Shown: positions 1 to 64,000 of the stretch, one piece after another
Layout of the letters: each line of letters opens with the position of its first letter
How positions within the stretch are numbered: the stretch's first letter is position 1
Assembly: GCF_001042695.1 (NCBI RefSeq)
Contig: NZ_AP012334.1
Location: 1,178,001 to 1,242,000, forward strand
DNA length: 64,000 nt
Origin: Scardovia inopinata JCM 12537
GTDB taxonomy: Bacteria > Actinomycetota > Actinomycetes > Actinomycetales > Bifidobacteriaceae
Direction: 5' to 3'
Position numbers and translations under genes: made by a program
Notes under the pieces: generated by a model
The model's input: only the letters and a program-made list of their open reading frames with translations
Databases searched by the model: none
What the model was told of the DNA's origin: nothing

Positions 1-220
1 GATGCGCGATCCACTGCTGACCATCACGAATCAAAGGCTTCCAGGGATGTCTGCTGGAATTGTTAGCCGTTAGCAAGGGACGTTTTGCTTTCTTCGTAAC
101 CTGATGCTCACCAGCCTGACTATCAGTGCTCTTGGCAATCGAGCTGGTTTTACTTTCCCCAGCATTCTTTTGATTAAGCTGATTCTGCTGATTTCTCCGA
201 CTATCCCCAGTCTGTAGCAT
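1..220 (-). CDS. unknown protein, N-terminal part only (cut by window edge)
   Basis: An open frame starts with ATG at 220 and runs off the left edge, giving about 73 residues. A GAGGAG motif about 10 bases upstream of the ATG is a good ribosome binding site. The visible part is hydrophilic, rich in Gln, Asn, Ser and Lys, and begins MLQTGDSRRNQQNQ. It has no membrane segment and looks disordered, like the leader of a larger protein. I do not recognise a family. It lies downstream of the esterase gene on the same strand, 116 bases away, with a weak hairpin between them. The start is well supported; the function is unknown. Confidence 0.6.
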   Translation of the reverse strand, partial: MLQTGDSRRNQQNQLNQKNAGESKTSSIAKSTDSQAGEHQVTKKAKRPLLTANNSSRHPWKPLIRDGQQWIAH

Positions 221-271
221 TATCTCAGTCTCCTCTGTTTCTTCGCACGTCTGTTACCATAATAAGCTCCG

Positions 272-303
272 GCCCCAGCAGACACACCGAATACGTCTGG
301 GGC
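272..303 (-). terminator. weak hairpin after the esterase gene
   Basis: A 7-bp inverted repeat (GCCCCAG at 272-278 and CTGGGGC at 297-303) lies just beyond the esterase stop. No T-run follows on the minus strand, so this is at best an inefficient terminator. Confidence 0.3.
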
Positions 304-336
304 AGGCCTGGAAGTGAAAGCATCTTTGCAGATATT

Positions 337-1785
337 TCACTGACCTATCCCAGCCATACGCTTGACATGAGGAAAATTCTTGATAGCAACCGGCTGGGAG
401 CTAAGACCTGTCTGATAGCAGAAAAGAGCAACTCCGAAGTTCATCACAGTCCTGACTGTTCTCCAGTCATGCCCGGTCCCCTGGGCGACCACAGCGGTAA
501 CGCTCATTCCTTTTGCCAGAGCTGCCCTGGCAATAATGCGGGCATTTTTTTGACCCAACGTATCGTAATATCCATTCCCAAAAAGAAAAGTCTGACTGGG
601 TTGCCCATACTTAGCTATGGCTGTCGCCGGCACATGGTCATCGTACTGTTCCCGGGAACCTCGGTAAAAGCGAGTAATCATGGACGAGACTGACCCATTA
701 GTTTCATGTTCCTCCCCACCGACTGAAAAAATATGGCCATAGAGCTGATGATGCCGGGGGCCCAGATGGGTTGCACAGGTACCACCCATGGAAAAACCAC
801 CGATTCCCCAAGACGCTCCTGGTTTTTGAACCGGCAGATGAGCCACAACCCAGCGGGTCACGTCGACGGTCAGGTAGGTCTCCACTTTCCCATATACAGG
901 AGTATCAGAGCACAAGGTATCATGTGAAGGATTTCCCAGCTGATCCGGCGAAATCACAATTGGGGCCAGGCCATCATTTTTCTTGGCAAAAGCATCCATG
1001 ATCTTATGGATTTTTCCTGCGGCAAAAAACCTGTCAGGATCTCCCGGCTGCCCTGCCATGAGAATCAGCAGAGGCAAGCGGGGAGGATTTTTGACCAAAG
1101 CAGCAGGAGGCAAATAAATTGTTGCAGGACGAGCTTTGAAATGTGATGTTTTACCCGGAATAGGAACGATTCTTACGATCCCCTCTTTTCGCACAGAAAG
1201 CGGACGCGAGGAAAGAGATTCTCCTGACTTGCTGTGGCTGAACATGGCTTTCCACCGTTTTACTGTCATAACAGAAGGACGATGGGGCTTCTCGCTAAGC
1301 TGGGGATATACCCGCTTCCCCAGGAGTGATTTTACCGTGGGATACTGGCCGTAGACTGCATTCACTCCCAAAGTTGACCAGATCAGGGCAAGAATAACCA
1401 GAAAAACAGCAGCGGCTTTTCTCCACTTTTTCCAGACCGACAGGCTGACAAGGGCATAACCGAGGATTCCCATGCCCACGGCGACTGTACGAATCACCAG
1501 AGCGCCCAGCTGGACATTGAAGAGAACCCAGACGTCAGAAATGAGGTAGGTCAACATACCACCCAGAAAAAAGAAGATACAAAAACCGGCAACTTGTCTG
1601 AGCAAAATAGACAGGGTCGACCGGCCGGAGCCTTTCTTCTTCATGCTGTCGGCCTGCCTCATGCTGTCAGCCTGCCTTCTTCCCACAGGAATTCCCACAG
1701 GAAGGCAACAGATAGCCATAATAATCATCAATACAGTGACAGTTGTTGGAAGAGGCCCGGTCTCCAGATTAATATCAAACTGCAT
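337..1785 (-). CDS. membrane-anchored alpha/beta hydrolase (putative esterase)
   Basis: This 482-residue protein has about four hydrophobic segments in its first 145 residues, followed by an extracytoplasmic hydrolase domain. The nucleophile elbow GGFSMGG and a late GTGHDW segment supply the likely Ser and His of a catalytic triad. The layout resembles the esterase D / mycolyltransferase-like fold (Pfam PF00756 type) that is common as a membrane-tethered esterase in actinobacteria. The substrate cannot be told from sequence. The ATG at 1785 has AGGAGAG upstream. Residues near 37-48 contain a short duplication of RQADSM, from a small DNA repeat. It is probably a surface carboxylesterase; a role in cell-envelope lipid modification is only a guess. 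Confidence 0.75.
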   Translation of the reverse strand: MQFDINLETGPLPTTVTVLMIIMAICCLPVGIPVGRRQADSMRQADSMKKKGSGRSTLSILLRQVAGFCIFFFLGGMLTYLISDVWVLFNVQLGALVIRTVAVGMGILGYALVSLSVWKKWRKAAAVFLVILALIWSTLGVNAVYGQYPTVKSLLGKRVYPQLSEKPHRPSVMTVKRWKAMFSHSKSGESLSSRPLSVRKEGIVRIVPIPGKTSHFKARPATIYLPPAALVKNPPRLPLLILMAGQPGDPDRFFAAGKIHKIMDAFAKKNDGLAPIVISPDQLGNPSHDTLCSDTPVYGKVETYLTVDVTRWVVAHLPVQKPGASWGIGGFSMGGTCATHLGPRHHQLYGHIFSVGGEEHETNGSVSSMITRFYRGSREQYDDHVPATAIAKYGQPSQTFLFGNGYYDTLGQKNARIIARAALAKGMSVTAVVAQGTGHDWRTVRTVMNFGVALFCYQTGLSSQPVAIKNFPHVKRMAGIGQ

Positions 1786-1883
1786 CAGTACTCTCCTGAA
1801 ATCATCCTCGGATCATTCTACTCTTTCCCCAGCTTTTCTTTTTCACCCTGGGTTCTAGTTTATAGAGGCTAGGTTTATAAGGT

Positions 1884-2930
1884 CTAGTCCATAACAACAG
1901 TGGTCATGGACATGGAGGAATCAATGGGAAAATCATCGGACGATGGCTTGCACCCTGCCTGAACCAGATTGACTCCCAGCATGGCTACCATGGCACCATT
2001 ATCTGTACACAGATCTATCCGGGGAATGCGGACTTCTATCCCTTCTTTCTGCCCATATTCTGTCAGTTTTGCTCTCAACTGTGAATTTGCGCTGAAACCG
2101 CCTCCTACAATTAAGGTTGATGAATCATAATTCTGACAACCCTTAATAGCTTTTCTGGCCAATACAGAAGCAACAGAATCAGCCAAGGAAGCGCAGACAT
2201 CATCAACGGGAATTGTGCGTCCTTGACCATTCTCTTCTTCCAGCCAACGGGCAACCGCAGTCTTCACTCCTGAGAAACTGAAGTCATAAGGATGCTGAAC
2301 AGCGGACCGCCCCTGAGTCAACCCTTGCGGAACCCGAATGGCATGAGGATTCCCCCGCTTGGCATGGCGGTCAATGAAGGGGCCGCCCGGGTAAGGAAAG
2401 CCGAGGAGACGGGCTATCTTATCAAAGCACTCTCCGGCAGCGTCATCGAGGGTAGTTCCCACCAGGTCAATGGATCTGGCAATATCATTGATGCGCAAGA
2501 GGGAAGTATGACCGCCGGAGACAATCAAAGCCAGGGTGTTAGAGGGAAAAGAACCAAACTGCAGTTGAGTTACGGCAACGTGGCCAATAACATGATTAAT
2601 CCCATACAAGGGTTTATGAGCAGCATAAGCCAGGGCCTTGGCGCCGGAGACGCCTACGGCCAGACAGCCAGACAGACCGGGACCGGCAGAAACAGCCAGG
2701 GCATCAAGATCGGACAGATCCAGATGAGCCTGGGCCAAAGCCTGAGAGACCACAGGAATAAAGGCTTCAGCGTGTGCCCGGGAAGCCAGCTCGGGAATAA
2801 CGCCTCCATACCGGGCATGCTCTTCCATGGATGAGGCAACAACGTTGGACAGGAGCGTCCGCCCCTGAACAACTGCTGCTGCAGTCTCATCGCAAGTTGA
2901 TTCAATTCCCAGAACAATCGGTTCGGCCAT
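1884..2930 (-). CDS. tsaD: tRNA N6-adenosine threonylcarbamoyltransferase TsaD
   Basis: This 348-residue ASKHA-family protein transfers the threonylcarbamoyl group from TC-AMP to A37 of ANN-decoding tRNAs (t6A). It begins with the family signature LGIESTCDETA and has the metal-binding HVIGHV motif near residue 110. GGGFSANSQLR and a C-terminal DNGAMVA are also typical. Length is normal for the family. The partners TsaB and TsaE are encoded just upstream on the same strand with rimI between, forming an operon for the complex. The ATG at 2930 has AAAGG upstream. The tsaC/sua5 gene for the first step is not in the window. Confidence 0.97.
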   Translation of the reverse strand: MAEPIVLGIESTCDETAAAVVQGRTLLSNVVASSMEEHARYGGVIPELASRAHAEAFIPVVSQALAQAHLDLSDLDALAVSAGPGLSGCLAVGVSGAKALAYAAHKPLYGINHVIGHVAVTQLQFGSFPSNTLALIVSGGHTSLLRINDIARSIDLVGTTLDDAAGECFDKIARLLGFPYPGGPFIDRHAKRGNPHAIRVPQGLTQGRSAVQHPYDFSFSGVKTAVARWLEEENGQGRTIPVDDVCASLADSVASVLARKAIKGCQNYDSSTLIVGGGFSANSQLRAKLTEYGQKEGIEVRIPRIDLCTDNGAMVAMLGVNLVQAGCKPSSDDFPIDSSMSMTTVVMD

Positions 2931-2985
2931 TACTTAACCTTTTTCTCGCAATATTCAGTTTTGTGACTGAATACCTGTGGCATAT

Positions 2986-3498
2986 TTATTTGATGTGCTT
3001 ATTGAAGTTTACTGTATGTCTTGAAGCATGTGCCCAATCAGATACAGTGCACTCCATAGTATAAGCGTCAATATTCTCAGGCTGATAATACCGTTTACGC
3101 AACCCCATCAAGCGAAAACCATTCTTTTTATAGAGCGCCAAAGCAGGTTCATTATCTACCCGAACTTCCAGCAGCATTCGCTGAGCATGAAGAGCAGACG
3201 CAGCATTCATTACAGCCCCAAGCAGGGCCTGCCCAATATGGTGCCCCTGGTCTGCTGGCGCAACCCCAATGGTCATGATCTGGGCATCGCTGCCATCAAA
3301 CCAGATGCCAGCATAACCTCGAATACGGATGGGCTTGTCGTTGGGTTCAGGAGTCAACTCCTCATCCACAAAATAATATCGAGACTCTGCCGCCAGCTCA
3401 CTTTTAAGAACTTCAGGACTCCAGGCTTCCGGGCCGAATAGCTCTTTTTCCAGGTTAGAGACGGCCTCGATATCTTCCTGGACCATAGGTCGTATCAT
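2986..3498 (-). CDS. rimI: ribosomal protein S18-alanine N-acetyltransferase RimI
   Basis: This is a 170-residue GNAT acetyltransferase. It starts IRPMVQEDIEAV and carries the acetyl-CoA-binding region around GVAPADQGHHIGQALL. The ending, with LEVRVDNEPALALYKKNGF, is typical of RimI. By family, it acetylates the N-terminus of ribosomal protein S18 and perhaps other proteins. Its ATG overlaps the tsaB stop (ATGA at 3495-3498), so it is translationally coupled. Its position between tsaB and tsaD is the common arrangement in actinobacteria and supports the name over a generic GNAT. Confidence 0.9.
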   Translation of the reverse strand: MIRPMVQEDIEAVSNLEKELFGPEAWSPEVLKSELAAESRYYFVDEELTPEPNDKPIRIRGYAGIWFDGSDAQIMTIGVAPADQGHHIGQALLGAVMNAASALHAQRMLLEVRVDNEPALALYKKNGFRLMGLRKRYYQPENIDAYTMECTVSDWAHASRHTVNFNKHIK

Positions 3499-4346
3499 TT
3501 TTTCTGGTTCTTTTCAGTCAAAGTTAACGATATGGCAGTTTCCCCCAGTTTGTGCCGGGAAGCTGTGGGCACAGTGATATCAGGACGACGCAGGTATAAA
3601 GGATCGGTAGAACAGGGATCCTTCCGGCTCTGATGAGCGCGGGCCACAGCAGCGAATAAGTCCACTCCCCCGGCTCCTCCGTCCACCAGACAGGATAAGT
3701 CGCTGACTGTGCAGCCCGAGTCGCTGTGCATCCGTCTGCGCTGATCTTCCAGATCGTCCCAGGCCTGCATGTAGGAGCCGGCACCTCTGCCCGAGATAGC
3801 AAGAGTGGCCTGCCTATAGGCAGGGTGGGAAGCCAGAAAGTGGCTTATTTCCAAAGATATGGTGCTGGCAGAGGCAATATTGAGGTCTGTCAGCTGCTGG
3901 GGAATCAGGTTGTTGCCAGAAATGATCCCAGATACGTCATATAAAGCATAATAAAGCTGTTTTCTGCGGGCATCATTGACAGCTAAAACCAAGTGAGGGA
4001 ATGATTTACCAGAGTCTGACATCTTCTTGCGGGCATACCACAGAGCCTGAGCTTCCACAATATTCTGCCCCAAAAGGTTGGCTCCACAGACAAAAGATAA
4101 GGCCCGGGCAGTTACTATTCCCGCCCGCAGCCCGGTAAAGGGAGCAGGGCCGGTTCCTACAACGATTGTTCCCAGATCTTCCGGCTGAATACCGGCTGCC
4201 TCTATGACCCGGCGAATATGGGGTTCCAGTTTTTCCACATGCGAGCGCGAATCAGTCTCGATAAGCGGTTCGTGCCCTACCAGGCCTACAGTTGAGCCAA
4301 AAGAAGTGTCAATCACCAGACAGGAATCCTGATCAGAGTGACTCAT
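3495..4346 (-). CDS. tsaB: t6A biosynthesis protein TsaB
   Basis: This 283-residue protein is a catalytically inactive ASKHA paralogue that forms the TsaD-TsaB core of the t6A enzyme. It has LVIDTSFGSTVGL at its start and VVGTGPAPFTGLRAGIVTA, the hallmark loop of TsaB. A longer frame reaches 4376, but I chose the ATG at 4346. That start overlaps the tsaE stop as ATGA and has AGGAGAA upstream. The C-terminal part is somewhat longer than in E. coli. It sits between tsaE and rimI with overlaps on both sides. Confidence 0.93.
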   Translation of the reverse strand: MSHSDQDSCLVIDTSFGSTVGLVGHEPLIETDSRSHVEKLEPHIRRVIEAAGIQPEDLGTIVVGTGPAPFTGLRAGIVTARALSFVCGANLLGQNIVEAQALWYARKKMSDSGKSFPHLVLAVNDARRKQLYYALYDVSGIISGNNLIPQQLTDLNIASASTISLEISHFLASHPAYRQATLAISGRGAGSYMQAWDDLEDQRRRMHSDSGCTVSDLSCLVDGGAGGVDLFAAVARAHQSRKDPCSTDPLYLRRPDITVPTASRHKLGETAISLTLTEKNQKK

Positions 4347-4954
4347 AGATCTATTTCTCCTTGTCGTTCTTTCCACGAGGTTCCTACTGCCCGGATAGTG
4401 ACGGTCCTCTCTCCGTCACTGGTTAGCTCTCCCCGATCAGAATAGGCAGCATGCGCGGGCCGGCTGATAGAGATCTCCAGTCTATCATCAGATAAGGCTG
4501 AAGCCATGAGCGACCCCCACTCGATCACTATACTGGTCCCCGGGCCAGGATCTTCCAGTTCTTCGTCCAGCCCTAGAGATTCTAGCTCATCCAGCAATCT
4601 GTTCCGCGATCTTTGCCTATCAGCTTCCGACTGCCCTCCCCGGCCAATTAACAAATCATCATTGTCAGACCCGGGAAGACGATAGGCATCCATATGGATT
4701 ACACGGGCCGGTGAACCATCTTGGTAGCGGCCTATCAGCTCACGAGCTATGGTAAAAGTTGGGGACACCATGGGCTCATCAATGTGCAGCCCCTGTCCTA
4801 TTCCCTGAGTTAGGGTCGTTTTCCCCGCTCCCAGCGGTCCGGAAAGAACAAGCACATCTCCTGCTTTCATGGCCCGGCCAATGCTCCGCCCTAACCTGCG
4901 CATATCGTCAGCGTAAGGAACGGAAAAAACAATACTCGTGTTATCAGCGGTCAC
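4343..4954 (-). CDS. tsaE: t6A biosynthesis ATPase TsaE
   Basis: This 203-residue protein is a P-loop ATPase that drives turnover of the TsaBD complex. The Walker A motif GPLGAGKTTL is at residues 39-48. It is followed by the family's SPTFTIARE and HMDAYRL stretches and an IVIEWGSL segment. It is longer than the usual 150-160 residues. The extra length lies mostly in a charged middle insert around residues 95-130. It overlaps the end of holA by 11 bases and the start of tsaB by 4, so the block is probably one transcript. Confidence 0.93.
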   Translation of the reverse strand: MTADNTSIVFSVPYADDMRRLGRSIGRAMKAGDVLVLSGPLGAGKTTLTQGIGQGLHIDEPMVSPTFTIARELIGRYQDGSPARVIHMDAYRLPGSDNDDLLIGRGGQSEADRQRSRNRLLDELESLGLDEELEDPGPGTSIVIEWGSLMASALSDDRLEISISRPAHAAYSDRGELTSDGERTVTIRAVGTSWKERQGEIDL

Positions 4955-5930
4955 TTGCTGAAATCCTGCCTTTCTTTGCCAGAGTTTCCACTAATATTTC
5001 CATAGCATAGAGCGGATCCGTGCCGCTGCTCTTGCACTGTTCATCTGCCCAGGCTGCGGTCTGAATGCACTTTCTCAAGCCTTGAGAAGTCCAGCCCCGA
5101 ACGTCTTTCCTGGCATTCCGCAGCTGCCAGGGTGCCATTCTAGCCTCGGCAGGAGTTATTGTTCCCCTGTCGACTGCCGACGCCTTCGCCATTGCCCGGA
5201 TTTTCATTGCAATAGCACCAATAATAGCAAGGGGATCTACCCCCTGAGCCAGGGCCGATCTCAGGCCCAGCACAGCCTGAGCCACATTCCCTGATATAGC
5301 CCGGTCTGCTACATTAAAACCCGTCACTCGGGGATCAGCTGAAAGATAGGTTTCTACCTGATTGCGGCTGATAGGATCCTGGGGAAAATCATCGCAGAGC
5401 TGTTCGCACAGGGCGGCAATCTCACCAGTTTTGTCAGTCAGAACATCAACTATAAGCTGTGCGGCGTCGGGGGTGATTCGTCTCTTTCGTTTTTCACAAC
5501 AGTGAAGAACAAAATTCTTCCTGGAGTCAGGCTTTTTAAGACTTTCTATTGGGTCAAGAACTGCTCCAGCCTTCTGAGCCCGTTTAATAATTCCACTCCC
5601 CTTGGTGGAGCCATTATGACGAACAATCACTATACTGACAGGGTTGGATTCCTTCCGAAAGCGCTGGCAATACTCAACAAGGGCTGTTCCCACCTCTTCA
5701 TCCATATTTTCCCCGTGGCTCATAAGTACGATGGAAGCGTCGGACAGGAGCGAGGGGCTGACCGCTTGGTCAAAATCAAAAGCCGTACAAGTTGCTGCAT
5801 CCAGTTCAATGATCTCTGCCTCAGGTAGTGTGCGGAAGGCGACGGTCTTCAGCTCTTGTACGCGCTGACCGCTTAAATAATCATCTTCGCCTGAGACAAT
5901 ATGAACAAACCCCTGTGGCATGTGTGGCAT
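4944..5930 (-). CDS. holA: DNA polymerase III delta subunit HolA
   Basis: The product is about 328 residues and resembles the clamp-loader delta subunit, which opens the beta sliding clamp. The N-terminal FVHIVSGEDDYLSG is the characteristic opening. The central AQKAGAVLDPIESLK region and the C-terminal all-helical collar region also fit. The frame is open up to 6125, inside comEC. I place the start at the ATG at 5930, so that the conserved opening lies about 5-15 residues from the N-terminus; 5969 and 5921 are alternatives. A near-perfect palindrome, CTGCCGCGGCAG (5974-5985), lies just upstream. Confidence 0.87.
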   Translation of the reverse strand: MPHMPQGFVHIVSGEDDYLSGQRVQELKTVAFRTLPEAEIIELDAATCTAFDFDQAVSPSLLSDASIVLMSHGENMDEEVGTALVEYCQRFRKESNPVSIVIVRHNGSTKGSGIIKRAQKAGAVLDPIESLKKPDSRKNFVLHCCEKRKRRITPDAAQLIVDVLTDKTGEIAALCEQLCDDFPQDPISRNQVETYLSADPRVTGFNVADRAISGNVAQAVLGLRSALAQGVDPLAIIGAIAMKIRAMAKASAVDRGTITPAEARMAPWQLRNARKDVRGWTSQGLRKCIQTAAWADEQCKSSGTDPLYAMEILVETLAKKGRISASDR

Positions 5931-6084
5931 GCTTCCACTGTTCCTGCATACTTGGACAAACAAGCTCATCTTTCTGCCGCGGCAGGAAGGTGCTGAAACA
6001 GACAAGACAGCAAGTGCTAAGGCAACCTGCAGAGGCCGAACAAGGGCAGTACAAAACTTAGCTTGATCCTGATGAAAAAATACG

Positions 6085-7773
6085 TTACCAATCCTGCTGA
6101 AAAACATGGTCTTTGATGTCTCCAATCCAATAAGAAAGCCGCTGCTTAAGCGTAATCTTCAGATTTTCCCCCTGCATCTTCACTCCCTGAACTCTTGCTC
6201 TATGAGCCTTGACTCCTTGCTTCGCTTCTTTGACAAACAGATAGAATAGTGCGCTGCCGGCATAGAGGAAAGCCAGAATAAGTACACCTGTCCCCCCAGC
6301 CGGCCAAGCGATGGTGCACCACGAGTTATCAGATAAAGCTAAAGATAGGCTATTCATCAACTGAGTCAGGCCTGATGCCACATAAACCAGACAAAATGAC
6401 AGCTGTCTGCAGATCGGAGCCAGGAGAAAACCAGACAAGCCCAGAATTGTCGCTGCTGATACCAAAGGAGATACCAGAAGGTTGGCTGGCAGGGACAGAA
6501 GCGGAACTGCCGGTATCATCAATATGCTGATGGGGAGACTGAAAACCTGGGCACAGACTGTCAATGATATGGTTTCAGCGCATAGCTTGGGCACATATCG
6601 ACTGAGAGCACGGCATAAAGGCCGGTGGAAAAGAAGGATTCCATAAACTGCAGAACACGATAAGGCAAAACCGTAGCTCCAGGCCAGAGAAGGATTGCAC
6701 AGGAGAATCGCTATGACTGTCAGATTGAGCGAGTTAAAAGCATTCGTAACCAATCCCACCCCGAAACAGAACGATCCTATGAGACCCATAACTAAAGCTC
6801 TGATCAGCGAATCCGATGGATACATCATCGTCGACAAGGCAAAATACGCCAGGATCGTAACCACAGCGATGATTCGGTTCCCCATTTTACAGCGAACCAG
6901 AATCCACCTGATCAAGGAAGCAAGGAGCACAAAATGACTGCCAGAGACAGCCATTAAATGCATAATTCCCAAATTCAGGAAAGAATCCTTCACCTTAGAT
7001 ACATATGCTTCTGACAGGGTCTTGTCTGTTCCCTGTCGAGATCCAGAGACGAAAGCCTCATTTCCCATAACCCCCAAGGTCAAGCCTGGAACCAGGATCT
7101 GACCCTGAGGAGACAGTTTTTGGGTTTCTTCCAGGAAAACTTCCTGCATCCTTGAAATTTTCTGCCGCCACCAACCGGGAGGATTCAGACAATGGACCGA
7201 TTCCCTCTGAGAGGAAAGAGAAAACCAGAGAGGAACTTTCCCATATTGGGCAGGGGAAAGCTTCCCCTGAATCCAGTATTCCCCCTGATTGCGAAGGGAG
7301 CAGTCCCGCCCGGAGGCATATATCCGCAAGGGAAAATTGGAAACAGTCAAAACTTGTGATTCAGAGGCTGACACCAGAGCCTGACCGTCAACTTTGCAAT
7401 CGAAAGCCCGTCTGTCTGAAGCCATAACCGGAGAGCGCACACGGACCAGGAGGGAACGAATGGAATCTGTTCCTTCCGGCAGATCCTGAGGCGATAAATC
7501 AACTGACTGATGAGCAGCTAGGCTGATAACCATACACAGGGCAGCAACGGTCAAGACCAGGCCATACAGTCCAATATTCATGAGTACCTGCCCATGATTG
7601 GAACGATTGGAAGAAGAGTTCAGGCACAGGCCCAGACTGAAAATGAGCAACACCAACCCCACTATTGCAGCGGAAATGAGCCCCTGGGGGTAGACATGCC
7701 ATATCAGTGCGGTTCCCCACAAAATCATGGCGACCAGAAAAAGACGAAAATCTTTGTACAGTCTATTATGCAT
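6085..7773 (-). CDS. comEC: ComEC/Rec2 competence channel protein
   Basis: This 562-residue polytopic membrane protein matches the DNA-uptake channel of competent bacteria. Three hydrophobic segments near the N-terminus are followed by an extracytoplasmic domain (about residues 95-215). The competence core then begins with GIMHLMAVSGSHF, the family signature, and has about seven more membrane segments. The C-terminal metallo-beta-lactamase domain of Bacillus ComEC is missing: the protein ends after the membrane part. The ATG at 7773 is 4 bases after the comEA stop, with AGGGGGATG upstream. It is probably co-transcribed with comEA and holA. Confidence 0.9.
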   Translation of the reverse strand: MHNRLYKDFRLFLVAMILWGTALIWHVYPQGLISAAIVGLVLLIFSLGLCLNSSSNRSNHGQVLMNIGLYGLVLTVAALCMVISLAAHQSVDLSPQDLPEGTDSIRSLLVRVRSPVMASDRRAFDCKVDGQALVSASESQVLTVSNFPLRIYASGRDCSLRNQGEYWIQGKLSPAQYGKVPLWFSLSSQRESVHCLNPPGWWRQKISRMQEVFLEETQKLSPQGQILVPGLTLGVMGNEAFVSGSRQGTDKTLSEAYVSKVKDSFLNLGIMHLMAVSGSHFVLLASLIRWILVRCKMGNRIIAVVTILAYFALSTMMYPSDSLIRALVMGLIGSFCFGVGLVTNAFNSLNLTVIAILLCNPSLAWSYGFALSCSAVYGILLFHRPLCRALSRYVPKLCAETISLTVCAQVFSLPISILMIPAVPLLSLPANLLVSPLVSAATILGLSGFLLAPICRQLSFCLVYVASGLTQLMNSLSLALSDNSWCTIAWPAGGTGVLILAFLYAGSALFYLFVKEAKQGVKAHRARVQGVKMQGENLKITLKQRLSYWIGDIKDHVFQQDW

Positions 7774-7777
7774 AGTC

Positions 7778-8440
7778 TCATCCCCCTACTGTGATGAAAT
7801 CACGAATAGATGCAAGCGTTTTTGACCCTATCCCTGAAACGTGAAGAAGATCATCAACTGAAGAAAAGCGGCCATGCTGATTCCTGTAGTCAATAATCTT
7901 TTGGGCTTTTGCCGGCCCTATCCCCTTGATGGTCTCCAGGTCCTGGAGGGTTGCTGTGTTGATGTTAATCCTCGAATCCCTACTTGATGCTGACCTTCCA
8001 GGAGGTGAACCGCCAGATTGGGGGCTGGCTGGAGATGACGAAGGACTTACGGCTGGCGCATCTTTAGCCTGCTGATTAGGCGACGCCGATGACTGCTGGT
8101 CTGAAGTGGAGGAAGGTGCAGGTGCCTGTCTGGAAGGGGCGGATGACGATGCTGGCGATGCTGACGATGACAGAAAACCCACCGCCTGCTGCAGCGAGCG
8201 CAAACTGGACGATTGAACAACCAGCAAAGCCAGGCTGGCGGTGAGGGCGGTAATCAAAACCAAAATAATGCAGACAGCCTGGGAGGGAGTCATAAAAAAT
8301 CTGGCAGCAGGTTGTGGAGCATGCTGAGCATGATGATAGGCACCCTGGTCTTGATCAGGGTTCTGATGATTCTGATGCCGCCAATGATACTGCTGATGCT
8401 GACGATGACGCGCTCTCCACATAAAAATATCGTGCCACAA
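7778..8440 (-). CDS. comEA: ComEA helix-hairpin-helix DNA-binding protein
   Basis: This 220-residue protein has a His/Gln-rich cytoplasmic head (residues 1-48), one membrane segment (about 54-76) and a Ser/Pro/Ala-rich extracytoplasmic linker. A C-terminal helix-hairpin-helix domain follows, with NINTATLQDLETIKGIGPAKA and then HVSGIGSKTLA. By family, it binds incoming DNA at the membrane and passes it to ComEC, encoded next door. The start is probably TTG at 8440; an ATG at 8422 is the alternative, and neither has a strong ribosome binding site. The His-rich head is unusual and might bind metal, but that is a guess. Confidence 0.88.
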   Translation of the reverse strand: MWHDIFMWRARHRQHQQYHWRHQNHQNPDQDQGAYHHAQHAPQPAARFFMTPSQAVCIILVLITALTASLALLVVQSSSLRSLQQAVGFLSSSASPASSSAPSRQAPAPSSTSDQQSSASPNQQAKDAPAVSPSSSPASPQSGGSPPGRSASSRDSRININTATLQDLETIKGIGPAKAQKIIDYRNQHGRFSSVDDLLHVSGIGSKTLASIRDFITVGG

Positions 8441-8629
8441 GAAGCACTCTCATGACACGATAATTCATTAATGTGGTCGAATGTGGAAAACACGCCCGAC
8501 AGATGACTTGACATCTTCAGGTCGCACACCACCAGCAGTCACATATCTGCATCCGTTCGCCCCCGATCAACTGGGTCGTCAGATTATCAGATCACACCTG
8601 GCTGGCCCCTAGTTTTCAGTCACCAAAAT

Positions 8630-8647
8630 CAGCCCTCACCAGGGCTG
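8630..8647 (-). terminator. hairpin after leuS
   Basis: CAGCCCT and AGGGCTG pair around a 4-base loop 20 bases beyond the leuS stop. On the minus strand the hairpin is followed by ATTTTGG, a short T-run. It is a plausible intrinsic terminator separating leuS from comEA. Confidence 0.5.
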
Positions 8648-8666
8648 GCATCAACAGCACCGACTC

Positions 8667-11600
8667 CTAGTCAGCCGGAACAATCGACACAATCTTCGGA
8701 GCCTTCACTATCACCTTTCGGGGCGCTTTGCCTCCCAGACGGCTAGTGACTGCATCACTGGCAAGAGCCAGCTTTTCCAGCTCTTCAGCAGAAATATCAG
8801 GCGATACTTCCAGCTTTCCTCTGACCTTGCCCTTAATCTGAATCACAGCAGTGACCATGTCCTGACCAACATACCGCTGATCTGCCTGAGGCCAAGGTTC
8901 ATGAGCCAGAGACTGACTATGTCCCAGTTTGCTCCACAGTTCTTCGCAAATATGGGGAGCGATAGGAGAAAGCATAAGAATCAGAGGCTCTACCGCTTTG
9001 CGGGGCACCTTCTGCAGGGTAGTCAGATGATTATTCAATACAATCAGCTTGGAAATAGCCGTATTAGGACGCATGGCTTCCATTTCTACAGTCACCTCAG
9101 CAATGGTATTGTTGAGGATTTTCAAGGTCTTCAGATCTGGTTCATCCTCAGTAATATTCAGCTGATCTGTTTCCTCATCAATCACGTTACGCCACAGACG
9201 CTGCAGGAAGCGCATGCCACCTACTACATTCTTGGTGTTCCAGGGGCGGGACTCATCCAGAGGACCCATACTCATCTCATACAGACGGAAAGTATCAGCC
9301 CCATACTGCTCATACATATCATCGGGAGTGATCATATTTTTCAGGCTCTTGCCCATCTTCCCGAACTCCCGGTAGACCTGCTGCCCATTCCACCAATACT
9401 CGGTCTGACCTGATTCGGTAATTCTCTCCTCCACTTCTGCAGCTGGAACATACTGCCCCCTGCTATCGGTGAAAGCATAGGCCTGAATATATCCCTGGTT
9501 AAAGAGCTTATGGAAAGGCTCAGGCGAACTGACATACCCCAGATCAAAGAGGATCTTATGCCAAAAACGCGCATAAAGCAGATGCAAAACCGCATGCTCG
9601 ACACCGCCTACATAGAGGTCTACCCCACCGGATGCACCAGCTGTCGCATTATGATTGGGTCCCAGCCAGTAAGCGTCCTCGTCCTTATCAACCAGACTGA
9701 CGGTATTGGTGGGATCAATATAGCGCAGATAGTAATAGCAGGATCCGGCCCAGTTGGGCATGGTATTGGTGTCTCGCCGATACTGGCGGGGCCCGTCCCC
9801 CAAGTCCAGGGTCACATTAACCCAGTCAGGATTGCGGGTCAAGGGAGCTTCAGGGTTAGACTCACTATCATTAGGATCAAAAGTACGAGGAGAATAATCA
9901 GGCACCTCAGGCAGATTCAGGGGAAGCTGATCATCAGGAAGCAGATGAGCCACATTATCCTCATCATAAACAATAGGGAAAGGCTCCCCCCAGTAACGCT
10001 GACGGGAGAAAAGCCAGTCACGCAGGCGGTAAGAAACCTTGCCTGTACCAACCTTATCATTCTCCAGATAGGAAATAACCGTGTCAATGGCCTGGGGAAC
10101 GCTCAGGCCATTAATATCCAGAGGCTGGGAGCCAACAGCAGTCTTTGTAACGGAAGAATTAATAACTATGCCTTCCTTGGATGCATAAGCTCTTTTATCT
10201 TCATAATTATCCAGACTATCCCCGGAATCTTCGAGCGGCTTCAAGGTATAAATAACAGGAAGATCAAACTCCTGAGCAAATTCATAATCTCTCTGATCCC
10301 CACCAGGCACTGCCATGATAGCACCGGTTCCATAGTCCATCAGCACGTAGTCTGCAGAAAAAATAGGAAGCATGGCGCCAGTGATAGGATTCTTTGCATA
10401 AAGACCAGTGAAAAATCCTGTCTTGGCCCCTGCTTCTTCAATTCTGTCCCGGGCAGTTTTAGCCTCAGCTTCCCGACGATACTGGCTGACAGCAGTCTGG
10501 GGATTATCAAAACCACCCTTCCAGACCTGGGGAACGGAATCATCCCACTGATCAGGAACATGGTCCAGAAGAGGATGTTCAGGAGAAACCACGGCAAAAG
10601 TCGTTCCAAAAAGAGTATCCGGACGGGTTGTATACACTTCCATATCCTCTTTCAGGTCTGCACCCTGATCATCAAAAACCTCAAAATGCACTGAAGCACC
10701 ATGAGATTCACCAATCCAGTTGCGCTGCATGGTCTTAATCTTCTCCGGCCAATCAATCTCAGTAAGATCGTCAATCAACCGGTGTCCATAAGCAGTAATC
10801 CGCATGGACCACTGTCTCAGTTCCCGCTGAAAAACAGGATAATTTCCCCGCTCAGAACGGCCCTCCGCAGTTACCTCTTCATTGGCCAGGACGGTTCCCA
10901 GACCAGGGCACCAATTTACAGGCGATTTTGAAATATAAGCCAGTCGATAATTATTCAGAATATCAGCCTGCTGGGCAGAAGTCAGATCATCCCACTGAGT
11001 TCCACTGTCTTCGTAACCATCGATGGGGCGCTGTCCCAGCCTGAACTGGTCAATCAGTTGGCTGATTGGGCGGGCGCTTCCTTTGCTGCCACTGGGGTTT
11101 ACAGCCTCAGGGTCGTACCAGGAATCATAAATTCGGGAGAAAATCCACTGAGTCCAACGAACATAACTAGGATCGATAGTGGCAAAAGATCGACGATAGT
11201 CAAAGCTCAGGCCCATCCTGTGCAGCTGCCGTTTCATATTGGCAATGTTCTGTTCAGTAGTAATTCTTGGATGCTGACCGGTCTGCACAGCATACTGCTC
11301 AGCTGGCAGGCCAAAAGCATCATATCCCATGGTGTGCAGGACGTTCTCACCCTTCATCCGATGATACCGAGCCATCACATCGGTTGCAATGTACCCCAGG
11401 GGATGGCCTACATGCAGGCCCTTGCCTGAAGGGTAAGGGAACATAGCCATGGCGAAGTAGGGGGACTTCCCTCCAGCATGCCTGCCTTCCCCATCTTCCA
11501 GGCCGTCTTTAACATTCGCAGCCCAGAAAGTGCCGCGGTCGTCCCACTCTTTCTGCCATTTTTTCTCAATCTTCTGGGCCAGAGCAGCAGTATACCTGAA

Positions 11601-11672
11601 ACTGGGGGCGTGTGCTAATTCGTTTTCCTCTTCCTGCCCCATGGCTGCAGCTTTGTCAGAATTCTTGCTCAT
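8667..11672 (-). CDS. leuS: leucyl-tRNA synthetase
   Basis: This 1001-residue class I synthetase charges tRNA-Leu. The HIGH-type motif appears in PYPSGKGLHVGHPLG near residue 80. The KMSKS-type loop is KMGKS in FGKMGKSLKNM, a variant I recall from other actinobacteria rather than a defect. The long CP1 editing domain is present, with TTRPDTLFGTTF. The length, above the 860-880 of E. coli, comes from an N-terminal extension and insertions common in this family. GGAGAATT precedes the ATG at 11672. A 260-base leader with two stable hairpins lies upstream. Confidence 0.97.
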   Translation of the reverse strand: MSKNSDKAAAMGQEEENELAHAPSFRYTAALAQKIEKKWQKEWDDRGTFWAANVKDGLEDGEGRHAGGKSPYFAMAMFPYPSGKGLHVGHPLGYIATDVMARYHRMKGENVLHTMGYDAFGLPAEQYAVQTGQHPRITTEQNIANMKRQLHRMGLSFDYRRSFATIDPSYVRWTQWIFSRIYDSWYDPEAVNPSGSKGSARPISQLIDQFRLGQRPIDGYEDSGTQWDDLTSAQQADILNNYRLAYISKSPVNWCPGLGTVLANEEVTAEGRSERGNYPVFQRELRQWSMRITAYGHRLIDDLTEIDWPEKIKTMQRNWIGESHGASVHFEVFDDQGADLKEDMEVYTTRPDTLFGTTFAVVSPEHPLLDHVPDQWDDSVPQVWKGGFDNPQTAVSQYRREAEAKTARDRIEEAGAKTGFFTGLYAKNPITGAMLPIFSADYVLMDYGTGAIMAVPGGDQRDYEFAQEFDLPVIYTLKPLEDSGDSLDNYEDKRAYASKEGIVINSSVTKTAVGSQPLDINGLSVPQAIDTVISYLENDKVGTGKVSYRLRDWLFSRQRYWGEPFPIVYDEDNVAHLLPDDQLPLNLPEVPDYSPRTFDPNDSESNPEAPLTRNPDWVNVTLDLGDGPRQYRRDTNTMPNWAGSCYYYLRYIDPTNTVSLVDKDEDAYWLGPNHNATAGASGGVDLYVGGVEHAVLHLLYARFWHKILFDLGYVSSPEPFHKLFNQGYIQAYAFTDSRGQYVPAAEVEERITESGQTEYWWNGQQVYREFGKMGKSLKNMITPDDMYEQYGADTFRLYEMSMGPLDESRPWNTKNVVGGMRFLQRLWRNVIDEETDQLNITEDEPDLKTLKILNNTIAEVTVEMEAMRPNTAISKLIVLNNHLTTLQKVPRKAVEPLILMLSPIAPHICEELWSKLGHSQSLAHEPWPQADQRYVGQDMVTAVIQIKGKVRGKLEVSPDISAEELEKLALASDAVTSRLGGKAPRKVIVKAPKIVSIVPAD

Positions 11673-11791
11673 AATTCTCCTAAGGTATAAGTGACGAATA
11701 GTTACAACAGTTATGTTTGAATTATCGTCAGGGTTTGCGACTTTTTATGAATGGTGACCAATGGTCAGTTTCTCGGTTGACTCATTACTGT

Positions 11792-11832
11792 GCTCCTGAT
11801 TAGGAGCAATTATCGGCACCGGTTGCGGTGCC
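11792..11832 (-). promoter_or_regulatory. paired hairpins in the leuS leader
   Basis: Two perfect hairpins sit in the leuS 5' region: GCTCCT/AGGAGC with a 4-base loop (11792-11807), and GGCACCG/CGGTGCC with a 4-base loop (11815-11832). On the minus strand the second contains TGGCACCGC, close to the T-box core. No T-run follows either hairpin. Their function is unknown. Confidence 0.4.
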
Positions 11833-11858
11833 ACTGTCTCCCAGAAGATCATTGATTT

Positions 11859-11930
11859 TCAGGTGGTTGCTGCTTTCCGCTTACTGCTTTCCGCTTTCCT
11901 ATTGCTGCTTTCCTATTACCGCTCACCTGA
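11859..11930 (-). repeat. GGAAAGC repeat cluster inside a long-range stem
   Basis: Between the lipoprotein gene and leuS, four copies of GGAAAGC (minus strand) occur at 11907-11913, 11893-11899, 11886-11892 and 11872-11878. They are framed by a perfect 7-bp inverted repeat (11859-11865 with 11924-11930). The cluster begins only a few bases after the upstream stop codon. It could be a processed or protein-binding RNA element, or slippage debris. Confidence 0.55.
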
Positions 11931-11933
11931 GAA

Positions 11934-13016
11934 CTACTGATTTTCTGAAGACCTCTCGTCGTCTGTGCTGATACTTTTCTTGCTGGTCTTGCTGGCGCTT
12001 CTCTTGCTGGGATCGCTGGATTCCCGGGGAATGTTGGCGGTCCGTATTTTTATGCGTGTTGCCTTGCTGAAGGCAGATGCAGCGGTGCGGAAGCTCGAAG
12101 ACCCCACCAAAGAGTGCAGACTTTGGTCAACTAAGGCCCGCAATCGGTCATCGCCCTTTGGCAAAGCTATTCCATATTGATTTTTTGCCAAAATTGGGCC
12201 AGTGAGAACCATCTGATGATTATTCATGGCTGTTGCATACCCGCCCAAAGCTGTTTCATCACCTATAACAGCGCTAACGCTTCCTGAGAAAAGGGCGCTG
12301 ATACACTGGGAATAGCGGCCTTGCCAGTGAAACTGAGTTTTTTGACCAATCAGCATTCTTTCTACTGATGCCGACAGCTCCCCCTTAATAGCACAAATAT
12401 CAGTCGCTCTGAGTGAAGTTACATTCATATATTTATTTTTATCCATTTTTCTCACCAGAATACGCTGCCTAACTGTCATATAAGGACCGGAAAAAGATAT
12501 ATCATCATCTGAATCGTTCAGCAACTGATGCACTCCTACAATCATGTCCACATCCTGTGAATCGAAAAGTTGAGAACGATTGGAATTCTGCGCTTCAACC
12601 CAAGTAATCTGATCGGCAGAATACCCCAGCTGATGAGCCACATAAGTTGCCACTGTTACATCAAGGCCGGAAAACTTTTCAGCCCGGCGGTTGCTGAGAT
12701 ACGGCCGGTCATAGGCTATGCCGATAGTAATTTTGGGGCCAGTCACATCCGGCAAGGTTGGACCACATCCACTTAAAAATCCCAGACTGCTTACCACTAC
12801 AAGGCAGGTCATGGCCGCAGCAGCTTTAACAGCCTTAGCTGCTTTAGCAGTTTTGACTGCCGCAACTGTTTTCGCAGCCTTACCTCCTGGAGCTGCTTTA
12901 TCCTGCGCTGCCGCCCCACTTCCCAGCCTATCGCTGCGAAAGCGACGAAAGATAAAATCGGTCTGAATCTGCATGCTTATTCGAAACCTCAGGTTTGTAC
13001 TATATCTGTTATGCAT
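11934..13016 (-). CDS. solute-binding lipoprotein, amino-acid transporter type
   Basis: This 360-residue protein looks like a family 3 periplasmic-type binding protein (PF00497 type) on the outer face of the membrane. The lipobox GFLSGC puts the lipidated Cys at residue 84. The segment before it is odd: an Ala/Lys-rich run (about residues 40-68) of repeated KAAK/KTAK units. The core has ITIGIAYDRPYLS, DVDMIVG and SFSGPYMTVRQRILV, typical of the family. The last 40 residues are Ser/Lys-rich and look disordered. No permease or ATPase gene is adjacent, so it is an orphan here. The start is uncertain; the second Met, at 12974, is also possible. Confidence 0.8.
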   Translation of the reverse strand: MHNRYSTNLRFRISMQIQTDFIFRRFRSDRLGSGAAAQDKAAPGGKAAKTVAAVKTAKAAKAVKAAAAMTCLVVVSSLGFLSGCGPTLPDVTGPKITIGIAYDRPYLSNRRAEKFSGLDVTVATYVAHQLGYSADQITWVEAQNSNRSQLFDSQDVDMIVGVHQLLNDSDDDISFSGPYMTVRQRILVRKMDKNKYMNVTSLRATDICAIKGELSASVERMLIGQKTQFHWQGRYSQCISALFSGSVSAVIGDETALGGYATAMNNHQMVLTGPILAKNQYGIALPKGDDRLRALVDQSLHSLVGSSSFRTAASAFSKATRIKIRTANIPRESSDPSKRSASKTSKKSISTDDERSSENQ

Positions 13017-13073
13017 ATATGTGTTTTACTTATTTCTATTCATTTTATTCATTGCTGAATGACTTATGTACTT

Positions 13074-14012
13074 TTATTTAAAGAATTTGCTGTGCATAAG
13101 CCACCAGGTGGTCCCCACAGTAATTGCCAAGGTCAACAAAAGAATGTCCGAGAATCCCCACGGCTGATTCAGCAAAGGCATCCAGCGGAAATTCATACCA
13201 TAGAGGGAGAAAATCAAAGTCGGGATGGACAAAACGATAGTGATAATGGTGAAAATTCGCATTACCCCGTTCATATTGTTGGAAACGATGGACCCAAAAG
13301 CATCGGTCATGCCCTGAAGAACTCCCTGGTAAATAGTGGCCATCTCAATAGCCTGCTTATTTTCCGTTATTACATCCTCCAAGAGATCATTATCATCCTC
13401 ATAGGGCTTGATCAGGTCCAAAGTGGTCAGCTTTTCTAAAACAATCTCGTTAGACTTCAGGCTGGTAGTAAAGTACAGCAGGGACTTGGTCAGCTCCATC
13501 AGCATCAGGATTTCGCGGTTTTGAGTGGAGTTCTGCATACGATTTTCCAGCTTATCTGACTCCCGGTCAATGATGCGCAGATAGCGCAGATACATGGCTG
13601 CATTGCGGTACAGGACCTGGAGAATAAAGCGGGTATGCATAAAAGTATTAAATCCGCGGATGGTCCCATCCATAAAGGGATGGAGCAAAGGGGTATCCTG
13701 CGAACAGACCGTGATAATCACGTCTTTGGTTACCACCACTGACAGGGGGATGGTATTGTACCAGTTGCGTTCCGCCCTCTCTTCCACAGTTGGAATATCT
13801 ACAATGACCATGGTATAAGTATCTTCCACATCGGTACGAGACCGCTCTTCATCATCCAGGGGAGCTCGCAGGTCGGCCAGGTCAATGTTATAATTCTGGG
13901 AAACAGTAGACAGTTCCATGTCTGAAGGATCGACCAGTGACACCCATGAACCGCGAACCGGTGTGGCTATCTGCTCTGTCTGCCCATCAACCGTATTAAA
14001 TATACGCATCAT
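13074..14012 (-). CDS. corA: CorA-family divalent cation transporter
   Basis: The 312-residue product matches the CorA magnesium/cobalt channel family. It has a long cytoplasmic N-terminal funnel domain and two C-terminal membrane helices, with the diagnostic YGMNF between them at the end of the first. By family, it forms a pentameric Mg2+ channel gated by intracellular Mg2+. The frame is open to 14159, but AGGGTGGTG just before the tandem ATG codons at 14012 and 14009 decides the start. A 390-base gene-free region with a large inverted repeat lies upstream and may hold a regulatory leader. Confidence 0.92.
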   Translation of the reverse strand: MMRIFNTVDGQTEQIATPVRGSWVSLVDPSDMELSTVSQNYNIDLADLRAPLDDEERSRTDVEDTYTMVIVDIPTVEERAERNWYNTIPLSVVVTKDVIITVCSQDTPLLHPFMDGTIRGFNTFMHTRFILQVLYRNAAMYLRYLRIIDRESDKLENRMQNSTQNREILMLMELTKSLLYFTTSLKSNEIVLEKLTTLDLIKPYEDDNDLLEDVITENKQAIEMATIYQGVLQGMTDAFGSIVSNNMNGVMRIFTIITIVLSIPTLIFSLYGMNFRWMPLLNQPWGFSDILLLTLAITVGTTWWLMHSKFFK

Positions 14013-14401
14013 AGTTATCACCACCCTCAGCTGCTTACAGTCTTCGATTGTATACTGTGGTGAATACCGCGCGAGCTCTGCCCTGACCGTTTCTGTCGTT
14101 CTCCGCCCTCCATCTCCTCTTCGCATTCCTTTGCGTGATATGCCCTCACCCAACTGCAAGGTTTGAAATCAAAAACCGCAGAAATAAGCCATTCTTTATT
14201 TTTGACACTGCAGTTAGGTGAAGGGTAGTTTTGAAGAAGACCCCTTTTAAGGTTCTGATGGTGCATATGAAACCGAGATAGAAAAATTTAGTGGCTTATT
14301 CGGCCGTATCTTTTCTCTCGCTGCATCTCGTTTACACCTATACGTCTGAAAGGAGATACCTTCCTATCCAATTGATGGCATGCCAGCAGAAATCAGTGTA
14401 A
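14013..14401. other. 389-base gene-free region with a large inverted repeat
   Basis: This region lies between the MFS remnant and corA, both on the minus strand, so it should hold the corA promoter and leader. The one clear structure is an imperfect inverted repeat, 14143-14158 against 14209-14225: about 16 pairs with one bulge and one mismatch. The 50-base spacer is A/T-rich. I see no coding potential and no convincing intrinsic terminator. Confidence 0.6.
14143..14225 (-). promoter_or_regulatory. large imperfect stem-loop upstream of corA
   Basis: One arm reads CCCTCACCCAACTGCA (14143-14158) and its partner TGCAGTTAGGTGAAGGG (14209-14225) is complementary apart from one bulge and one mismatch. 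It lies 130-210 bases before the corA start codon. It could be a leader RNA element or a remnant of a small inverted-repeat element. Confidence 0.4.
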
Positions 14402-15935
14402 TCAGCCAGAATGGTGTGAATCACTCCAGTCATCTGAGGCATAAGAACCGCTCGAATTCACAGGGACGGATGCTTTTGGACCAGACTGATGGAGGTAAAT
14501 CCAGGCTACAAGAGCCAGGAAAACGATCAGTACCCAGGCAAGGCCGTAAAGAAAAGAGCCCGAAGAAAACCCCATCCCAATAATTGCATGGCCAGAATTT
14601 GCCTGACCGGGGACAGTTGAGCCCTTGGAAGCGGCCCGCTGAAAAGCGATTGAAACCAAGGAAGTTATTAGAGGCACAAAGGTGGCATTGGACAGAGATT
14701 CCACCATGACAGATGCGCTGAAAATCTCTTCAATGGAAATATGATCATCAACCAGAGGCTCTTCAAAGAAAATATTGAGAGTATCAACATAAGTAACACC
14801 CATTCCCAGACCACACAGAGCCCAAAAAATCAGGCAGAAAATAATCATATTGCTTGAAATATTGCTTGCAATATTGCTTGCAATATTGTCTGAAATCATC
14901 ATATGAGACGAGACAAGGGAAGGACCAAGAATCATCAGAGCAGCCGCGACTGAGGAAAGGATGATTGCTCCCACTCCAATCCCTGCCCGCAGGCGATAGA
15001 TTTTTGCAGTGGTTGCCGGTTTCATTCCGCAAATCAGTCCCATCACTGCCCAGCCAAGGCCGCCAGCCAGCTGAATCCAGCCGAGCTGAGCCGCATTGGC
15101 ATTATATAAATCATGCGCGGTTAATGTGATTAATTCATTAGCTGAATAATATGCAGCTGTCAAGAAGAACATACCAGCCAGGGCCCGTTTACGCGGCGCG
15201 TTTTCAGTAAAAGTGGCCCGGGGCATCAGCTTCACAGTCACCCAACAAAGAATAAGTATTCCCAAGATACTGAGAAGATATTTACTCCAGCCGCGAGCCG
15301 GAAGAATGGTCAACAGCACACCAAGGCACATTCCTATTGCAGCTGTCAGCGGCAGAGGAGTTTTCTGTGTTTTCTGCTGAGAATTCAGGCTAAAAGCAAT
15401 AACAAAACGGGCAGCCAGGAGGAAGGGAAGATAGAGCAGCATTGCCCACCGCCAGGAGAGCAAGTGAGTTACCCAAGCTCCGTATGCCGGTCCCACCAGG
15501 GAAGAAATTACCCAACTGGCGGAAGAGAAGGGCAAGGGTCAGCTGCCGAGCTCGGCCAGACAGGCCCAGGGCAACAGCCCCAATCGAAGCCATTGCCAGG
15601 GCCGAACCAGCAAATCCTCGAATAAACTGACCAACCACATACATCCAGATATTTACTGAGGTCGCACTGATTACCGATCCCCCGCATAAAATTGCTGTCA
15701 TAATAATTAGGAGACGAGGTAATTTGTACCGTTGCAAAAGGGCTGCGCCGGTTGGAAGTCCCAGCATGCTGGCTATAGATGATACTCCTGTGATCAAGCC
15801 ATACAAATGTTGAGCGTGGAAGTCAGCGGACATAATAGGAAGAATCAGCTGGCTGACATAGCTTTGCATGCCCCCAATCAGTTCGAGCACAATCACTGCT
15901 ATGGCAAGTATCAGTTGGTTTTTCCTGACTTTCAT
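14402..15935 (-). pseudogene. MFS transporter, frameshifted
   Basis: Two overlapping frames together make a complete 12-helix major facilitator. The first starts at ATG 15935 (GGAGG upstream) with MKVRKNQLILA and is sound through GRARQLTLAL. The rest of the family-like sequence, SSASWVISSLVGPAYGAW, continues in another frame. The break is near 15530-15545, so a one-base insertion (or two-base loss) separates the halves. There is no slippery homopolymer at the site. The first frame stops at 15390 and the second runs to 14402. The substrate is unknown; the family resembles drug or sugar-efflux carriers. It may be a real pseudogene, a recoding site or a sequencing error. Confidence 0.75.
14849..14896. 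repeat. 12-bp tandem repeat inside the MFS gene
   Basis: Four near-identical units of ATTGCTTGMAAT-type sequence run head to tail. In the protein they encode the repeated Asn-Ile-Ala-Ser stretch in a transporter loop. The unit length is a multiple of three, so changes in copy number keep the frame. Confidence 0.85.
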
Positions 15936-16041
15936 TTCGGCCTCCGGAAAACTCTCCACGGTTGGCTCTTTTATTTTTATGATAAAGATACAATTAAAGA
16001 TACAGTGATTAGAAAAAAAAATCAAACTTTTATTCGCTTAA

Positions 16042-16074
16042 GTGATATTTATCACAATTAGTGATAAATATCAC
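16042..16074. promoter_or_regulatory. double palindromic operator upstream of the MFS gene
   Basis: Two 14-bp palindromes, GTGATATTTATCAC (16042-16055) and GTGATAAATATCAC (16061-16074), are spaced 19 bp centre to centre. Together they form one 33-bp near-perfect palindrome. Each fits GTGA-N6-TCAC, the half-site layout of CRP-class regulators. They lie about 110-140 bases before the MFS start and just past the 3' end of the nucleoside hydrolase gene. No regulator gene is adjacent. Confidence 0.7.
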
Positions 16075-16117
16075 AAATATATTGCTTTATACAATACACT
16101 GGCTGCGAGGATTAAGT

Positions 16118-17089
16118 TTAGGCAAGGTAATTGCTGCGGGCAGAATCGCTCAGCCTCGTAATTGCATCGATGACCAGCTCCCAGAAACGATCAAAGTCCA
16201 GCCTGGTAGCGACTTGAGTATGACATTGATCAGCAGAAGGCTCCGGGCCGCGAAGATCGGCCACAGTCATGCCAGCAGTCAGCTGACCGTACAGTTCAAC
16301 ATCCAGATGGCAGCGCCGGGTAGCAACAACTGTAGGATCAATCAGATAAGCAACCGTGCAGGGATCATGCACCGGGGGATCTACAAAATCCTGATTATTC
16401 TGGTAAGCCTGACGGAAGAAATCCATCAGACCGCTGGCGAAGGAGGCCAGATTAGAATCTATAGCATTAATCCGTTTCTGGATCTGTGGAGTGCACAAAG
16501 CCTGATGAGTTAAGTCCAGCCCTACCATCGTCACCATACGCCAGCCTGCATTAAAAACAATATGAGCGGCTTCAGGATCAGTCTTCACGTTGAACTCAGC
16601 AACCGGACTGGCATTCCCCACATGATAGCCGCCTCCCATAAGAACAACTTCCTGCACCCGATCAATAATTCTCGGCTCCAGACGGACGGCCAGGGCAATA
16701 TTGGTCAGGGGACCCGTAGGAACAAGAGTGATGGTTCCCGGCTCGCTGGACATAATAGTGTCGATAATCCAATTCACTGCATGTCCTGAGTCCAGAGGAC
16801 GGACTGGCTCAGGCAAATCGACCCCATCAAGCCCGGTCTGCCCATGAATCTCGGCGGCAACTGACAGGGGCCTAACCAGCGGTCTGCCACAACCGGCATG
16901 CACAGGCGTGGAGCGAGCGCCAGCCATTTCCAAGACGGAACGGGCATTATAGGTGACCTTGTCCAGGCTCTGATTGCCACCAACTGTGGTAACTCCCAGC
17001 AGATCAATCTGCGGATTGCCCGCAGCTAGGATGAGAGCCATTGCATCATCATGCCCAGGGTCGCAGTCCAGAATAATTTTTCTTGCCAT
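16118..17089 (-). CDS. inosine-uridine-type nucleoside hydrolase
   Basis: This 323-residue enzyme cleaves ribonucleosides to base and ribose. The Ca2+-binding signature DCDPGHDDAMA is at residues 8-18. The PTGPLTNIALAVR segment, the VLMGGGYHVGNASPVAEFN motif and a late PVHDPCTV (active-site His) are all present, so it should be functional. Members act on purine or pyrimidine nucleosides or both; specificity cannot be assigned. GGAGGTGG lies upstream of the ATG. A perfect 12-bp tandem repeat (17112-17135) sits in the promoter region. It may work with the neighbouring transporter in nucleoside salvage, but this is inference. Confidence 0.93.
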   Translation of the reverse strand: MARKIILDCDPGHDDAMALILAAGNPQIDLLGVTTVGGNQSLDKVTYNARSVLEMAGARSTPVHAGCGRPLVRPLSVAAEIHGQTGLDGVDLPEPVRPLDSGHAVNWIIDTIMSSEPGTITLVPTGPLTNIALAVRLEPRIIDRVQEVVLMGGGYHVGNASPVAEFNVKTDPEAAHIVFNAGWRMVTMVGLDLTHQALCTPQIQKRINAIDSNLASFASGLMDFFRQAYQNNQDFVDPPVHDPCTVAYLIDPTVVATRRCHLDVELYGQLTAGMTVADLRGPEPSADQCHTQVATRLDFDRFWELVIDAITRLSDSARSNYLA

Positions 17090-17111
17090 GATGCCACCTC
17101 CGCGGTTGGCT

Positions 17112-17135
17112 TTGTAAAATTATTTGTAAAATTAT
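17112..17135. repeat. 12-bp tandem repeat upstream of the nucleoside hydrolase
   Basis: TTGTAAAATTAT occurs twice head to tail, 23-46 bases before the ATG at 17089. It could be a pair of regulator half-sites or a slippage product in the promoter. Confidence 0.6.
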
Positions 17136-17235
17136 CAGCTTCAATTATCAACTTCCTTCTATCATACCCTTAAGGCGATTTAAGCCGATTTGTCACCATG
17201 CTGAGCCTGCAAAAATAAAAAGAGAAAATATACAC

Positions 17236-17272
17236 AAAAGCCGGTATCCGTCACAGACGAATCCCGGCTTTT
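17236..17272 (-). terminator. strong intrinsic terminator after tRNA-Ala
   Basis: A 17-bp stem with one mismatch and one wobble, AAAAGCCGG to CCGGCTTTT, surrounds a TGT loop. It lies 8 bases beyond the tRNA 3' end. On the minus strand the stem ends in TTTT, with more T-rich sequence following, and the stem is symmetrical enough to work on the plus strand too. Confidence 0.88.
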
Positions 17273-17280
17273 CGCAATCG

Positions 17281-17353
17281 TGGAGCTAGGGGGATTCGAA
17301 CCCCCGACCCCCTCCATGCCATGGAGATGCGCTACCAGCTGCGCCATAGCCCC
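17281..17353 (-). tRNA. tRNA-Ala (anticodon GGC)
   Basis: A 73-base cloverleaf has acceptor arms GGGGCTA/TAGCTCC, a T-arm with GGTTCGAATCC and a seven-base anticodon loop ATGGCAT with anticodon GGC. It reads GCC and GCU alanine codons. The 3' CCA is not encoded, as is usual in this group. A strong terminator follows. Confidence 0.96.
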
Positions 17354-17397
17354 GAAGTACAAAAGCTATTGTACACACCCTAGGGAATTTTGATCTC

Positions 17398-18177
17398 TCA
17401 TGCGGCTGAGTGCGTGTCGTTTGAATAACCAGGAGCAGCCTCACCAGTTCCAGGAATCTGCAACTGCAGGTCACACTGTTCCACCACATTCTGGCTGTGG
17501 GTAGAAATCAGCACCACAGACCCAGAATCAGCAAATTCCCGCAGGATAGCCATCACCATATCCCCATTGGCGGTGTCCAAAGATGAAGTAGGTTCATCAG
17601 CAAGAATAATTGTCGGCTTTTTCAGCATCAGCCGGGCTAAAGCCACCCTCTGCTGTTCTCCTCCAGAAAGAGTATAGATTTTCTCTTTTTCCATATCCGC
17701 CAAGCCAACCCTAAATAGAACCTTTCTGCACAGGTCTGAATATTGCCGTCTGGGTATATTTTTATTAATTTTCAAAGGAACCATCAGGTTTTGACGAACA
17801 GTCCAGGAATCAACCAGACCATAGTTCTGAAAAAGAAATCCTAGGGTATCATGAAAATACATACGGCGTTCTTTGGCAGTCAGCAGGTCTTTTTTCCTGG
17901 TAATTTTGCCGCTTTTGCCCGGTTTCCCTCCTTTACCGGGCTTGATATCAAGAACCAACTTGTCGCCGTAATACATGGACCCCTGGGTAAAATCTTCCAA
18001 GAGTCCCAGGCAGTTGATAAGTGTCGTCTTTCCTGCACCGGACGGACCGGTTACCGCTACCAGGGCCTCGGCGGGGACAGTAAAAGACCAATTTTCCCAC
18101 AAGATATGATGGCCAAATCGCTTGGCTGCATCCTTAACTGTAATCGCCGGAAGCTGCTGTTTATTGTTATCCATCAT
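17398..18177 (-). CDS. ABC transporter ATPase of lactococcin-972 export type
   Basis: This 259-residue ATP-binding subunit has Walker A GPSGAGKTT (residues about 43-51), the signature LSGGEQQRVALARL and Walker B IILADEPTSSLD. It therefore belongs to the MacB/LolD-like ATPases that energise extracytoplasmic-type permeases. Its start ATG lies one base after the permease stop, with AAGGAGT upstream, so the two are coupled. The pairing with a large seven-helix-type permease and a tiny signal-peptide protein is the layout of lactococcin-972 bacteriocin/immunity loci. A GK-rich insert near residues 75-90 (GKGGKPGKSGK) is unusual. The export or immunity role is inferred from context. Confidence 0.88.
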   Translation of the reverse strand: MMDNNKQQLPAITVKDAAKRFGHHILWENWSFTVPAEALVAVTGPSGAGKTTLINCLGLLEDFTQGSMYYGDKLVLDIKPGKGGKPGKSGKITRKKDLLTAKERRMYFHDTLGFLFQNYGLVDSWTVRQNLMVPLKINKNIPRRQYSDLCRKVLFRVGLADMEKEKIYTLSGGEQQRVALARLMLKKPTIILADEPTSSLDTANGDMVMAILREFADSGSVVLISTHSQNVVEQCDLQLQIPGTGEAAPGYSNDTHSAA

Positions 18178-18178
18178 G

Positions 18179-20293
18179 TTAGGACTCCTTGATCATACTT
18201 GCCCTGGTCTGACTTTCGAAAGTTTTTAGCATTCCCACTGTCATACTCACCTGAAGAATAAGAATTATAAGAGCAAGAACTATACTGGCCCCATCCCGCA
18301 TATGCCCAATCCGGGAGGCAATTTCCAGAGCAGCGACAGTGACAACAAACCCAACCAGTATGATTCCCACATGCCGTCTGATGAATGAATATCCATGAGT
18401 CAGTTTTATAAAATTCTGTTTTTTCCTGAGTTCACAGTATGCACTTATCAAAACGCCAATCGACATAACAAAAACACCAAAACCGAGAATCATGCCCAGT
18501 ATATCCATCACCTGTTCCCGCTGCGAGAGTTGAATGGAATAGGCAACAATATCAGCGGCATTGTTGATTCCTGAGAAATCACCCAGAATCCCAGCTTTAT
18601 CAAGAGCCGCGGTCAAGGCTGCAGGATTAGTAAAAAGAACATTCCCACTTGAAGCATAAGAGATGAAGACTGCTGGAGCAATTAAATGCGATCGAACATT
18701 GGCCACTGCAGCAACCGGATCTTTCAAAGAAGCGGTTCGGCTTGTTGTTCCGCTTTGCCCCTCTGCTGGCATGTCCAATTGCGCATTGTTATAAAGAAAA
18801 TAGGATTGTCCTGCCTTGGCTCTGATTATCGACAGCTCAGGTTTACAAGCCGCCTTATTCGATGGAGAATCTGAGCCAGACTCCGAGGTTTCACACCATC
18901 CTTTTAAGTCAGAAGCATAACTCTTCTTCAATTTCTCAATGCTTCCATGATATGTTTCAGGCACAATCAGCAGGACCTTGTTAAGCTCCCCAGTGGGATA
19001 GGTGATTTTATGACCGTGAACATCAAGGATGGGATTCTTCTGCAAATATCCATTATTGATATAAAGAGAATTTTTTTCACCTGGGAAGTAACTTCTTTCA
19101 CCGTGTGCAATTGCTTCGGAATCTTGGGCGTTAGAGTGAATAAAAACTGTTTGATCTTTGCTCTCCAGAGAACCGGCTACCTGTCGAAAAGGAGCCCCAT
19201 CATCAAACATTTTCTCCTGAGGTAGATTTACATAGATACTGGTTGAATAAAGAGGCCCCGTTTTCTGCCACACTGTAAGTTCATTTGATGCCTGGTTAAC
19301 AGCAGAAATCCGTAAAACTGTCCCTGACAAAGCACCGAAAATCAAAGCTACCACAATGATTTGGGTAGCAAAACCAATAACAAAACTGGCAGTTGTATTA
19401 TTTTGATTTTTGATAACAGGAACAATAGCTATCGATCGAATAAAAATAGATGAAATAAAACTGACAGCCGTAATTCCTAGTATTAGCAAAGCAAGCCAGG
19501 AAACACAGAGCAGGGAAAGAAAACGAAAATATTGATGGAAATGATTATATATTCCCAGTACCAGGGTCAGAAGAGCAAGAACTATTATCATGCTCTTTCC
19601 TGAAAAAGCCAGAAAATCCGCAATCTCCCCTCTGACAATCTGCCCGTGGGAATATCCGTGGAGCTCACGCAAAGCATAGGATTTTCGCTGCCTGGAGCAG
19701 GAAAAGGCAATGGAAAGAATCAGAGCCAGAATCAAAGCGAGGAAGAAGGCAGCCGAGTTACTTTGCCCAATCCCGAATATGAAGTATGCTGCTGCATTGG
19801 ATTTATATGAAGATCCCGCTGTCGAAATACTCATCCCCTGCTCTGACAACTTGTGAACCAGCTGAGAGAACTTACTGCCAGATACATTAACTGCATACTG
19901 CCCCCGTAAATCCTGATAGGTTATAGCAGAGGCAGGTTTGATGGTGTATCTTCCCGATAAAGACGAAAAAGTCGGGTATGAATACCCTCCAGCTCTGGCA
20001 AATGCAGCTTGATTACCAATAAAAACGAAAGCTATGCTTTTATCCGATGCAGACTCGGGATCAGGTTGAATTTTATAAATATTGATTTTTTCTTCTTGAG
20101 CAAGATTTTTAAAAGTCGTCAGAGCTGCACTTTTTTTACCTGAAATTTGTTCTACCGTGAAAGATGACTGAGTACCATAGGGCTGATTTTGATCCATGAC
20201 AATAAAAGCCTGAAATGCAAAGAAAACGCCAAAAATCAAAGCAATAATCCATGAAACCTTAAAAATTCTATGCACAGCAGAAACCTCACTCAC
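18179..20293 (-). CDS. bacteriocin-associated integral membrane permease
   Basis: This 704-residue protein has one N-terminal membrane helix (about 13-32), an extracytoplasmic domain, a block of four helices (about 178-335) and a second outside domain (about 340-590). Three more helices finish it. This matches the lactococcin-972-associated membrane protein family (putative immunity/export permease), a relative of FtsX/MacB. The helix-flanking SYALRELHGYSHGQIV and KLTHGYSFIRRHVG repeats are typical of the family's two halves. The start is GTG at 20293, which overlaps the TGA stop of the small peptide gene. The stop is one base before the ATPase ATG. Base composition seems more A/T-rich than the neighbours, hinting at acquisition by transfer. 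Confidence 0.85.
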   Translation of the reverse strand: MSEVSAVHRIFKVSWIIALIFGVFFAFQAFIVMDQNQPYGTQSSFTVEQISGKKSAALTTFKNLAQEEKINIYKIQPDPESASDKSIAFVFIGNQAAFARAGGYSYPTFSSLSGRYTIKPASAITYQDLRGQYAVNVSGSKFSQLVHKLSEQGMSISTAGSSYKSNAAAYFIFGIGQSNSAAFFLALILALILSIAFSCSRQRKSYALRELHGYSHGQIVRGEIADFLAFSGKSMIIVLALLTLVLGIYNHFHQYFRFLSLLCVSWLALLILGITAVSFISSIFIRSIAIVPVIKNQNNTTASFVIGFATQIIVVALIFGALSGTVLRISAVNQASNELTVWQKTGPLYSTSIYVNLPQEKMFDDGAPFRQVAGSLESKDQTVFIHSNAQDSEAIAHGERSYFPGEKNSLYINNGYLQKNPILDVHGHKITYPTGELNKVLLIVPETYHGSIEKLKKSYASDLKGWCETSESGSDSPSNKAACKPELSIIRAKAGQSYFLYNNAQLDMPAEGQSGTTSRTASLKDPVAAVANVRSHLIAPAVFISYASSGNVLFTNPAALTAALDKAGILGDFSGINNAADIVAYSIQLSQREQVMDILGMILGFGVFVMSIGVLISAYCELRKKQNFIKLTHGYSFIRRHVGIILVGFVVTVAALEIASRIGHMRDGASIVLALIILILQVSMTVGMLKTFESQTRASMIKES

Positions 20294-20433
20294 CTGGAGA
20301 ATTTGCAGGTAAAGTTACCACCATCTGCTCCAGAAGCATAAACCGTTGTCGGAACACACAAAGCTCCCATCATGAGAAGGGATGTAGCGGCAGCAAGCAA
20401 ACTCCTCCGTTTTGCTGTTTTACCAGTATCCAT
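20290..20433 (-). CDS. 47-residue secreted peptide, coupled to the permease
   Basis: A short gene starts with ATG at 20433, with AAAGGAGT eight bases upstream, a near-ideal ribosome binding site. It encodes a positively charged head (MDTGKTAKRR), a hydrophobic core rich in Leu, Ala and Met, and a likely cleavage site after VYA near residue 33. The mature part would be only 14 residues, SGADGGNFTCKFSR, with one Cys. Its TGA overlaps the GTG start of the permease. In lactococcin-972 loci the bacteriocin precursor sits at this place, but those are about 90 residues long. So this is either a truncated precursor or a different short secreted peptide. Confidence 0.72.
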   Translation of the reverse strand: MDTGKTAKRRSLLAAATSLLMMGALCVPTTVYASGADGGNFTCKFSR

Positions 20434-20502
20434 GGCCAATACTCCTTTGAAAATTTAGGAACTCTTTTTTTCTTCTTTCTCATAATTATTTTTTACTCGA
20501 AT

Positions 20503-21420
20503 TCATTTTTCGTCTAGGTATGAGGACATTTGTCCTGATCCTTCCCAGGGATTATTCCAATTGGTAATATAGGCAGCGACCGGGCCATGCTCATATTCTT
20601 CCAGCCGCCAGCGGACAGACCCGTCAGGCAGATCAAGAGCGGAGAGCTTCACCCAGAAGGCGTTGCGCATGGAGACCAGACTAGTAAAATCAGGATGAGC
20701 ATCAGTTAAGCGAAGAAGCATCTGAAGAGTTTGATTGATCCAAGCTCCATGCGAAAACACAAACAGATCAGTGTTATCTCCAGCCTTATAAGCCCAATCT
20801 TTCAGAGCAGCCATACCTCGGCGGCCAACATGTTCCTTGGGCTCTGCCCCGTGTTTGAGTTCACCGCCGCCAAAATGCTCCCAGGAGGCATAATCTTCAG
20901 GAAAACGAGACTTGATCTCGTCCATGGACAAGCCTTCCCACTCTCCAAATGAGCGTTCCGCAATTCGCTCATCGGTGTTAACCTCAATTCCCAGAGGATC
21001 AGCAAAGATATGTGCCGTCTCCTGAGCACGGCTGAGGTGGGAGGCAACTACCAGCTGGCGACGCTCAGAAAGCTTGAGTGAGGAGGTAGGGCCTGAGGCA
21101 GACAAGGATGCAGCTGCCGGACCGGATTGAGATTGAGATTGGGGCTCAGAGGGAGCAGGAGAAAAGTGACTTCCAAAATACTCAATCCGCTCCCCATCAC
21201 TGTCTGTTTCCTGGCCCATTCCTGCCTGAATATCAAAAGTCTTGTCTGTGCTACCGTGAACATAGAGGCGGGTCAGCTCAGCAGCAGTCTGTTTCACCTG
21301 CCAGCGGCCAACATCATTCAGAGGAATATCTATCTGTCCCTGCCATCTGTGCTGACTGTTGTACGAGGTTTGTCCATGGCGAATCAGGAAAATTGAATGA
21401 ACATGCTCACCTGTCCCCAT
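20503..21420 (-). CDS. histidine phosphatase family protein
   Basis: This 305-residue protein has the phosphoglycerate-mutase-like signature LIRHGQTSYNS at residues 12-22. It also has the second-half elements SHLSRAQETA, ERSFGEWEGLS and FSHGAWI. By family it is a phosphatase; activity as a glycolytic mutase is unlikely. An insert of about 70 residues (60-130), rich in Ser, Pro, Gln and Ala, interrupts the usual fold. Its ATG is just after the rsfS stop with AGGAG upstream, so the two are coupled. In related genomes such a gene commonly follows rsfS. Confidence 0.87.
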   Translation of the reverse strand: MGTGEHVHSIFLIRHGQTSYNSQHRWQGQIDIPLNDVGRWQVKQTAAELTRLYVHGSTDKTFDIQAGMGQETDSDGERIEYFGSHFSPAPSEPQSQSQSGPAAASLSASGPTSSLKLSERRQLVVASHLSRAQETAHIFADPLGIEVNTDERIAERSFGEWEGLSMDEIKSRFPEDYASWEHFGGGELKHGAEPKEHVGRRGMAALKDWAYKAGDNTDLFVFSHGAWINQTLQMLLRLTDAHPDFTSLVSMRNAFWVKLSALDLPDGSVRWRLEEYEHGPVAAYITNWNNPWEGSGQMSSYLDEK

Positions 21421-21423
21421 AAT

Positions 21424-21894
21424 TCACTCCTGGGAACTGGCAGAATCTGAACCCTGCTCACCGGTCTTGGCACTTACTTTATTCTCAATACCCGCAGAAG
21501 TATCGCCATTCTCTGCAGTATCAGGAAGCTGGAGATCAATCCGGGGACATTCCTTCCAAAGACGATCCAGATCATAAAACTTCCGCGATTCCTTGTCCAT
21601 CACATGAACAACAAAATCACCGTAATCCTGCAGGACCCATTGCCCTTCCGTTACCCCTTCACGTTCTCTGGGATTCAAACCCAGTTGTATATACAACTGC
21701 TTTTCTACTTCTTCGGCAATGGACAAAACCTGACGGGGATTGTCACCGGTAATCAGCAGGAAAATATCAGTAATTGCCAGGGGCTCAGTCACATCAAAAG
21801 CAACGATGTCCTCCCCCTTCATGGAGTCAGCGGCCTTGGCAGCTAAACGTACTGCATCAATAGACTCTTGCATGGCTGGCATAGAATAACTCAC
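21424..21894 (-). CDS. rsfS: ribosomal silencing factor RsfS
   Basis: This 156-residue protein of the RsfS/Iojap family binds ribosomal protein L14 and blocks subunit joining when nutrients are low. The conserved core includes DIVAFDVTEPLAITDIFLL, QWVLQDYGDFVVHVM and FYDLDRLW. The final 35 residues are an acidic, Ser-rich tail beyond the usual end. It lies between glmU and the phosphatase gene on one strand. Confidence 0.93.
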   Translation of the reverse strand: MSYSMPAMQESIDAVRLAAKAADSMKGEDIVAFDVTEPLAITDIFLLITGDNPRQVLSIAEEVEKQLYIQLGLNPREREGVTEGQWVLQDYGDFVVHVMDKESRKFYDLDRLWKECPRIDLQLPDTAENGDTSAGIENKVSAKTGEQGSDSASSQE

Positions 21895-21945
21895 TTCCTT
21901 TGTTGTTTGTCTCAGCGTAAGCTAGATTACGCTAGTTTATGCTTC

Positions 21946-23397
21946 CTACTGCTCTTGATCAGAGGATTCAGACTCGGATTCAGGCTTAGACTCAGACTCA
22001 TGCTCAAATTCAGATCGTTCCCATGCCGGCTTCCACCGATTGACCACATGCTGAGTATTCTCAGAATATACCATGGCATCAGAGGGAACCTGGTGACGAA
22101 TTACACTGCCGGCTCCAGTAGTAACGTTGTCCCCCACCTCTACCGGAGCAACTATCATATTCCCAGCACCAATGTGAACGTTAGCACCAATCTCAGTTCT
22201 GTTCTTATGAACACCATCGTAATTTGCAGTAATGGTGCCGCCGCCAACATTTGTATTCTCATGGATGTGGGCATCACCTACATAGCTCAGATGAGGAACC
22301 TTGGTTCCCTCATCAATCGTAGCCTTCTTCATCTCCACATAGGCCCCAGCCTTGGTCCTGGGACCCAAACTGTTGCCAGGCCGCAGATACGTCCAGGGGC
22401 CAATCGTGGATTGAGATCCAATATGCGATTTTTCCACTCGAGACCGTTCAACTATAGCTCCCTGATCTACCTGGGCATCAATCAGAGTGGTATCGGGGCC
22501 AATAACGGCGTCGGAAGCAACGCTGGTAGTGCCTTTTAGATAGCTTCCCGGCAAAATAGTTACATCTCTGTCCAAATGAACAGTATCGTCAATCCAGGTT
22601 GTAGATGGATCCTGTATAGTGACACCAGCCCGCATCCATTCCTGGCAGATCCGCATATTATGAGCTTTGAGCAGCTTCGCCAGCTGGATTCGGTCGTTGA
22701 CTCCTTCCACCGCCAAATAATCAGGGGCCTGGAAAACACCCACATGTCCAATCTGACGGGCAGTCTCCAGAGCGTCAGTCAAGTAGAATTCTCCCTGGGC
22801 ATTGTTGCTGTTCAGACTTGCTATGGCCTGGGAAAGGATCGCCGCGTCAAAGGCATAAACCGAGGTATTGACCTCATTTACGGCCAATTCGCTGGCATTA
22901 GCGTCTTTCTGCTCCACAATTCTGAGCAAATTTCCCTGAGGATCACGAATGATACGACCATAGCCGAAGGGATTCTGCAGGCTTGTGGTCAGAACAGTCG
23001 CCGCATTACCCCTATCCCCGTGATCTGACAGGAGCTGATGAAGGGTCTGCGTATCTAGCAGGGGCATATCGGAAGCCACAATCAAGACAGTTCCATGGAA
23101 CTTACCCATTTTTTCCAGCTCAAAAACTGCGCACTGTACCGCCCGTCCTGTTCCGGAGATCTCGTCCTGCTTGACAACCAGAGCCTGGGGATTATACTGC
23201 TTCGCAGCCTGACCTACCCTCTGCCCCTGATGGCGAACAACCACAGCTGTACTTGCAGGATTTAAGGCTCGGACACTGTCCATCACCCTGTGCAGAAAAG
23301 TCTTGCCTGCAAAATCATGAAGGACCTTGGGAGTATGAGACTTCATGCGGGTTCCCTCACCTGCTGCGAGAATAATTGCGCAATCTAATTTTGCCAT
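21946..23397 (-). CDS. glmU: bifunctional UDP-GlcNAc synthesis enzyme GlmU
   Basis: This 483-residue enzyme acetylates glucosamine-1-phosphate and then uridylates it, giving UDP-GlcNAc for peptidoglycan. The uridylyltransferase half starts ILAAGEGTRMKSHTPK (residues 9-24). The C-terminal left-handed beta-helix has hexapeptide-type repeats with the acetyltransferase segment NYDGVHKNRTEIG. A Glu/Ser-rich disordered tail (about residues 460-483) extends beyond the usual end. AGGAAGACAGA precedes the ATG. Downstream rsfS lies 51 bases away and may share its transcript. Confidence 0.96.
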   Translation of the reverse strand: MAKLDCAIILAAGEGTRMKSHTPKVLHDFAGKTFLHRVMDSVRALNPASTAVVVRHQGQRVGQAAKQYNPQALVVKQDEISGTGRAVQCAVFELEKMGKFHGTVLIVASDMPLLDTQTLHQLLSDHGDRGNAATVLTTSLQNPFGYGRIIRDPQGNLLRIVEQKDANASELAVNEVNTSVYAFDAAILSQAIASLNSNNAQGEFYLTDALETARQIGHVGVFQAPDYLAVEGVNDRIQLAKLLKAHNMRICQEWMRAGVTIQDPSTTWIDDTVHLDRDVTILPGSYLKGTTSVASDAVIGPDTTLIDAQVDQGAIVERSRVEKSHIGSQSTIGPWTYLRPGNSLGPRTKAGAYVEMKKATIDEGTKVPHLSYVGDAHIHENTNVGGGTITANYDGVHKNRTEIGANVHIGAGNMIVAPVEVGDNVTTGAGSVIRHQVPSDAMVYSENTQHVVNRWKPAWERSEFEHESESKPESESESSDQEQ

Positions 23398-23528
23398 TCT
23401 GTCTTCCTATGCTCTGTTACTGGTGGTAACTAACTTACCGGAAGTAACTGATTTTTATTTTCTTTTACTTTTATCTTTATTGTGGTTATACAGACTGGGC
23501 AGCCTGCCGACGGCAGACGATAAACAAA

Positions 23529-23552
23529 TTGCGCAGTCAGCCGACTGCGCAA
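23529..23552 (-). terminator. intrinsic terminator after tRNA-Gln
   Basis: TTGCGCAGTC and GACTGCGCAA form a perfect 10-bp stem around a 4-base loop, followed on the minus strand by TTTGTTTATC. It lies 7 bases beyond the tRNA. Confidence 0.85.
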
Positions 23553-23559
23553 TCATCAG

Positions 23560-23630
23560 TTCCCCCACCTGGATTCGAACCAAGACTAAGGGTTCCAAAG
23601 ACCCGTGTGCTGCCATTACACCATGGGGGA
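23560..23630 (-). tRNA. tRNA-Gln (anticodon TTG)
   Basis: A 71-base cloverleaf has acceptor arms TCCCCCA/TGGGGGA, a T-arm GGTTCGAATCC and an anticodon loop CTTTGGA with anticodon TTG. It reads CAA (and CAG by wobble). CCA is not encoded. It sits between prs and glmU, a placement I recall from bifidobacterial genomes. Confidence 0.95.
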
Positions 23631-23730
23631 ATAAATAGGTGCTGGTGTTGACACCCAGTTTTCTATTATGACACAGACGCTAGTCACAGCATGTCGCCCA
23701 CCCGGTAACTGTGAACTTACTCATCTCAGC

Positions 23731-24768
23731 TTACTCGTCAAGGGCTCGAGGATATGCCAGAGGAATATCATTCCCATGATAACGGGGATAATTTTCAAAC
23801 AACTCAGCCACCGATCCATCGCTGAAAACAGCCTTCATGGCTCCGGCCAGCAGAGGGGCAATGGAAAGAACAGTCAAACCCTTCCACCGCTTCTCTTCAG
23901 GAATGGGAACCGTATCAGTCAGGACAACTTCGCTGGCACCGCAATTCTTCAGGCGTTCAACCGCTGGATCAGACAGAACTCCGTGAGTGGCTACCACAAT
24001 GACCGACTTGGCACCGGCCTCCAAAATAATCTTGGTAGCTTCAGCAATCGTGCCGCCGGTATCGATCAGATCATCAACCAGAACGCAGTCCTTGCCACTA
24101 ACGTCTCCAACGACCCGGTTAGCCACTGTATGATTAGGGCGGGTGATATCGCGGGTCTTATGAATGAAAGCCAGGGGGCATCCGCCTAGGCGCTGGGCCC
24201 ATTGCTCAGCCACCCGAATACGGCCGGCATCAGGAGACACCACAGCTACATTGTCCAGAGGAACCCGGGTACGTACATATTCAACCAAAACAGGCATAGC
24301 CTGAAGGTGGTCCACCGGACCATCGAAGAAGCCCTGAGACTGGGCTGCATGCAGATCAACTGACATAACGCGATCCGCTCCTGCAGTTTTAAACAGATCA
24401 AAAATCAAGCGGCAGGTAATGGGCTCCCGACCCCTATGCTTTTTGTCCTGCCTGGCGTACCCTAGCATGGGGCAGACTGCCGTGATAGACCGGGCCGATG
24501 CCCTCTTCAGAGCATCAATCATAATCAGCTGCTCCATTATCCACTTGTTAATGGGATCGGTATGACTCTGCATAACGAATACATCCGCTCCGCGGACCGA
24601 TTCCGTATATCTGACGTACATCTCGCCATTTGCAAAGTCATAAGCAGTAGTTTCTAAAACATCTATTCCCAGATACTTTGCGACGTCCTGCGCCAATTTT
24701 GGATTTGCTCTACCCGTAACCAGAATAAGGTTTTTGTCTGGCTGGCCTTCGAGAACTACGCTCACCAT
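23731..24768 (-). CDS. prs: ribose-phosphate pyrophosphokinase (PRPP synthetase)
   Basis: The 345-residue product makes PRPP from ribose-5-phosphate and ATP, feeding nucleotide, His, Trp and NAD synthesis. The PRPP-binding loop DCVLVDDLIDTGGT, the catalytic-flap-region SPDAGRIRVAEQW, and DLHAAQSQGFFDGPVDHL are all present. The frame is open to 24825; I prefer the ATG at 24768 (GGAGAC upstream), which gives MVSVVLEGQPDKN. Length is slightly above the usual 315. It is a class I enzyme by these features. Confidence 0.95.
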   Translation of the reverse strand: MVSVVLEGQPDKNLILVTGRANPKLAQDVAKYLGIDVLETTAYDFANGEMYVRYTESVRGADVFVMQSHTDPINKWIMEQLIMIDALKRASARSITAVCPMLGYARQDKKHRGREPITCRLIFDLFKTAGADRVMSVDLHAAQSQGFFDGPVDHLQAMPVLVEYVRTRVPLDNVAVVSPDAGRIRVAEQWAQRLGGCPLAFIHKTRDITRPNHTVANRVVGDVSGKDCVLVDDLIDTGGTIAEATKIILEAGAKSVIVVATHGVLSDPAVERLKNCGASEVVLTDTVPIPEEKRWKGLTVLSIAPLLAGAMKAVFSDGSVAELFENYPRYHGNDIPLAYPRALDE

Positions 24769-24855
24769 GTCTCCATTGTTTGCGGTGTTGTGGAACTTTT
24801 CCATATTAACAGGCAGAGGGCACAAGCTCTCCTCTGTGCGTCGGCTGTCAGCTGA

Positions 24856-25626
24856 TCAGACTTGGCTGCGAGAATCGCGGTATAATCCATGCTTATTAAT
24901 GTACTGGACGACCCCATCGGGAACCAGATACCAGACCGGCTCACCGCTGTGAGCCCGGTGACGGATATCAGTAGATGAGATGGACAAGGCCGGTATTTCC
25001 ATCAGGTCAACAGCATGGTCAGGAACCTCGGATTCTTTCAAATCCAAAGTATAACCAGGACGGGAAACGCCAACGAATCTGGCTAATTCCCACATTTCAT
25101 CAGCATCTTTCCAGAGCATGATTTCTGCCAGAGCATCCGCCCCGGTGATGAAAAAGAGCTCAGCCTGGGGACGGAGGCGGCGAATATCTTTCAGGGTATC
25201 GATGGTGTAGGTAACACCTGGCCGGTCAATATCTACCCGGGACACTGTGAACTGAGGGTTGGAAGCAGTAGCAATAACGGTCATCAGATACCGATCTTCT
25301 GCGTTGGTCACTTCCGTATCCAACTTGAAAACGGGCCGGCCGGTGGGAACAAAAATCACTTCGTCCAGATCATAAACCCAGGCAACTTCCGAAGCAGCAA
25401 CTAAGTGACCGTTATGGATAGGGTCAAAGGTACCTCCCATAATGCCTACCCTGGGAATAGGGTGAACATTCCCCCTGGCAGACAGCCGTCTCTTATGGCG
25501 GGCACCTATCTCCCGACTTAAATCCGACATGCTCCGTTCCTGAGACCCAACACTGGTGGAATCAGCCCGGGGCGCAGTCGTGCCCGGCTGGTTGCCAGAC
25601 AGTGGCGAATCCTGATCATCACTCAT
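24856..25626 (-). CDS. nadD: nicotinate-nucleotide adenylyltransferase NadD
   Basis: This 256-residue enzyme makes nicotinate adenine dinucleotide in NAD synthesis. The nucleotidyltransferase motif [15 protein letters not shown] is present, with the later [16 protein letters not shown] motif. An N-terminal extension of about 55 hydrophilic residues is not part of the fold. AGGAGGGAAAG before the ATG at 25626 decides the start, which overlaps the upstream gene's stop by 8 bases. Confidence 0.94.
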
Positions 25627-26161
25627 GGGACTTTCCCTCCTGATGATCATCAGTGTCCGCTAAAGGTTTGGTATCTTGTGAATTCAAATATTCCTGAGCA
25701 TCAGACTCAAGCTTATCCATGTCCTTATTCCACTCCTTTTCCACAAAACTGCGGATTTCAGCGTATGTGGGCAGAAGAAAATCAGGCTGATACGCCTTTC
25801 GAATATTAGCTACAAGCTCGCTGATCCTCATCAGGGTATCTGCCATGGCATCTGAATCTGAATTTTTTTCACTTTGTCGGAAAGAATCAACCCGGGACTC
25901 AATGGATTCAATATCTTCAGCCATCGCTTCCAAATCCTGATCTGGAATATTCCTTACCTCTCGAGAATCCGCCTGAGGCCACCCCAATAAAACCGCATCA
26001 GCATACTCCAAAGCCGCCCGTTGATCAACAGTAGGCAGTTCATCTTCAATGGTGACCACAAAAATATAGCGGATCGTACTCAAGCGTTCAGATATAATCC
26101 GCAGCCACATTCGGGGATGATCTCGCTCCGAACGCTCCACGTCCAGTTTGGAATAAGTCAT
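25619..26161 (-). CDS. conserved protein of unknown function upstream of nadD
   Basis: This 180-residue, acidic, soluble protein has an opening [19 protein letters not shown] and a second half of predicted helices rich in Glu, Asp and Ser. I recognise no domain. It overlaps nadD by 8 bases and so is probably translated with it. It faces thrC across a 117-base divergent promoter region. Role unknown. Confidence 0.75.
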
Positions 26162-26164
26162 AAT

Positions 26165-26231
26165 ACCCCTATTGTTTCAATCAGTCCGGACGAGAACAGG
26201 AAGGAAAGCCCGTCATTGCACAGATAGGGGT
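26165..26231. repeat. inverted repeat in the thrC divergent promoter region
   Basis: ACCCCTAT (26165-26172) is the exact reverse complement of ATAGGGGT (26224-26231). A direct repeat ATTGCACAG also occurs at 26215-26223 and 26251-26259. Both may be regulator sites serving thrC and the divergent gene, but 8-9 bp matches could be chance. Confidence 0.35.
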
Positions 26232-26278
26232 GCTTGCCAAAAAAGTCATAATTGCACAGGTGCAGATAAACTTGAAGC

Positions 26279-27913
26279 ATGGAGCATTTTCACAGTACCC
26301 GCAGCAAGAATATGAATTATACTGCCAAAGAGGCTATTCTCCAGGGGATCAGCCCAGATGGCGGCCTTTTTGTCAGCGACAGCCTGGGCAAGCATCAGGT
26401 GGATCTTCAGGCTGTTCCCGGTGCCTCTTACCAGGATCTGGCCGCAGCTATCATGGGTCAGCTTCTTGACGGATTCAGTCCTGATGAGTTAAAGACCTGC
26501 ATTGACCAGGCTTACAGCAGTAATTTCGATACCCCCCTGATCACTCCTGTCCGTCATCTTCAGGGAAATTCTTATGTTCTGGAGCTCTTCCACGGGCCTA
26601 CGTGTGCTTTCAAAGATCTTGCCTTACAGATTCTTCCTGGTCTGATGTCTGTGGCTCAGCAGACATTGCAAACAGGAGAAAAAGACAAAAACCGGGAGCA
26701 CATTCTGATTTTGACTGCTACCAGCGGAGACACAGGAAAGGCAGCCATGGCAGGTTTTGCTGACGCTCCCCATACTGGCATCGTGGTCTTTTATCCAGCA
26801 GGAAAAGTCAGCAGGATTCAGCAACTTCAGATGGTGACCCAATCCGGCAGCAATGTACAGGTATGCGCAGTTGAAGGAAATTTTGATGACGCTCAGAGCG
26901 CGGTTAAATCCATTTTTACAGATCAGCAGGTGGCTGATAGGCTGCAAAACCAGAGCAAAGCCGTCTTGTCCAGCGCTAACTCCATTAATATAGGCCGCCT
27001 GATGCCCCAAGTGGTGTATTATTATGCAGCATATGGCCATTTGCTGGAAGCGGGAACTATCAGCAGGGGGGATCTGGTTGATTTTATTGTTCCCACCGGA
27101 AATTTTGGAGATATTCTTGCAGGTTATTATGCGAAAGTATTAGGCCTGCCGGTAGGGAAGTTAGTTGTTGCCTCTGATAAAAATAAGGTACTGTATGATT
27201 TCCTGACCACCGGTGTGTACGATACTGACAGGGATTTTTATACAACAACATCTCCCAGCATGGATATTCTTATTTCTTCCAATCTGGAAAGGATGCTTTA
27301 CTATTTCAGCCACGGAAATACCAGCCTGGTTGCTTCCTTAATGAAAGATTTAGCGCTAACTGGACACTTTAGAGCTCCTGATAGCCTCATGGAGGCTATC
27401 AGAGAAGTTTTTGACTGCTTCTGGGCTGATGAGGACCAGGTTCAGGAGGCGATTGCTTCCTGCTATCAGTCAACCGGATACCTTCTTGACCCCCACACTG
27501 CCTGCGCCTACCATGCCCTGGAGCAGAGGAAAAAACAAAATGTGGATTCACCAAGGGGAAAAGGTAATTGCCAGATTACCAATCCCCAGATCATCGTGGC
27601 AACAGCCAGCCCCTTCAAATTTCCCCGTGTTGCTCTTGAAGCCCTGAGGGAGAGCGGGAAATTGGCAGACAAGGCAGATTTACTGGCTTCACTGGCACAA
27701 GATGATGCGATGGCCCTGTCTCATTTACGTTCTTTGTCCGATTTTGATTGTTTAGACCTGCTGGAAAAGGTAACGGGGCTCACCGCCCCTGACCAGCTGA
27801 AGAATCTGAAGAATAAGCAGGTCCGCTTTACTGATTCCCTCCCCCTGTCTGATATGAGGGACTATGTTATCCAGGCTGCTCAGAAATTCTGGCCTTCCGA
27901 CTCGGCTGACTGA
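26279..27913 (+). CDS. thrC: threonine synthase
   Basis: This 544-residue PLP enzyme converts O-phosphohomoserine to threonine. The PLP-lysine region FHGPTCAFKDLALQ and the phosphate-binding stretch LTATSGDTGKAAMAGF are clear. The opening FHSTRSKNMNYTAKEAILQG matches the family's start, which supports the ATG at 26279 although its ribosome binding site (GAAG) is weak. Length fits the longer, fungal/bacterial-type branch of the family. It is one of the few plus-strand genes here and stands alone; thrA/thrB are not in the window. Confidence 0.95.
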   Translation: MEHFHSTRSKNMNYTAKEAILQGISPDGGLFVSDSLGKHQVDLQAVPGASYQDLAAAIMGQLLDGFSPDELKTCIDQAYSSNFDTPLITPVRHLQGNSYVLELFHGPTCAFKDLALQILPGLMSVAQQTLQTGEKDKNREHILILTATSGDTGKAAMAGFADAPHTGIVVFYPAGKVSRIQQLQMVTQSGSNVQVCAVEGNFDDAQSAVKSIFTDQQVADRLQNQSKAVLSSANSINIGRLMPQVVYYYAAYGHLLEAGTISRGDLVDFIVPTGNFGDILAGYYAKVLGLPVGKLVVASDKNKVLYDFLTTGVYDTDRDFYTTTSPSMDILISSNLERMLYYFSHGNTSLVASLMKDLALTGHFRAPDSLMEAIREVFDCFWADEDQVQEAIASCYQSTGYLLDPHTACAYHALEQRKKQNVDSPRGKGNCQITNPQIIVATASPFKFPRVALEALRESGKLADKADLLASLAQDDAMALSHLRSLSDFDCLDLLEKVTGLTAPDQLKNLKNKQVRFTDSLPLSDMRDYVIQAAQKFWPSDSAD

Positions 27914-27923
27914 ACAGAGTCGG
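27897..27923 (+). terminator. possible terminator at the thrC end
   Basis: CCGACTC and GAGTCGG form a 7-bp stem across the thrC stop codon. No T-run follows, so termination is doubtful; recN converges from the other side. Confidence 0.3.
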
Positions 27924-28066
27924 CTAAGAAGAACAACAGATTCAAGTTCTCTAACTAGCTTTCCAGCTGACTGGCATTCCAGCTTAGCTCTTTTCACAGT
28001 CACTTTTCACAGTCAGAGGTTATCAAGTCTATTAGCAGGAATCCTCTGGGCTGCGAATTTCCAAAG

Positions 28067-29848
28067 CTACAGCCTGCTGGATTCCAGAAGCTCGCGGGCA
28101 TGATCCAGGGAAGCCTGGGTGTCTGTTCCTGACAGCATGCGGGCAATTTCTCCGACCCGATCCTCGCCTGTCACCCGAGAAACTTCCGTATAAACCAGCT
28201 CTTCTGGCTGTCTGTCGGCGCTTGACTGAGATTCTGAGTGGGGGCTGAGCTCCTTGGTTTCCTTGCGAACCACATACTGGCTGTCTGCCCAGGAGGCAAC
28301 CTGAGCTAGATGAGTAACAACAATTACTTGTGCGTTCCGAGCAAGGCGGGACAGGCGTCGTCCTAACTCCACAGCACTCTTGCCTCCCACCCCGGCATCT
28401 ACCTCATCAAAAATTAAAGTCATCCCAGGAATCTTGTCCGACTGATTCTCCTGGTAATCACGAGGGCTCTGCATGGTCTGCTGCAAGTCGAAAGCCACTA
28501 GTTCCAAAGCCAGCATAAGACGGCTAAGCTCACCTCCTGAGGCGCTCTTACCCACAGGAAGAGCAGAAGCCCCGGGAAAAGGAGTAAAGAGGAAGGAAAT
28601 CCTGTCTGCACCCCAAGGGCCTAATTCTTTCTGACTGGTTACCTCAATCTGCAGGAAGGATCCAGCCATAGCCAGAGAATCAAGCTCCTGGTTGACCCTT
28701 TCTGTCAGAGCCTTGGCTGTCCGGATTCGCTCGGCAGACAGATCTGCTGCCAGGAGTTCTGCCTGAGAAACCAGGTCCGCTCTCTGCTCCCGTAGCTGAT
28801 CCAGATGCTCAGGAGAAGCATCTAAGTCCTCAAGATCAAACTGAGCTTTTTCCTTCCAGGCCAGCACATCATCCAGACCAGGACCCCAGCGGCGGGTTAA
28901 ATCATCCAGATCGTAGATTCGAGAATTGATGTCATCCAGCTCGTGAGGGCTGACATCCTGAGGAATCTGATCTGACAGAGAAAAAATTATATCTTCAATT
29001 TCTTCGTGGGCAGATTCAAGCCGTTCAATTGCATCAGAGAAAAGCTCTCTGGCCGCAGAAGACTGTAGACGCGCACTTGCCTGTTCAATCAGGTCGCCAG
29101 CGCTCCTGCCCGATTCTGCGTCCATATCCACCGGGGAGCCATCAAGAGCCTGGAGCGCCCCGGAAACGGCTTCAGCAATTTCTGCTGCATTTTCTATACG
29201 GGAACGCTGCTCCTTCAATTCCTGGTCTTCTCCCCTTTGGGGATCAACTTTTTCAATCCTGGCTATGGCTTCGCGAAGGTAATCTGCCTGAGCCTGAACT
29301 CGGGACTGCTCTTGGACAAGATTTTCCAAGCGCTCATCTATCTGCCTGATGCTCTGGTAAGCCTGCTGATATGCCTCCAGCTGCCTGCCGTCGTGGGCAC
29401 ACCGATCCAGAAATTCTCTCTGACTTGCTGCTGATGACAGTTTCAGCTGCTGGGTCTGGCCATGAATAGTAATCAAACTGCCCCCAGCCTCAGAAAGAAC
29501 AGACCGGGGCACGCTCTTACCATTGGCAACAGATCGTGACCGTCCCTTGACCGGTATGGTGCGGGACAGGAAAAGCTCATCATCCTGACAGGGGGCTCCT
29601 GCCTCGTCCATCGCCTTCTGAAGGTGGGGATTATCTGCCAGATCAAAAATTCCCTGCACCCAAGCCTGATCTGCCCCGGGCGATACCCTGCTGGACTGAG
29701 ATTCCTGGCCGGATAGGAGTTGAACAGCACTCAAAAGCATGGATTTTCCAGCTCCGGTTTCGCCAGTAATAGCAGTCATCCCAAAGTCTGGCCGCAAAGA
29801 AGCCTGCCTGATTGGCCCTAAGTTGCGAATTTCCAGTTCTTCCAGCAT
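28067..29848 (-). CDS. recN: DNA repair protein RecN
   Basis: This 593-residue SMC-like ATPase acts in double-strand-break repair. It starts MLEELEIRNLGPIRQA and has Walker A GETGAGKSML. A long central coiled coil (about 150-370) is followed by the signature SASGGELSRLMLALE and Walker B TLIFDEVDAGVGG. Its start codon abuts the nadK stop, giving a recN-nadK-tlyA block, an arrangement shared widely in Gram-positive bacteria. Confidence 0.96.
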   Translation of the reverse strand: MLEELEIRNLGPIRQASLRPDFGMTAITGETGAGKSMLLSAVQLLSGQESQSSRVSPGADQAWVQGIFDLADNPHLQKAMDEAGAPCQDDELFLSRTIPVKGRSRSVANGKSVPRSVLSEAGGSLITIHGQTQQLKLSSAASQREFLDRCAHDGRQLEAYQQAYQSIRQIDERLENLVQEQSRVQAQADYLREAIARIEKVDPQRGEDQELKEQRSRIENAAEIAEAVSGALQALDGSPVDMDAESGRSAGDLIEQASARLQSSAARELFSDAIERLESAHEEIEDIIFSLSDQIPQDVSPHELDDINSRIYDLDDLTRRWGPGLDDVLAWKEKAQFDLEDLDASPEHLDQLREQRADLVSQAELLAADLSAERIRTAKALTERVNQELDSLAMAGSFLQIEVTSQKELGPWGADRISFLFTPFPGASALPVGKSASGGELSRLMLALELVAFDLQQTMQSPRDYQENQSDKIPGMTLIFDEVDAGVGGKSAVELGRRLSRLARNAQVIVVTHLAQVASWADSQYVVRKETKELSPHSESQSSADRQPEELVYTEVSRVTGEDRVGEIARMLSGTDTQASLDHARELLESSRL

Positions 29849-30898
29849 CTAATCCTCGTCCGCCCGCAGATCGTTATATTTCCGGTATTGCTCCATTTCG
29901 CTCAAACCCTCAGCAATCGCCTGACTGTTATTCTTGGCACTCAGATAGTGAGGGAAATGAACAAAAGACGAGGCTGCCGGCTCTGCCTGACCAACCTGAT
30001 TGCCATCCGTATGAAGACGCTGCTCAGCCTGCTCGTGCCAGCCCACAACAGGCAAATTAAATTTAGTTACCAGACGATCTGTGAAGAGGGCGTCAGACAG
30101 CCTGGCCAGAAGAAGGGAATCAGCAGATTGCCTGATAGTTATATGAGACCCGGTGGGAACAGTATGTTCCCTCCTGCCGTCGCAGGTAATTACCGCATCA
30201 TCATCGCGCGATTCCAGTACCTGAATCCCAAAATTGGATTCAGCCCCTATAATCAGCGGACGGGTGAATAAGGCATGAGCAGCAATAGGCACTAATTCCA
30301 GAGCCCGAACCCCAGGCCAGATAATAGGTCCCCCGGCAGAAAAAGCATAGGCAGTAGATCCGGTCGGAGTGGAAGCAATAACCCCATCGCAGCCGAATGA
30401 GCTGACAGCCACATCATCAACACTGATTCCCACCTGGACCATGGGGCTACCAGGACCGTGATAAACGACTGTATCGTTCAAAGCCCAATCCTGGATTGGC
30501 TGCCTGTCCCCGGGGAGAAAGAGTTCAACATCAGCAATCATACGTTTTTCAATGGTATATTCCTTATGAGCGATTTTCTCTATGGCATTGCCAATTTCAA
30601 AGCTCTCGAATTCAGCCAAAAAGCCCACATGCCCCAGATTAATGCCAATAATGGGGACCTGGGTTCCCTTTACCAGTTCAGCAGCCCGCAGAATAGTCCC
30701 ATCTCCGCCCAGGACAACTACAATCTCAGCAGATTTATTGATTGGATGCGCATCCCTGCCAAACTGGCGACTATCATCATGCTCAATAGTAGAAACTGTA
30801 AATCCATAAGATTCAAGAAGCCCTGAAACCTGGTTGACTATAGGCGAAGAGGCAGCAAAACGCTTGTGGGTTACAATATAAGCTATTCGTGCAGTCAT
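29849..30898 (-). CDS. nadK: NAD kinase
   Basis: This 349-residue enzyme phosphorylates NAD to NADP. The diagnostic VVLGGDGTILRAAEL loop and the conserved STPTGSTAYAFSAGGPI motif are intact. The C-terminal 55 residues, after the catalytic fold, are a polar extension. It lies immediately upstream of recN without a gap. Confidence 0.95.
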   Translation of the reverse strand: MTARIAYIVTHKRFAASSPIVNQVSGLLESYGFTVSTIEHDDSRQFGRDAHPINKSAEIVVVLGGDGTILRAAELVKGTQVPIIGINLGHVGFLAEFESFEIGNAIEKIAHKEYTIEKRMIADVELFLPGDRQPIQDWALNDTVVYHGPGSPMVQVGISVDDVAVSSFGCDGVIASTPTGSTAYAFSAGGPIIWPGVRALELVPIAAHALFTRPLIIGAESNFGIQVLESRDDDAVITCDGRREHTVPTGSHITIRQSADSLLLARLSDALFTDRLVTKFNLPVVGWHEQAEQRLHTDGNQVGQAEPAASSFVHFPHYLSAKNNSQAIAEGLSEMEQYRKYNDLRADED

Positions 30899-30963
30899 CG
30901 TCGAGTCCTCCCGCAGACCGTCTGAGTCATACTTTCCAAATTCACAATCTATTCTAAAGCTCC

Positions 30964-31794
30964 TCAGGTATTAAATTTTCTCTGATTATCCGGCATGTTA
31001 TCCACAGTTATCCACATAAGATATTCCTGATTACCATGAGAGCCCTCCACAGGAGAAGGGGCTAGGCCACGAATCTCAAATCCTTCATCCTGCGCGGAAG
31101 ACAGAATTTTGGTCACAGCCGCCTTCCTCAAAGAATCTGACCGGACAATCCCTCCTTTTCCTAACTTCCCCTTCCCCACTTCAAATTGGGGTTTAATCAG
31201 AAGAATAGCAGTAAAAATCTGCCTGTTTTTATCGGGACCGGGCTGACTGTGCTCGAGAAAAGCCCGTGCTATCTGCGCTAAAGGCGGAATAATAAAAGAG
31301 AGGGAGATGAAAGATACATCAGAAACTGCATATGAGGGCAGAAAAGGTAAATCTTCCGGCTTTACCTCCCGAAAATTCACCCCATTCATAGGAATAACCC
31401 TGGGATCGGCTGCAAGCAGGGGATCCAATTGGTCATGTCCTACATCCAAAGCTATTACTTTCTTCCCTCCCTTTTCCAGCAGCACTTGGGTAAAGCCGCC
31501 GGTTGAAGCACCAATATCCAGGCAGAGCTGACCGCTGGGATCGGCAAGTCCTTGCGTGGCAAAAGCTTCATACGCCCCCATAAGCTTTGCTGCCGCCCGG
31601 GAAACATAAGTCAGGGAAGAATGCCCTTCCCGGACTGCTTGATGCAGGCTGATCTGATCCTTGTCTTCCACGGTCTGGGATGGCTTAGTACAAACATGAC
31701 CATTGAGCAGGACCAGCCCGGCTTCAAGCAGCCGCTGGGCACGAGTCCTGGAAGGACATAATCCACGACTAACCAGGGCTTTGTCTATACGCAT
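30964..31794 (-). CDS. tlyA: TlyA-family rRNA 2'-O-methyltransferase
   Basis: This 276-residue protein has an N-terminal S4 RNA-binding domain (MRIDKALVSRGLCPSRTRAQ) and a FtsJ-like methyltransferase domain. The SAM-binding motif is LDIGASTGGFTQVLL. TlyA enzymes methylate 16S and 23S rRNA (known in mycobacteria) and are linked to capreomycin sensitivity. TGGAGCGG before the ATG at 31794 supports this start over one at 31842. It is upstream of nadK-recN. Confidence 0.92.
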   Translation of the reverse strand: MRIDKALVSRGLCPSRTRAQRLLEAGLVLLNGHVCTKPSQTVEDKDQISLHQAVREGHSSLTYVSRAAAKLMGAYEAFATQGLADPSGQLCLDIGASTGGFTQVLLEKGGKKVIALDVGHDQLDPLLAADPRVIPMNGVNFREVKPEDLPFLPSYAVSDVSFISLSFIIPPLAQIARAFLEHSQPGPDKNRQIFTAILLIKPQFEVGKGKLGKGGIVRSDSLRKAAVTKILSSAQDEGFEIRGLAPSPVEGSHGNQEYLMWITVDNMPDNQRKFNT

Positions 31795-31816
31795 TTTCCG
31801 CTCCAGGCAACAATAT

Positions 31817-32083
31817 CTATTTTTGCTGACCCCTGCTGCCATTTTTGTTATTGAGCTGATTAGACAAGGAGTCCAGGATCTCTTGATAAGAAGAAATCAC
31901 ATGATCGAAATCGGCATCAGCCAGATCTTTCAGCTGAGGAAATTGATCAAAAAGCGAGTTGGCAGCAGTCTGATTCGACTGATTCGACTGATTAGGAAAC
32001 TGATTAGGATCAGGAGAATTTCCCTCTTGCGAAGAGGAAGCCGAATCAGGAAGTGGGAGTGAATCAGAAAAATCAGCAGACAT
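31817..32083 (-). CDS. small hypothetical protein between HAD phosphatase and tlyA
   Basis: An 88-residue protein has a Ser/Pro/Gln/Asn-rich, disordered first half and a helical second half around LFDQFPQLKDLADADFDHV. Its ATG overlaps the HAD gene's stop (ATGA) with GGAGAA upstream, good evidence that it is translated. I recognise no family. It may be a conserved small protein of this clade, given its fixed slot before tlyA. Confidence 0.72.
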   Translation of the reverse strand: MSADFSDSLPLPDSASSSQEGNSPDPNQFPNQSNQSNQTAANSLFDQFPQLKDLADADFDHVISSYQEILDSLSNQLNNKNGSRGQQK

Positions 32084-33261
32084 CAGGATTTCTTCTCCTG
32101 GTCAGATACACTGGTCTCAGTCGCGCCGCAGTCAGACAGATCAGAGGAAAAAACCGGAAGGTTCAGATCCTGAGCCTGAATTCCATCTCGGTCAACTGCA
32201 TCCCAGGCAGCACTGGCTGCAGCCCTGAGAGCATCCAGACTACCACAGGCGGATTGCACCTCCCGCCCCTTTATTTCCAAGTGAACGCGGGTACTGGATA
32301 CTGATCTCCGATAAGCAGAGGCAGCACCACAAGTAAACCGGCGGAGAGTATCACCAGTCCCTTGCTCATCATGGCTAGAAGACTCAAAAGGCTCAGAACT
32401 AACCTCAACCCGGGGCTGGGCTTTATTCAATCCTTCCAGGTTTGCACAGATATAAGCAGGTCTCAGCTGGGGAACAGCCCGCATAATATCATCTGGCCCA
32501 GCAACCCCGGTCATTACCACCGCACTGGCATATCCTCCCCTATTTGCAGCCTCAATATCAGTATCCAGACGATCCCCTACAGGCAGGCAGGCTTCCACAG
32601 GAAGGCGGTTTCCGTTGTGGCCAAACATATCGCGGGCGATATCATACATATACGCCTCAGGCTTCCCTGCCGATGCTTCCGGTTCAACCCCGGTAGCTGC
32701 AACAACAGGCAGGATCATAGCCCCATTCCCGGGAGTAATCCCTCCCTCACGAGGCAGGGTCATATCTCTGTTAGTAGCAAAATAGCGGGCTCCGTGAGCA
32801 ATCGCATACGTTGCCTGAGCCAGCTGCCGCCAGGAAACATCGGGATACCAAGACTGAATGACTGCCTGAGGACGGTCGGACGCCAAATCGCAAACCTGAA
32901 GACCTCTTTTCTTCAGTTCATCCCTCAGATGGTCTCCCCCGATGACCAGAACAGTGTCACCTGGCTTCAATTCTTTGCTGAGCATGCCTGCGGCAACAAT
33001 GCCGGACGTGATAATATCATCCGGGCTCAATTCTACCCCAAAGCTGCGGATCTGATCAGCAACAAGAGAGGGGAATCTGGAGGGATTATTAGTGGTATAG
33101 GCAATGCGCATGCCTCTTTCTTTGGCATGAGCAATACCTGTCGCAGCCATTTCTACAGGATCGGCACCCCTATAAACAACCCCGTCCAGGTCCAAGAGTG
33201 CTAACTGATAGATAGAGCTCAGAGGCTTATCAGTCCCGGCAATAATAGATGGATATGTCAT
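32083..33261 (-). CDS. HAD-IIA family phosphatase (NagD-like)
   Basis: The 392-residue protein has HAD motif I LLDLDGVVYRG, motif II TTNNPSRFPS, the Lys-bearing GKPEAYMYDI and motif IV VGDRLDTDIEAANRGG. It is a small-phosphomolecule phosphatase. About 90 C-terminal residues beyond the HAD fold are unusual for NagD-type proteins (about 260 residues); they include a CGAASAYRR segment and may form a separate domain. The ATG at 33261 is 2 bases past the TPR gene's stop, so it is coupled. Confidence 0.88.
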   Translation of the reverse strand: MTYPSIIAGTDKPLSSIYQLALLDLDGVVYRGADPVEMAATGIAHAKERGMRIAYTTNNPSRFPSLVADQIRSFGVELSPDDIITSGIVAAGMLSKELKPGDTVLVIGGDHLRDELKKRGLQVCDLASDRPQAVIQSWYPDVSWRQLAQATYAIAHGARYFATNRDMTLPREGGITPGNGAMILPVVAATGVEPEASAGKPEAYMYDIARDMFGHNGNRLPVEACLPVGDRLDTDIEAANRGGYASAVVMTGVAGPDDIMRAVPQLRPAYICANLEGLNKAQPRVEVSSEPFESSSHDEQGTGDTLRRFTCGAASAYRRSVSSTRVHLEIKGREVQSACGSLDALRAAASAAWDAVDRDGIQAQDLNLPVFSSDLSDCGATETSVSDQEKKS

Positions 33262-33263
33262 AA

Positions 33264-34724
33264 TCAAGCATCCACTTCCTGGGAATTCTCGTGAGGCTCT
33301 TCCTGGCCGTCGGGCTCGGAAGAGTCTCCATTTTCTGGAGAGTTTTCATTCTCGAGCTGAGCAGGAGCAGGCTCAGTCAAAGCAGGCTCAGACTGAGGAT
33401 CCGAATCTGGCTCTTCGCGCGATCCTGAGCCAGACTCTTCTTCTGCCTGTGGCTTCTCCTCATCAGGATGCCGATAAAAATCTGCAGGATCAATTCCCAT
33501 CCCCTTGAGCATGTCATCATCGATATTTTCCATATCGTTGTCCACAACATCCTCTTCAGGCTCTTCCTCTCTGTCTGCATACTCTGCTTCCAGCTTATCG
33601 AGCAAAGAATCCAGGGCCCGGGCAGCCTCTTCATGGCCGGCCTGCTCATTGAAATACTGCTCTGCTTGAACAGCCCTCATCCTGTAGGCACCGCCAACAC
33701 CTCGGGCATGAGCCAAAGTATGAACTACATCAATAGCCTTGTCATACTTTTCCAAATCTGCCAAAGCACCAGCGTACACAAGAAACATTTCTGCCTTGGA
33801 CTCGCCTCTGAGCTCTTGAGCTTCCCGAGAAGTAGCAAGTTCAATAGCCTTTTTGGGATTCCCCGTCCCTCGTTCGCAGTCAGCCATGAAGGGAAGATAA
33901 TCTCCATACCCGTTCATCCTGTATGCAGTACGGAATTCTTTCAAAGCCAGCTTATATTTTCCGGCCCGGTAAGCAATTAAAGCCAGAGTTTCCCTAGCCA
34001 TATCAATCCGGGAAGCCTGACGGGCAATCCACTTGGCATGCTCCAGAGCAGCTTCTGGATCACTGTCTTCCAGGGCATATGCGGCAAGCATATGAAGACC
34101 GATATTTTCCGCATGCTCCTTGCTCAGTCCCCGCAGGCGCTCCTTCTCCTCCCTGGAAAGCATGGACCATTCCAGACCCTTGGGCATCTTGGGTTCTCCG
34201 GGTCGACGATCGGTATAAGGGTTTTGAGAAGGGTAAGAGACAGTTCCATCAGAATTGCGACGGCCATGATCATAATTGGCGGAAGACTGGCGTCCCTGAT
34301 GATTGCCCCTGTAGCGCTTATCGGTAAAGGAGGAAGATCCTGTTTCCTTCCTGTCTACCTGAGAGGTTTTGCCTTGGAAACCACCATGATGACGGTAATC
34401 AGCTCCCTGACCTGACCGATTCCCCTGATAAGTATCGGATCGCTTATCGTCAGCCTTCTTATCCTGACGATAAGAATGGTTACCATAATGATGGCCGTAG
34501 GATTTGAATGATTGAGAAGATTTGGAAGATTGAGAAGATTTGGAATATGTCTTCCGGCCAGTCTTGCCGCTCGAACCGCTTCCGGATTTAGATCCTGACC
34601 TGTGCCCAGATCGGAAGCCTGAGCGGGATCCAGATGTGGAGCCATGACGGGACTTGGATCCGGAATGAGATCCTGAACGAAAAGATGACTGTGATCTGCC
34701 TGAACGAGAATTGTCGTCTGCCAC
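33264..34724 (-). CDS. TPR protein with a Ser/Arg/Gly-rich N-terminus
   Basis: This 486-residue protein has a highly repetitive, basic N-terminal 150 residues built of SRSG/HSGSK-like units. Residues about 190-370 hold helical tetratricopeptide-like repeats (for example AGKYKLALKEFRTAYRMNG and FLVYAGALADLEKYDKAID). The tail is strongly acidic. The start is a GTG overlapping the tyrS TAG stop (TAGTG). The basic head suggests nucleic-acid or ribosome binding, and its coupling to tyrS hints at a translation-related role; both are inferences. Confidence 0.78.
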   Translation of the reverse strand: MADDNSRSGRSQSSFRSGSHSGSKSRHGSTSGSRSGFRSGHRSGSKSGSGSSGKTGRKTYSKSSQSSKSSQSFKSYGHHYGNHSYRQDKKADDKRSDTYQGNRSGQGADYRHHGGFQGKTSQVDRKETGSSSFTDKRYRGNHQGRQSSANYDHGRRNSDGTVSYPSQNPYTDRRPGEPKMPKGLEWSMLSREEKERLRGLSKEHAENIGLHMLAAYALEDSDPEAALEHAKWIARQASRIDMARETLALIAYRAGKYKLALKEFRTAYRMNGYGDYLPFMADCERGTGNPKKAIELATSREAQELRGESKAEMFLVYAGALADLEKYDKAIDVVHTLAHARGVGGAYRMRAVQAEQYFNEQAGHEEAARALDSLLDKLEAEYADREEEPEEDVVDNDMENIDDDMLKGMGIDPADFYRHPDEEKPQAEEESGSGSREEPDSDPQSEPALTEPAPAQLENENSPENGDSSEPDGQEEPHENSQEVDA

Positions 34725-36052
34725 TAGTGCTGAGCCTCCACTGCTCCAAGAGCTTTCTTTCCACGGCGAAGAAGAGCAAAGCGATTGTGCAGAAAGTCAG
34801 ACTGCTCCAGTTCCTGCTCCACATCTTCAACGCGCTTATTATTAATATAAATTCCACCGGATGCGATGGTCTTACGGGCTTCAGACTGTGACTTTACCAA
34901 GCCTGCTGCCACTGCTGCCTGAGTTATCCTCATACCCACCCGGGCCTGGGCGAACTCCTTCTGCCCTGTCTGGCCGCTGACTTTCAATCCATCCAAGGCA
35001 GCTTCCAGAACAGACTGATCGATATCTTCCAGAGAAACCTGGCCGCGTCCAAAAAGGGCAGCAGCTGCGTCGATAGCTTCCTGGGCCGCATCCTGGCCGT
35101 GGACAAAGGAGGTTACTTCCCAGGCTAAGGTACGCTGGGCTTCCCTGGCACCAGGATGTGATTCAACCTCAATCTCTAGGCGTTCAATCTCCTCTTTGGG
35201 GAGGAAAGTAAAGTACTTAAGCAGTTTGATAACCTGATCATCGGGCTGGTTAAACCAGAACTGGTAGAATCGGTAAGGGCTCAGCATGGAAGCATCCAGC
35301 CAGATTGCCCCTCCCTCCGATTTTCCAAATTTCTTACCCTGGGAATCAGTGATAATCGGTGAAGTCATGACATTGACCTGGACCCCCCTCACCTTGCGGA
35401 TAAGGTCAAGACCAGAAACCAGATTGCCCCACTGATCAGCGCCGCCAATCTGCAAAGTTACTCCGCATTCATCGTATAAATGCAGATAATCATTGCCCTG
35501 AAGCACCTGATAGCTGAATTCTGCGAAAGAAATCCCCTCCTGAGAGTTGAGTCTTCTGGCCACAATATCTTTGGACAGCATGGTTCCCAGACGGAAGTTC
35601 TTACCCACATCCCGCAGAAAATCAATAACTGACATAGAGGCTGTCCAGTCATAGTTACTGACAAATCTCACTGGGTTGCTGCCATCGGTAACCAGGAAAC
35701 GGCTGATTTGAGCTTGAAGACGCCTAGCCCATGCTTCAACAACGCTCTTGGAGTTCAGAGTCCGTTCTCCCGACTGGCGGGGATCTCCGATCAGACCCGT
35801 TGCCCCTCCGACCAGGGCAATAGGATGATGCCCGGCCTCCTGTAGATGCCTCATGACCACCAACTGCACCAAATTTCCAATATGAAGAGAAGCTGCAGTA
35901 GGATCGAAACCTGCATAAAAGGTCAGAGGATTGCCATTAAGAGCTGCGGCCAGCTGCTGTCGGTCTGTAGACTGATTAACCAGCCCCCTCCACTCTAACT
36001 CTTCCAGGAGGGTGGCAAAACCCGCCTCTTTGTAATTTCGAACCTGTGTCAT
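34724..36052 (-). CDS. tyrS: tyrosyl-tRNA synthetase
   Basis: This 442-residue class I synthetase has the HIGH-type motif ASLHIGNL in [16 protein letters not shown] and the KMSKS-type loop KFGKS. A C-terminal S4 domain ([20 protein letters not shown]) is present, as in the usual bacterial TyrS. Residues for tyrosine binding (YAGFDPT, GADQWGN) are intact. The gene is divergent from the hydroxyacyl-CoA dehydrogenase and coupled to the TPR gene. Confidence 0.97.
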
Positions 36053-36169
36053 GCAAACTCCCTAGGGCTTAAAGTACCTACCAATTTTGCCAAATATACA
36101 CGACAGTACCTATCGGAGGAAAAGCGGTAGAATGGGAAGGACATAATCAATTTTTTTCAAAGGAGAAAA

Positions 36170-37126
36170 ATGAACTTTCCTGCCATCACACACATAGCTG
36201 CCATAGGAGCTGGGACGATGGGGCATGCCACAGCCCTGGAGTTTGCCGTCCACGGGTATGATGTCAATCTTATCGACCTAAGTGATCAGGCCCTGGCCAA
36301 GGGGATGGATCTGATTCGCCGGGACCTTGACGAGCTTTATCAGCACGGGCTCCTGATGAAGGAGGAAACTAGGGACGATGTTCTGGAACGGTTTAGCCTC
36401 TTCACCGATCTGGCAGCTGGAGTAAAAGATGCTGACTATATTACTGAATCCGTTGCGGAAAATCTGGAGGTGAAGAAAGATCTCTGGAAAGCTGTAGAAG
36501 AAGCGGCCGCCGCAGATGCCATTTTTACCACGAATACTTCCGGTTTATCACCAACAGCCATTGCTGACGTTTTAGAGAAACCAGACCGTTTCGTGGTTGC
36601 GCACTACTGGAATCCTGCTCATCTCATGCCTCTGGTGGAGGTAGTTCCCGGAAGATACACATCGGAACAAACAGTTAATACAACAGTAGATTTGCTGACG
36701 GCCATTGGAAAGAAGCCTGCCCGCCTGCACCGGGAATCCCCTGGATTTGTCGGGAACAGAATTCAGATGGCCGTTATTCGCGAAGCCCTGCATATTGTGG
36801 AAGAAGGCATAGCGTCCGTAGAAGATGTGGATACTATTGTCACCTATTCTCTGGGTCGCCGCTGGAATATTCTCGGCCCGATTATCAGCGCCGACCTGGG
36901 CGGACTCGATATTTTCTACAAGATCAGTACTTATCTGCCTCAAGATTTGGATAACAGCACCGAGCCCAACAAACTCTTGGCAGATAAGGTAGCGGAGGGG
37001 GACCTGGGCAGCAAAAGCGGCCAGGGTTTTTACAGATGGACCGGGCAAAAAGGCGCTGAGACCATCGCCCGCAGGGACGAAGAACTCATGAAAGCCCTGG
37101 TCTCAGACAGGCAGGAGGAAGAGTAA
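36170..37126 (+). CDS. 3-hydroxyacyl-CoA dehydrogenase family protein
   Basis: This 318-residue NAD-dependent enzyme has the Rossmann motif IGAGTMGHATALEF at residues 12-25. The HYWNPAHLMPLVEVVPG stretch (catalytic His) and ESPGFVGNRIQ follow, as in 3-hydroxybutyryl-CoA dehydrogenases and related L-carnitine or gulonate dehydrogenases. AAAGGAGAAAA before the ATG is a perfect ribosome binding site. No fatty-acid oxidation genes are nearby. The physiological substrate is unknown. It stands alone between tyrS and the convergent argH. Confidence 0.88.
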   Translation: MNFPAITHIAAIGAGTMGHATALEFAVHGYDVNLIDLSDQALAKGMDLIRRDLDELYQHGLLMKEETRDDVLERFSLFTDLAAGVKDADYITESVAENLEVKKDLWKAVEEAAAADAIFTTNTSGLSPTAIADVLEKPDRFVVAHYWNPAHLMPLVEVVPGRYTSEQTVNTTVDLLTAIGKKPARLHRESPGFVGNRIQMAVIREALHIVEEGIASVEDVDTIVTYSLGRRWNILGPIISADLGGLDIFYKISTYLPQDLDNSTEPNKLLADKVAEGDLGSKSGQGFYRWTGQKGAETIARRDEELMKALVSDRQEEE

Positions 37127-37139
37127 AGCACCTAGGCGA

Positions 37140-38609
37140 TTAAACTGATCCTGGAGCCTTATAAGCCGGGCCATCGCTGGAAGAATTAGCGAAAACCTCT
37201 GCCTCCTTCATGGCTTTTTTTGCCTGGAGAATCTGTTCCTGCACCCGTTCATAGGCAGTTCCTCCTGCCTGGTTTCTTGCATTGACAGATCCCTGAACAG
37301 AAAGAACATCCCTAACTGTAACTGCCTGTTCTTCAGGAAGATAGTCGGCAAAGAGCCGGGCAAAATCGCTATCCGAAAGATCTGCCAAATCCTTTCCTCT
37401 GCTTTCTGCCAAGGCAACACAATGACCAGACAGTTGGTGAGCATTGCGGAAGGGAATTCCCTGCCGAACCAGCCAGTCAGCAATATCAGTGGCTAGGGCA
37501 AAACCTGTGGGGGCCTCTTCTTCCATCCTATCCGTGTGAAAAACCATGGTAGCAATCATTCCAGTGAAAGCTGGGAGCAAAAGTTCCAGATTATCAGTCT
37601 GATCAAAAACTGCTTCTTTATCTTCCTGCAAATCCCGAACGTAAGCTGTGGGCAAACCTTTGAGAGTAGCAAGAAGACCCGTCAGATCCCCCAGGAGACG
37701 GCCAGCCTTTCCCCGGGCAAGCTCGGCTATATCAGGATTCTTCTTCTGAGGCATAATGGATGACCCGGTCGAATAGGCATCATCCAAGGTGACAAAGCCA
37801 AACTCCTGACTGTTCCAGATGATAATTTCTTCAGACAGACGGGACAGGTCTATACCAATCATGGCGGCGATAAAGGCAAATTCAGCCACCAGATCCCGAG
37901 ATGATGTGCCATCAATGGAATTCTCCGTTACTGATGTAAAGCCCAGATCGTTCGCAATCATGATAGGATCCAGGCCCAGGGCATTGCCAGCCAAAGCTCC
38001 TGACCCGTAGGGAGAAGAATCAGCCCGCCTGTCCCAATCCTGCAGTCGCTGAATATCTCGAATCACAGGCCACAGGTGGGCAAGAAGCTGATGGGCGAGA
38101 AGAATAGGTTGAGCGTGCTGCATGTGTGTCCTGCCGGGCATCAGGGCATGGTCAACCTTCACAGCCTGATCCAGCAGGGCCTCTGCCAGCTGAAGCAGGA
38201 GACGGGATATCTTTCTGCTATGCCGGCGCAGCCACATACGAATCAGGGTAGCAATCTGATCATTGCGGGACCTTCCCGCCCGCAGCTTGCCTCCCACAGT
38301 GGGCCCAGCGATGGTAAGCAAACCGCGCTCCAGAGCCGTTGCTTCATCTTCGTCATCCTCCCTGGGACAAAATTCCCCCTTATCAACCTGATGCTGCAGC
38401 CTATCCAAGGCTTCTTCCATCTCCTGCAGCTCATTGGCAGTCAACAATCCTGCCCGGTTCAGAGCCTTGGCATGAGCACGGGAGCCTGCAATATCATCGT
38501 CAGCCAAACGCCAGTCAAACTGAGTCGACTTACTCACAGCTGCCAGGGAAGCTGAAGGACCGGAAGTAAACCGGCCTCCCCACAGGGCAAGATGATCCCG
38601 ATCAGACAT
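37140..38609 (-). CDS. argH: argininosuccinate lyase
   Basis: This 489-residue fumarase-superfamily enzyme makes arginine and fumarate. The signature [12 protein letters not shown] and the active-site [15 protein letters not shown] segment are intact. It overlaps argG by 8 bases, with GGAG inside the argG end acting as ribosome binding site. Last step of arginine synthesis. Confidence 0.97.
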
Positions 38610-39903
38610 GCTTTACTCCTTTGCCTGAAGCAATATCCCGGGCAGCAGCAATTTTAGAAGGAAGTCCATAAAGCTCAATAAATCCGTTGGATGCATTCTG
38701 GTTAAAACTGTCTCCGGTTTCATAAGTAGCCAGACTGTAACTGTAAAGGGACGTATCCGACCTTCTGCCGGTAATCACAGCTTTGCCGGAATGAAGGCTC
38801 ATCCTGATCTGGCCGCTGACATAAACCTGAGTATCGGCAATGAAGGCATTCAAAGACTTGACTGCCGGCGAATACCACTGAGCATCGTATACCAACTGAG
38901 CCCAGCGCATATCTACCAACCGCTTAATCCTGTGCTGCTCCCTTTCCAGACACAAATCTTCCAAATCCTGATGGGCCTGAATAAGAACCTGAGCCCCCGG
39001 GACCTCATACAATTCCCGTGATTTAATCCCCACTAACCGGTCTTCCATGATGTCGACCCGCCCTATTCCCTGGGCTCCCGCCCGTTTATTCAGCTGTCTG
39101 ATCGCCTCCACAGGGCTGACAGGCTGCCCGTCAATGTGGGTAGGAATCCCCTGGTTGAAGGTAAGGATCACCTGATCGGCTGGCCGATCCTGACTGGGGT
39201 CAGCAGTATAGGCATAGACGTCTTCGGTGGGAGGGTTCCAGGGGTCTTCCAAATAGCCTGTTTCTATGGCCCTCCCCCACATATTCTGATCAATCGAATA
39301 GGGATTCTTCCTATCCTGAGTGATAGGAAGATGATATTTTTGTGCATAATCAATCTCCACATCCCGGGTAAGGGACAGGTCGCGAATAGGACTGATGGCG
39401 GTAAGAGAAGGATCGATGGACTGAATGGCTACCTCAAAACGAACCTGGTCATTCCCCTTGCCTGTGCAGCCATGGGCAATGGTATCGGCCCCAAACCGAT
39501 GAGCAGCTTCTACCAGGTGTTTGGTAATCAGAGGACGGGAAATTGCCGATACCAGGGGGTACTGTTCCTGATAAAGCGCATTGGCTTTCAGAGCCAGCAT
39601 GCAGTAATCCCGAGCGAACTCCTCCCGGGCATCAACCACATAAGCCTCTGCGGCTCCACATGCCAGTGCCCGCTCCCTGATGGTTTCCAGATCTTCCCCT
39701 CCCTGACCAACATCAACGGAAACAGCAACTACCTCTTTGCCGGTTCTCTCTGTGAGAAAAGGAATTGCTACTGATGTATCTAAGCCGCCCGAATAAGCCA
39801 GAACAATACGTCCCCCCTTCCGATATTGCTTTTGCCTCTGCTCCAGCTTCCGACTATCAGCCTGATTATAGTCATTTTGACCCTGCTCCCCCTTAGTCAT
39901 CAT
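38602..39903 (-). CDS. argG: argininosuccinate synthase
   Basis: This 433-residue ATP pyrophosphatase joins citrulline and aspartate. The P-loop-like [17 protein letters not shown] is at about residues 34-50, and [13 protein letters not shown] follows. About 30 extra N-terminal residues precede the normal start, so translation might begin a little further in. It is coupled to argH. It lies 256 bases past argR, with a strong terminator and a TATG-N12-CATA element between, so it is probably transcribed from its own promoter and repressed by ArgR. Confidence 0.96.
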
Positions 39904-39945
39904 GCCCGCCTTTCATAGAGAAAATATTAATTATAGTATCGCAAA

Positions 39946-39965
39946 TATGAGTATTTTTATGCATA
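39946..39965. promoter_or_regulatory. candidate ArgR operator before argG
   Basis: TATGAGTATTTTTATGCATA has TATG and CATA ends around an A/T core, resembling an ARG box but with a spacer two bases longer than the consensus. It lies 43-62 bases before the argG start, where ArgR control would be expected. Confidence 0.4.
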
Positions 39966-40032
39966 TTATTATAATAATAGAGTCGGTGGATATCTTCCTC
40001 CGAGCCACGGGAGGACAGGTACAGGCTTGCAT

Positions 40033-40055
40033 AAAAAAAGCCGCTTTCGCGGCGT
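40033..40055 (-). terminator. strong intrinsic terminator between argR and argG
   Basis: On the minus strand GCCGC-GAAA-GCGGC is followed at once by seven Ts. It lies 105-127 bases after the argR stop and should end argR transcription before argG. Confidence 0.93.
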
Positions 40056-40159
40056 TTCTTCCCTGTTCATACCAGATAAACACTCACAGGCACGGTTGGC
40101 AGCTGCCACCGTATAATCTGATAATCAGAGGAAAAATAATGAAAGAAGTTTAATGAATT

Positions 40160-40741
40160 TTATTCCTTGCGGGCATCTCCGGAAGCCAGGGTCAAAATCC
40201 AGATGCTGCGATTGCGTGCGGCTTCCTCACTCCGGGCTACCAACATTACCGTGTCATCTCCAGCGAGAGTGCCCAAAACATCCGGCAAAATCTGATGATC
40301 AATAGCGCTGCCCACATATTCAGCTGCACCTTCGGATGTCTTGACAATAATAAGATTCTGAGCATAATCCACAGACGTCACCAATCCGTTGATTACCTTA
40401 GCCAAACGCTGCTCCCCCCGGCTGAAGTCGTCAGAGCTCTCAACTTTTTTACCTTGAGAAATCAGTCCATATGCTGACTGAGTCTCAGCTTTGCGAGAGA
40501 ATCGCTTAATTTCATCCTGAGTAGGAAGAGTGTAAGCAACGGATCCATCATCATGACGAACCTTAATAGCCTTCATCTCGTCCAGGTCTCGGCTCAGGGT
40601 TGCCTGAGTCACATCAATCCCCTGCTGGGAAAGCAAGACCTGCAATTGCTGCTGAGAATTAACATCCTGAGAGTTGAGAATGCGTTCAATAGCGTCGCGG
40701 CGAGCGACACGGGTTGATGGACGGGTATCACCTTGTAGCAT
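40160..40741 (-). CDS. argR: arginine repressor ArgR
   Basis: This 193-residue regulator has an N-terminal winged-helix domain (RRDAIERILNSQDVNSQQQL, then GIDVTQATLSRDLDEM) and a C-terminal arginine-binding hexamerisation domain containing LGTLAGDDTVMLVARS. By family it represses arginine-synthesis genes when arginine is bound. The middle linker (residues about 90-110) is longer than in most homologues. An inverted repeat in its promoter suggests self-control. Confidence 0.95.
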   Translation of the reverse strand: MLQGDTRPSTRVARRDAIERILNSQDVNSQQQLQVLLSQQGIDVTQATLSRDLDEMKAIKVRHDDGSVAYTLPTQDEIKRFSRKAETQSAYGLISQGKKVESSDDFSRGEQRLAKVINGLVTSVDYAQNLIIVKTSEGAAEYVGSAIDHQILPDVLGTLAGDDTVMLVARSEEAARNRSIWILTLASGDARKE

Positions 40742-40803
40742 ATCTGTTCCTATCTAATATTTTTATTTTTTTTATCAAAGGTTACATTTATATTCTATAA
40801 CCA

Positions 40804-40826
40804 TTTATGCCAAAAATGTGCATAAA
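40804..40826. promoter_or_regulatory. candidate ArgR operator before argR
   Basis: TTTATGC (40804-40810) and GCATAAA (40820-40826) are a perfect 7-bp inverted repeat with an A/T-rich 9-base spacer. On the minus strand it covers a TTGGCA that may be the -35 element of argR. The spacing is one base off the usual ARG box. Confidence 0.45.
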
Positions 40827-40864
40827 GACATAAAATTCGAAAATTTTTGTTTTAGCACAGCATA

Positions 40865-40887
40865 CTGCCGGCAGAAACTGCCGGCAG
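40865..40887 (-). terminator. strong hairpin after the membrane protein gene
   Basis: CTGCCGGCAG occurs twice around a 3-base loop, giving a perfect 10-bp stem about 30 bases past the stop of the gene ending at 40917. There is no T-run, so it may terminate poorly or protect the 3' end. Confidence 0.5.
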
Positions 40888-40916
40888 GGATGGTAAGGCT
40901 GCATATGAGTCAGATG

Positions 40917-41603
40917 CTAAAACCTCAAACGTTCCAGAAAACTGTCAAGAATAGCATACAAATCTGCAACGCTGTGCCCACTTAAAATCCACCAGAAAAG
41001 GAAAATAAGCTCCGCTACAAAAATAACCACTGATAAAATTGCCAGAACCTTTCCTTTCATATGAAAGGCATTAGTCCTGGGTATGGCCAAAAACGCCAGG
41101 AAAACTGCCATGGGCTGAAAGTTAAGAAGAGTAAGAATAAAAGCCCAAATAGCCATTGCAGACCAGCGCCCATAGAGGGGATTTAGATCCGGATTGTTGG
41201 GATCAAACTCAGAGAGAGGGATCTGCTGGCCCCGACGGTTATAGAAGAAAGGTTGGTTGCCGAAATTACCCTGATTGCCTCCGTTGGCGGAGGAAGTAAA
41301 TCCGGGGAACCACGATTGCCCTTTTTGTCCTTGCTGACTAGACTGTGCCTGATTCCCTGTTTCAGTCGAAGAAGCAGCTTGCCCCTGCTTTTTGGCCTTG
41401 GCCTGTTTCTGGTCTGAATCCTTATCCTGCTCTTCCCTGCCAAAAACATAAGGATCCCAATCGGGATACTTACTGGCCATCTGCCCATACTTAGGTTCGC
41501 TGATCTGTCCATATTCCGGCTGGGCAGGCTGTGCGGACGGCGACGATGATTCGTCGGCAGCATTATTATCAGTGCTGTCTGTCTTATCCATAGTATCGGT
41601 CAT
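40917..41603 (-). CDS. membrane protein with disordered Gln/Ser-rich N-terminus
   Basis: This 228-residue protein has a hydrophilic, Gln/Ser/Ala-rich first 140 residues with repeated YGQ motifs. Two membrane helices follow (about 148-172 and 182-208), with a PRTNAFHMKGKVLAIL loop between. The double-helix part resembles the DUF4190-type membrane domain seen in many actinobacterial proteins. Function unknown. It lies downstream of pheT on the same strand. Confidence 0.75.
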   Translation of the reverse strand: MTDTMDKTDSTDNNAADESSSPSAQPAQPEYGQISEPKYGQMASKYPDWDPYVFGREEQDKDSDQKQAKAKKQGQAASSTETGNQAQSSQQGQKGQSWFPGFTSSANGGNQGNFGNQPFFYNRRGQQIPLSEFDPNNPDLNPLYGRWSAMAIWAFILTLLNFQPMAVFLAFLAIPRTNAFHMKGKVLAILSVVIFVAELIFLFWWILSGHSVADLYAILDSFLERLRF

Positions 41604-41740
41604 AGTGAGGCTCCCAGCTCAGGTGGTTTCTCCCGCCAGCTTCCACGCTCTGCAATACGGCGCATAGTTGCCGGCAGGAAAAAATTCTTCATGCATGACT
41701 AGTGTATATCATTACACATAATTCCAGATAGTGGCTTAAT

Positions 41741-44353
41741 TTATGCGCGTAATTGAGCTCCCAGCTTGGAAACCTCCTGGATGATTGCGGAACGAAGAGC
41801 ATCGGAGTCTGCCGAGTTCAACGTCCTGTCAGGAAGGCGAAAAGTCAGGGAGTAGGCCAGAGACTTTTCCTGGCTGCCGACCTGATCCCCCCGATAGACA
41901 TCGAAAAGTTCCAGTGATTCCAAGGCTTGACCAGCTCCGGAGCGGATAGCCTCCTCTACCTGCTGGGCTGTCACCTCATTGCTGACGGTGAAAGCCAGGT
42001 CTTGATGCACAGGAGGATAGGTGGAGATGGGTCGGGCCTGCAGGGGTTCGCTGGAAACTTTGGCAAAAATAGAAGTCATATCCAACTCAAAAGCAGCAGA
42101 ATGCTGGGGGAAACCCATGCGGTCATTCAGGTGAGGATGAAGCTCACCCACCAGACCAACCTGAGTTCCATCCGACAGGCGGACATAAGCAAAACGACCC
42201 GGATGCCACTGAGGAGGAACTGCTTCGGAAGCAGGCTGATACAAACTAAAGTCTGCCCCTACTCTCTGGCCTATGCGGGTAACTGCTTCCACTGCATATG
42301 TCCAGTCCACAGGACGATTGTCCTGGAGCCAGCCCGTTTCCTGAGCCAGGCCGGTCAGAATACCGGCAGTATGCTCAGGCTGGTAGGGCAGACCGGCATC
42401 AAGAGCAGCAAGCTGATCATCTGTAGGGCGAATTGCTCCCGGAAGTGCCGGGACTGCAGGAGCCTGAGGATCCCACTCAAAGACATGGCCGGATTCATAC
42501 AGGCAGACCTGAGGATTATCCCTACGGATATTGCGCTGAACGGTTCGGGCCAGGGTATGCAAAATCATTCGGCGCAAATAGGGACGATCGGCAGCCAGGG
42601 GATTGGCCAGTTCTACGCTGACAGGTTCAATCTGTGCAGCATCCAGCTGAAAGTCATCAAAATCCTGCTTACCCACGAAAGGATAGCTCCAAACCTCAGT
42701 CATGCCAGCTTCGGCCAAAGTATTGGCAACCTGACGACGGCGCAGCTGATCGGCAGTCAGACCGGTTACATCTTTTACCCCAACAGCAGGAACATGAATA
42801 GGAATCTGATCGTAGCCCACCAGACGGGCTACTTCTTCCACTAAATCACAGGGGTACCGCAGATCAGGACGCCAGCTTGGCGGATCCACGACCAGTTCCC
42901 CATTACCCCCGCCGCCCACATGGCAGCCAATGTCAATCAAAATATCGGAAATTTTCGTGACAGAACAATCCAGCGCAGTCAGTCGTTTGACTTCGCTGGT
43001 CTTGAACCGGATAGGCTTGGTAGGCTTAACTGCCTTATAGTCTGTGGGGGTATCAGAAGCATGACCACCGCATAGACGGGAAATCAATGAAACTGCTTCC
43101 TGTGCAGCAGCGGCCTGGAGCTTGGTATCTACACCGCGTTCAAAACGCCGTGAAGCCTCAGACGGAATCTTATGCCGGCGGGCAGAGCGGGCAATAGAGA
43201 CTGGATCAAAATGTGCTGCTTCAATCAGAACATTGGTGGTTTCAGCAGTCACTTCACCATACATACCCCCCATAACTCCAGCAATTCCCAGAATCCTGGA
43301 TCCGCGACTGCCTTCAGGAGAATCAGTAATCACCAAATCTTCCACAGACAGCTCATGATCCTTGCCATCTAAGGTGGTCAGATGTTCACCTTGCTGAGCC
43401 CTGCGCACAACAATGGGAGGGGCGATCTTATCCAGATCATAAGCATGCAGGGGCTGGCCCAGGTCAAGCATAACGTAATTGGTCACATCCACCAGGGGGG
43501 ATAAGGATCTCATGCCGCTGCGCTGCAGGCGACGAGCCATCCAGCTGGGAGTCTGACGACTGTTGTCAACCCCGCGAACAGCCCGCAGATAATACCGGTC
43601 GCAGCCTGAAACTCCATGAATGGGGTTGCCGTCTTCCACAGCAACATCCAAATCACGGCCAGGCCCCGTTCCTGCCCCCCGCACCAGGCGAGGAGCAGCC
43701 TTATCCAGAGCTTTAACAGGATCGCGGAAAGCAGCCCCTGTTGAGTGATGGAATTCACGGGCAACTCCGCGATAGGAGAAAGCATAGCCCCGGTCAGGGG
43801 TGATGTTGATTTCCAGGACAGGTTCTCCCAAGCCCAGAATTTCCATCAAATCATCACCAGGTTTCAGGGACTCATACTGGTCAGGACTGAGACCATAGTC
43901 ACCAAGAACAATAATGCCGGTATGATCATTGCTCAGTCCCAGTTCCCGAGCTGAGGCACACATACCTTCCGACAGGTGTCCGTAAGTCTTGCGAGGCTCA
44001 ATTGTAAAATTTCCAGGCAATACTGCCCCGGGCAGGGCAACAACTACCTTCTGTCCCTGAGCAATATTGGGGGCTCCGCACACAATGGAGCGGGGGACTG
44101 GCTGACCATTTTCATCCTGCCCATTGTAAGGACCAAGATCAATATGGCACCAGCTGATGGTTTTGCCATTCTTCTGAGGTTCCTTGACCAGGTCCTGAAC
44201 ATAGCCGACCACAATAGGGCCGGTAACATCCGACTGATGGATAGCTTCCTCTTCCAGACCAACCTTTACCAGATCTGCGGCTAGCTGGCTGTATGTTTCC
44301 TCTTTCGGCACAGCTACATGTTCCCGCAGCCAGCCCATATCAATCAATGGCAT
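41741..44353 (-). CDS. pheT: phenylalanyl-tRNA synthetase beta subunit
   Basis: This 870-residue subunit has an N-terminal OB-like tRNA-binding domain (IVVGYVQDLVKEPQ), the B3/B4 editing region, the B5 domain and a C-terminal ferredoxin-like anticodon domain (RPISTYPPVHQDLAFTV). It pairs with PheS as an alpha2-beta2 enzyme. Length is somewhat above the usual 800. It follows pheS by 90 bases on the same strand. Confidence 0.97.
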   Translation of the reverse strand: MPLIDMGWLREHVAVPKEETYSQLAADLVKVGLEEEAIHQSDVTGPIVVGYVQDLVKEPQKNGKTISWCHIDLGPYNGQDENGQPVPRSIVCGAPNIAQGQKVVVALPGAVLPGNFTIEPRKTYGHLSEGMCASARELGLSNDHTGIIVLGDYGLSPDQYESLKPGDDLMEILGLGEPVLEINITPDRGYAFSYRGVAREFHHSTGAAFRDPVKALDKAAPRLVRGAGTGPGRDLDVAVEDGNPIHGVSGCDRYYLRAVRGVDNSRQTPSWMARRLQRSGMRSLSPLVDVTNYVMLDLGQPLHAYDLDKIAPPIVVRRAQQGEHLTTLDGKDHELSVEDLVITDSPEGSRGSRILGIAGVMGGMYGEVTAETTNVLIEAAHFDPVSIARSARRHKIPSEASRRFERGVDTKLQAAAAQEAVSLISRLCGGHASDTPTDYKAVKPTKPIRFKTSEVKRLTALDCSVTKISDILIDIGCHVGGGGNGELVVDPPSWRPDLRYPCDLVEEVARLVGYDQIPIHVPAVGVKDVTGLTADQLRRRQVANTLAEAGMTEVWSYPFVGKQDFDDFQLDAAQIEPVSVELANPLAADRPYLRRMILHTLARTVQRNIRRDNPQVCLYESGHVFEWDPQAPAVPALPGAIRPTDDQLAALDAGLPYQPEHTAGILTGLAQETGWLQDNRPVDWTYAVEAVTRIGQRVGADFSLYQPASEAVPPQWHPGRFAYVRLSDGTQVGLVGELHPHLNDRMGFPQHSAAFELDMTSIFAKVSSEPLQARPISTYPPVHQDLAFTVSNEVTAQQVEEAIRSGAGQALESLELFDVYRGDQVGSQEKSLAYSLTFRLPDRTLNSADSDALRSAIIQEVSKLGAQLRA

Positions 44354-44443
44354 TGTAACAGCTTTCCTACCTGGGCCATCCGGCCCTATCTTTGTCTATT
44401 GTCTCTTGTCTGCTTTGTTTACCGGTGAATGGAGAAGTTTCGT

Positions 44444-45511
44444 TTATTCGCCCATGACAAACTGCTGGCTAAACCGCTGGTCACCCTCAACCAAATCATG
44501 CATATCATTAATATCATGACGTAGGAGGAGGGTTCTTTCCATTCCTACTCCAAAAGCAAATCCGGAATAAACCTCGGGATCCACACCGGCCGACAAAAGA
44601 ACTTTGGGGTTCACCATCCCGCAGCCGCCCCACTCAATCCAGCCTGGACCACCTTTCTTATCTGGGAACCACAGATCCATCTCAGCGCTGGGTTCGGTGA
44701 AGGGGAAATAGGAAGGCCGCAGTCGGGTTCTGGACTCGGGGCCAAACATGGCCGCAGCTAGCTTATCCAGCACTCCTTTGAGATCGGCCATGGTCAGGTT
44801 CTTATCAACAGCCAGAGCTTCACACTGATGGAAAACTGGGGTATGGGTGGCATCAAGTTCATCGGTGCGATACACACGGCCCGGGCAGGCGATATAGAGA
44901 GGAACTCCCCTTTCCAGCATAGACCGAGCTTGAACCGGAGAGGTGTGGGTGCGCATTACCATATTAGACCCCACGAAACCGGCCGCATCCCGTGCCTGAT
45001 TTCCCTTGATATAGAAGGTATCCTGCATCTGCCGTGCAGGATGGTCAGGGCCAAAATTCAAAGCATCAAAATCATACCATTCAGCCTCAGCTTCAGGGCC
45101 CTCGGCAATCTGCCAGCCCATAGAGACGAAGAAATCTTCCACATCTTCCAAGAGCTTCTGCAAGGGATGACGGGCCCCCAGGGGGTGGCGGCGGACTGGC
45201 TGAGTCATGTCAACCGTCTCCTCGGCCAGTCTTCTGTTCTCTTCTTCCTGCCTAAGATCAGTTTCCCGAGCTCCATAGGCCCGTCCAAAATCTGCCCGCA
45301 GCTTCCCTACCAACTGCCCGGCTGCCTTTTTCTGGCTGGGATCCAAACTACCAATAGCTTTACTCGCCTGAGCCAGCAGGGAATCTCCGCCGGCATAGGC
45401 TGTCCTGACAGCATGCAGTTCATCAAGGGTGGAAGAGTTGGCAATCTTCTCAATACCTTCGCTGACTGCTGATGTTACTGCATCGGCGTCAAAAACCAGA
45501 GCTTCTGCCAC
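44444..45511 (-). CDS. pheS: phenylalanyl-tRNA synthetase alpha subunit
   Basis: This 355-residue catalytic subunit has an N-terminal coiled coil, motif 2 (RVYRTDELDATHTPVFHQCE) and motif 3 (GFAFGVGMERTLLLRH). Start is GTG at 45511 with GGAAAGGTG upstream. The 146-base leader upstream holds a terminator-like hairpin and a competing segment. Confidence 0.97.
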   Translation of the reverse strand: MAEALVFDADAVTSAVSEGIEKIANSSTLDELHAVRTAYAGGDSLLAQASKAIGSLDPSQKKAAGQLVGKLRADFGRAYGARETDLRQEEENRRLAEETVDMTQPVRRHPLGARHPLQKLLEDVEDFFVSMGWQIAEGPEAEAEWYDFDALNFGPDHPARQMQDTFYIKGNQARDAAGFVGSNMVMRTHTSPVQARSMLERGVPLYIACPGRVYRTDELDATHTPVFHQCEALAVDKNLTMADLKGVLDKLAAAMFGPESRTRLRPSYFPFTEPSAEMDLWFPDKKGGPGWIEWGGCGMVNPKVLLSAGVDPEVYSGFAFGVGMERTLLLRHDINDMHDLVEGDQRFSQQFVMGE

Positions 45512-45539
45512 AGCTCACCTTTCCTAATCGAGCCGGAAA

Positions 45540-45617
45540 GCGTCAGCCGCCTTCCAGAAATGTAAACATTGGTATACATAGGCAAAACGCCAGCTAAGAC
45601 CGAAAGCCCGCTGACGC
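45540..45617 (-). promoter_or_regulatory. pheST leader with terminator-like hairpin and competing arm
   Basis: Arm A (45610-45617) can pair with arm B (45588-45594; one wobble), giving a 7-bp hairpin followed by TTTT on the minus strand. It can instead pair with arm C (45540-45547) in a perfect 8-bp match. This is the form of an attenuator, or just the terminator of the gene upstream. No convincing leader peptide or T-box is seen. Confidence 0.45.
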
Positions 45618-45657
45618 CACTGTTTGTATAAGTACTACTGAATATTATTCCTGCGCG

Positions 45658-46566
45658 TTACGACATAGCCAAGCTGTAAGCAATAATTGACGCGCTCATG
45701 GCTACATTCAAGGATTCAGCCCTCCCATACAGAGGTATACGGACAGCCGACTGACAGCGGTTGATCAGGCTGTCATCCAGACCCCTGGCCTCATTGCCGA
45801 ATAATATGCACAGGGGCTGAGAGGAAGATTTCAGACTGTCCATCAGATCAGGTAAAGGAATGGCCTCCACCTGATCAGTCCCATAAGCATCGGCGGCACA
45901 CACTGGCAGCCCCAGCCGGGCCGCTTCAGTAAAGAAGTCATCAGTAGACAAAGTCACTATAGGCAGGTGGAAGAGTGACCCGGCTGTAGATCTGACAACC
46001 TTGGGATTAGTGACGTCAACGCAGTCATCCACCAGAATGAGAGCAGGGCAGCCAGCAGCATCAGCCACTCGAATGATAGTCCCTGCATTCCCCGGGTCTC
46101 TCAGCTGCCAGCAAGCCAGAAAAAGAGGCCTGGCCGGATGCCCAGCTGTCTCAACCGGCCCTGGTGACTTTACAGAATCAGCCAAGGAAGCAAGAGCAGC
46201 GAAAGAAGAGGCATCGGGGGCTAAACCGCCAGTCACAGCCTCAGTTCTGACAAGGGCCCCTATCCCCTGACAATCCTTGCTGATCGCCTCCATCACCTGA
46301 CTGCTGCACGGATGACAATAGAGTATCTTTTTCTGAGCTTCAGAAATAATTTTGCCCAGAACAGGATCCTCTCCGGCAGCAGCATCATAGTACAAATCCG
46401 TTACGAAATCAGAAGCGAAGTGAACAGCCTCCCGCACGGCTTGCGGACCTTCCACCAAAATACGACCGGTCTTTTTCCTGGTTTTCGATCGAGATAAATC
46501 AGCAATCCTGCGTACCCGGTCAGAATGAGGATTATCCATCACCGGTTTCAGGTGAAATCTGTCCAT
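45658..46566 (-). CDS. SpoU/TrmH-family RNA 2'-O-methyltransferase
   Basis: This 302-residue protein has a substrate-binding N-terminal domain (RILVEGPQAVREAVHF) and a SPOUT methyltransferase domain. Motif 1 is WQLRDPGNAGTIIRVADA, motif 2 LFGNEARGL and motif 3 RIPLYGRAESLNVAMSASI; together they form the trefoil-knot SAM site. It methylates rRNA or tRNA; the target is unknown. Start is ATG 46566 with AGGAGGTTGGAG upstream, rather than the TTG at 46572. Its usual place before pheS fits. Confidence 0.92.
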   Translation of the reverse strand: MDRFHLKPVMDNPHSDRVRRIADLSRSKTRKKTGRILVEGPQAVREAVHFASDFVTDLYYDAAAGEDPVLGKIISEAQKKILYCHPCSSQVMEAISKDCQGIGALVRTEAVTGGLAPDASSFAALASLADSVKSPGPVETAGHPARPLFLACWQLRDPGNAGTIIRVADAAGCPALILVDDCVDVTNPKVVRSTAGSLFHLPIVTLSTDDFFTEAARLGLPVCAADAYGTDQVEAIPLPDLMDSLKSSSQPLCILFGNEARGLDDSLINRCQSAVRIPLYGRAESLNVAMSASIIAYSLAMS

Positions 46567-46708
46567 CTCCAACCTCCTGTTTTCTTATTTCTCTTCTGCA
46601 TGCATATCTGCATGCCCTGCTTTATGCCGCTGGTTCCTGTCTTCCTGGCCCAGACTTCTGCCAAGCCTACATATGCTACATATATATGCTGCATATACAA
46701 AAGGCAGT

Positions 46709-46744
46709 ACTCTGTACACAAAAAACAATGCTCTGTACACAAAA
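46709..46744. repeat. direct repeats CTCTGTACACAAAA
   Basis: Two copies of CTCTGTACACAAAA lie 21 bp apart (46710-46723 and 46731-46744), about two helix turns, so a protein could read both on one face. They adjoin the ldh terminator and precede the methyltransferase gene. Confidence 0.5.
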
Positions 46745-46790
46745 GGGCAAAACCCGGAGACTGCGCTCTTACTATCCCCAGGTCTTGCCC
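46741..46790 (-). terminator. intrinsic terminator after ldh
   Basis: A 13-bp stem with two wobbles (46745-46757 with 46778-46790) is followed on the minus strand by TTTTGTG. It lies 50 bases after the ldh stop. Confidence 0.75.
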
Positions 46791-46839
46791 TCAGTTATCC
46801 TCGGCTGCCCTTAGCAGGCTTAGCAGGATAAAATTTTCA

Positions 46840-47817
<978 letters not shown>

Positions 47818-47820
47818 TTA

Positions 47821-47896
47821 TTATGTACCAGATTACTGGTGCAACTGTGATTCTCTCGTCAATAATGGCCTTGCACATTCCGTCTTATGTACCAGA
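47821..47896. repeat. direct repeat TTATGTACCAGA before ldh
   Basis: The 12-mer TTATGTACCAGA occurs at 47821-47832 and at 47885-47896, 64 bp apart, within the ldh promoter region. It may be a regulator-binding pair. Confidence 0.45.
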
Positions 47897-47928
47897 CGAA
47901 AATCAGGACGCACTATCGGAACCGACAT

Positions 47929-49551
47929 TTATTGTACCGCCTCAGTCTGACCTGATCCGCCCGGATTTTCTTCCTGACCACTGTTTTCGGCGCAGCTGAT
48001 TATACGCGCGGCGAGTCGGTCATCAACATCAGCAACAAGGTGTACTCCCCTATCCATGTAGTCAGCAGAATCAAGGGAGCCAAACTGACGAATCTGAGAA
48101 ATAAGAGATCCCTGAGAGTACGGAATAACGGCATCTACATGCACATTCGGACGGGGCAGACCTGCCTGAACTGCATGGCGGAGCCGGTCAATCCCCTCAC
48201 CCGTGGCAGCAGAAACGAAAAAGGCGTCAGGAGCCAAATTCTCGATTCTCTGCCTGGTCGTGTTATCGACCCGGTCTACCTTGTTGAAGACCATCAGGGT
48301 GGGTATCCCTTCCACCCCAGGTACATCAGCCAGGACCTTGTTCACGGCATCAATCTGAGAAAAAGGATCAGGGTAAGAAATATCAACTACATGAACAATC
48401 AGACTGGCCTGCGCCACCTCTTCCAGGGTAGATTTGAAGGCTTCAATCAACTGAGTCGGCAGCCGGCGGACAAATCCTACTGTGTCCACATACATGAATT
48501 TGCGGCTGTCGGCAGTTTTACTCTGCCTGACAGCCGTGTCGAGGGTAGCAAAAAGAGCGTTCTCCACCAGCTCATGAGAATTTGTCAGTCTGTTTATCAG
48601 GGATGATTTACCAGCGTTGGTGTACCCCACTACCGCCACCGTAGGAAGAGAGTTCCTTCGCCTGGAGCCCCTTTTGATATCACGGGCAGGTGCCATACGG
48701 GCAATCTGCTTGCGCAGGCGGGCCATGCGGGTACGAATCACCCGACGGTCAAGCTCAAGTTGAGTTTCACCCGGTCCTCGGGAACCAATACCGCCATTAA
48801 CTCCGGCTGCTTGACCGCCCGCCTGCCTGGACAGGGCTGCACCCCAACCTCTCAGACGGGGAAGCATATATTCCAGCTGAGCAAGTTCCACCTGAGCCTT
48901 GCCTTCACGGCTGGTAGCATGTTGGGCGAAAATATCAAGAATAACGGCAGTCCTGTCCACTACCTTCACCTTGGTCACATCTTCCAGAGCCCTTCTTTGG
49001 GAAGGGGGAAGATCAGCATCAACAATAATGGTATCAGCCTGGGTTGCGGCAACAATGGCTGCCAGCTCCCCTGCCTTTCCCTTACCGATGTATGTAGCCG
49101 GGTCTGGCTTAAACCGATGCTGCAAGACCCCTTCCATTACTTGAGCTCCGGCCGTTTGAGCCAGGGCAGCCAATTCCCTCAGAGATTCTTCTGCCTGCGA
49201 CTGGCTGCTGTCCCTGCTGGACCAAATTCCTACCAGAACAACTTTTTCCAGCCGAACTCGCCTGTACTCAACCTCGGTCACATCCTGAAGTTCTCCCAGG
49301 CCGGACACTTTTTTCAGTTGATTGCGGCTTTCCCGTTCCTGCCAGTCTTCCTGTTCCCATTCACGGCTGCCGGCCCCCTGCTGGTTTTGGTCGTCGGCAG
49401 CCATATCCCGTCCGCTTACACCAGGGTCAGAATCCTGAAGAAGGACTTGGGATTTGTTCTCAAGAATTGATCCCAAACGAGTATTTCGGCGTCCTTCCTT
49501 TCTAACGCTCTTATAGCTTGCCTGTGATTTATGACTATGTTCCTGTACCAT
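47929..49551 (-). CDS. hflX: ribosome-associated GTPase HflX
   Basis: This 540-residue GTPase splits stalled or hibernating ribosomes. It has the HflX N-terminal domain (PDPATYIGKGKAGELA) and a glycine-rich linker with GPGETQLELDRR. The G domain carries G1 GYTNAGKSSLINRL, G3 DTVGFVRRLP and G4 NKVD. About 95 extra N-terminal residues, polar and disordered, are typical of actinobacterial versions. GAGGCTGA precedes the ATG. Confidence 0.95.
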   Translation of the reverse strand: MVQEHSHKSQASYKSVRKEGRRNTRLGSILENKSQVLLQDSDPGVSGRDMAADDQNQQGAGSREWEQEDWQERESRNQLKKVSGLGELQDVTEVEYRRVRLEKVVLVGIWSSRDSSQSQAEESLRELAALAQTAGAQVMEGVLQHRFKPDPATYIGKGKAGELAAIVAATQADTIIVDADLPPSQRRALEDVTKVKVVDRTAVILDIFAQHATSREGKAQVELAQLEYMLPRLRGWGAALSRQAGGQAAGVNGGIGSRGPGETQLELDRRVIRTRMARLRKQIARMAPARDIKRGSRRRNSLPTVAVVGYTNAGKSSLINRLTNSHELVENALFATLDTAVRQSKTADSRKFMYVDTVGFVRRLPTQLIEAFKSTLEEVAQASLIVHVVDISYPDPFSQIDAVNKVLADVPGVEGIPTLMVFNKVDRVDNTTRQRIENLAPDAFFVSAATGEGIDRLRHAVQAGLPRPNVHVDAVIPYSQGSLISQIRQFGSLDSADYMDRGVHLVADVDDRLAARIISCAENSGQEENPGGSGQTEAVQ

Positions 49552-49659
49552 TCAGCCTCGAATCTGTTCTAGCTGCGGCCCACGTGCCAGCAGCCAATCT
49601 GTTTATCACTGCTCTTTAGCCTTTTCCCTGCTTTTCTTCGTTTACTTTTCTCCGTTTAA

Positions 49660-49673
49660 TTGACAGATATCAA
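49660..49673. promoter_or_regulatory. FNR-like box upstream of the decayed locus
   Basis: TTGACAGATATCAA matches the FNR consensus TTGAT-N4-ATCAA at 9 of 10 positions. It lies 150 bases before the remnant ATPase start and near a broken FNR-type regulator gene. Confidence 0.5.
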
Positions 49674-49820
49674 TTACATTCCATTCCCCATCGTTTAGGC
49701 TCATCTGCATGGAGCAGGAGCTTGGGAATCATTCGCGCAGCAGAAAGCTGCCGTCACCGGCCCCTCATCATCATTATACAAAGGAATGACCACCTATACA
49801 AAAAGGCAGAAAGGAAAACC

Positions 49821-50110
49821 ATGACCACAGTCCAGAATTCCTTTGCCAGATATAAAAAACAGCTTGTCATTATGATGACAATACTGGTAGTCCTTAACTG
49901 GTAGTCCTTAGCTTTGCGGGGAAGTTTGCCTCCCTTTCCTGGCTCTATGCGGGGGGAATGATTGTGACAGCTGCCGCAGGAGGGCTGGAAGCTCAAGTCG
50001 ATCACCATATCCTGCTGATCGGCAACCGCCTGTTGATGGAAGAAAGAAGAATCGACCTGTCAGCCCTGGCCCTTTCTCACAAAGGATCATCATCAGCCCA
50101 CAGCCGGAGC
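49821..50110 (+). pseudogene. heavy-metal P-type ATPase remnant
   Basis: The ATG at 49821 has an AAAGGA ribosome binding site and begins MTTVQNSFARYKKQLVIM with a membrane helix. A stop soon follows, but deleting one copy of a 14-bp tandem duplication (49883-49910) restores one frame. That frame runs on through SFAGKFASLSWLYAGGMIV and then GLEAQVDHHILLIGNRLLMEE. The latter is the nucleotide-binding-domain region of copper/cadmium P-type ATPases. The middle (other helices, the DKTGT site) is missing, so several hundred residues were lost. The right boundary is approximate. Family assignment rests on one clear segment. Confidence 0.6.
49883..49910. repeat. 14-bp tandem duplication causing a frameshift
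   Basis: ACTGGTAGTCCTTA occurs twice head to tail. Fourteen is not a multiple of three, and the downstream reading frame differs from the upstream one by exactly this amount, so the duplication explains the break. Confidence 0.9.
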
Positions 50111-50111
50111 C

Positions 50112-50596
50112 ATGATTGGTCATATCACCTCAAATCTGGTTCTGCATGTGCTGCTCATAGAACGGGCCCGTCTCTTTGCCCGGGGAAGGGCCGCTGAATT
50201 CCTGGAGAAAACCGGGCTCTACTGGGAAAAATCTGAAGCAGAATTCCTCAGAAAACTCAATGATTCTCTGGCAGCTGAAGGAGATCTGATTCCAACAGTT
50301 ACCGATCAGTTCCGCCAGTTCAGTATGGTGGAGGAATCAGCAGCCAGTACATCAACCGACAGCGTAAGCAAATTCATTATCTGACTATGCCCAAGGTGGA
50401 AGACCGGTTAACAGCTTTCTTTACCGATCTGGCCAACAAGAACCAATCAAGCAGGGTTCACCTGCCCATAAGCCTGTCAGAGCTTGCCTCATACCTGGGC
50501 ACAAGTCCGGAAACCTTATCCAGGCAGATGACTCTTGCTGCTCAGGAGGGAAGAATCATCAAATTGGGCAGGGGAAACTATCAGGTTAAGCGGTAA
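50112..50596 (+). pseudogene. Crp/FNR-family regulator remnant
   Basis: The last part is a clear FNR-type DNA-binding domain: KVEDRLTAFFTDLA, then SLSELASYLGTSPETLSRQM, ending at 50596. The frame preceding it reads GGISSQYINRQRKQIHYLT without a break, but further upstream the sequence is in another frame (50112-50384), so the gene is shifted and the sensor domain is not intact. The region 50112-50384 is a readable 90-residue frame that I do not recognise well. The recognition helix PETLSR shares E, S and R with FNR's VETISR, which suggests TTGAT-type targets. It was probably the regulator of the adjacent metal-ATPase locus. Confidence 0.65.
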
Positions 50597-50615
50597 AAAC
50601 TTATGATGTAACGGT

Positions 50616-50621
50616 TATAAT
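50616..50621 (+). promoter_or_regulatory. -10 element for the methyltransferase-hrpA transcript
   Basis: TATAAT at 50616-50621 lies 68 bases before the methyltransferase ATG at 50689. No good -35 is seen at the normal distance. Its place argues against translation starting at 50620. Confidence 0.4.
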
Positions 50622-50688
50622 GAACTCCGACAAGCAAGAAGAGGCTGCGGCAGACAGCCAGCAGTATCAGGACTTTGGGGAGCACCAC

Positions 50689-51351
50689 ATGACCGATCAC
50701 TATTTCTCAGCCCATCCATCCTCCGATGACAGGCGGGAGCTGATCGAGGTGAGCCTCAGATCAATCCCCGTCCAGGTGGAAACCGCAGCCGGTGTTTTTT
50801 CCGCTCATCGGCTGGATACGGGGACTCAGGTTCTGTTTGATCATGTTCCCGGATCCGCAGCAGATCAGGCTGAGGGCCGAACGGTAGCAACCTGTTTAGA
50901 CCTGGGGTGCGGCTGGGGGCCAATCAGTCTGGCCCTGGCTCGAGAGTACCCTCAGGCCCGGGTATGGGCGCTTGACAGCAACGAACGGGCTGTCGAGCTG
51001 ACTCAAGCTAATGCAAACCGCAACGGGCTGACTACCATTGCAGCCGGCACCAGGCAGGATCTGGAAGATCGCTACGGAGCTGAATGGACGGATGCTTCTT
51101 TTGATCTCATATGGTCTAATCCCCCTATCCGGATAGGAAAAGATCCACTGCACAATCTTCTCATGACCTACCTGCCCCGCTTGTCTTCCAACGGTTATGC
51201 ATACCTGGTTGTTCAAAAAAATCTGGGCTCCGATTCCCTCCTGTCCTGGCTGTCGAAGGAACTGGGGAACGGTTTTTCTGTCAGAAAATATTCATCTGCC
51301 AAAGGCTACCGCATAATTGAGATTCATCGGGCAGCAGAGGATCAGCAATGA
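50689..51351 (+). CDS. RsmC-like class I methyltransferase
   Basis: The 220-residue product is a SAM-dependent methyltransferase of the small-domain type (PF05175). The SAM site DLGCGWGPISLALA and the catalytic NPPIRIG motif (in WSNPPIRIGK) place it with 16S rRNA guanine-N2 methyltransferases such as RsmC. It is about two thirds of E. coli RsmC, lacking the N-terminal half, as in many Gram-positive versions. GGGGAG before the ATG at 50689 decides the start over 50620. Its stop overlaps the hrpA start (ATGA), so the two are coupled. Confidence 0.88.
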   Translation: MTDHYFSAHPSSDDRRELIEVSLRSIPVQVETAAGVFSAHRLDTGTQVLFDHVPGSAADQAEGRTVATCLDLGCGWGPISLALAREYPQARVWALDSNERAVELTQANANRNGLTTIAAGTRQDLEDRYGAEWTDASFDLIWSNPPIRIGKDPLHNLLMTYLPRLSSNGYAYLVVQKNLGSDSLLSWLSKELGNGFSVRKYSSAKGYRIIEIHRAAEDQQ

Positions 51352-54300
51352 GCCTGACCTTTTCGTATCCGACTGAGCTTCCGGTCAGCGAAGCCAAAGA
51401 TCGCATCATGCAGGCCATTCGCTCCTCTGCCGTAGTAATTGTTAGCGGACAAACCGGATCCGGTAAAACTACCCAGATCCCTAAGATGCTCCTGGAGCTG
51501 GGCCGGGGCAGCCATGGCCGACAGATTATGCTTACCCAGCCACGCCGCCTGGCCGCCCGTACCGTTGCCGAGCGCATTGCTCAGGAAATGGGCACCAGCC
51601 TGGGGGAAGAAATCGGCTACCGGGTACGGTTTACTGACCGCAGTTCCCCTTCTACCAGACTCTGCGTAGCAACCGATGGTATTCTGCTGGCTCATATTCA
51701 GAGGGATCCTCTTCTCACTGCCTATGACACCATCATGATAGATGAAGCTCATGAGCGCAGTCTGAACATAGACTTTCTGTTGGGCTACCTTAGCCAACTT
51801 CTGAACAAGCGGAAGGACCTCAAGCTGATCATCACTTCCGCTACCATTGATTCCCAGAAATTTCAGGACCATTTCAGTCAGATCCTGGGGCATCCTGTTC
51901 CTCTTGTTGAAGTTTCCGGGCGAACTTACCCGGTAGAAGTCGTATATGAGCCTCTGGGGTCTGCCCCAGCTCTTATGAGTTCAGTCCCCGGCTTTCCTTC
52001 TCATCAGGATGACGCCTCTGAAGATATGCCTTCTGCTGTTGCCCGAGCCTGCATAGAACTCATTACCTTATCCACACGGGAACGGTCAGCCAGAGACATC
52101 CTGGTTTTTGCTGCCGGCGAGCGCGATATTCATGAATATGAGGATGCTATACGCCAGGCTTTAGGCCCTTCCAGAAATGATCCCAGAAAACCTGATTCGG
52201 TGGAGATTGTCAGTTTGTATGCCCGGCTCAGCGCTAAAGAGCAGCATCGGGTTTTTGAAGCCCACAGCCGACAGAGAATCATTATTGCTACCAATGTTGC
52301 CGAAACCTCCCTGACTGTTCCTGGAATCCGTTATGTGGTTGATCCAGGCCTGGCCAGAATTTCCCGTTATTCAAAAACTGCCAAGGTTCAGCGCCTTCCT
52401 ATTGAGCCAATTTCCCAGGCAAGCGCCGACCAGAGGGCCGGCCGCTGCGGCCGTATTGCTGATGGCCTTGCCATTCGTCTGTATTCTCAGGAAGATTATC
52501 AGAACAGACCTCGGTTTACTGATCCGGAAATTCAGAGAACATCCCTGGGGGCTGTTGTTCTGCAGATGCTATCAGTGGGAGTTGCCCGCACAGCTCAGGA
52601 CATTACCACCTTTGGTTTTATTGACCCACCCGATACCAGGTCAGTTACTGATGGTTTCAATGAACTGACCGAGCTTGGGGCCATTCGCCGTACCAAAGGG
52701 TCCATAACTCTTACCCCTATCGGCCGCCGATTAGCCCGGATACCTATTGATGTCCGCCTGGGACGGATGATTATCCAGGCTTCCCATATGTCTCCCCATA
52801 CTCTTGCTGCCCTACTGGTTATTGTGGCCTTTATGAGCCTGCAAGATCCCCGCGAAAGGCCAGAAGACAAGGAAGAGCGGGCAGATCAGGCACATAAGCG
52901 CTATGCCGATGAATCCAGTGATTTTCTTACCGCCCTGAACATCTGGACAGCTTTTTTCCCTGCTGAAGCCCCCCTGAGCAACTCAGCCCTACGAAAGAAA
53001 TGCAAGGCTGAGTTCATGAATTATCTTCGGATGAAGCAGTGGCATGACCTGTATAATCAGCTTGTTCAGGTCTGCAAGGAAGCCCGCTGGAAAGTGGGAG
53101 AGCCCAAGCCGCAGTCTGGGCCACACGAGTATACTGCCGGTCTCAGTTTGGAGCTGCAAGGAGCCCACAGTTTGTGCTGTTCCTGGGATTCTGACAGTAT
53201 TCATCAAGCTATGCTCAGCGGCCTGCTTAGTTCCATAGGCATGCAGATTATTCGCGAGCCTAAGGAATCAGACTTTGCTGGGTTAAAAGGAGGGCAAAGA
53301 GCCAGGGCATTGAAGCGGGCTCAAAGACAGTCAAAGAATAACTATCAAGGCTCCAGGGGGATCCGTTTTTCCCTCTTCCCTGCCTCATCGGTTTATAAGA
53401 CAGTACCTGCCTGGGTCATGGCGGGAGAATTGGTGGAAACGTCCAGGCTCTGGGCTCGGTCAGCTGCTCAGATTAAACCTGAGTGGGCTGAGGAGCTGGG
53501 CAAAGGCCTGACCCGTACCACCTATGCTGAGCCCCATTGGTCTGCAACCAGGGGAGCAGCCGTTGCCAAATCAACGGTTCTGCTCTACGGTTTACCTATT
53601 GTGCAGGGCAGGATTGTCCCCTGGTCTTCGGTCAATCCTGCCCAAGCCCGTGAATTCCTGATTCGTCAGGGTCTTGTTGAGGGTGATATTCATCAACGTT
53701 TCCCCTTTGATTCTTTTCTGGAGCGCAACCGGCAAATCCTTCAGGAAGCGGATGAGCAAGCACATCGAAGCCGTCAAATTGGCTCGGCAGCAACTGAGGA
53801 TGATCTGGCCGAATTTTATGATCAGGTTCTTCCCGACCATGTAACCTCCCTGGCAGCTTTGAATTCCTGGTGGAAAAAAGAGCATCAGGTCCATCCTCAT
53901 GCTCTTGATTTTGACCCCTCCCTGGTGAGCAAAAATATCCAATCACCTCGTTTCGATCCCGAAGCCTACCCCACCTATTGGCAGACAGTGGGAACAGATG
54001 GGTCTGATATTTCTCTTCGCCTGACATATATCTTTGACACCCGATCCAATAAGGATGGAGTGACCGTTCATATTCCCCTCTCAGCCTTGTCTCGCCTCCG
54101 ACCCGAAGAATTTAGCTGGAATGTTCCCGGACTGCTGGATGACCTGATTATTGCTACTATTAAATCACTGCCTAAAGCAATTAGGGTACAGTTGATTCCC
54201 GCCCCAGATACAGCCCGCAAAATCCACAACTGGATCGATTCCCGCCAGCAAGAAGAGGATAGGCAGCAGGGGCAGAGGAAGGTCCTGGGAGGGAAGAGCC

Positions 54301-55406
54301 TTTTCCAGGATGATTTCAACCATGTTTTTACCCAGGCGGCTATAGCCATTCGGGGGGCACAAATACATCCTGAAGTTTTCAACCAGGAGCAAATCAACAG
54401 GCTCCCCTCTTACCTCCGTATGACCTTCAGCGTTGAGGAAGACCAGGGCAAAAACCGCGGAAAACCTCCCGAAAATCAGGAAGCAGTCTACTCATCTTCC
54501 TCTTTTGACAGGGGGAAGGTCCTGGGAGAATCAAAAAATCTGTCTGATCTCCAGCACCGTTTCGCCCGTGATGCCCAGGCCAGCGCACGCCGGCATGTAG
54601 AAGGCAAGGCCAGGAAAGCCGGTGCCCAGGGGAAAGCAGTAACCAGAGCCAATCTGCTCACTCAGTCAGGGGCATCGCCGATCTCCAGGACTCAGCTGCT
54701 CTGGCAGACTGCGGCGGAAAAGTTGTCTCTTCCCTCCGAGCGGATTTCGTCTCGCTGGCTAAGCAGGGAAGCCCTGGCCTTGGCTTCTGCTCCCTATTCT
54801 TCCACAGCAGACTTGGTGGCTGACCTGCAAATGGCAGCTGTCAAGCGCCTCCTGCCTTCCATGGAAGAGATCTCCAGCGATCAGGAATTGGAAGAAAAAA
54901 TATCGGAGGTTGAAGATGTTTTTGAGGATACAGTCTATGCTGTAGCGAAAGATGTGATAACTGATCTGACTGCATACTCTGCCGTTAAGAAAGAGGTTTC
55001 CGGACCGGCTAGCCTGCCCCTTCTGTCAGTTCTCCAGTCCATCACAGAGCACCTATCTTCCCTGGTTTACCCTGGCTTTATAGCTGCCACTCCAGCCACC
55101 TTCCTTCCACGGATTGCCCTTTACTGTCAGGCAGATTCTCTTCGTCTGGCCAAAGCAAGAACAAATAAATCCAGAGATGTGCGGTGGGCCTGGCAGGCTC
55201 AGGAAGCGGACGAACTGGTGAAAAAAGCCCAGGATAATGTTCGAAAGGCTCCTGCCGGAGCTCAGCATGATCAGGCTTGTAAAAAAGCTCAGGAAGTTCG
55301 CTGGGCATATGAGGAGTTTCTTATTTCTCTATGGGCTCAGGAACTGGGCACGCTAAAGTCTGTGAGTATTCAGCGTCTTCGGAAAATGGTCAGCCCTGAA
55401 ACCTAA
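51348..55406 (+). CDS. hrpA: ATP-dependent RNA helicase HrpA
   Basis: This 1352-residue DEAH-box helicase has motif I GQTGSGKTTQIPK, motif II DEAH in MIDEAHERSLNIDFLL, SAT in ITSATIDS and motif VI QRAGRCGR. The HA2/OB-fold and a long C-terminal DUF3418-type region complete a normal-length HrpA. In E. coli it works on mRNA processing and on collided ribosomes. Its ATG overlaps the methyltransferase stop, and it converges on glnA with only 23 bases between. Confidence 0.96.
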   Translation: MSLTFSYPTELPVSEAKDRIMQAIRSSAVVIVSGQTGSGKTTQIPKMLLELGRGSHGRQIMLTQPRRLAARTVAERIAQEMGTSLGEEIGYRVRFTDRSSPSTRLCVATDGILLAHIQRDPLLTAYDTIMIDEAHERSLNIDFLLGYLSQLLNKRKDLKLIITSATIDSQKFQDHFSQILGHPVPLVEVSGRTYPVEVVYEPLGSAPALMSSVPGFPSHQDDASEDMPSAVARACIELITLSTRERSARDILVFAAGERDIHEYEDAIRQALGPSRNDPRKPDSVEIVSLYARLSAKEQHRVFEAHSRQRIIIATNVAETSLTVPGIRYVVDPGLARISRYSKTAKVQRLPIEPISQASADQRAGRCGRIADGLAIRLYSQEDYQNRPRFTDPEIQRTSLGAVVLQMLSVGVARTAQDITTFGFIDPPDTRSVTDGFNELTELGAIRRTKGSITLTPIGRRLARIPIDVRLGRMIIQASHMSPHTLAALLVIVAFMSLQDPRERPEDKEERADQAHKRYADESSDFLTALNIWTAFFPAEAPLSNSALRKKCKAEFMNYLRMKQWHDLYNQLVQVCKEARWKVGEPKPQSGPHEYTAGLSLELQGAHSLCCSWDSDSIHQAMLSGLLSSIGMQIIREPKESDFAGLKGGQRARALKRAQRQSKNNYQGSRGIRFSLFPASSVYKTVPAWVMAGELVETSRLWARSAAQIKPEWAEELGKGLTRTTYAEPHWSATRGAAVAKSTVLLYGLPIVQGRIVPWSSVNPAQAREFLIRQGLVEGDIHQRFPFDSFLERNRQILQEADEQAHRSRQIGSAATEDDLAEFYDQVLPDHVTSLAALNSWWKKEHQVHPHALDFDPSLVSKNIQSPRFDPEAYPTYWQTVGTDGSDISLRLTYIFDTRSNKDGVTVHIPLSALSRLRPEEFSWNVPGLLDDLIIATIKSLPKAIRVQLIPAPDTARKIHNWIDSRQQEEDRQQGQRKVLGGKSLFQDDFNHVFTQAAIAIRGAQIHPEVFNQEQINRLPSYLRMTFSVEEDQGKNRGKPPENQEAVYSSSSFDRGKVLGESKNLSDLQHRFARDAQASARRHVEGKARKAGAQGKAVTRANLLTQSGASPISRTQLLWQTAAEKLSLPSERISSRWLSREALALASAPYSSTADLVADLQMAAVKRLLPSMEEISSDQELEEKISEVEDVFEDTVYAVAKDVITDLTAYSAVKKEVSGPASLPLLSVLQSITEHLSSLVYPGFIAATPATFLPRIALYCQADSLRLAKARTNKSRDVRWAWQAQEADELVKKAQDNVRKAPAGAQHDQACKKAQEVRWAYEEFLISLWAQELGTLKSVSIQRLRKMVSPET

Positions 55407-55429
55407 ACCCGCCGCGCTACACCTACAGA

Positions 55430-56767
55430 CTACAGTCGGGGCAGATACCTGGTCAACTCATATTGGGTTACCTGCTGACGGTACTGAGCCCACTCGGCAT
55501 GCTTGTTGCGCAGGAAATATTCAAAAACGTGTTCACCCAAAACGGAAGCCACAAATTCTGATTTTTCCATCTGCTTAAGCGCTGAATCCAGCGATCCAGG
55601 CAGGGGCTTAATTCCCATGGCCTGCCGTTCAGCATCAGTCAGCTCCCAGACATCATCATCGGTCGGATCTTCAAGCTCCAGCTGCTTATCAATCCCATCC
55701 AAGCCAGAAGCCAGGAGGAGGGCATACGCCAGATAGGGATTGCAGGTTGGGTCCAAAGCCCGGAATTCCACACGGGCAGAATTAATTTTCCCTGGCTTGT
55801 ATTGAGGGACCCGCAGGAGGGCAGATCGGTTGTTGTGGCCCCAGCAAACATAAGAAGGAGCTTCGGCTCCGCCCCACAGCCGCTTATAAGAATTGACGAA
55901 CTGATTCATAACAGCAGTGATTTCCTGGGCATGATAAAGAATTCCAGCCGTAAACTGACGCGCTGTCTGCGACATGCTGAATTCCTCTCCGGCAGCATAA
56001 AAAGCGTTGGAGTCACCTTCAAAGAGAGATAAATGGGTGTGCATACCGGATCCAGGCTGATCTACCAGAGGCTTAGGCATGAAACTGGCATAAATTCCCC
56101 GATCCAGGGAAATTTCCTTGACTATGGTGCGGAAGGTCATGACGTTGTCGGCAGCAGATAAAGCATCTGTATGCCTCAGATCAATCTCGTTCTGCCCAGG
56201 ACCAGCCTCATGATGAGAGAATTCAACCGGAATCCCCAACTGTTCCAACTGTCCTACCGCTGCCCGCCGAAAATCCATACTGGAGCTACGGGGTACCTGA
56301 TCAAAATAACCTCCCTCATCAATGGGGACCGGAGGCTGAGTCCAATCAGTTTGATGTTCAAAAAGATAAAATTCAATTTCCGGGTGGCAGTAAAAGCTGA
56401 AGCCCTGCCCCTTAGCCTTATCGAGAGCCGCCCGCAGAACGTGACGGGAATCCCCCATGCTGGGTTCCCCTTCAGGGGTCAAAATATCACAGAACATGCG
56501 GGCAGTGGAATGATCCCCACCAGGAAGAGGAAGAATTTGAAAAGTTGAAGCATCAGGTCTGACCAGCATATCATCTTCAGAAACCCGGGTCAGGCCCTCA
56601 ATGGCAGATCCATCGAACCCAATTCCCTCTTCCAGCGCATCTTCCAACTCACCGGGGGCAATAGCCACTGATTTCAGCTGCCCCAAGACGTCAGCAAACC
56701 AGAGACGAATGAAATGGATGTCGTTTTCTTCGACTGCCTGCAAGGCAAATTCTTGCTGCTTATTCAT
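55430..56767 (-). CDS. glnA: glutamine synthetase, type I
   Basis: This 445-residue enzyme makes glutamine from glutamate and ammonia. It has the GIGFDGSAIEGL motif, the ammonia-site GSGMHTHLSLF and the ATP-site NRSALLRVP. The length and lack of a clear adenylylation loop near the C-terminus fit the GSI-alpha type. It overlaps the upstream acetyltransferase gene by 4 bases, ATGA at 56764-56767. A second glutamine synthetase may exist elsewhere in the genome. Confidence 0.95.
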   Translation of the reverse strand: MNKQQEFALQAVEENDIHFIRLWFADVLGQLKSVAIAPGELEDALEEGIGFDGSAIEGLTRVSEDDMLVRPDASTFQILPLPGGDHSTARMFCDILTPEGEPSMGDSRHVLRAALDKAKGQGFSFYCHPEIEFYLFEHQTDWTQPPVPIDEGGYFDQVPRSSSMDFRRAAVGQLEQLGIPVEFSHHEAGPGQNEIDLRHTDALSAADNVMTFRTIVKEISLDRGIYASFMPKPLVDQPGSGMHTHLSLFEGDSNAFYAAGEEFSMSQTARQFTAGILYHAQEITAVMNQFVNSYKRLWGGAEAPSYVCWGHNNRSALLRVPQYKPGKINSARVEFRALDPTCNPYLAYALLLASGLDGIDKQLELEDPTDDDVWELTDAERQAMGIKPLPGSLDSALKQMEKSEFVASVLGEHVFEYFLRNKHAEWAQYRQQVTQYELTRYLPRL

Positions 56768-57243
56768 AATCCCAGCATAACATTATCTGCTTGATTAAGC
56801 ATTACTTTCTGTATGATTTTCTCCTTCCCCAATCTCATAAAGCCGCAGCAGTCCAGGTCGGAATATTTTTTCATTCCCAGTGACTGATAGAAAGCAATAC
56901 TGCTAGGGGTGTTGTCTGTTGCCAGCTCACACTGCCTGACATCTTTATACTTTTCCAGGACTGCCCTCATCAGAGCCGACCCAATCCCCTGCCGCTGAAA
57001 CTCAGGAAGAACGAGAAGATCTTGAATGAAAATAATCGTATATCCATCCCCCACCACCCGAATTAATCCAACCAGTCTGCCCTCTTCGGCCTGACTTCCT
57101 GTATACGCCCCCAGAACCAAGAGAGAATTCTCAAAACCTTTCTTCAGCGATTCCAGATTATCCGTGCACGAGGTCCAGCCTACAGATGTATACAGTTGCT
57201 TAATATCTTCCTGGCGATATTCTGTATATTCTCTAATAATCAT
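56764..57243 (-). CDS. GNAT acetyltransferase coupled to glnA
   Basis: This 159-residue GNAT protein has the acetyl-CoA loop VLPEFQRQGIGSALMRAVL and a late SSIAFYQSLGMKKYSD motif. The substrate is unknown. The fold is shared by aminoglycoside, polyamine and protein acetyltransferases. It ends in the ATGA that starts glnA, so the two are co-translated. Around 20 C-terminal residues are beyond the core domain. The ribosome binding site at 57243 is weak. Confidence 0.85.
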   Translation of the reverse strand: MIIREYTEYRQEDIKQLYTSVGWTSCTDNLESLKKGFENSLLVLGAYTGSQAEEGRLVGLIRVVGDGYTIIFIQDLLVLPEFQRQGIGSALMRAVLEKYKDVRQCELATDNTPSSIAFYQSLGMKKYSDLDCCGFMRLGKEKIIQKVMLNQADNVMLGL

Positions 57244-57302
57244 GACTGCTATCTTTCTTTGACCGAAATCGCCCCCTGGGGAGCTCCCATCTTCCCATCA
57301 CA

Positions 57303-57346
57303 TAAAAAACTCTGTGCCTGGTTTTGAGTTAACCTGGCACAGAGTT
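57303..57346 (-). terminator. strong intrinsic terminator after the Gln-rich membrane protein gene
   Basis: AACTCTGTGCC and GGCACAGAGTT form a perfect 11-bp stem, extended by a GGTT/AACC pairing inside. On the minus strand six Ts follow. It isolates the GNAT-glnA pair from the gene before it. Confidence 0.93.
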
Positions 57347-57450
57347 ACCGTCGTTCTGTCGTTTCCTATTTTATTCCCTTTTCTATTTTCGGATTTCCCC
57401 GCCATCCACCATCGAGGAATCTGATGGAGAAATCTTAGAAAAGAAAAATC

Positions 57451-58470
57451 TTACCAGTTCTGCTGGGAAGGATTATACCCATTCTGAGAATTCTGATTCT
57501 GGTCCTGATTAGACTGATAAGGATACGGCTGAGGCTGGTCCTGCTGACCCTGGTATTGCTGAGGTTGCTCCTGCCCCTGAGGCTGGTATGTTTGACCAGT
57601 TTGGTACTGCTGAGGCTGGGCAGGCTGGGCCTGATACTGAGGGTTCTGGTACTGCTGAGGCTGAGGTCCTCCGGCGTACGGTCCCTGAACAGGCTGTGAA
57701 GCTGTATACTGCTGAGGCTGATTCTGAGGCCCGTTAGGAGCAGTTACAGGCTTCTTATCCTTGTAATAAAACGTTCTCACGAGAGAAAGGGAAACCAGAA
57801 CAATCAGAACAATCAGAAGCAAAATCCCCCCAACCCCGGGACTCAGATAAGCAGAATTCAGCCTGGCCAGATCAATAATCTCCAGAATCAGGCTAATGCC
57901 GAAAAGAATAGGGGCATACATGAATTTTCTTAAGAAAGTCAGCACGCAGGCGACAACCATGAGGATAATAATGAAAATCCCGTCCCGTCCGTCAGAAACA
58001 TAATTGACGGACTCGCTTAATCCGCCAAAGTGTACAGAGGCAAAAGGAAGGAAGCAGAAAACGACCCCGAGGATGGAGAAAATATAGGTCAGGAGGTCGC
58101 TGAGAGTCAGAGTCTTGTTTCCCATAGCAACTGAAACACCCTCCATTTTCCCAACAAAAGCCATAAAGCCATTCGTTGGTTTTTGATTTGCAGTAAAACT
58201 CCCGCCCTGGGCAGAGAACTGACCTGTCGGGTTTCCTTGAGGCTGCTGATAAGGTTGATAAGACTGTCCTTGCTGCTGGGCACCGGACTGGGATGGGTTC
58301 TGATACTGACCCTGAACCGGCTGTCCCTGAGGCTGCTGTACTTGAGCCGGTTGAGCCGGTTGACCCTGGTATTGCTGCTGACCTGTATACTCCTGGCCCT
58401 GATCCTGATAAGGCTGATTTTGACCGGCATACTGATCCTGTGGATTGGGCTGGCTATAAGGATCCGTCAT
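57451..58470 (-). CDS. Gln/Pro/Tyr-rich membrane protein
   Basis: This 339-residue protein has long disordered tails built of QPQQYQ, GQPVQ and PYQ units at both ends. Four membrane helices lie between (about 120-235). The tails are compositionally like other actinobacterial envelope proteins but carry no known domain. AGGAGAG before the ATG at 58470 decides the start. A strong terminator follows. Function unknown; a scaffold or envelope role is only a guess. Confidence 0.75.
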   Translation of the reverse strand: MTDPYSQPNPQDQYAGQNQPYQDQGQEYTGQQQYQGQPAQPAQVQQPQGQPVQGQYQNPSQSGAQQQGQSYQPYQQPQGNPTGQFSAQGGSFTANQKPTNGFMAFVGKMEGVSVAMGNKTLTLSDLLTYIFSILGVVFCFLPFASVHFGGLSESVNYVSDGRDGIFIIILMVVACVLTFLRKFMYAPILFGISLILEIIDLARLNSAYLSPGVGGILLLIVLIVLVSLSLVRTFYYKDKKPVTAPNGPQNQPQQYTASQPVQGPYAGGPQPQQYQNPQYQAQPAQPQQYQTGQTYQPQGQEQPQQYQGQQDQPQPYPYQSNQDQNQNSQNGYNPSQQNW

Positions 58471-58696
58471 AGCACTCTCCTTCATCACATCTATTCATTA
58501 CTATCGTCAATGACCTTGTTGTCATTACACTTCATTATCGCGAAAGGCTTAGACAGACTCTATAAATATACTTAGAAACTCATGTATTATTGCATTTGTA
58601 TTATTTCCTTCACCTGCCTATGATGCTTCTTCTCCCCCTGACGAATTCTCACTGAGCTAGCCGCCGAATCTGTATAAACCAGGCGAAAAGCAAACT

Positions 58697-59278
58697 CTAC
58701 TTCAGATTTTCCCCAATAATCTCATAAGCCTGAACCTGGCTGATGGAATCACTGTCTTCCAAAGGTGTTCCCTGATCCTGCAAATCCTTGATGCTCAAAG
58801 ACCCTGTCAATAAATCCTCAACAAAAAGCGGAGCAGAAGATAAAATCACAGGCGGAGCATAGGCTGTTCCTTCCTGACCCCCTATCCACAGGTGGGTTTC
58901 TACCTTATCAGCCCTATTTACGGCTAGAATGACTCCCAGGCCGCGAACCGAACTGGTCAGGTCCTTAGCAGCGTGTTCAGGTCCGTCTCCGTCACGATTG
59001 CGCAGAATAGCACAGGCCCCACGGTCAGAGTCGAGGCAGATGGCAGAAATATCGGTCAGGGAGCAGAGGGCAGCCAAAAATCGGGCAGAACGCAGTTGGG
59101 TAATAATGACTGCCATCTTGGCTTTGTTACCGAGAATCCCCTGAAGCTGACTGTCAAAATCGTCAAGATCAGTTTCCATGTCCTCAAGGGCAGCGTCAAT
59201 CTCTTCCTCAGACAGGTCGTCAGGATCTTTGTCCCGGTCAGGGGAATCATTGGCGGAAGCATCATCGTGAGCACTCAT
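58697..59278 (-). CDS. hypothetical protein with acidic N-terminus
   Basis: The 193-residue product has an acidic, disordered head (residues 1-50, rich in Asp and Glu), then a globular part with KAKMAVIITQLRSARFLAAL and ILAVNRADKVETHLWIGG. I recognise no family. AAGG before the ATG at 59278 supports this start; 59332 is an alternative. It lies 132 bases after the large activase gene on the same strand. Confidence 0.7.
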   Translation of the reverse strand: MSAHDDASANDSPDRDKDPDDLSEEEIDAALEDMETDLDDFDSQLQGILGNKAKMAVIITQLRSARFLAALCSLTDISAICLDSDRGACAILRNRDGDGPEHAAKDLTSSVRGLGVILAVNRADKVETHLWIGGQEGTAYAPPVILSSAPLFVEDLLTGSLSIKDLQDQGTPLEDSDSISQVQAYEIIGENLK

Positions 59279-59410
59279 ATCTGTAACCTTAGCAAGGCTG
59301 GCAGTCAAGCAATACAGGCGGTCAAGCGGCACCAGTCATCAGGGAATAATGATTATCATAGTGATTATCAAGGTCAGAAAGGTCAGAAAGGTCAAAAAGG
59401 CCAGAACCGT

Positions 59411-62400
59411 CTAGCGGCGAACAGCCTTCTTAGCTGCGGAAATCATCAGCTTGATCCGGTTGAGCTGATTAGCTTCAGATGAACCAGGATCATAATCGAT
59501 GGAAACAATATTTGCCTCAGGATGCTGCCGGCGAATCTCATGGAACATTCCCCGCCCAGTCACATGGTTGGGCAGGCAGGCAAAGGGCTGAGCGCAGATC
59601 ACATTAGGAGCTCCGTGCTCAATTAAATCAACGATTTCAGCAGTCAGCAGCCAGCCTTCCCCAGCCTGTACTCCCAGAGAAGTAACCTGGGAAGCTTTCT
59701 TCATCAGCTGGGGAATGGGTGTATCCTGGCTAAATTTTCCATCGGCAAGAGCCAGGGCATCTTCCACCTGTTTCCTGTATTTTTCGCAGATTATTCTGGC
59801 AGTTTCTTTGACTGCCGGAGGGTATTGGGTTCCCAGCATCTTCTGGTTCCACTTATAGGAATACAGGGACTGGGTCATAAATTCCATCATTCCCGGCACC
59901 ACTGCCTCACAATCCTGGGACTCAATCACTTTGACCACATTGTTATTGGCATCGGGATGGTATTTAACCAGGATCTCCCCCACTACTCCTACCCGAGGTT
60001 TACGGGGAATCTGCCTCAAAGGGAGTTGATCAAAGGAACGAACAAGGCTCTTGCACAGTCTCCCAAATGTCAGGTAAGGCTGATGATAGTACTTCTTGGC
60101 AGTCACTGAAAAACCATGATGCTCGATCGTTTCCCGGCAAATAGTCTCCCAGCGCTCATAGAGCTGATCAGCACTGCCAGGGACCTGCTCGTAGGGCCGG
60201 GTCCGGTAAAGGACCTTCATCAGCAGATCTCCCAGACATATGGCTTTTACCGCCCTGTGTGCCAGGGCAGGCGTAATGGAAAAGCCAGGATTGCTGACAA
60301 AGCCCTGGGTGCTGAGGGCAATGACAGGAACCTGAGGATACCCTGCATCTGCCAGAGCCTTGCGAATCAGACTGTAATAGTTTGTTGCCCGGCACATACC
60401 GCCGGTCTGGGTAATGCCCAGGGCTACATGATCAGGATCGTATCGTCCGTCCGCTATAGCATTAACCAGCTGTCCCACCACCAAAATGGAAGGATAGCAG
60501 GCATCATTATTTACATATTTCAGTCCAAACTCAATGTCCGACCGGCTGACATGCTCCAGAAGATCGGCCTTGTACCCACCTGAACGAAAAACAGATTCCA
60601 GTAGACCAAAATGAGCCGGAGACATTTGGGGAAGAAGAATGGTGTGAGTCTTCTTCATATCTTTGGTAAAAGGAGTGATATGAGAATATTTGGACATGCT
60701 CACCCCGGTCCGGCTTGTATGTCTGAAACCGCCATCGGAAACTTCTGTCTTGCCGGCAGCATCCCCCTGCCCTCGTTTAACTCTCTCTTCCACTGCTGCC
60801 TTGAGAGAACGCAGACGGATCCTGGCTGCCCCCAGGTTGCTGACTTCATCTATCTTAAGAACGGTGTACACATCTTCTCTCTCGCCCAGAATTTCCTGAA
60901 CCTGATCGGTTGTGATAGCATCCAGGCCACAACCAAATGAATTGAGCTGGACTAATTCCAAAGTTGGGTATTGAGACACAAAGCGGGCAGCTGCATACAG
61001 TCGAGCGTGATAGGCCCATTGATTCAACACTCTTAAGGCTTTGCGATCTTTTTGATGATCAGCATACGCATTTGCTGTCGTGTCAGTCGCTTCCCGGGTA
61101 GGATCATCATAATCTGCCTTCAGGGCAGTCTGCCCATTCCTGGTCCTGGCAGAACCGACAGACTGAGCCTGCAAAACCCGACCCAAGCCCAAAGCTGCCT
61201 GACCGTCAGATATAAGACTGGCCCCAGACAGGTTATAAGGATCATACCCATCGTCAACCTTACGGAAGCCGTCACGGGTATGCAGGCGAGGGTTTGCCTC
61301 CTCCTGCCCGATAAAGGGGGTCAGGTTAAGTTTACGGCCAGGCTGCAGCCAGGATACAGAATCCTCGGTCAGAACCACCATGCCCATGGTACAAATAGCT
61401 TCTGGGATGCCGTGATTGATTTCCGGATCCACATGGTAGGGACGTCCAGCTAAGACGATTCCCCTCAGCTTATGCTCTTTCATATAGGTCAGAGCACGCA
61501 GTCCCTCCATGTGCACATCATGCTTGAAAATCTTGTCTTCTGCATATGCGGCTGATACTGCCTGCTGAGCCTCCTGCCTGGAAACATGGACCCAGGAAAA
61601 TTCTTCGACAATCCTGTCAACCATTTTTTCATGGTTGCTCAGGTTGAAGTAAGGATGCATATACCGGATTTTGGGGTCACGCAACTCTTCCATGTTAGCC
61701 CCAATAACCCCGGGATAATTAGCTACAATAGGGCAGTTATATTTATTATCCTGATCAGGTGCAAGATTCTCCTCATAAAAAACGCAGGGATAAAAGATGG
61801 TAGTCAGACCCTTAGAAAGCAGGTCCTTTATATGTCCATGCACCAATTTTGCCGGGTAACAAATATTCTCGGATGCAATAGAGTCAATCCCTTTTTCAAA
61901 TAGGTTATGACTGGACCGCCGAGATAATTCAACCTTGAAACCCAGATTAGTCAGAAGAGTAAACCAGAAAGGATAATTTTCATACATATTCAGCACTCGA
62001 GGAATACCAATAGCCCCACGAGTCGCCTTTTTATCCGTCAACCTACGGTAGCTAAAAACCCGCTTATATTTATAATCATACATATTAGGCAGAGGAGACC
62101 GTTTTTTATTCTTATCTCCCCCGCGCTCACACCGATTCCCCGTCACATAACGGGACCCGTCCTGGAAAGTCGTAATAGTCAGTTTGCATTTGTTTTGACA
62201 CAAATTGCAAACGTCCCTCTGCGTTGTCATGCTCAGATTATCCAGCTGAGAGCCACTGAGTATACGGGTCCTGTCCCCATCCTCGTAGTGCATGCGGGCA
62301 GTCAGAGCACAGCCATATGCCCCCATCAGACCGGCTATATTCGGTCGACGGACCTGGCGCCCTGTCAGGAGTTCAAAAGCCCTGAGCACAGCATCGTTAA

Positions 62401-64000
62401 GAAAGGTCCCTCCCTGGACTACAATCGTCTGGCCCAAATCTGCCGTGTCCCTCAACTTAATTACTTTGTACAGTGCATTACGAACTACAGAATAGCAGAG
62501 TCCGGCAGCGATATCTTCAATGCTGGCCCCCTCTTTTTGGGCCTGCTTGACTGATGAATTCATGAAAACAGTGCAGCGGGATCCTAAATCAACCGGAGCC
62601 TGCGAGCGCAAAGCTGCCTGAGTGAATTCCTCTATGCTTAAATTCATCGACTGGGCAAAGGTTTGCAGGAAAGAGCCACAGCCAGCAGAGCAGGCTTCAT
62701 TGACCGAAATGGATTCAATAACACCCTGATCGATGGACAGATACTTCATGTCCTGACCGCCAATATCTATAACTGACGTCACACCGGGACTAACCAGCTC
62801 TGCCCCCCGGTAGTGGGCCATAGTTTCCACAACCCCTTCATCACAGTGCAAACCTGCCTTGATTAATCCTTCTCCATAGCCAGTCGTACACGAGCGAGCA
62901 ATATAAGCGTTCTTGGGCAGAAGGGTCTCAACATTCTTGACAATCCGAGCCGCAGCCAGCAAAGGCGATCCCTCATTATTCCCGTATGATGACCAGACAA
63001 TTTCCTGATCATCGTTAATAAGCGTGGCCTTAATAGTGGTCGACCCGGCGTCAATCCCCAGAAAATGCGGACCTTGTGCCCCTTCCAAGCTGCCGATAGT
63101 TACCTGCTGGCGGCTGTGGCGGGAATCAAATTCCTTTTTTTCTTCCTCAGTGAGAAAAAGAGGACGCAAGGTATGATTGCCCGATGGCAGATTTTTCAAA
63201 GAGTCTATGACAGTAATAAGATCAGCGCAGGTTCGAGGACGAAAAATGTTCACGCCCGACTCCTCCTGCTCTTTTTTCTGCTTGGCTGTAATGTCAGCAG
63301 CATCAGGATTGTTGGCAGCCAGGGCAGCCCCATAGGCTACATAGAGGTGTGCGCTAGCCGGAGTAATAAATTCATCAACCTGGCCGTCCAACATGGTTGT
63401 AAAGGCAGAACGCAGTTCGCTCATAAAGTAGAGGGGGCCGCCCAGAAACACAACATTTCCCCTGACCGGGCGCCCATTGGCCAGGCCAGCTATAGTCTGT
63501 GTGGCTACAGCGGCGAAGATGGAAGCTGCAAGATCAGACTTAGCAGCCCCATCGTTGATCAAGGGCTGAAGATCAGATTTAGCAAAGACCCCGCAGCGGG
63601 AAGCGATGGGATAAATGGTGGTGTGATCCTTGGCTAAGGCGTTCAAACCCGGGGCATCAGTATTCAGCAAGGTAGCAGTTTGATCAATAAAGGCCCCGGT
63701 ACCTCCTGCGCAGGACCCGTTCATTCTCTGTTCCGGGGTTGGTTTCAGATAGGTTATTTTGGCGTCTTCTCCGCCCAGCTCAATAATGACATCAGCCTGG
63801 GGATAGGCATCTTCAATGGCGTCGGTTTCAGAAATGACCTCTTGTATAAAAGGAACCTGCATATTTTCAGCCAGTGTCAGACCTCCTGAACCGGTAATAG
63901 CCAGCTGAACAGGCTCATTCTGACGGCCCAGGGCCTTCAGAGCAGACTCAATATCGATGAGCAGTTCCTGAACTGCTACTCTCACATTTGCGTGGTGACG
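59411..64000 (-). CDS. acyl-CoA dehydratase activase-type fusion protein (N-terminus beyond window)
   Basis: The visible 1529 residues contain, in order, two BadF/BcrA-type ATPase domains, a central DUF2229-like region and a C-terminal 2-hydroxyglutaryl-CoA dehydratase D-component-like domain. The first ATPase has SGGLTLAENM and GGEDAKI. The second has FLGIDAGSTTIKA, VIDIGGQDMKY and ACSAGCGSFLQTF. ATPases of this type drive electrons into dehydratases via an iron-sulfur cluster. The frame is still open at the window edge, with only about 50 residues expected beyond. Substrate and partners are unknown; no other dehydratase subunits are near. Confidence 0.85.
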   Translation of the reverse strand, partial: RHHANVRVAVQELLIDIESALKALGRQNEPVQLAITGSGGLTLAENMQVPFIQEVISETDAIEDAYPQADVIIELGGEDAKITYLKPTPEQRMNGSCAGGTGAFIDQTATLLNTDAPGLNALAKDHTTIYPIASRCGVFAKSDLQPLINDGAAKSDLAASIFAAVATQTIAGLANGRPVRGNVVFLGGPLYFMSELRSAFTTMLDGQVDEFITPASAHLYVAYGAALAANNPDAADITAKQKKEQEESGVNIFRPRTCADLITVIDSLKNLPSGNHTLRPLFLTEEEKKEFDSRHSRQQVTIGSLEGAQGPHFLGIDAGSTTIKATLINDDQEIVWSSYGNNEGSPLLAAARIVKNVETLLPKNAYIARSCTTGYGEGLIKAGLHCDEGVVETMAHYRGAELVSPGVTSVIDIGGQDMKYLSIDQGVIESISVNEACSAGCGSFLQTFAQSMNLSIEEFTQAALRSQAPVDLGSRCTVFMNSSVKQAQKEGASIEDIAAGLCYSVVRNALYKVIKLRDTADLGQTIVVQGGTFLNDAVLRAFELLTGRQVRRPNIAGLMGAYGCALTARMHYEDGDRTRILSGSQLDNLSMTTQRDVCNLCQNKCKLTITTFQDGSRYVTGNRCERGGDKNKKRSPLPNMYDYKYKRVFSYRRLTDKKATRGAIGIPRVLNMYENYPFWFTLLTNLGFKVELSRRSSHNLFEKGIDSIASENICYPAKLVHGHIKDLLSKGLTTIFYPCVFYEENLAPDQDNKYNCPIVANYPGVIGANMEELRDPKIRYMHPYFNLSNHEKMVDRIVEEFSWVHVSRQEAQQAVSAAYAEDKIFKHDVHMEGLRALTYMKEHKLRGIVLAGRPYHVDPEINHGIPEAICTMGMVVLTEDSVSWLQPGRKLNLTPFIGQEEANPRLHTRDGFRKVDDGYDPYNLSGASLISDGQAALGLGRVLQAQSVGSARTRNGQTALKADYDDPTREATDTTANAYADHQKDRKALRVLNQWAYHARLYAAARFVSQYPTLELVQLNSFGCGLDAITTDQVQEILGEREDVYTVLKIDEVSNLGAARIRLRSLKAAVEERVKRGQGDAAGKTEVSDGGFRHTSRTGVSMSKYSHITPFTKDMKKTHTILLPQMSPAHFGLLESVFRSGGYKADLLEHVSRSDIEFGLKYVNNDACYPSILVVGQLVNAIADGRYDPDHVALGITQTGGMCRATNYYSLIRKALADAGYPQVPVIALSTQGFVSNPGFSITPALAHRAVKAICLGDLLMKVLYRTRPYEQVPGSADQLYERWETICRETIEHHGFSVTAKKYYHQPYLTFGRLCKSLVRSFDQLPLRQIPRKPRVGVVGEILVKYHPDANNNVVKVIESQDCEAVVPGMMEFMTQSLYSYKWNQKMLGTQYPPAVKETARIICEKYRKQVEDALALADGKFSQDTPIPQLMKKASQVTSLGVQAGEGWLLTAEIVDLIEHGAPNVICAQPFACLPNHVTGRGMFHEIRRQHPEANIVSIDYDPGSSEANQLNRIKLMISAAKKAVRR

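Follow-up and report, generated by a model that had tools for sequence, protein, structure and literature searches.

Lactococcin 972, encoded ahead of two further genes (lcn972 orf2 orf3) on plasmid pBL1 of Lactococcus lactis, is secreted by a Sec-type route, and a Sec-secreted peptide needs no dedicated exporter. The orf2-orf3 pair is considered a putative immunity ABC transporter (PMC4055356), a role that is experimentally unverified in any lactococcin 972 locus (PMC11796350). Streptococcin clusters of Streptococcus pneumoniae are known in which the bacteriocin is gone and the immunity and transport genes are kept (PMC6120550, PMC11796350); strains carrying the D39-type scbBC genes are still inhibited, and these genes were not switched on under the conditions tested (PMC11796350).

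The window analyzed here, 64,000 nucleotides from Scardovia inopinata JCM 12537 (contig NZ_AP012334.1, positions 1,178,001 to 1,242,000), comes from a species represented by one genome, a single contig of 1.80 Mb. On its minus strand a 47-codon open reading frame, hereafter the stub, lies directly before a permease gene, which is followed by an ATPase gene. We consider it highly probable that the stub represents the 5' end left over from a lactococcin-972-family bacteriocin gene whose transporter has been kept, most likely providing immunity without production. The features of the locus, compared where indicated with G001, a genome of the same genus, are as follows.

20442..20448, minus strand: Shine-Dalgarno sequence AAAGGAG of the stub, part of a motif, TTCAAAGGAG, common to relatives
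20433-20290, minus strand: 47-codon stub, a truncated lactococcin-972-family bacteriocin gene, from its match (E 2.9e-8) to and alignment with the full-length G001 precursor
20335..20433, minus strand: signal-sequence part, 33 residues, assigned by eye and by alignment with the signal parts of intact precursors
20305..20334, minus strand: SGADGGNFTC, the ten N-terminal residues that survive from the mature bacteriocin, nine of ten identical to SGADGGNFGC of G001
20293..20304, minus strand: KFSR, a tail after the deletion junction or a remnant of adjacent sequence, from which point there is no clear match to intact precursors
20284..20289, minus strand: probable permease Shine-Dalgarno sequence GTGAGG, directly past the stub stop codon; its counterpart before the permease in relatives is GGTGAGGTGA
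18179..20275, minus strand: intact seven-transmembrane bacteriocin-associated permease, TIGR01654-like (1.8e-38), 698 residues from GTG 20275, 58% identical to that of G001
17398..18177, minus strand: intact ABC ATPase of the lactococcin 972 group, TIGR03608-like (1e-61)

The truncated precursor gene and its intact relatives

The stub translates as MDTGKTAKRRSLLAAATSLLMMGALCVPTTVYASGADGGNFTCKFSR. Its Shine-Dalgarno sequence (20448-20442) lies 8 nt ahead of the ATG. Read by eye, the product consists of a signal part of 33 residues, with positive charge at its N-terminus, a hydrophobic core and the motif VYA just before SGADGG, and of 14 further residues. The preliminary description had reported the ribosome binding site, the signal sequence and the VYA cleavage site, conjectured export of the 14-residue product (SGADGGNFTCKFSR) and proposed a homologue search beside this permease family in other genomes. 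Such a search gave one strong match, a full-length precursor in G001 (E 2.9e-8, 50% identity across residues 9-46), 98 residues long and encoded at the same chromosomal site upstream of the permease; because this precursor occupies the corresponding site in a genome of the genus, the stub is more than a chance reading frame. The two proteins match through the signal sequence and SGADGGNF-C, after which the window protein ends in KFSR and the G001 protein runs on into the bacteriocin domain (...FASGADGGNFGCSISGVPGWGYV...KCWYGF in G001 versus ...YASGADGGNFTCKFSR and the stop codon in the window).

A phosphoglycerate-mutase gene and tRNA-Ala(GGC) flank the site in all three genomes of the genus (window, G001 and a third, G002). 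The order in the window is mutase, stub, permease, ATPase and tRNA; in G001 it is mutase, histidine kinase, response regulator, precursor, permease, ATPase, amino-acid permease and tRNA; and G002, which is without the bacteriocin system, has only mutase, amino-acid permease and tRNA (the kinase, regulator and amino-acid permease were named by eye from their sequences). The distance from the precursor ATG to the permease start is 441 nt in G001 versus 158 nt in the window. The permease-side end of the deletion falls at or just before the Shine-Dalgarno sequence at 20289-20284, the stub TGA coming from that edge. Neither a displaced C-terminal piece nor a second bacteriocin copy was found in the whole genome, and a PF09683 search of that genome gave no match even at E 10. 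Promoter and terminator scans returned nothing beyond chance. Ahead of the intact bacteriocin operon of G001, and divergent from it, are the histidine kinase and a LuxR-type response regulator (L108:1445-3717); no counterpart of this kinase was detected in the window's genome at E 1e-5, in a search run without a positive control.

Judged by alignment, the permease probably starts at GTG 20275 rather than at the mechanical reading-frame start 20293, the GTG aligning with the ATG of the G001 permease (MHRISQ... in G001, VHRIFK... in the window). With this start, the TGA that ends the stub (20292-20290) falls on the edge of the permease Shine-Dalgarno region, 14 nt ahead of the permease start. 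A fusion of the stub and permease frames was ruled out, since ATG 20433 and GTG 20275 are 158 nt apart and so lie in different frames.

Membership of the lactococcin 972 family was assessed by score and by fold. The precursors of G001, G070 and G212 all pass the Pfam PF09683 (Lactococcin_972) cut-off of 22 bits, with 33.4, 44.4 and 42.7 bits, respectively. All three score below the cut-off of TIGR01653 (21.2 versus 32.1 for G001), and the clade is therefore divergent. A profile of the intact mature parts matched PDB entries 9hkj (1e-12) and 2lgn (1.8e-11), whereas a PDB search with the single G001 precursor gave no match. AlphaFold modeled the mature part of the G001 precursor (pLDDT 91.6) with six strands, of which the first occupies residues 7-13. 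In a Foldseek search with this model lactococcin 972 (2LGN) ranked first, though only with E 0.01 and a TM score of 0.66-0.68. By Pfam score and top fold match, then, the G001 homologue belongs to the family. The intact precursors of the clade (L041:1147-1353, L043:1547-1756, L057:3722-3931) contain two cysteines, at about mature residue 10 and near the C-terminus, that possibly form a disulfide and are unusual in being absent from most of the lactococcin 972 family members aligned.

The stub itself gave no family match to the Pfam and TIGR01653 models, only a meaningless match of its signal sequence, and it lacks a complete domain (about 62 positions) scoring above either cut-off. Going by the alignment, it is a fragment related to the lactococcin 972 family and not a member of it. 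It retains ten mature residues, only the first of the two clade-specific cysteines and, judged on the G001 model, about one of the six β-strands, and it should be unable to form the lactococcin 972 fold.

The transporter genes are intact. The best family of the permease is TIGR01654 (bacteriocin-associated integral membrane protein), with an additional weak match to DUF1430, and that of the ATPase is TIGR03608 (putative bacteriocin export ABC transporter, L_ocin_972_ABC). Their scores fall below the curated cut-offs (132.5 versus 189.35 and 208 versus 254.85), both proteins being divergent from these best families, and by curated model score they would not count as a lactococcin 972-type transporter; by adjacency they do, permease and ATPase lying downstream of a precursor that is intact in G001, G070 and G212. 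An insertion rich in Gly and Lys, PGKGGKPGKSGK, sits between Walker A and the Q-loop region of the window ATPase (17398-18177, minus strand), and the G001 ATPase has a longer repeat version of it, GKAGKKGKAGKAAEAGKTGKTGKTGKTSEGGK.

Recurrent loss of the bacteriocin gene in the permease clade

The bacteriocin gene is intact in only three of the 11 loci of the permease clade (G001, G070 and G212) and broken in the other eight (G000, the genome of the window, and G217, G060, G075, G209, G220, G205 and G211), while the permease frame is open in all 11. The lesions differ.

Window: 47-codon stub
G217: 28-codon stub, stopping near the signal-sequence boundary
G075 and G209: common nonsense codon in the signal sequence, plus a deletion
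G060: five codons left ahead of the permease Shine-Dalgarno sequence
G220: junction as in G060, ATG changed
G205 and G211: 5' end lost; internal TAG or frameshift

The preliminary description had left two possibilities, that the frame is a shortened relic or that it represents a novel kind of short secreted peptide with a dedicated transporter. A full-length precursor stands beside the same permease family in relatives and the window has a deletion at that point. This is the outcome that the description had named as refuting the peptide, and the relic is borne out. A novel peptide class finds no support: the stubs of related species are broken differently, at 5, about 10 and 28 codons, a 47-residue form is conserved in none of the relatives, and the transporter goes with a full-length bacteriocin equipped with a signal sequence of its own.

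We count at least five independent losses: in the window, in G217, in G060, in the ancestor of G075, G209 and G220, and in G205/G211. The deletions of G060 and G220 (L055 and L054, upstream of the permease) share the same junction at a TTTGGG repeat. In the permease tree G220 groups with G209 (support 0.91) and G060 with G070 (0.999); since the G060 and G220 permeases are thus not sisters, the shared junction probably arose twice by repeat-mediated loss, recombination being the other explanation. Ahead of the permease in the more distant loci G213 and G219 there is no recognizable bacteriocin gene, and in G219 (L062) an in-frame TAG near the permease start is perhaps a stage in the transporter's own decay. 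Family-wide, 36 of 52 TIGR01654-type matches have no PF09683 match within 4 kb, although the distant matches may belong to other systems.

Because G075 and G209 share a lesion, their differences arose mostly after bacteriocin loss; a comparison of the window with G001 is saturated at synonymous sites. Between the permeases of the pair there are 18.5 synonymous and as many non-synonymous changes (dN/dS 0.31), between the ATPases 4 synonymous and 1 non-synonymous (dN/dS 0.07). Over an assumed transition bias of 1 to 8, p is 0.002-0.02 when the permease is taken alone and 0.0001-0.004 when the two genes are combined. From these counts, the transporter of this pair appears to have stayed under purifying selection after the bacteriocin was gone.

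What the stub and the retained transporter may do

We propose that a deletion removed all but the first ten residues of the mature domain, took the intergenic spacer with it and reached as far as the downstream permease Shine-Dalgarno sequence, the edge of which would supply the new stop codon. The surviving permease-ATPase pair would most likely protect the cell against lactococcin-972-type bacteriocins of its neighbors, and retention of the transporter after bacteriocin loss fits protection against neighbors that still produce. The stub would be a vestige, giving, if translated, an unfolded 14-residue exported fragment and at most helping ribosomes to reach the permease start; no support was found for a residual function. 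Since the precursors carry a Sec-type signal sequence, the ABC pair should not be needed for their export, and because a Sec-secreted peptide needs no dedicated exporter, the recurrent retention of the transporter supports the view that the DUF1430-type permease and the ATPase are an immunity device. With its bacteriocin gene broken, its transporter/immunity genes intact and no second copy, the window locus is best read as an "immunity-only" or "cheater" lactococcin 972 locus, in which the weapon has been lost and the shield kept.

That the stub has been kept as a translated leader coupling its translation to that of the permease is unlikely. The closeness of its TGA to the permease start and the similar ending of the G060 stub at the permease Shine-Dalgarno sequence would suit such a leader; the stop position, however, follows simply from where the deletion ends, the stubs of G075, G209 and G217 stop well before the permease, and RNA folding across the stub and permease start does not rise above that of shuffled sequences (z -0.06). 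Also improbable is that the permease-ATPase pair acts as a general exporter for cell-envelope stress or antibiotics, retained for reasons unrelated to lactococcin-972 immunity. That the substrate cannot be named from sequence and that the pair is retained without the bacteriocin in eight of the 11 loci speak for such a role, but the transporter directly follows the lactococcin 972 gene in the intact loci, and its best-matching NCBIfam models are named for bacteriocin loci.

We think it very unlikely that the short frame encodes a functional Sec-exported peptide, whether signal, inhibitor or decoy, with a dedicated transporter to handle it. The good Shine-Dalgarno sequence, intact signal sequence and clean cleavage motif and the position immediately upstream of the permease speak for such a peptide. 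Yet an undamaged Shine-Dalgarno sequence, start codon and signal sequence are to be expected after a recent deletion as much as under a retained function. The nearest homologue is a complete bacteriocin encoded at this very site, the stubs of related species are truncated in different ways and conserve no short peptide, and the kinase beside the G001 locus is missing from the window's genome. It is extremely unlikely that the exported fragment, with its one cysteine and conserved GG motif, has been reused, be it for signaling or as a decoy that sets off the retained transporter near producers. A sequencing or assembly artifact is hardly credible even for a species known from one genome, since miscalled bases do not explain a loss of about 280 bases in a single-contig genome, and other assemblies show comparable lesions.

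Comparison with known systems

What was supposed to be a new peptide class is thus clearly an instance of bacteriocin decay in which the transporter survives. The same outcome, reached through different lesions in eight of 11 related Bifidobacteriaceae loci, together with the apparent selection on the transporter in the pair that shares a lesion, gives comparative support to the still unproven immunity idea. The pattern itself is known, though its recurrence in the Bifidobacteriaceae may not have been reported before; the only literature found to name both lactococcin 972 and Bifidobacterium asteroides was a plasmid review with one mention of each.

The loci of the Bifidobacterium asteroides group (intact in B. 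choladohabitans, G070; deleted in B. mellis, G060) share with the window the permease clade, the upstream position of the bacteriocin gene and its recurrent loss, and differ in their lesions and in a permease only about 31% identical to that of the window. With lactococcin 972 itself the window locus has in common the order precursor, permease, ATPase and a secreted precursor, and the domain and fold are present in its full-length relatives; unlike lactococcin 972, the window copy is without nearly all of the mature domain, and the intact forms of the clade have the two additional cysteines. The partial streptococcin B/E loci (scbBC, D39-type) likewise have lost the bacteriocin and kept the transporter/immunity genes, and have been read as "cheater" loci (PMC6120550, PMC11796350). 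In contrast to these, the window keeps the start, the signal sequence and ten mature residues of its bacteriocin gene, and the losses in its clade recur across species of one family.
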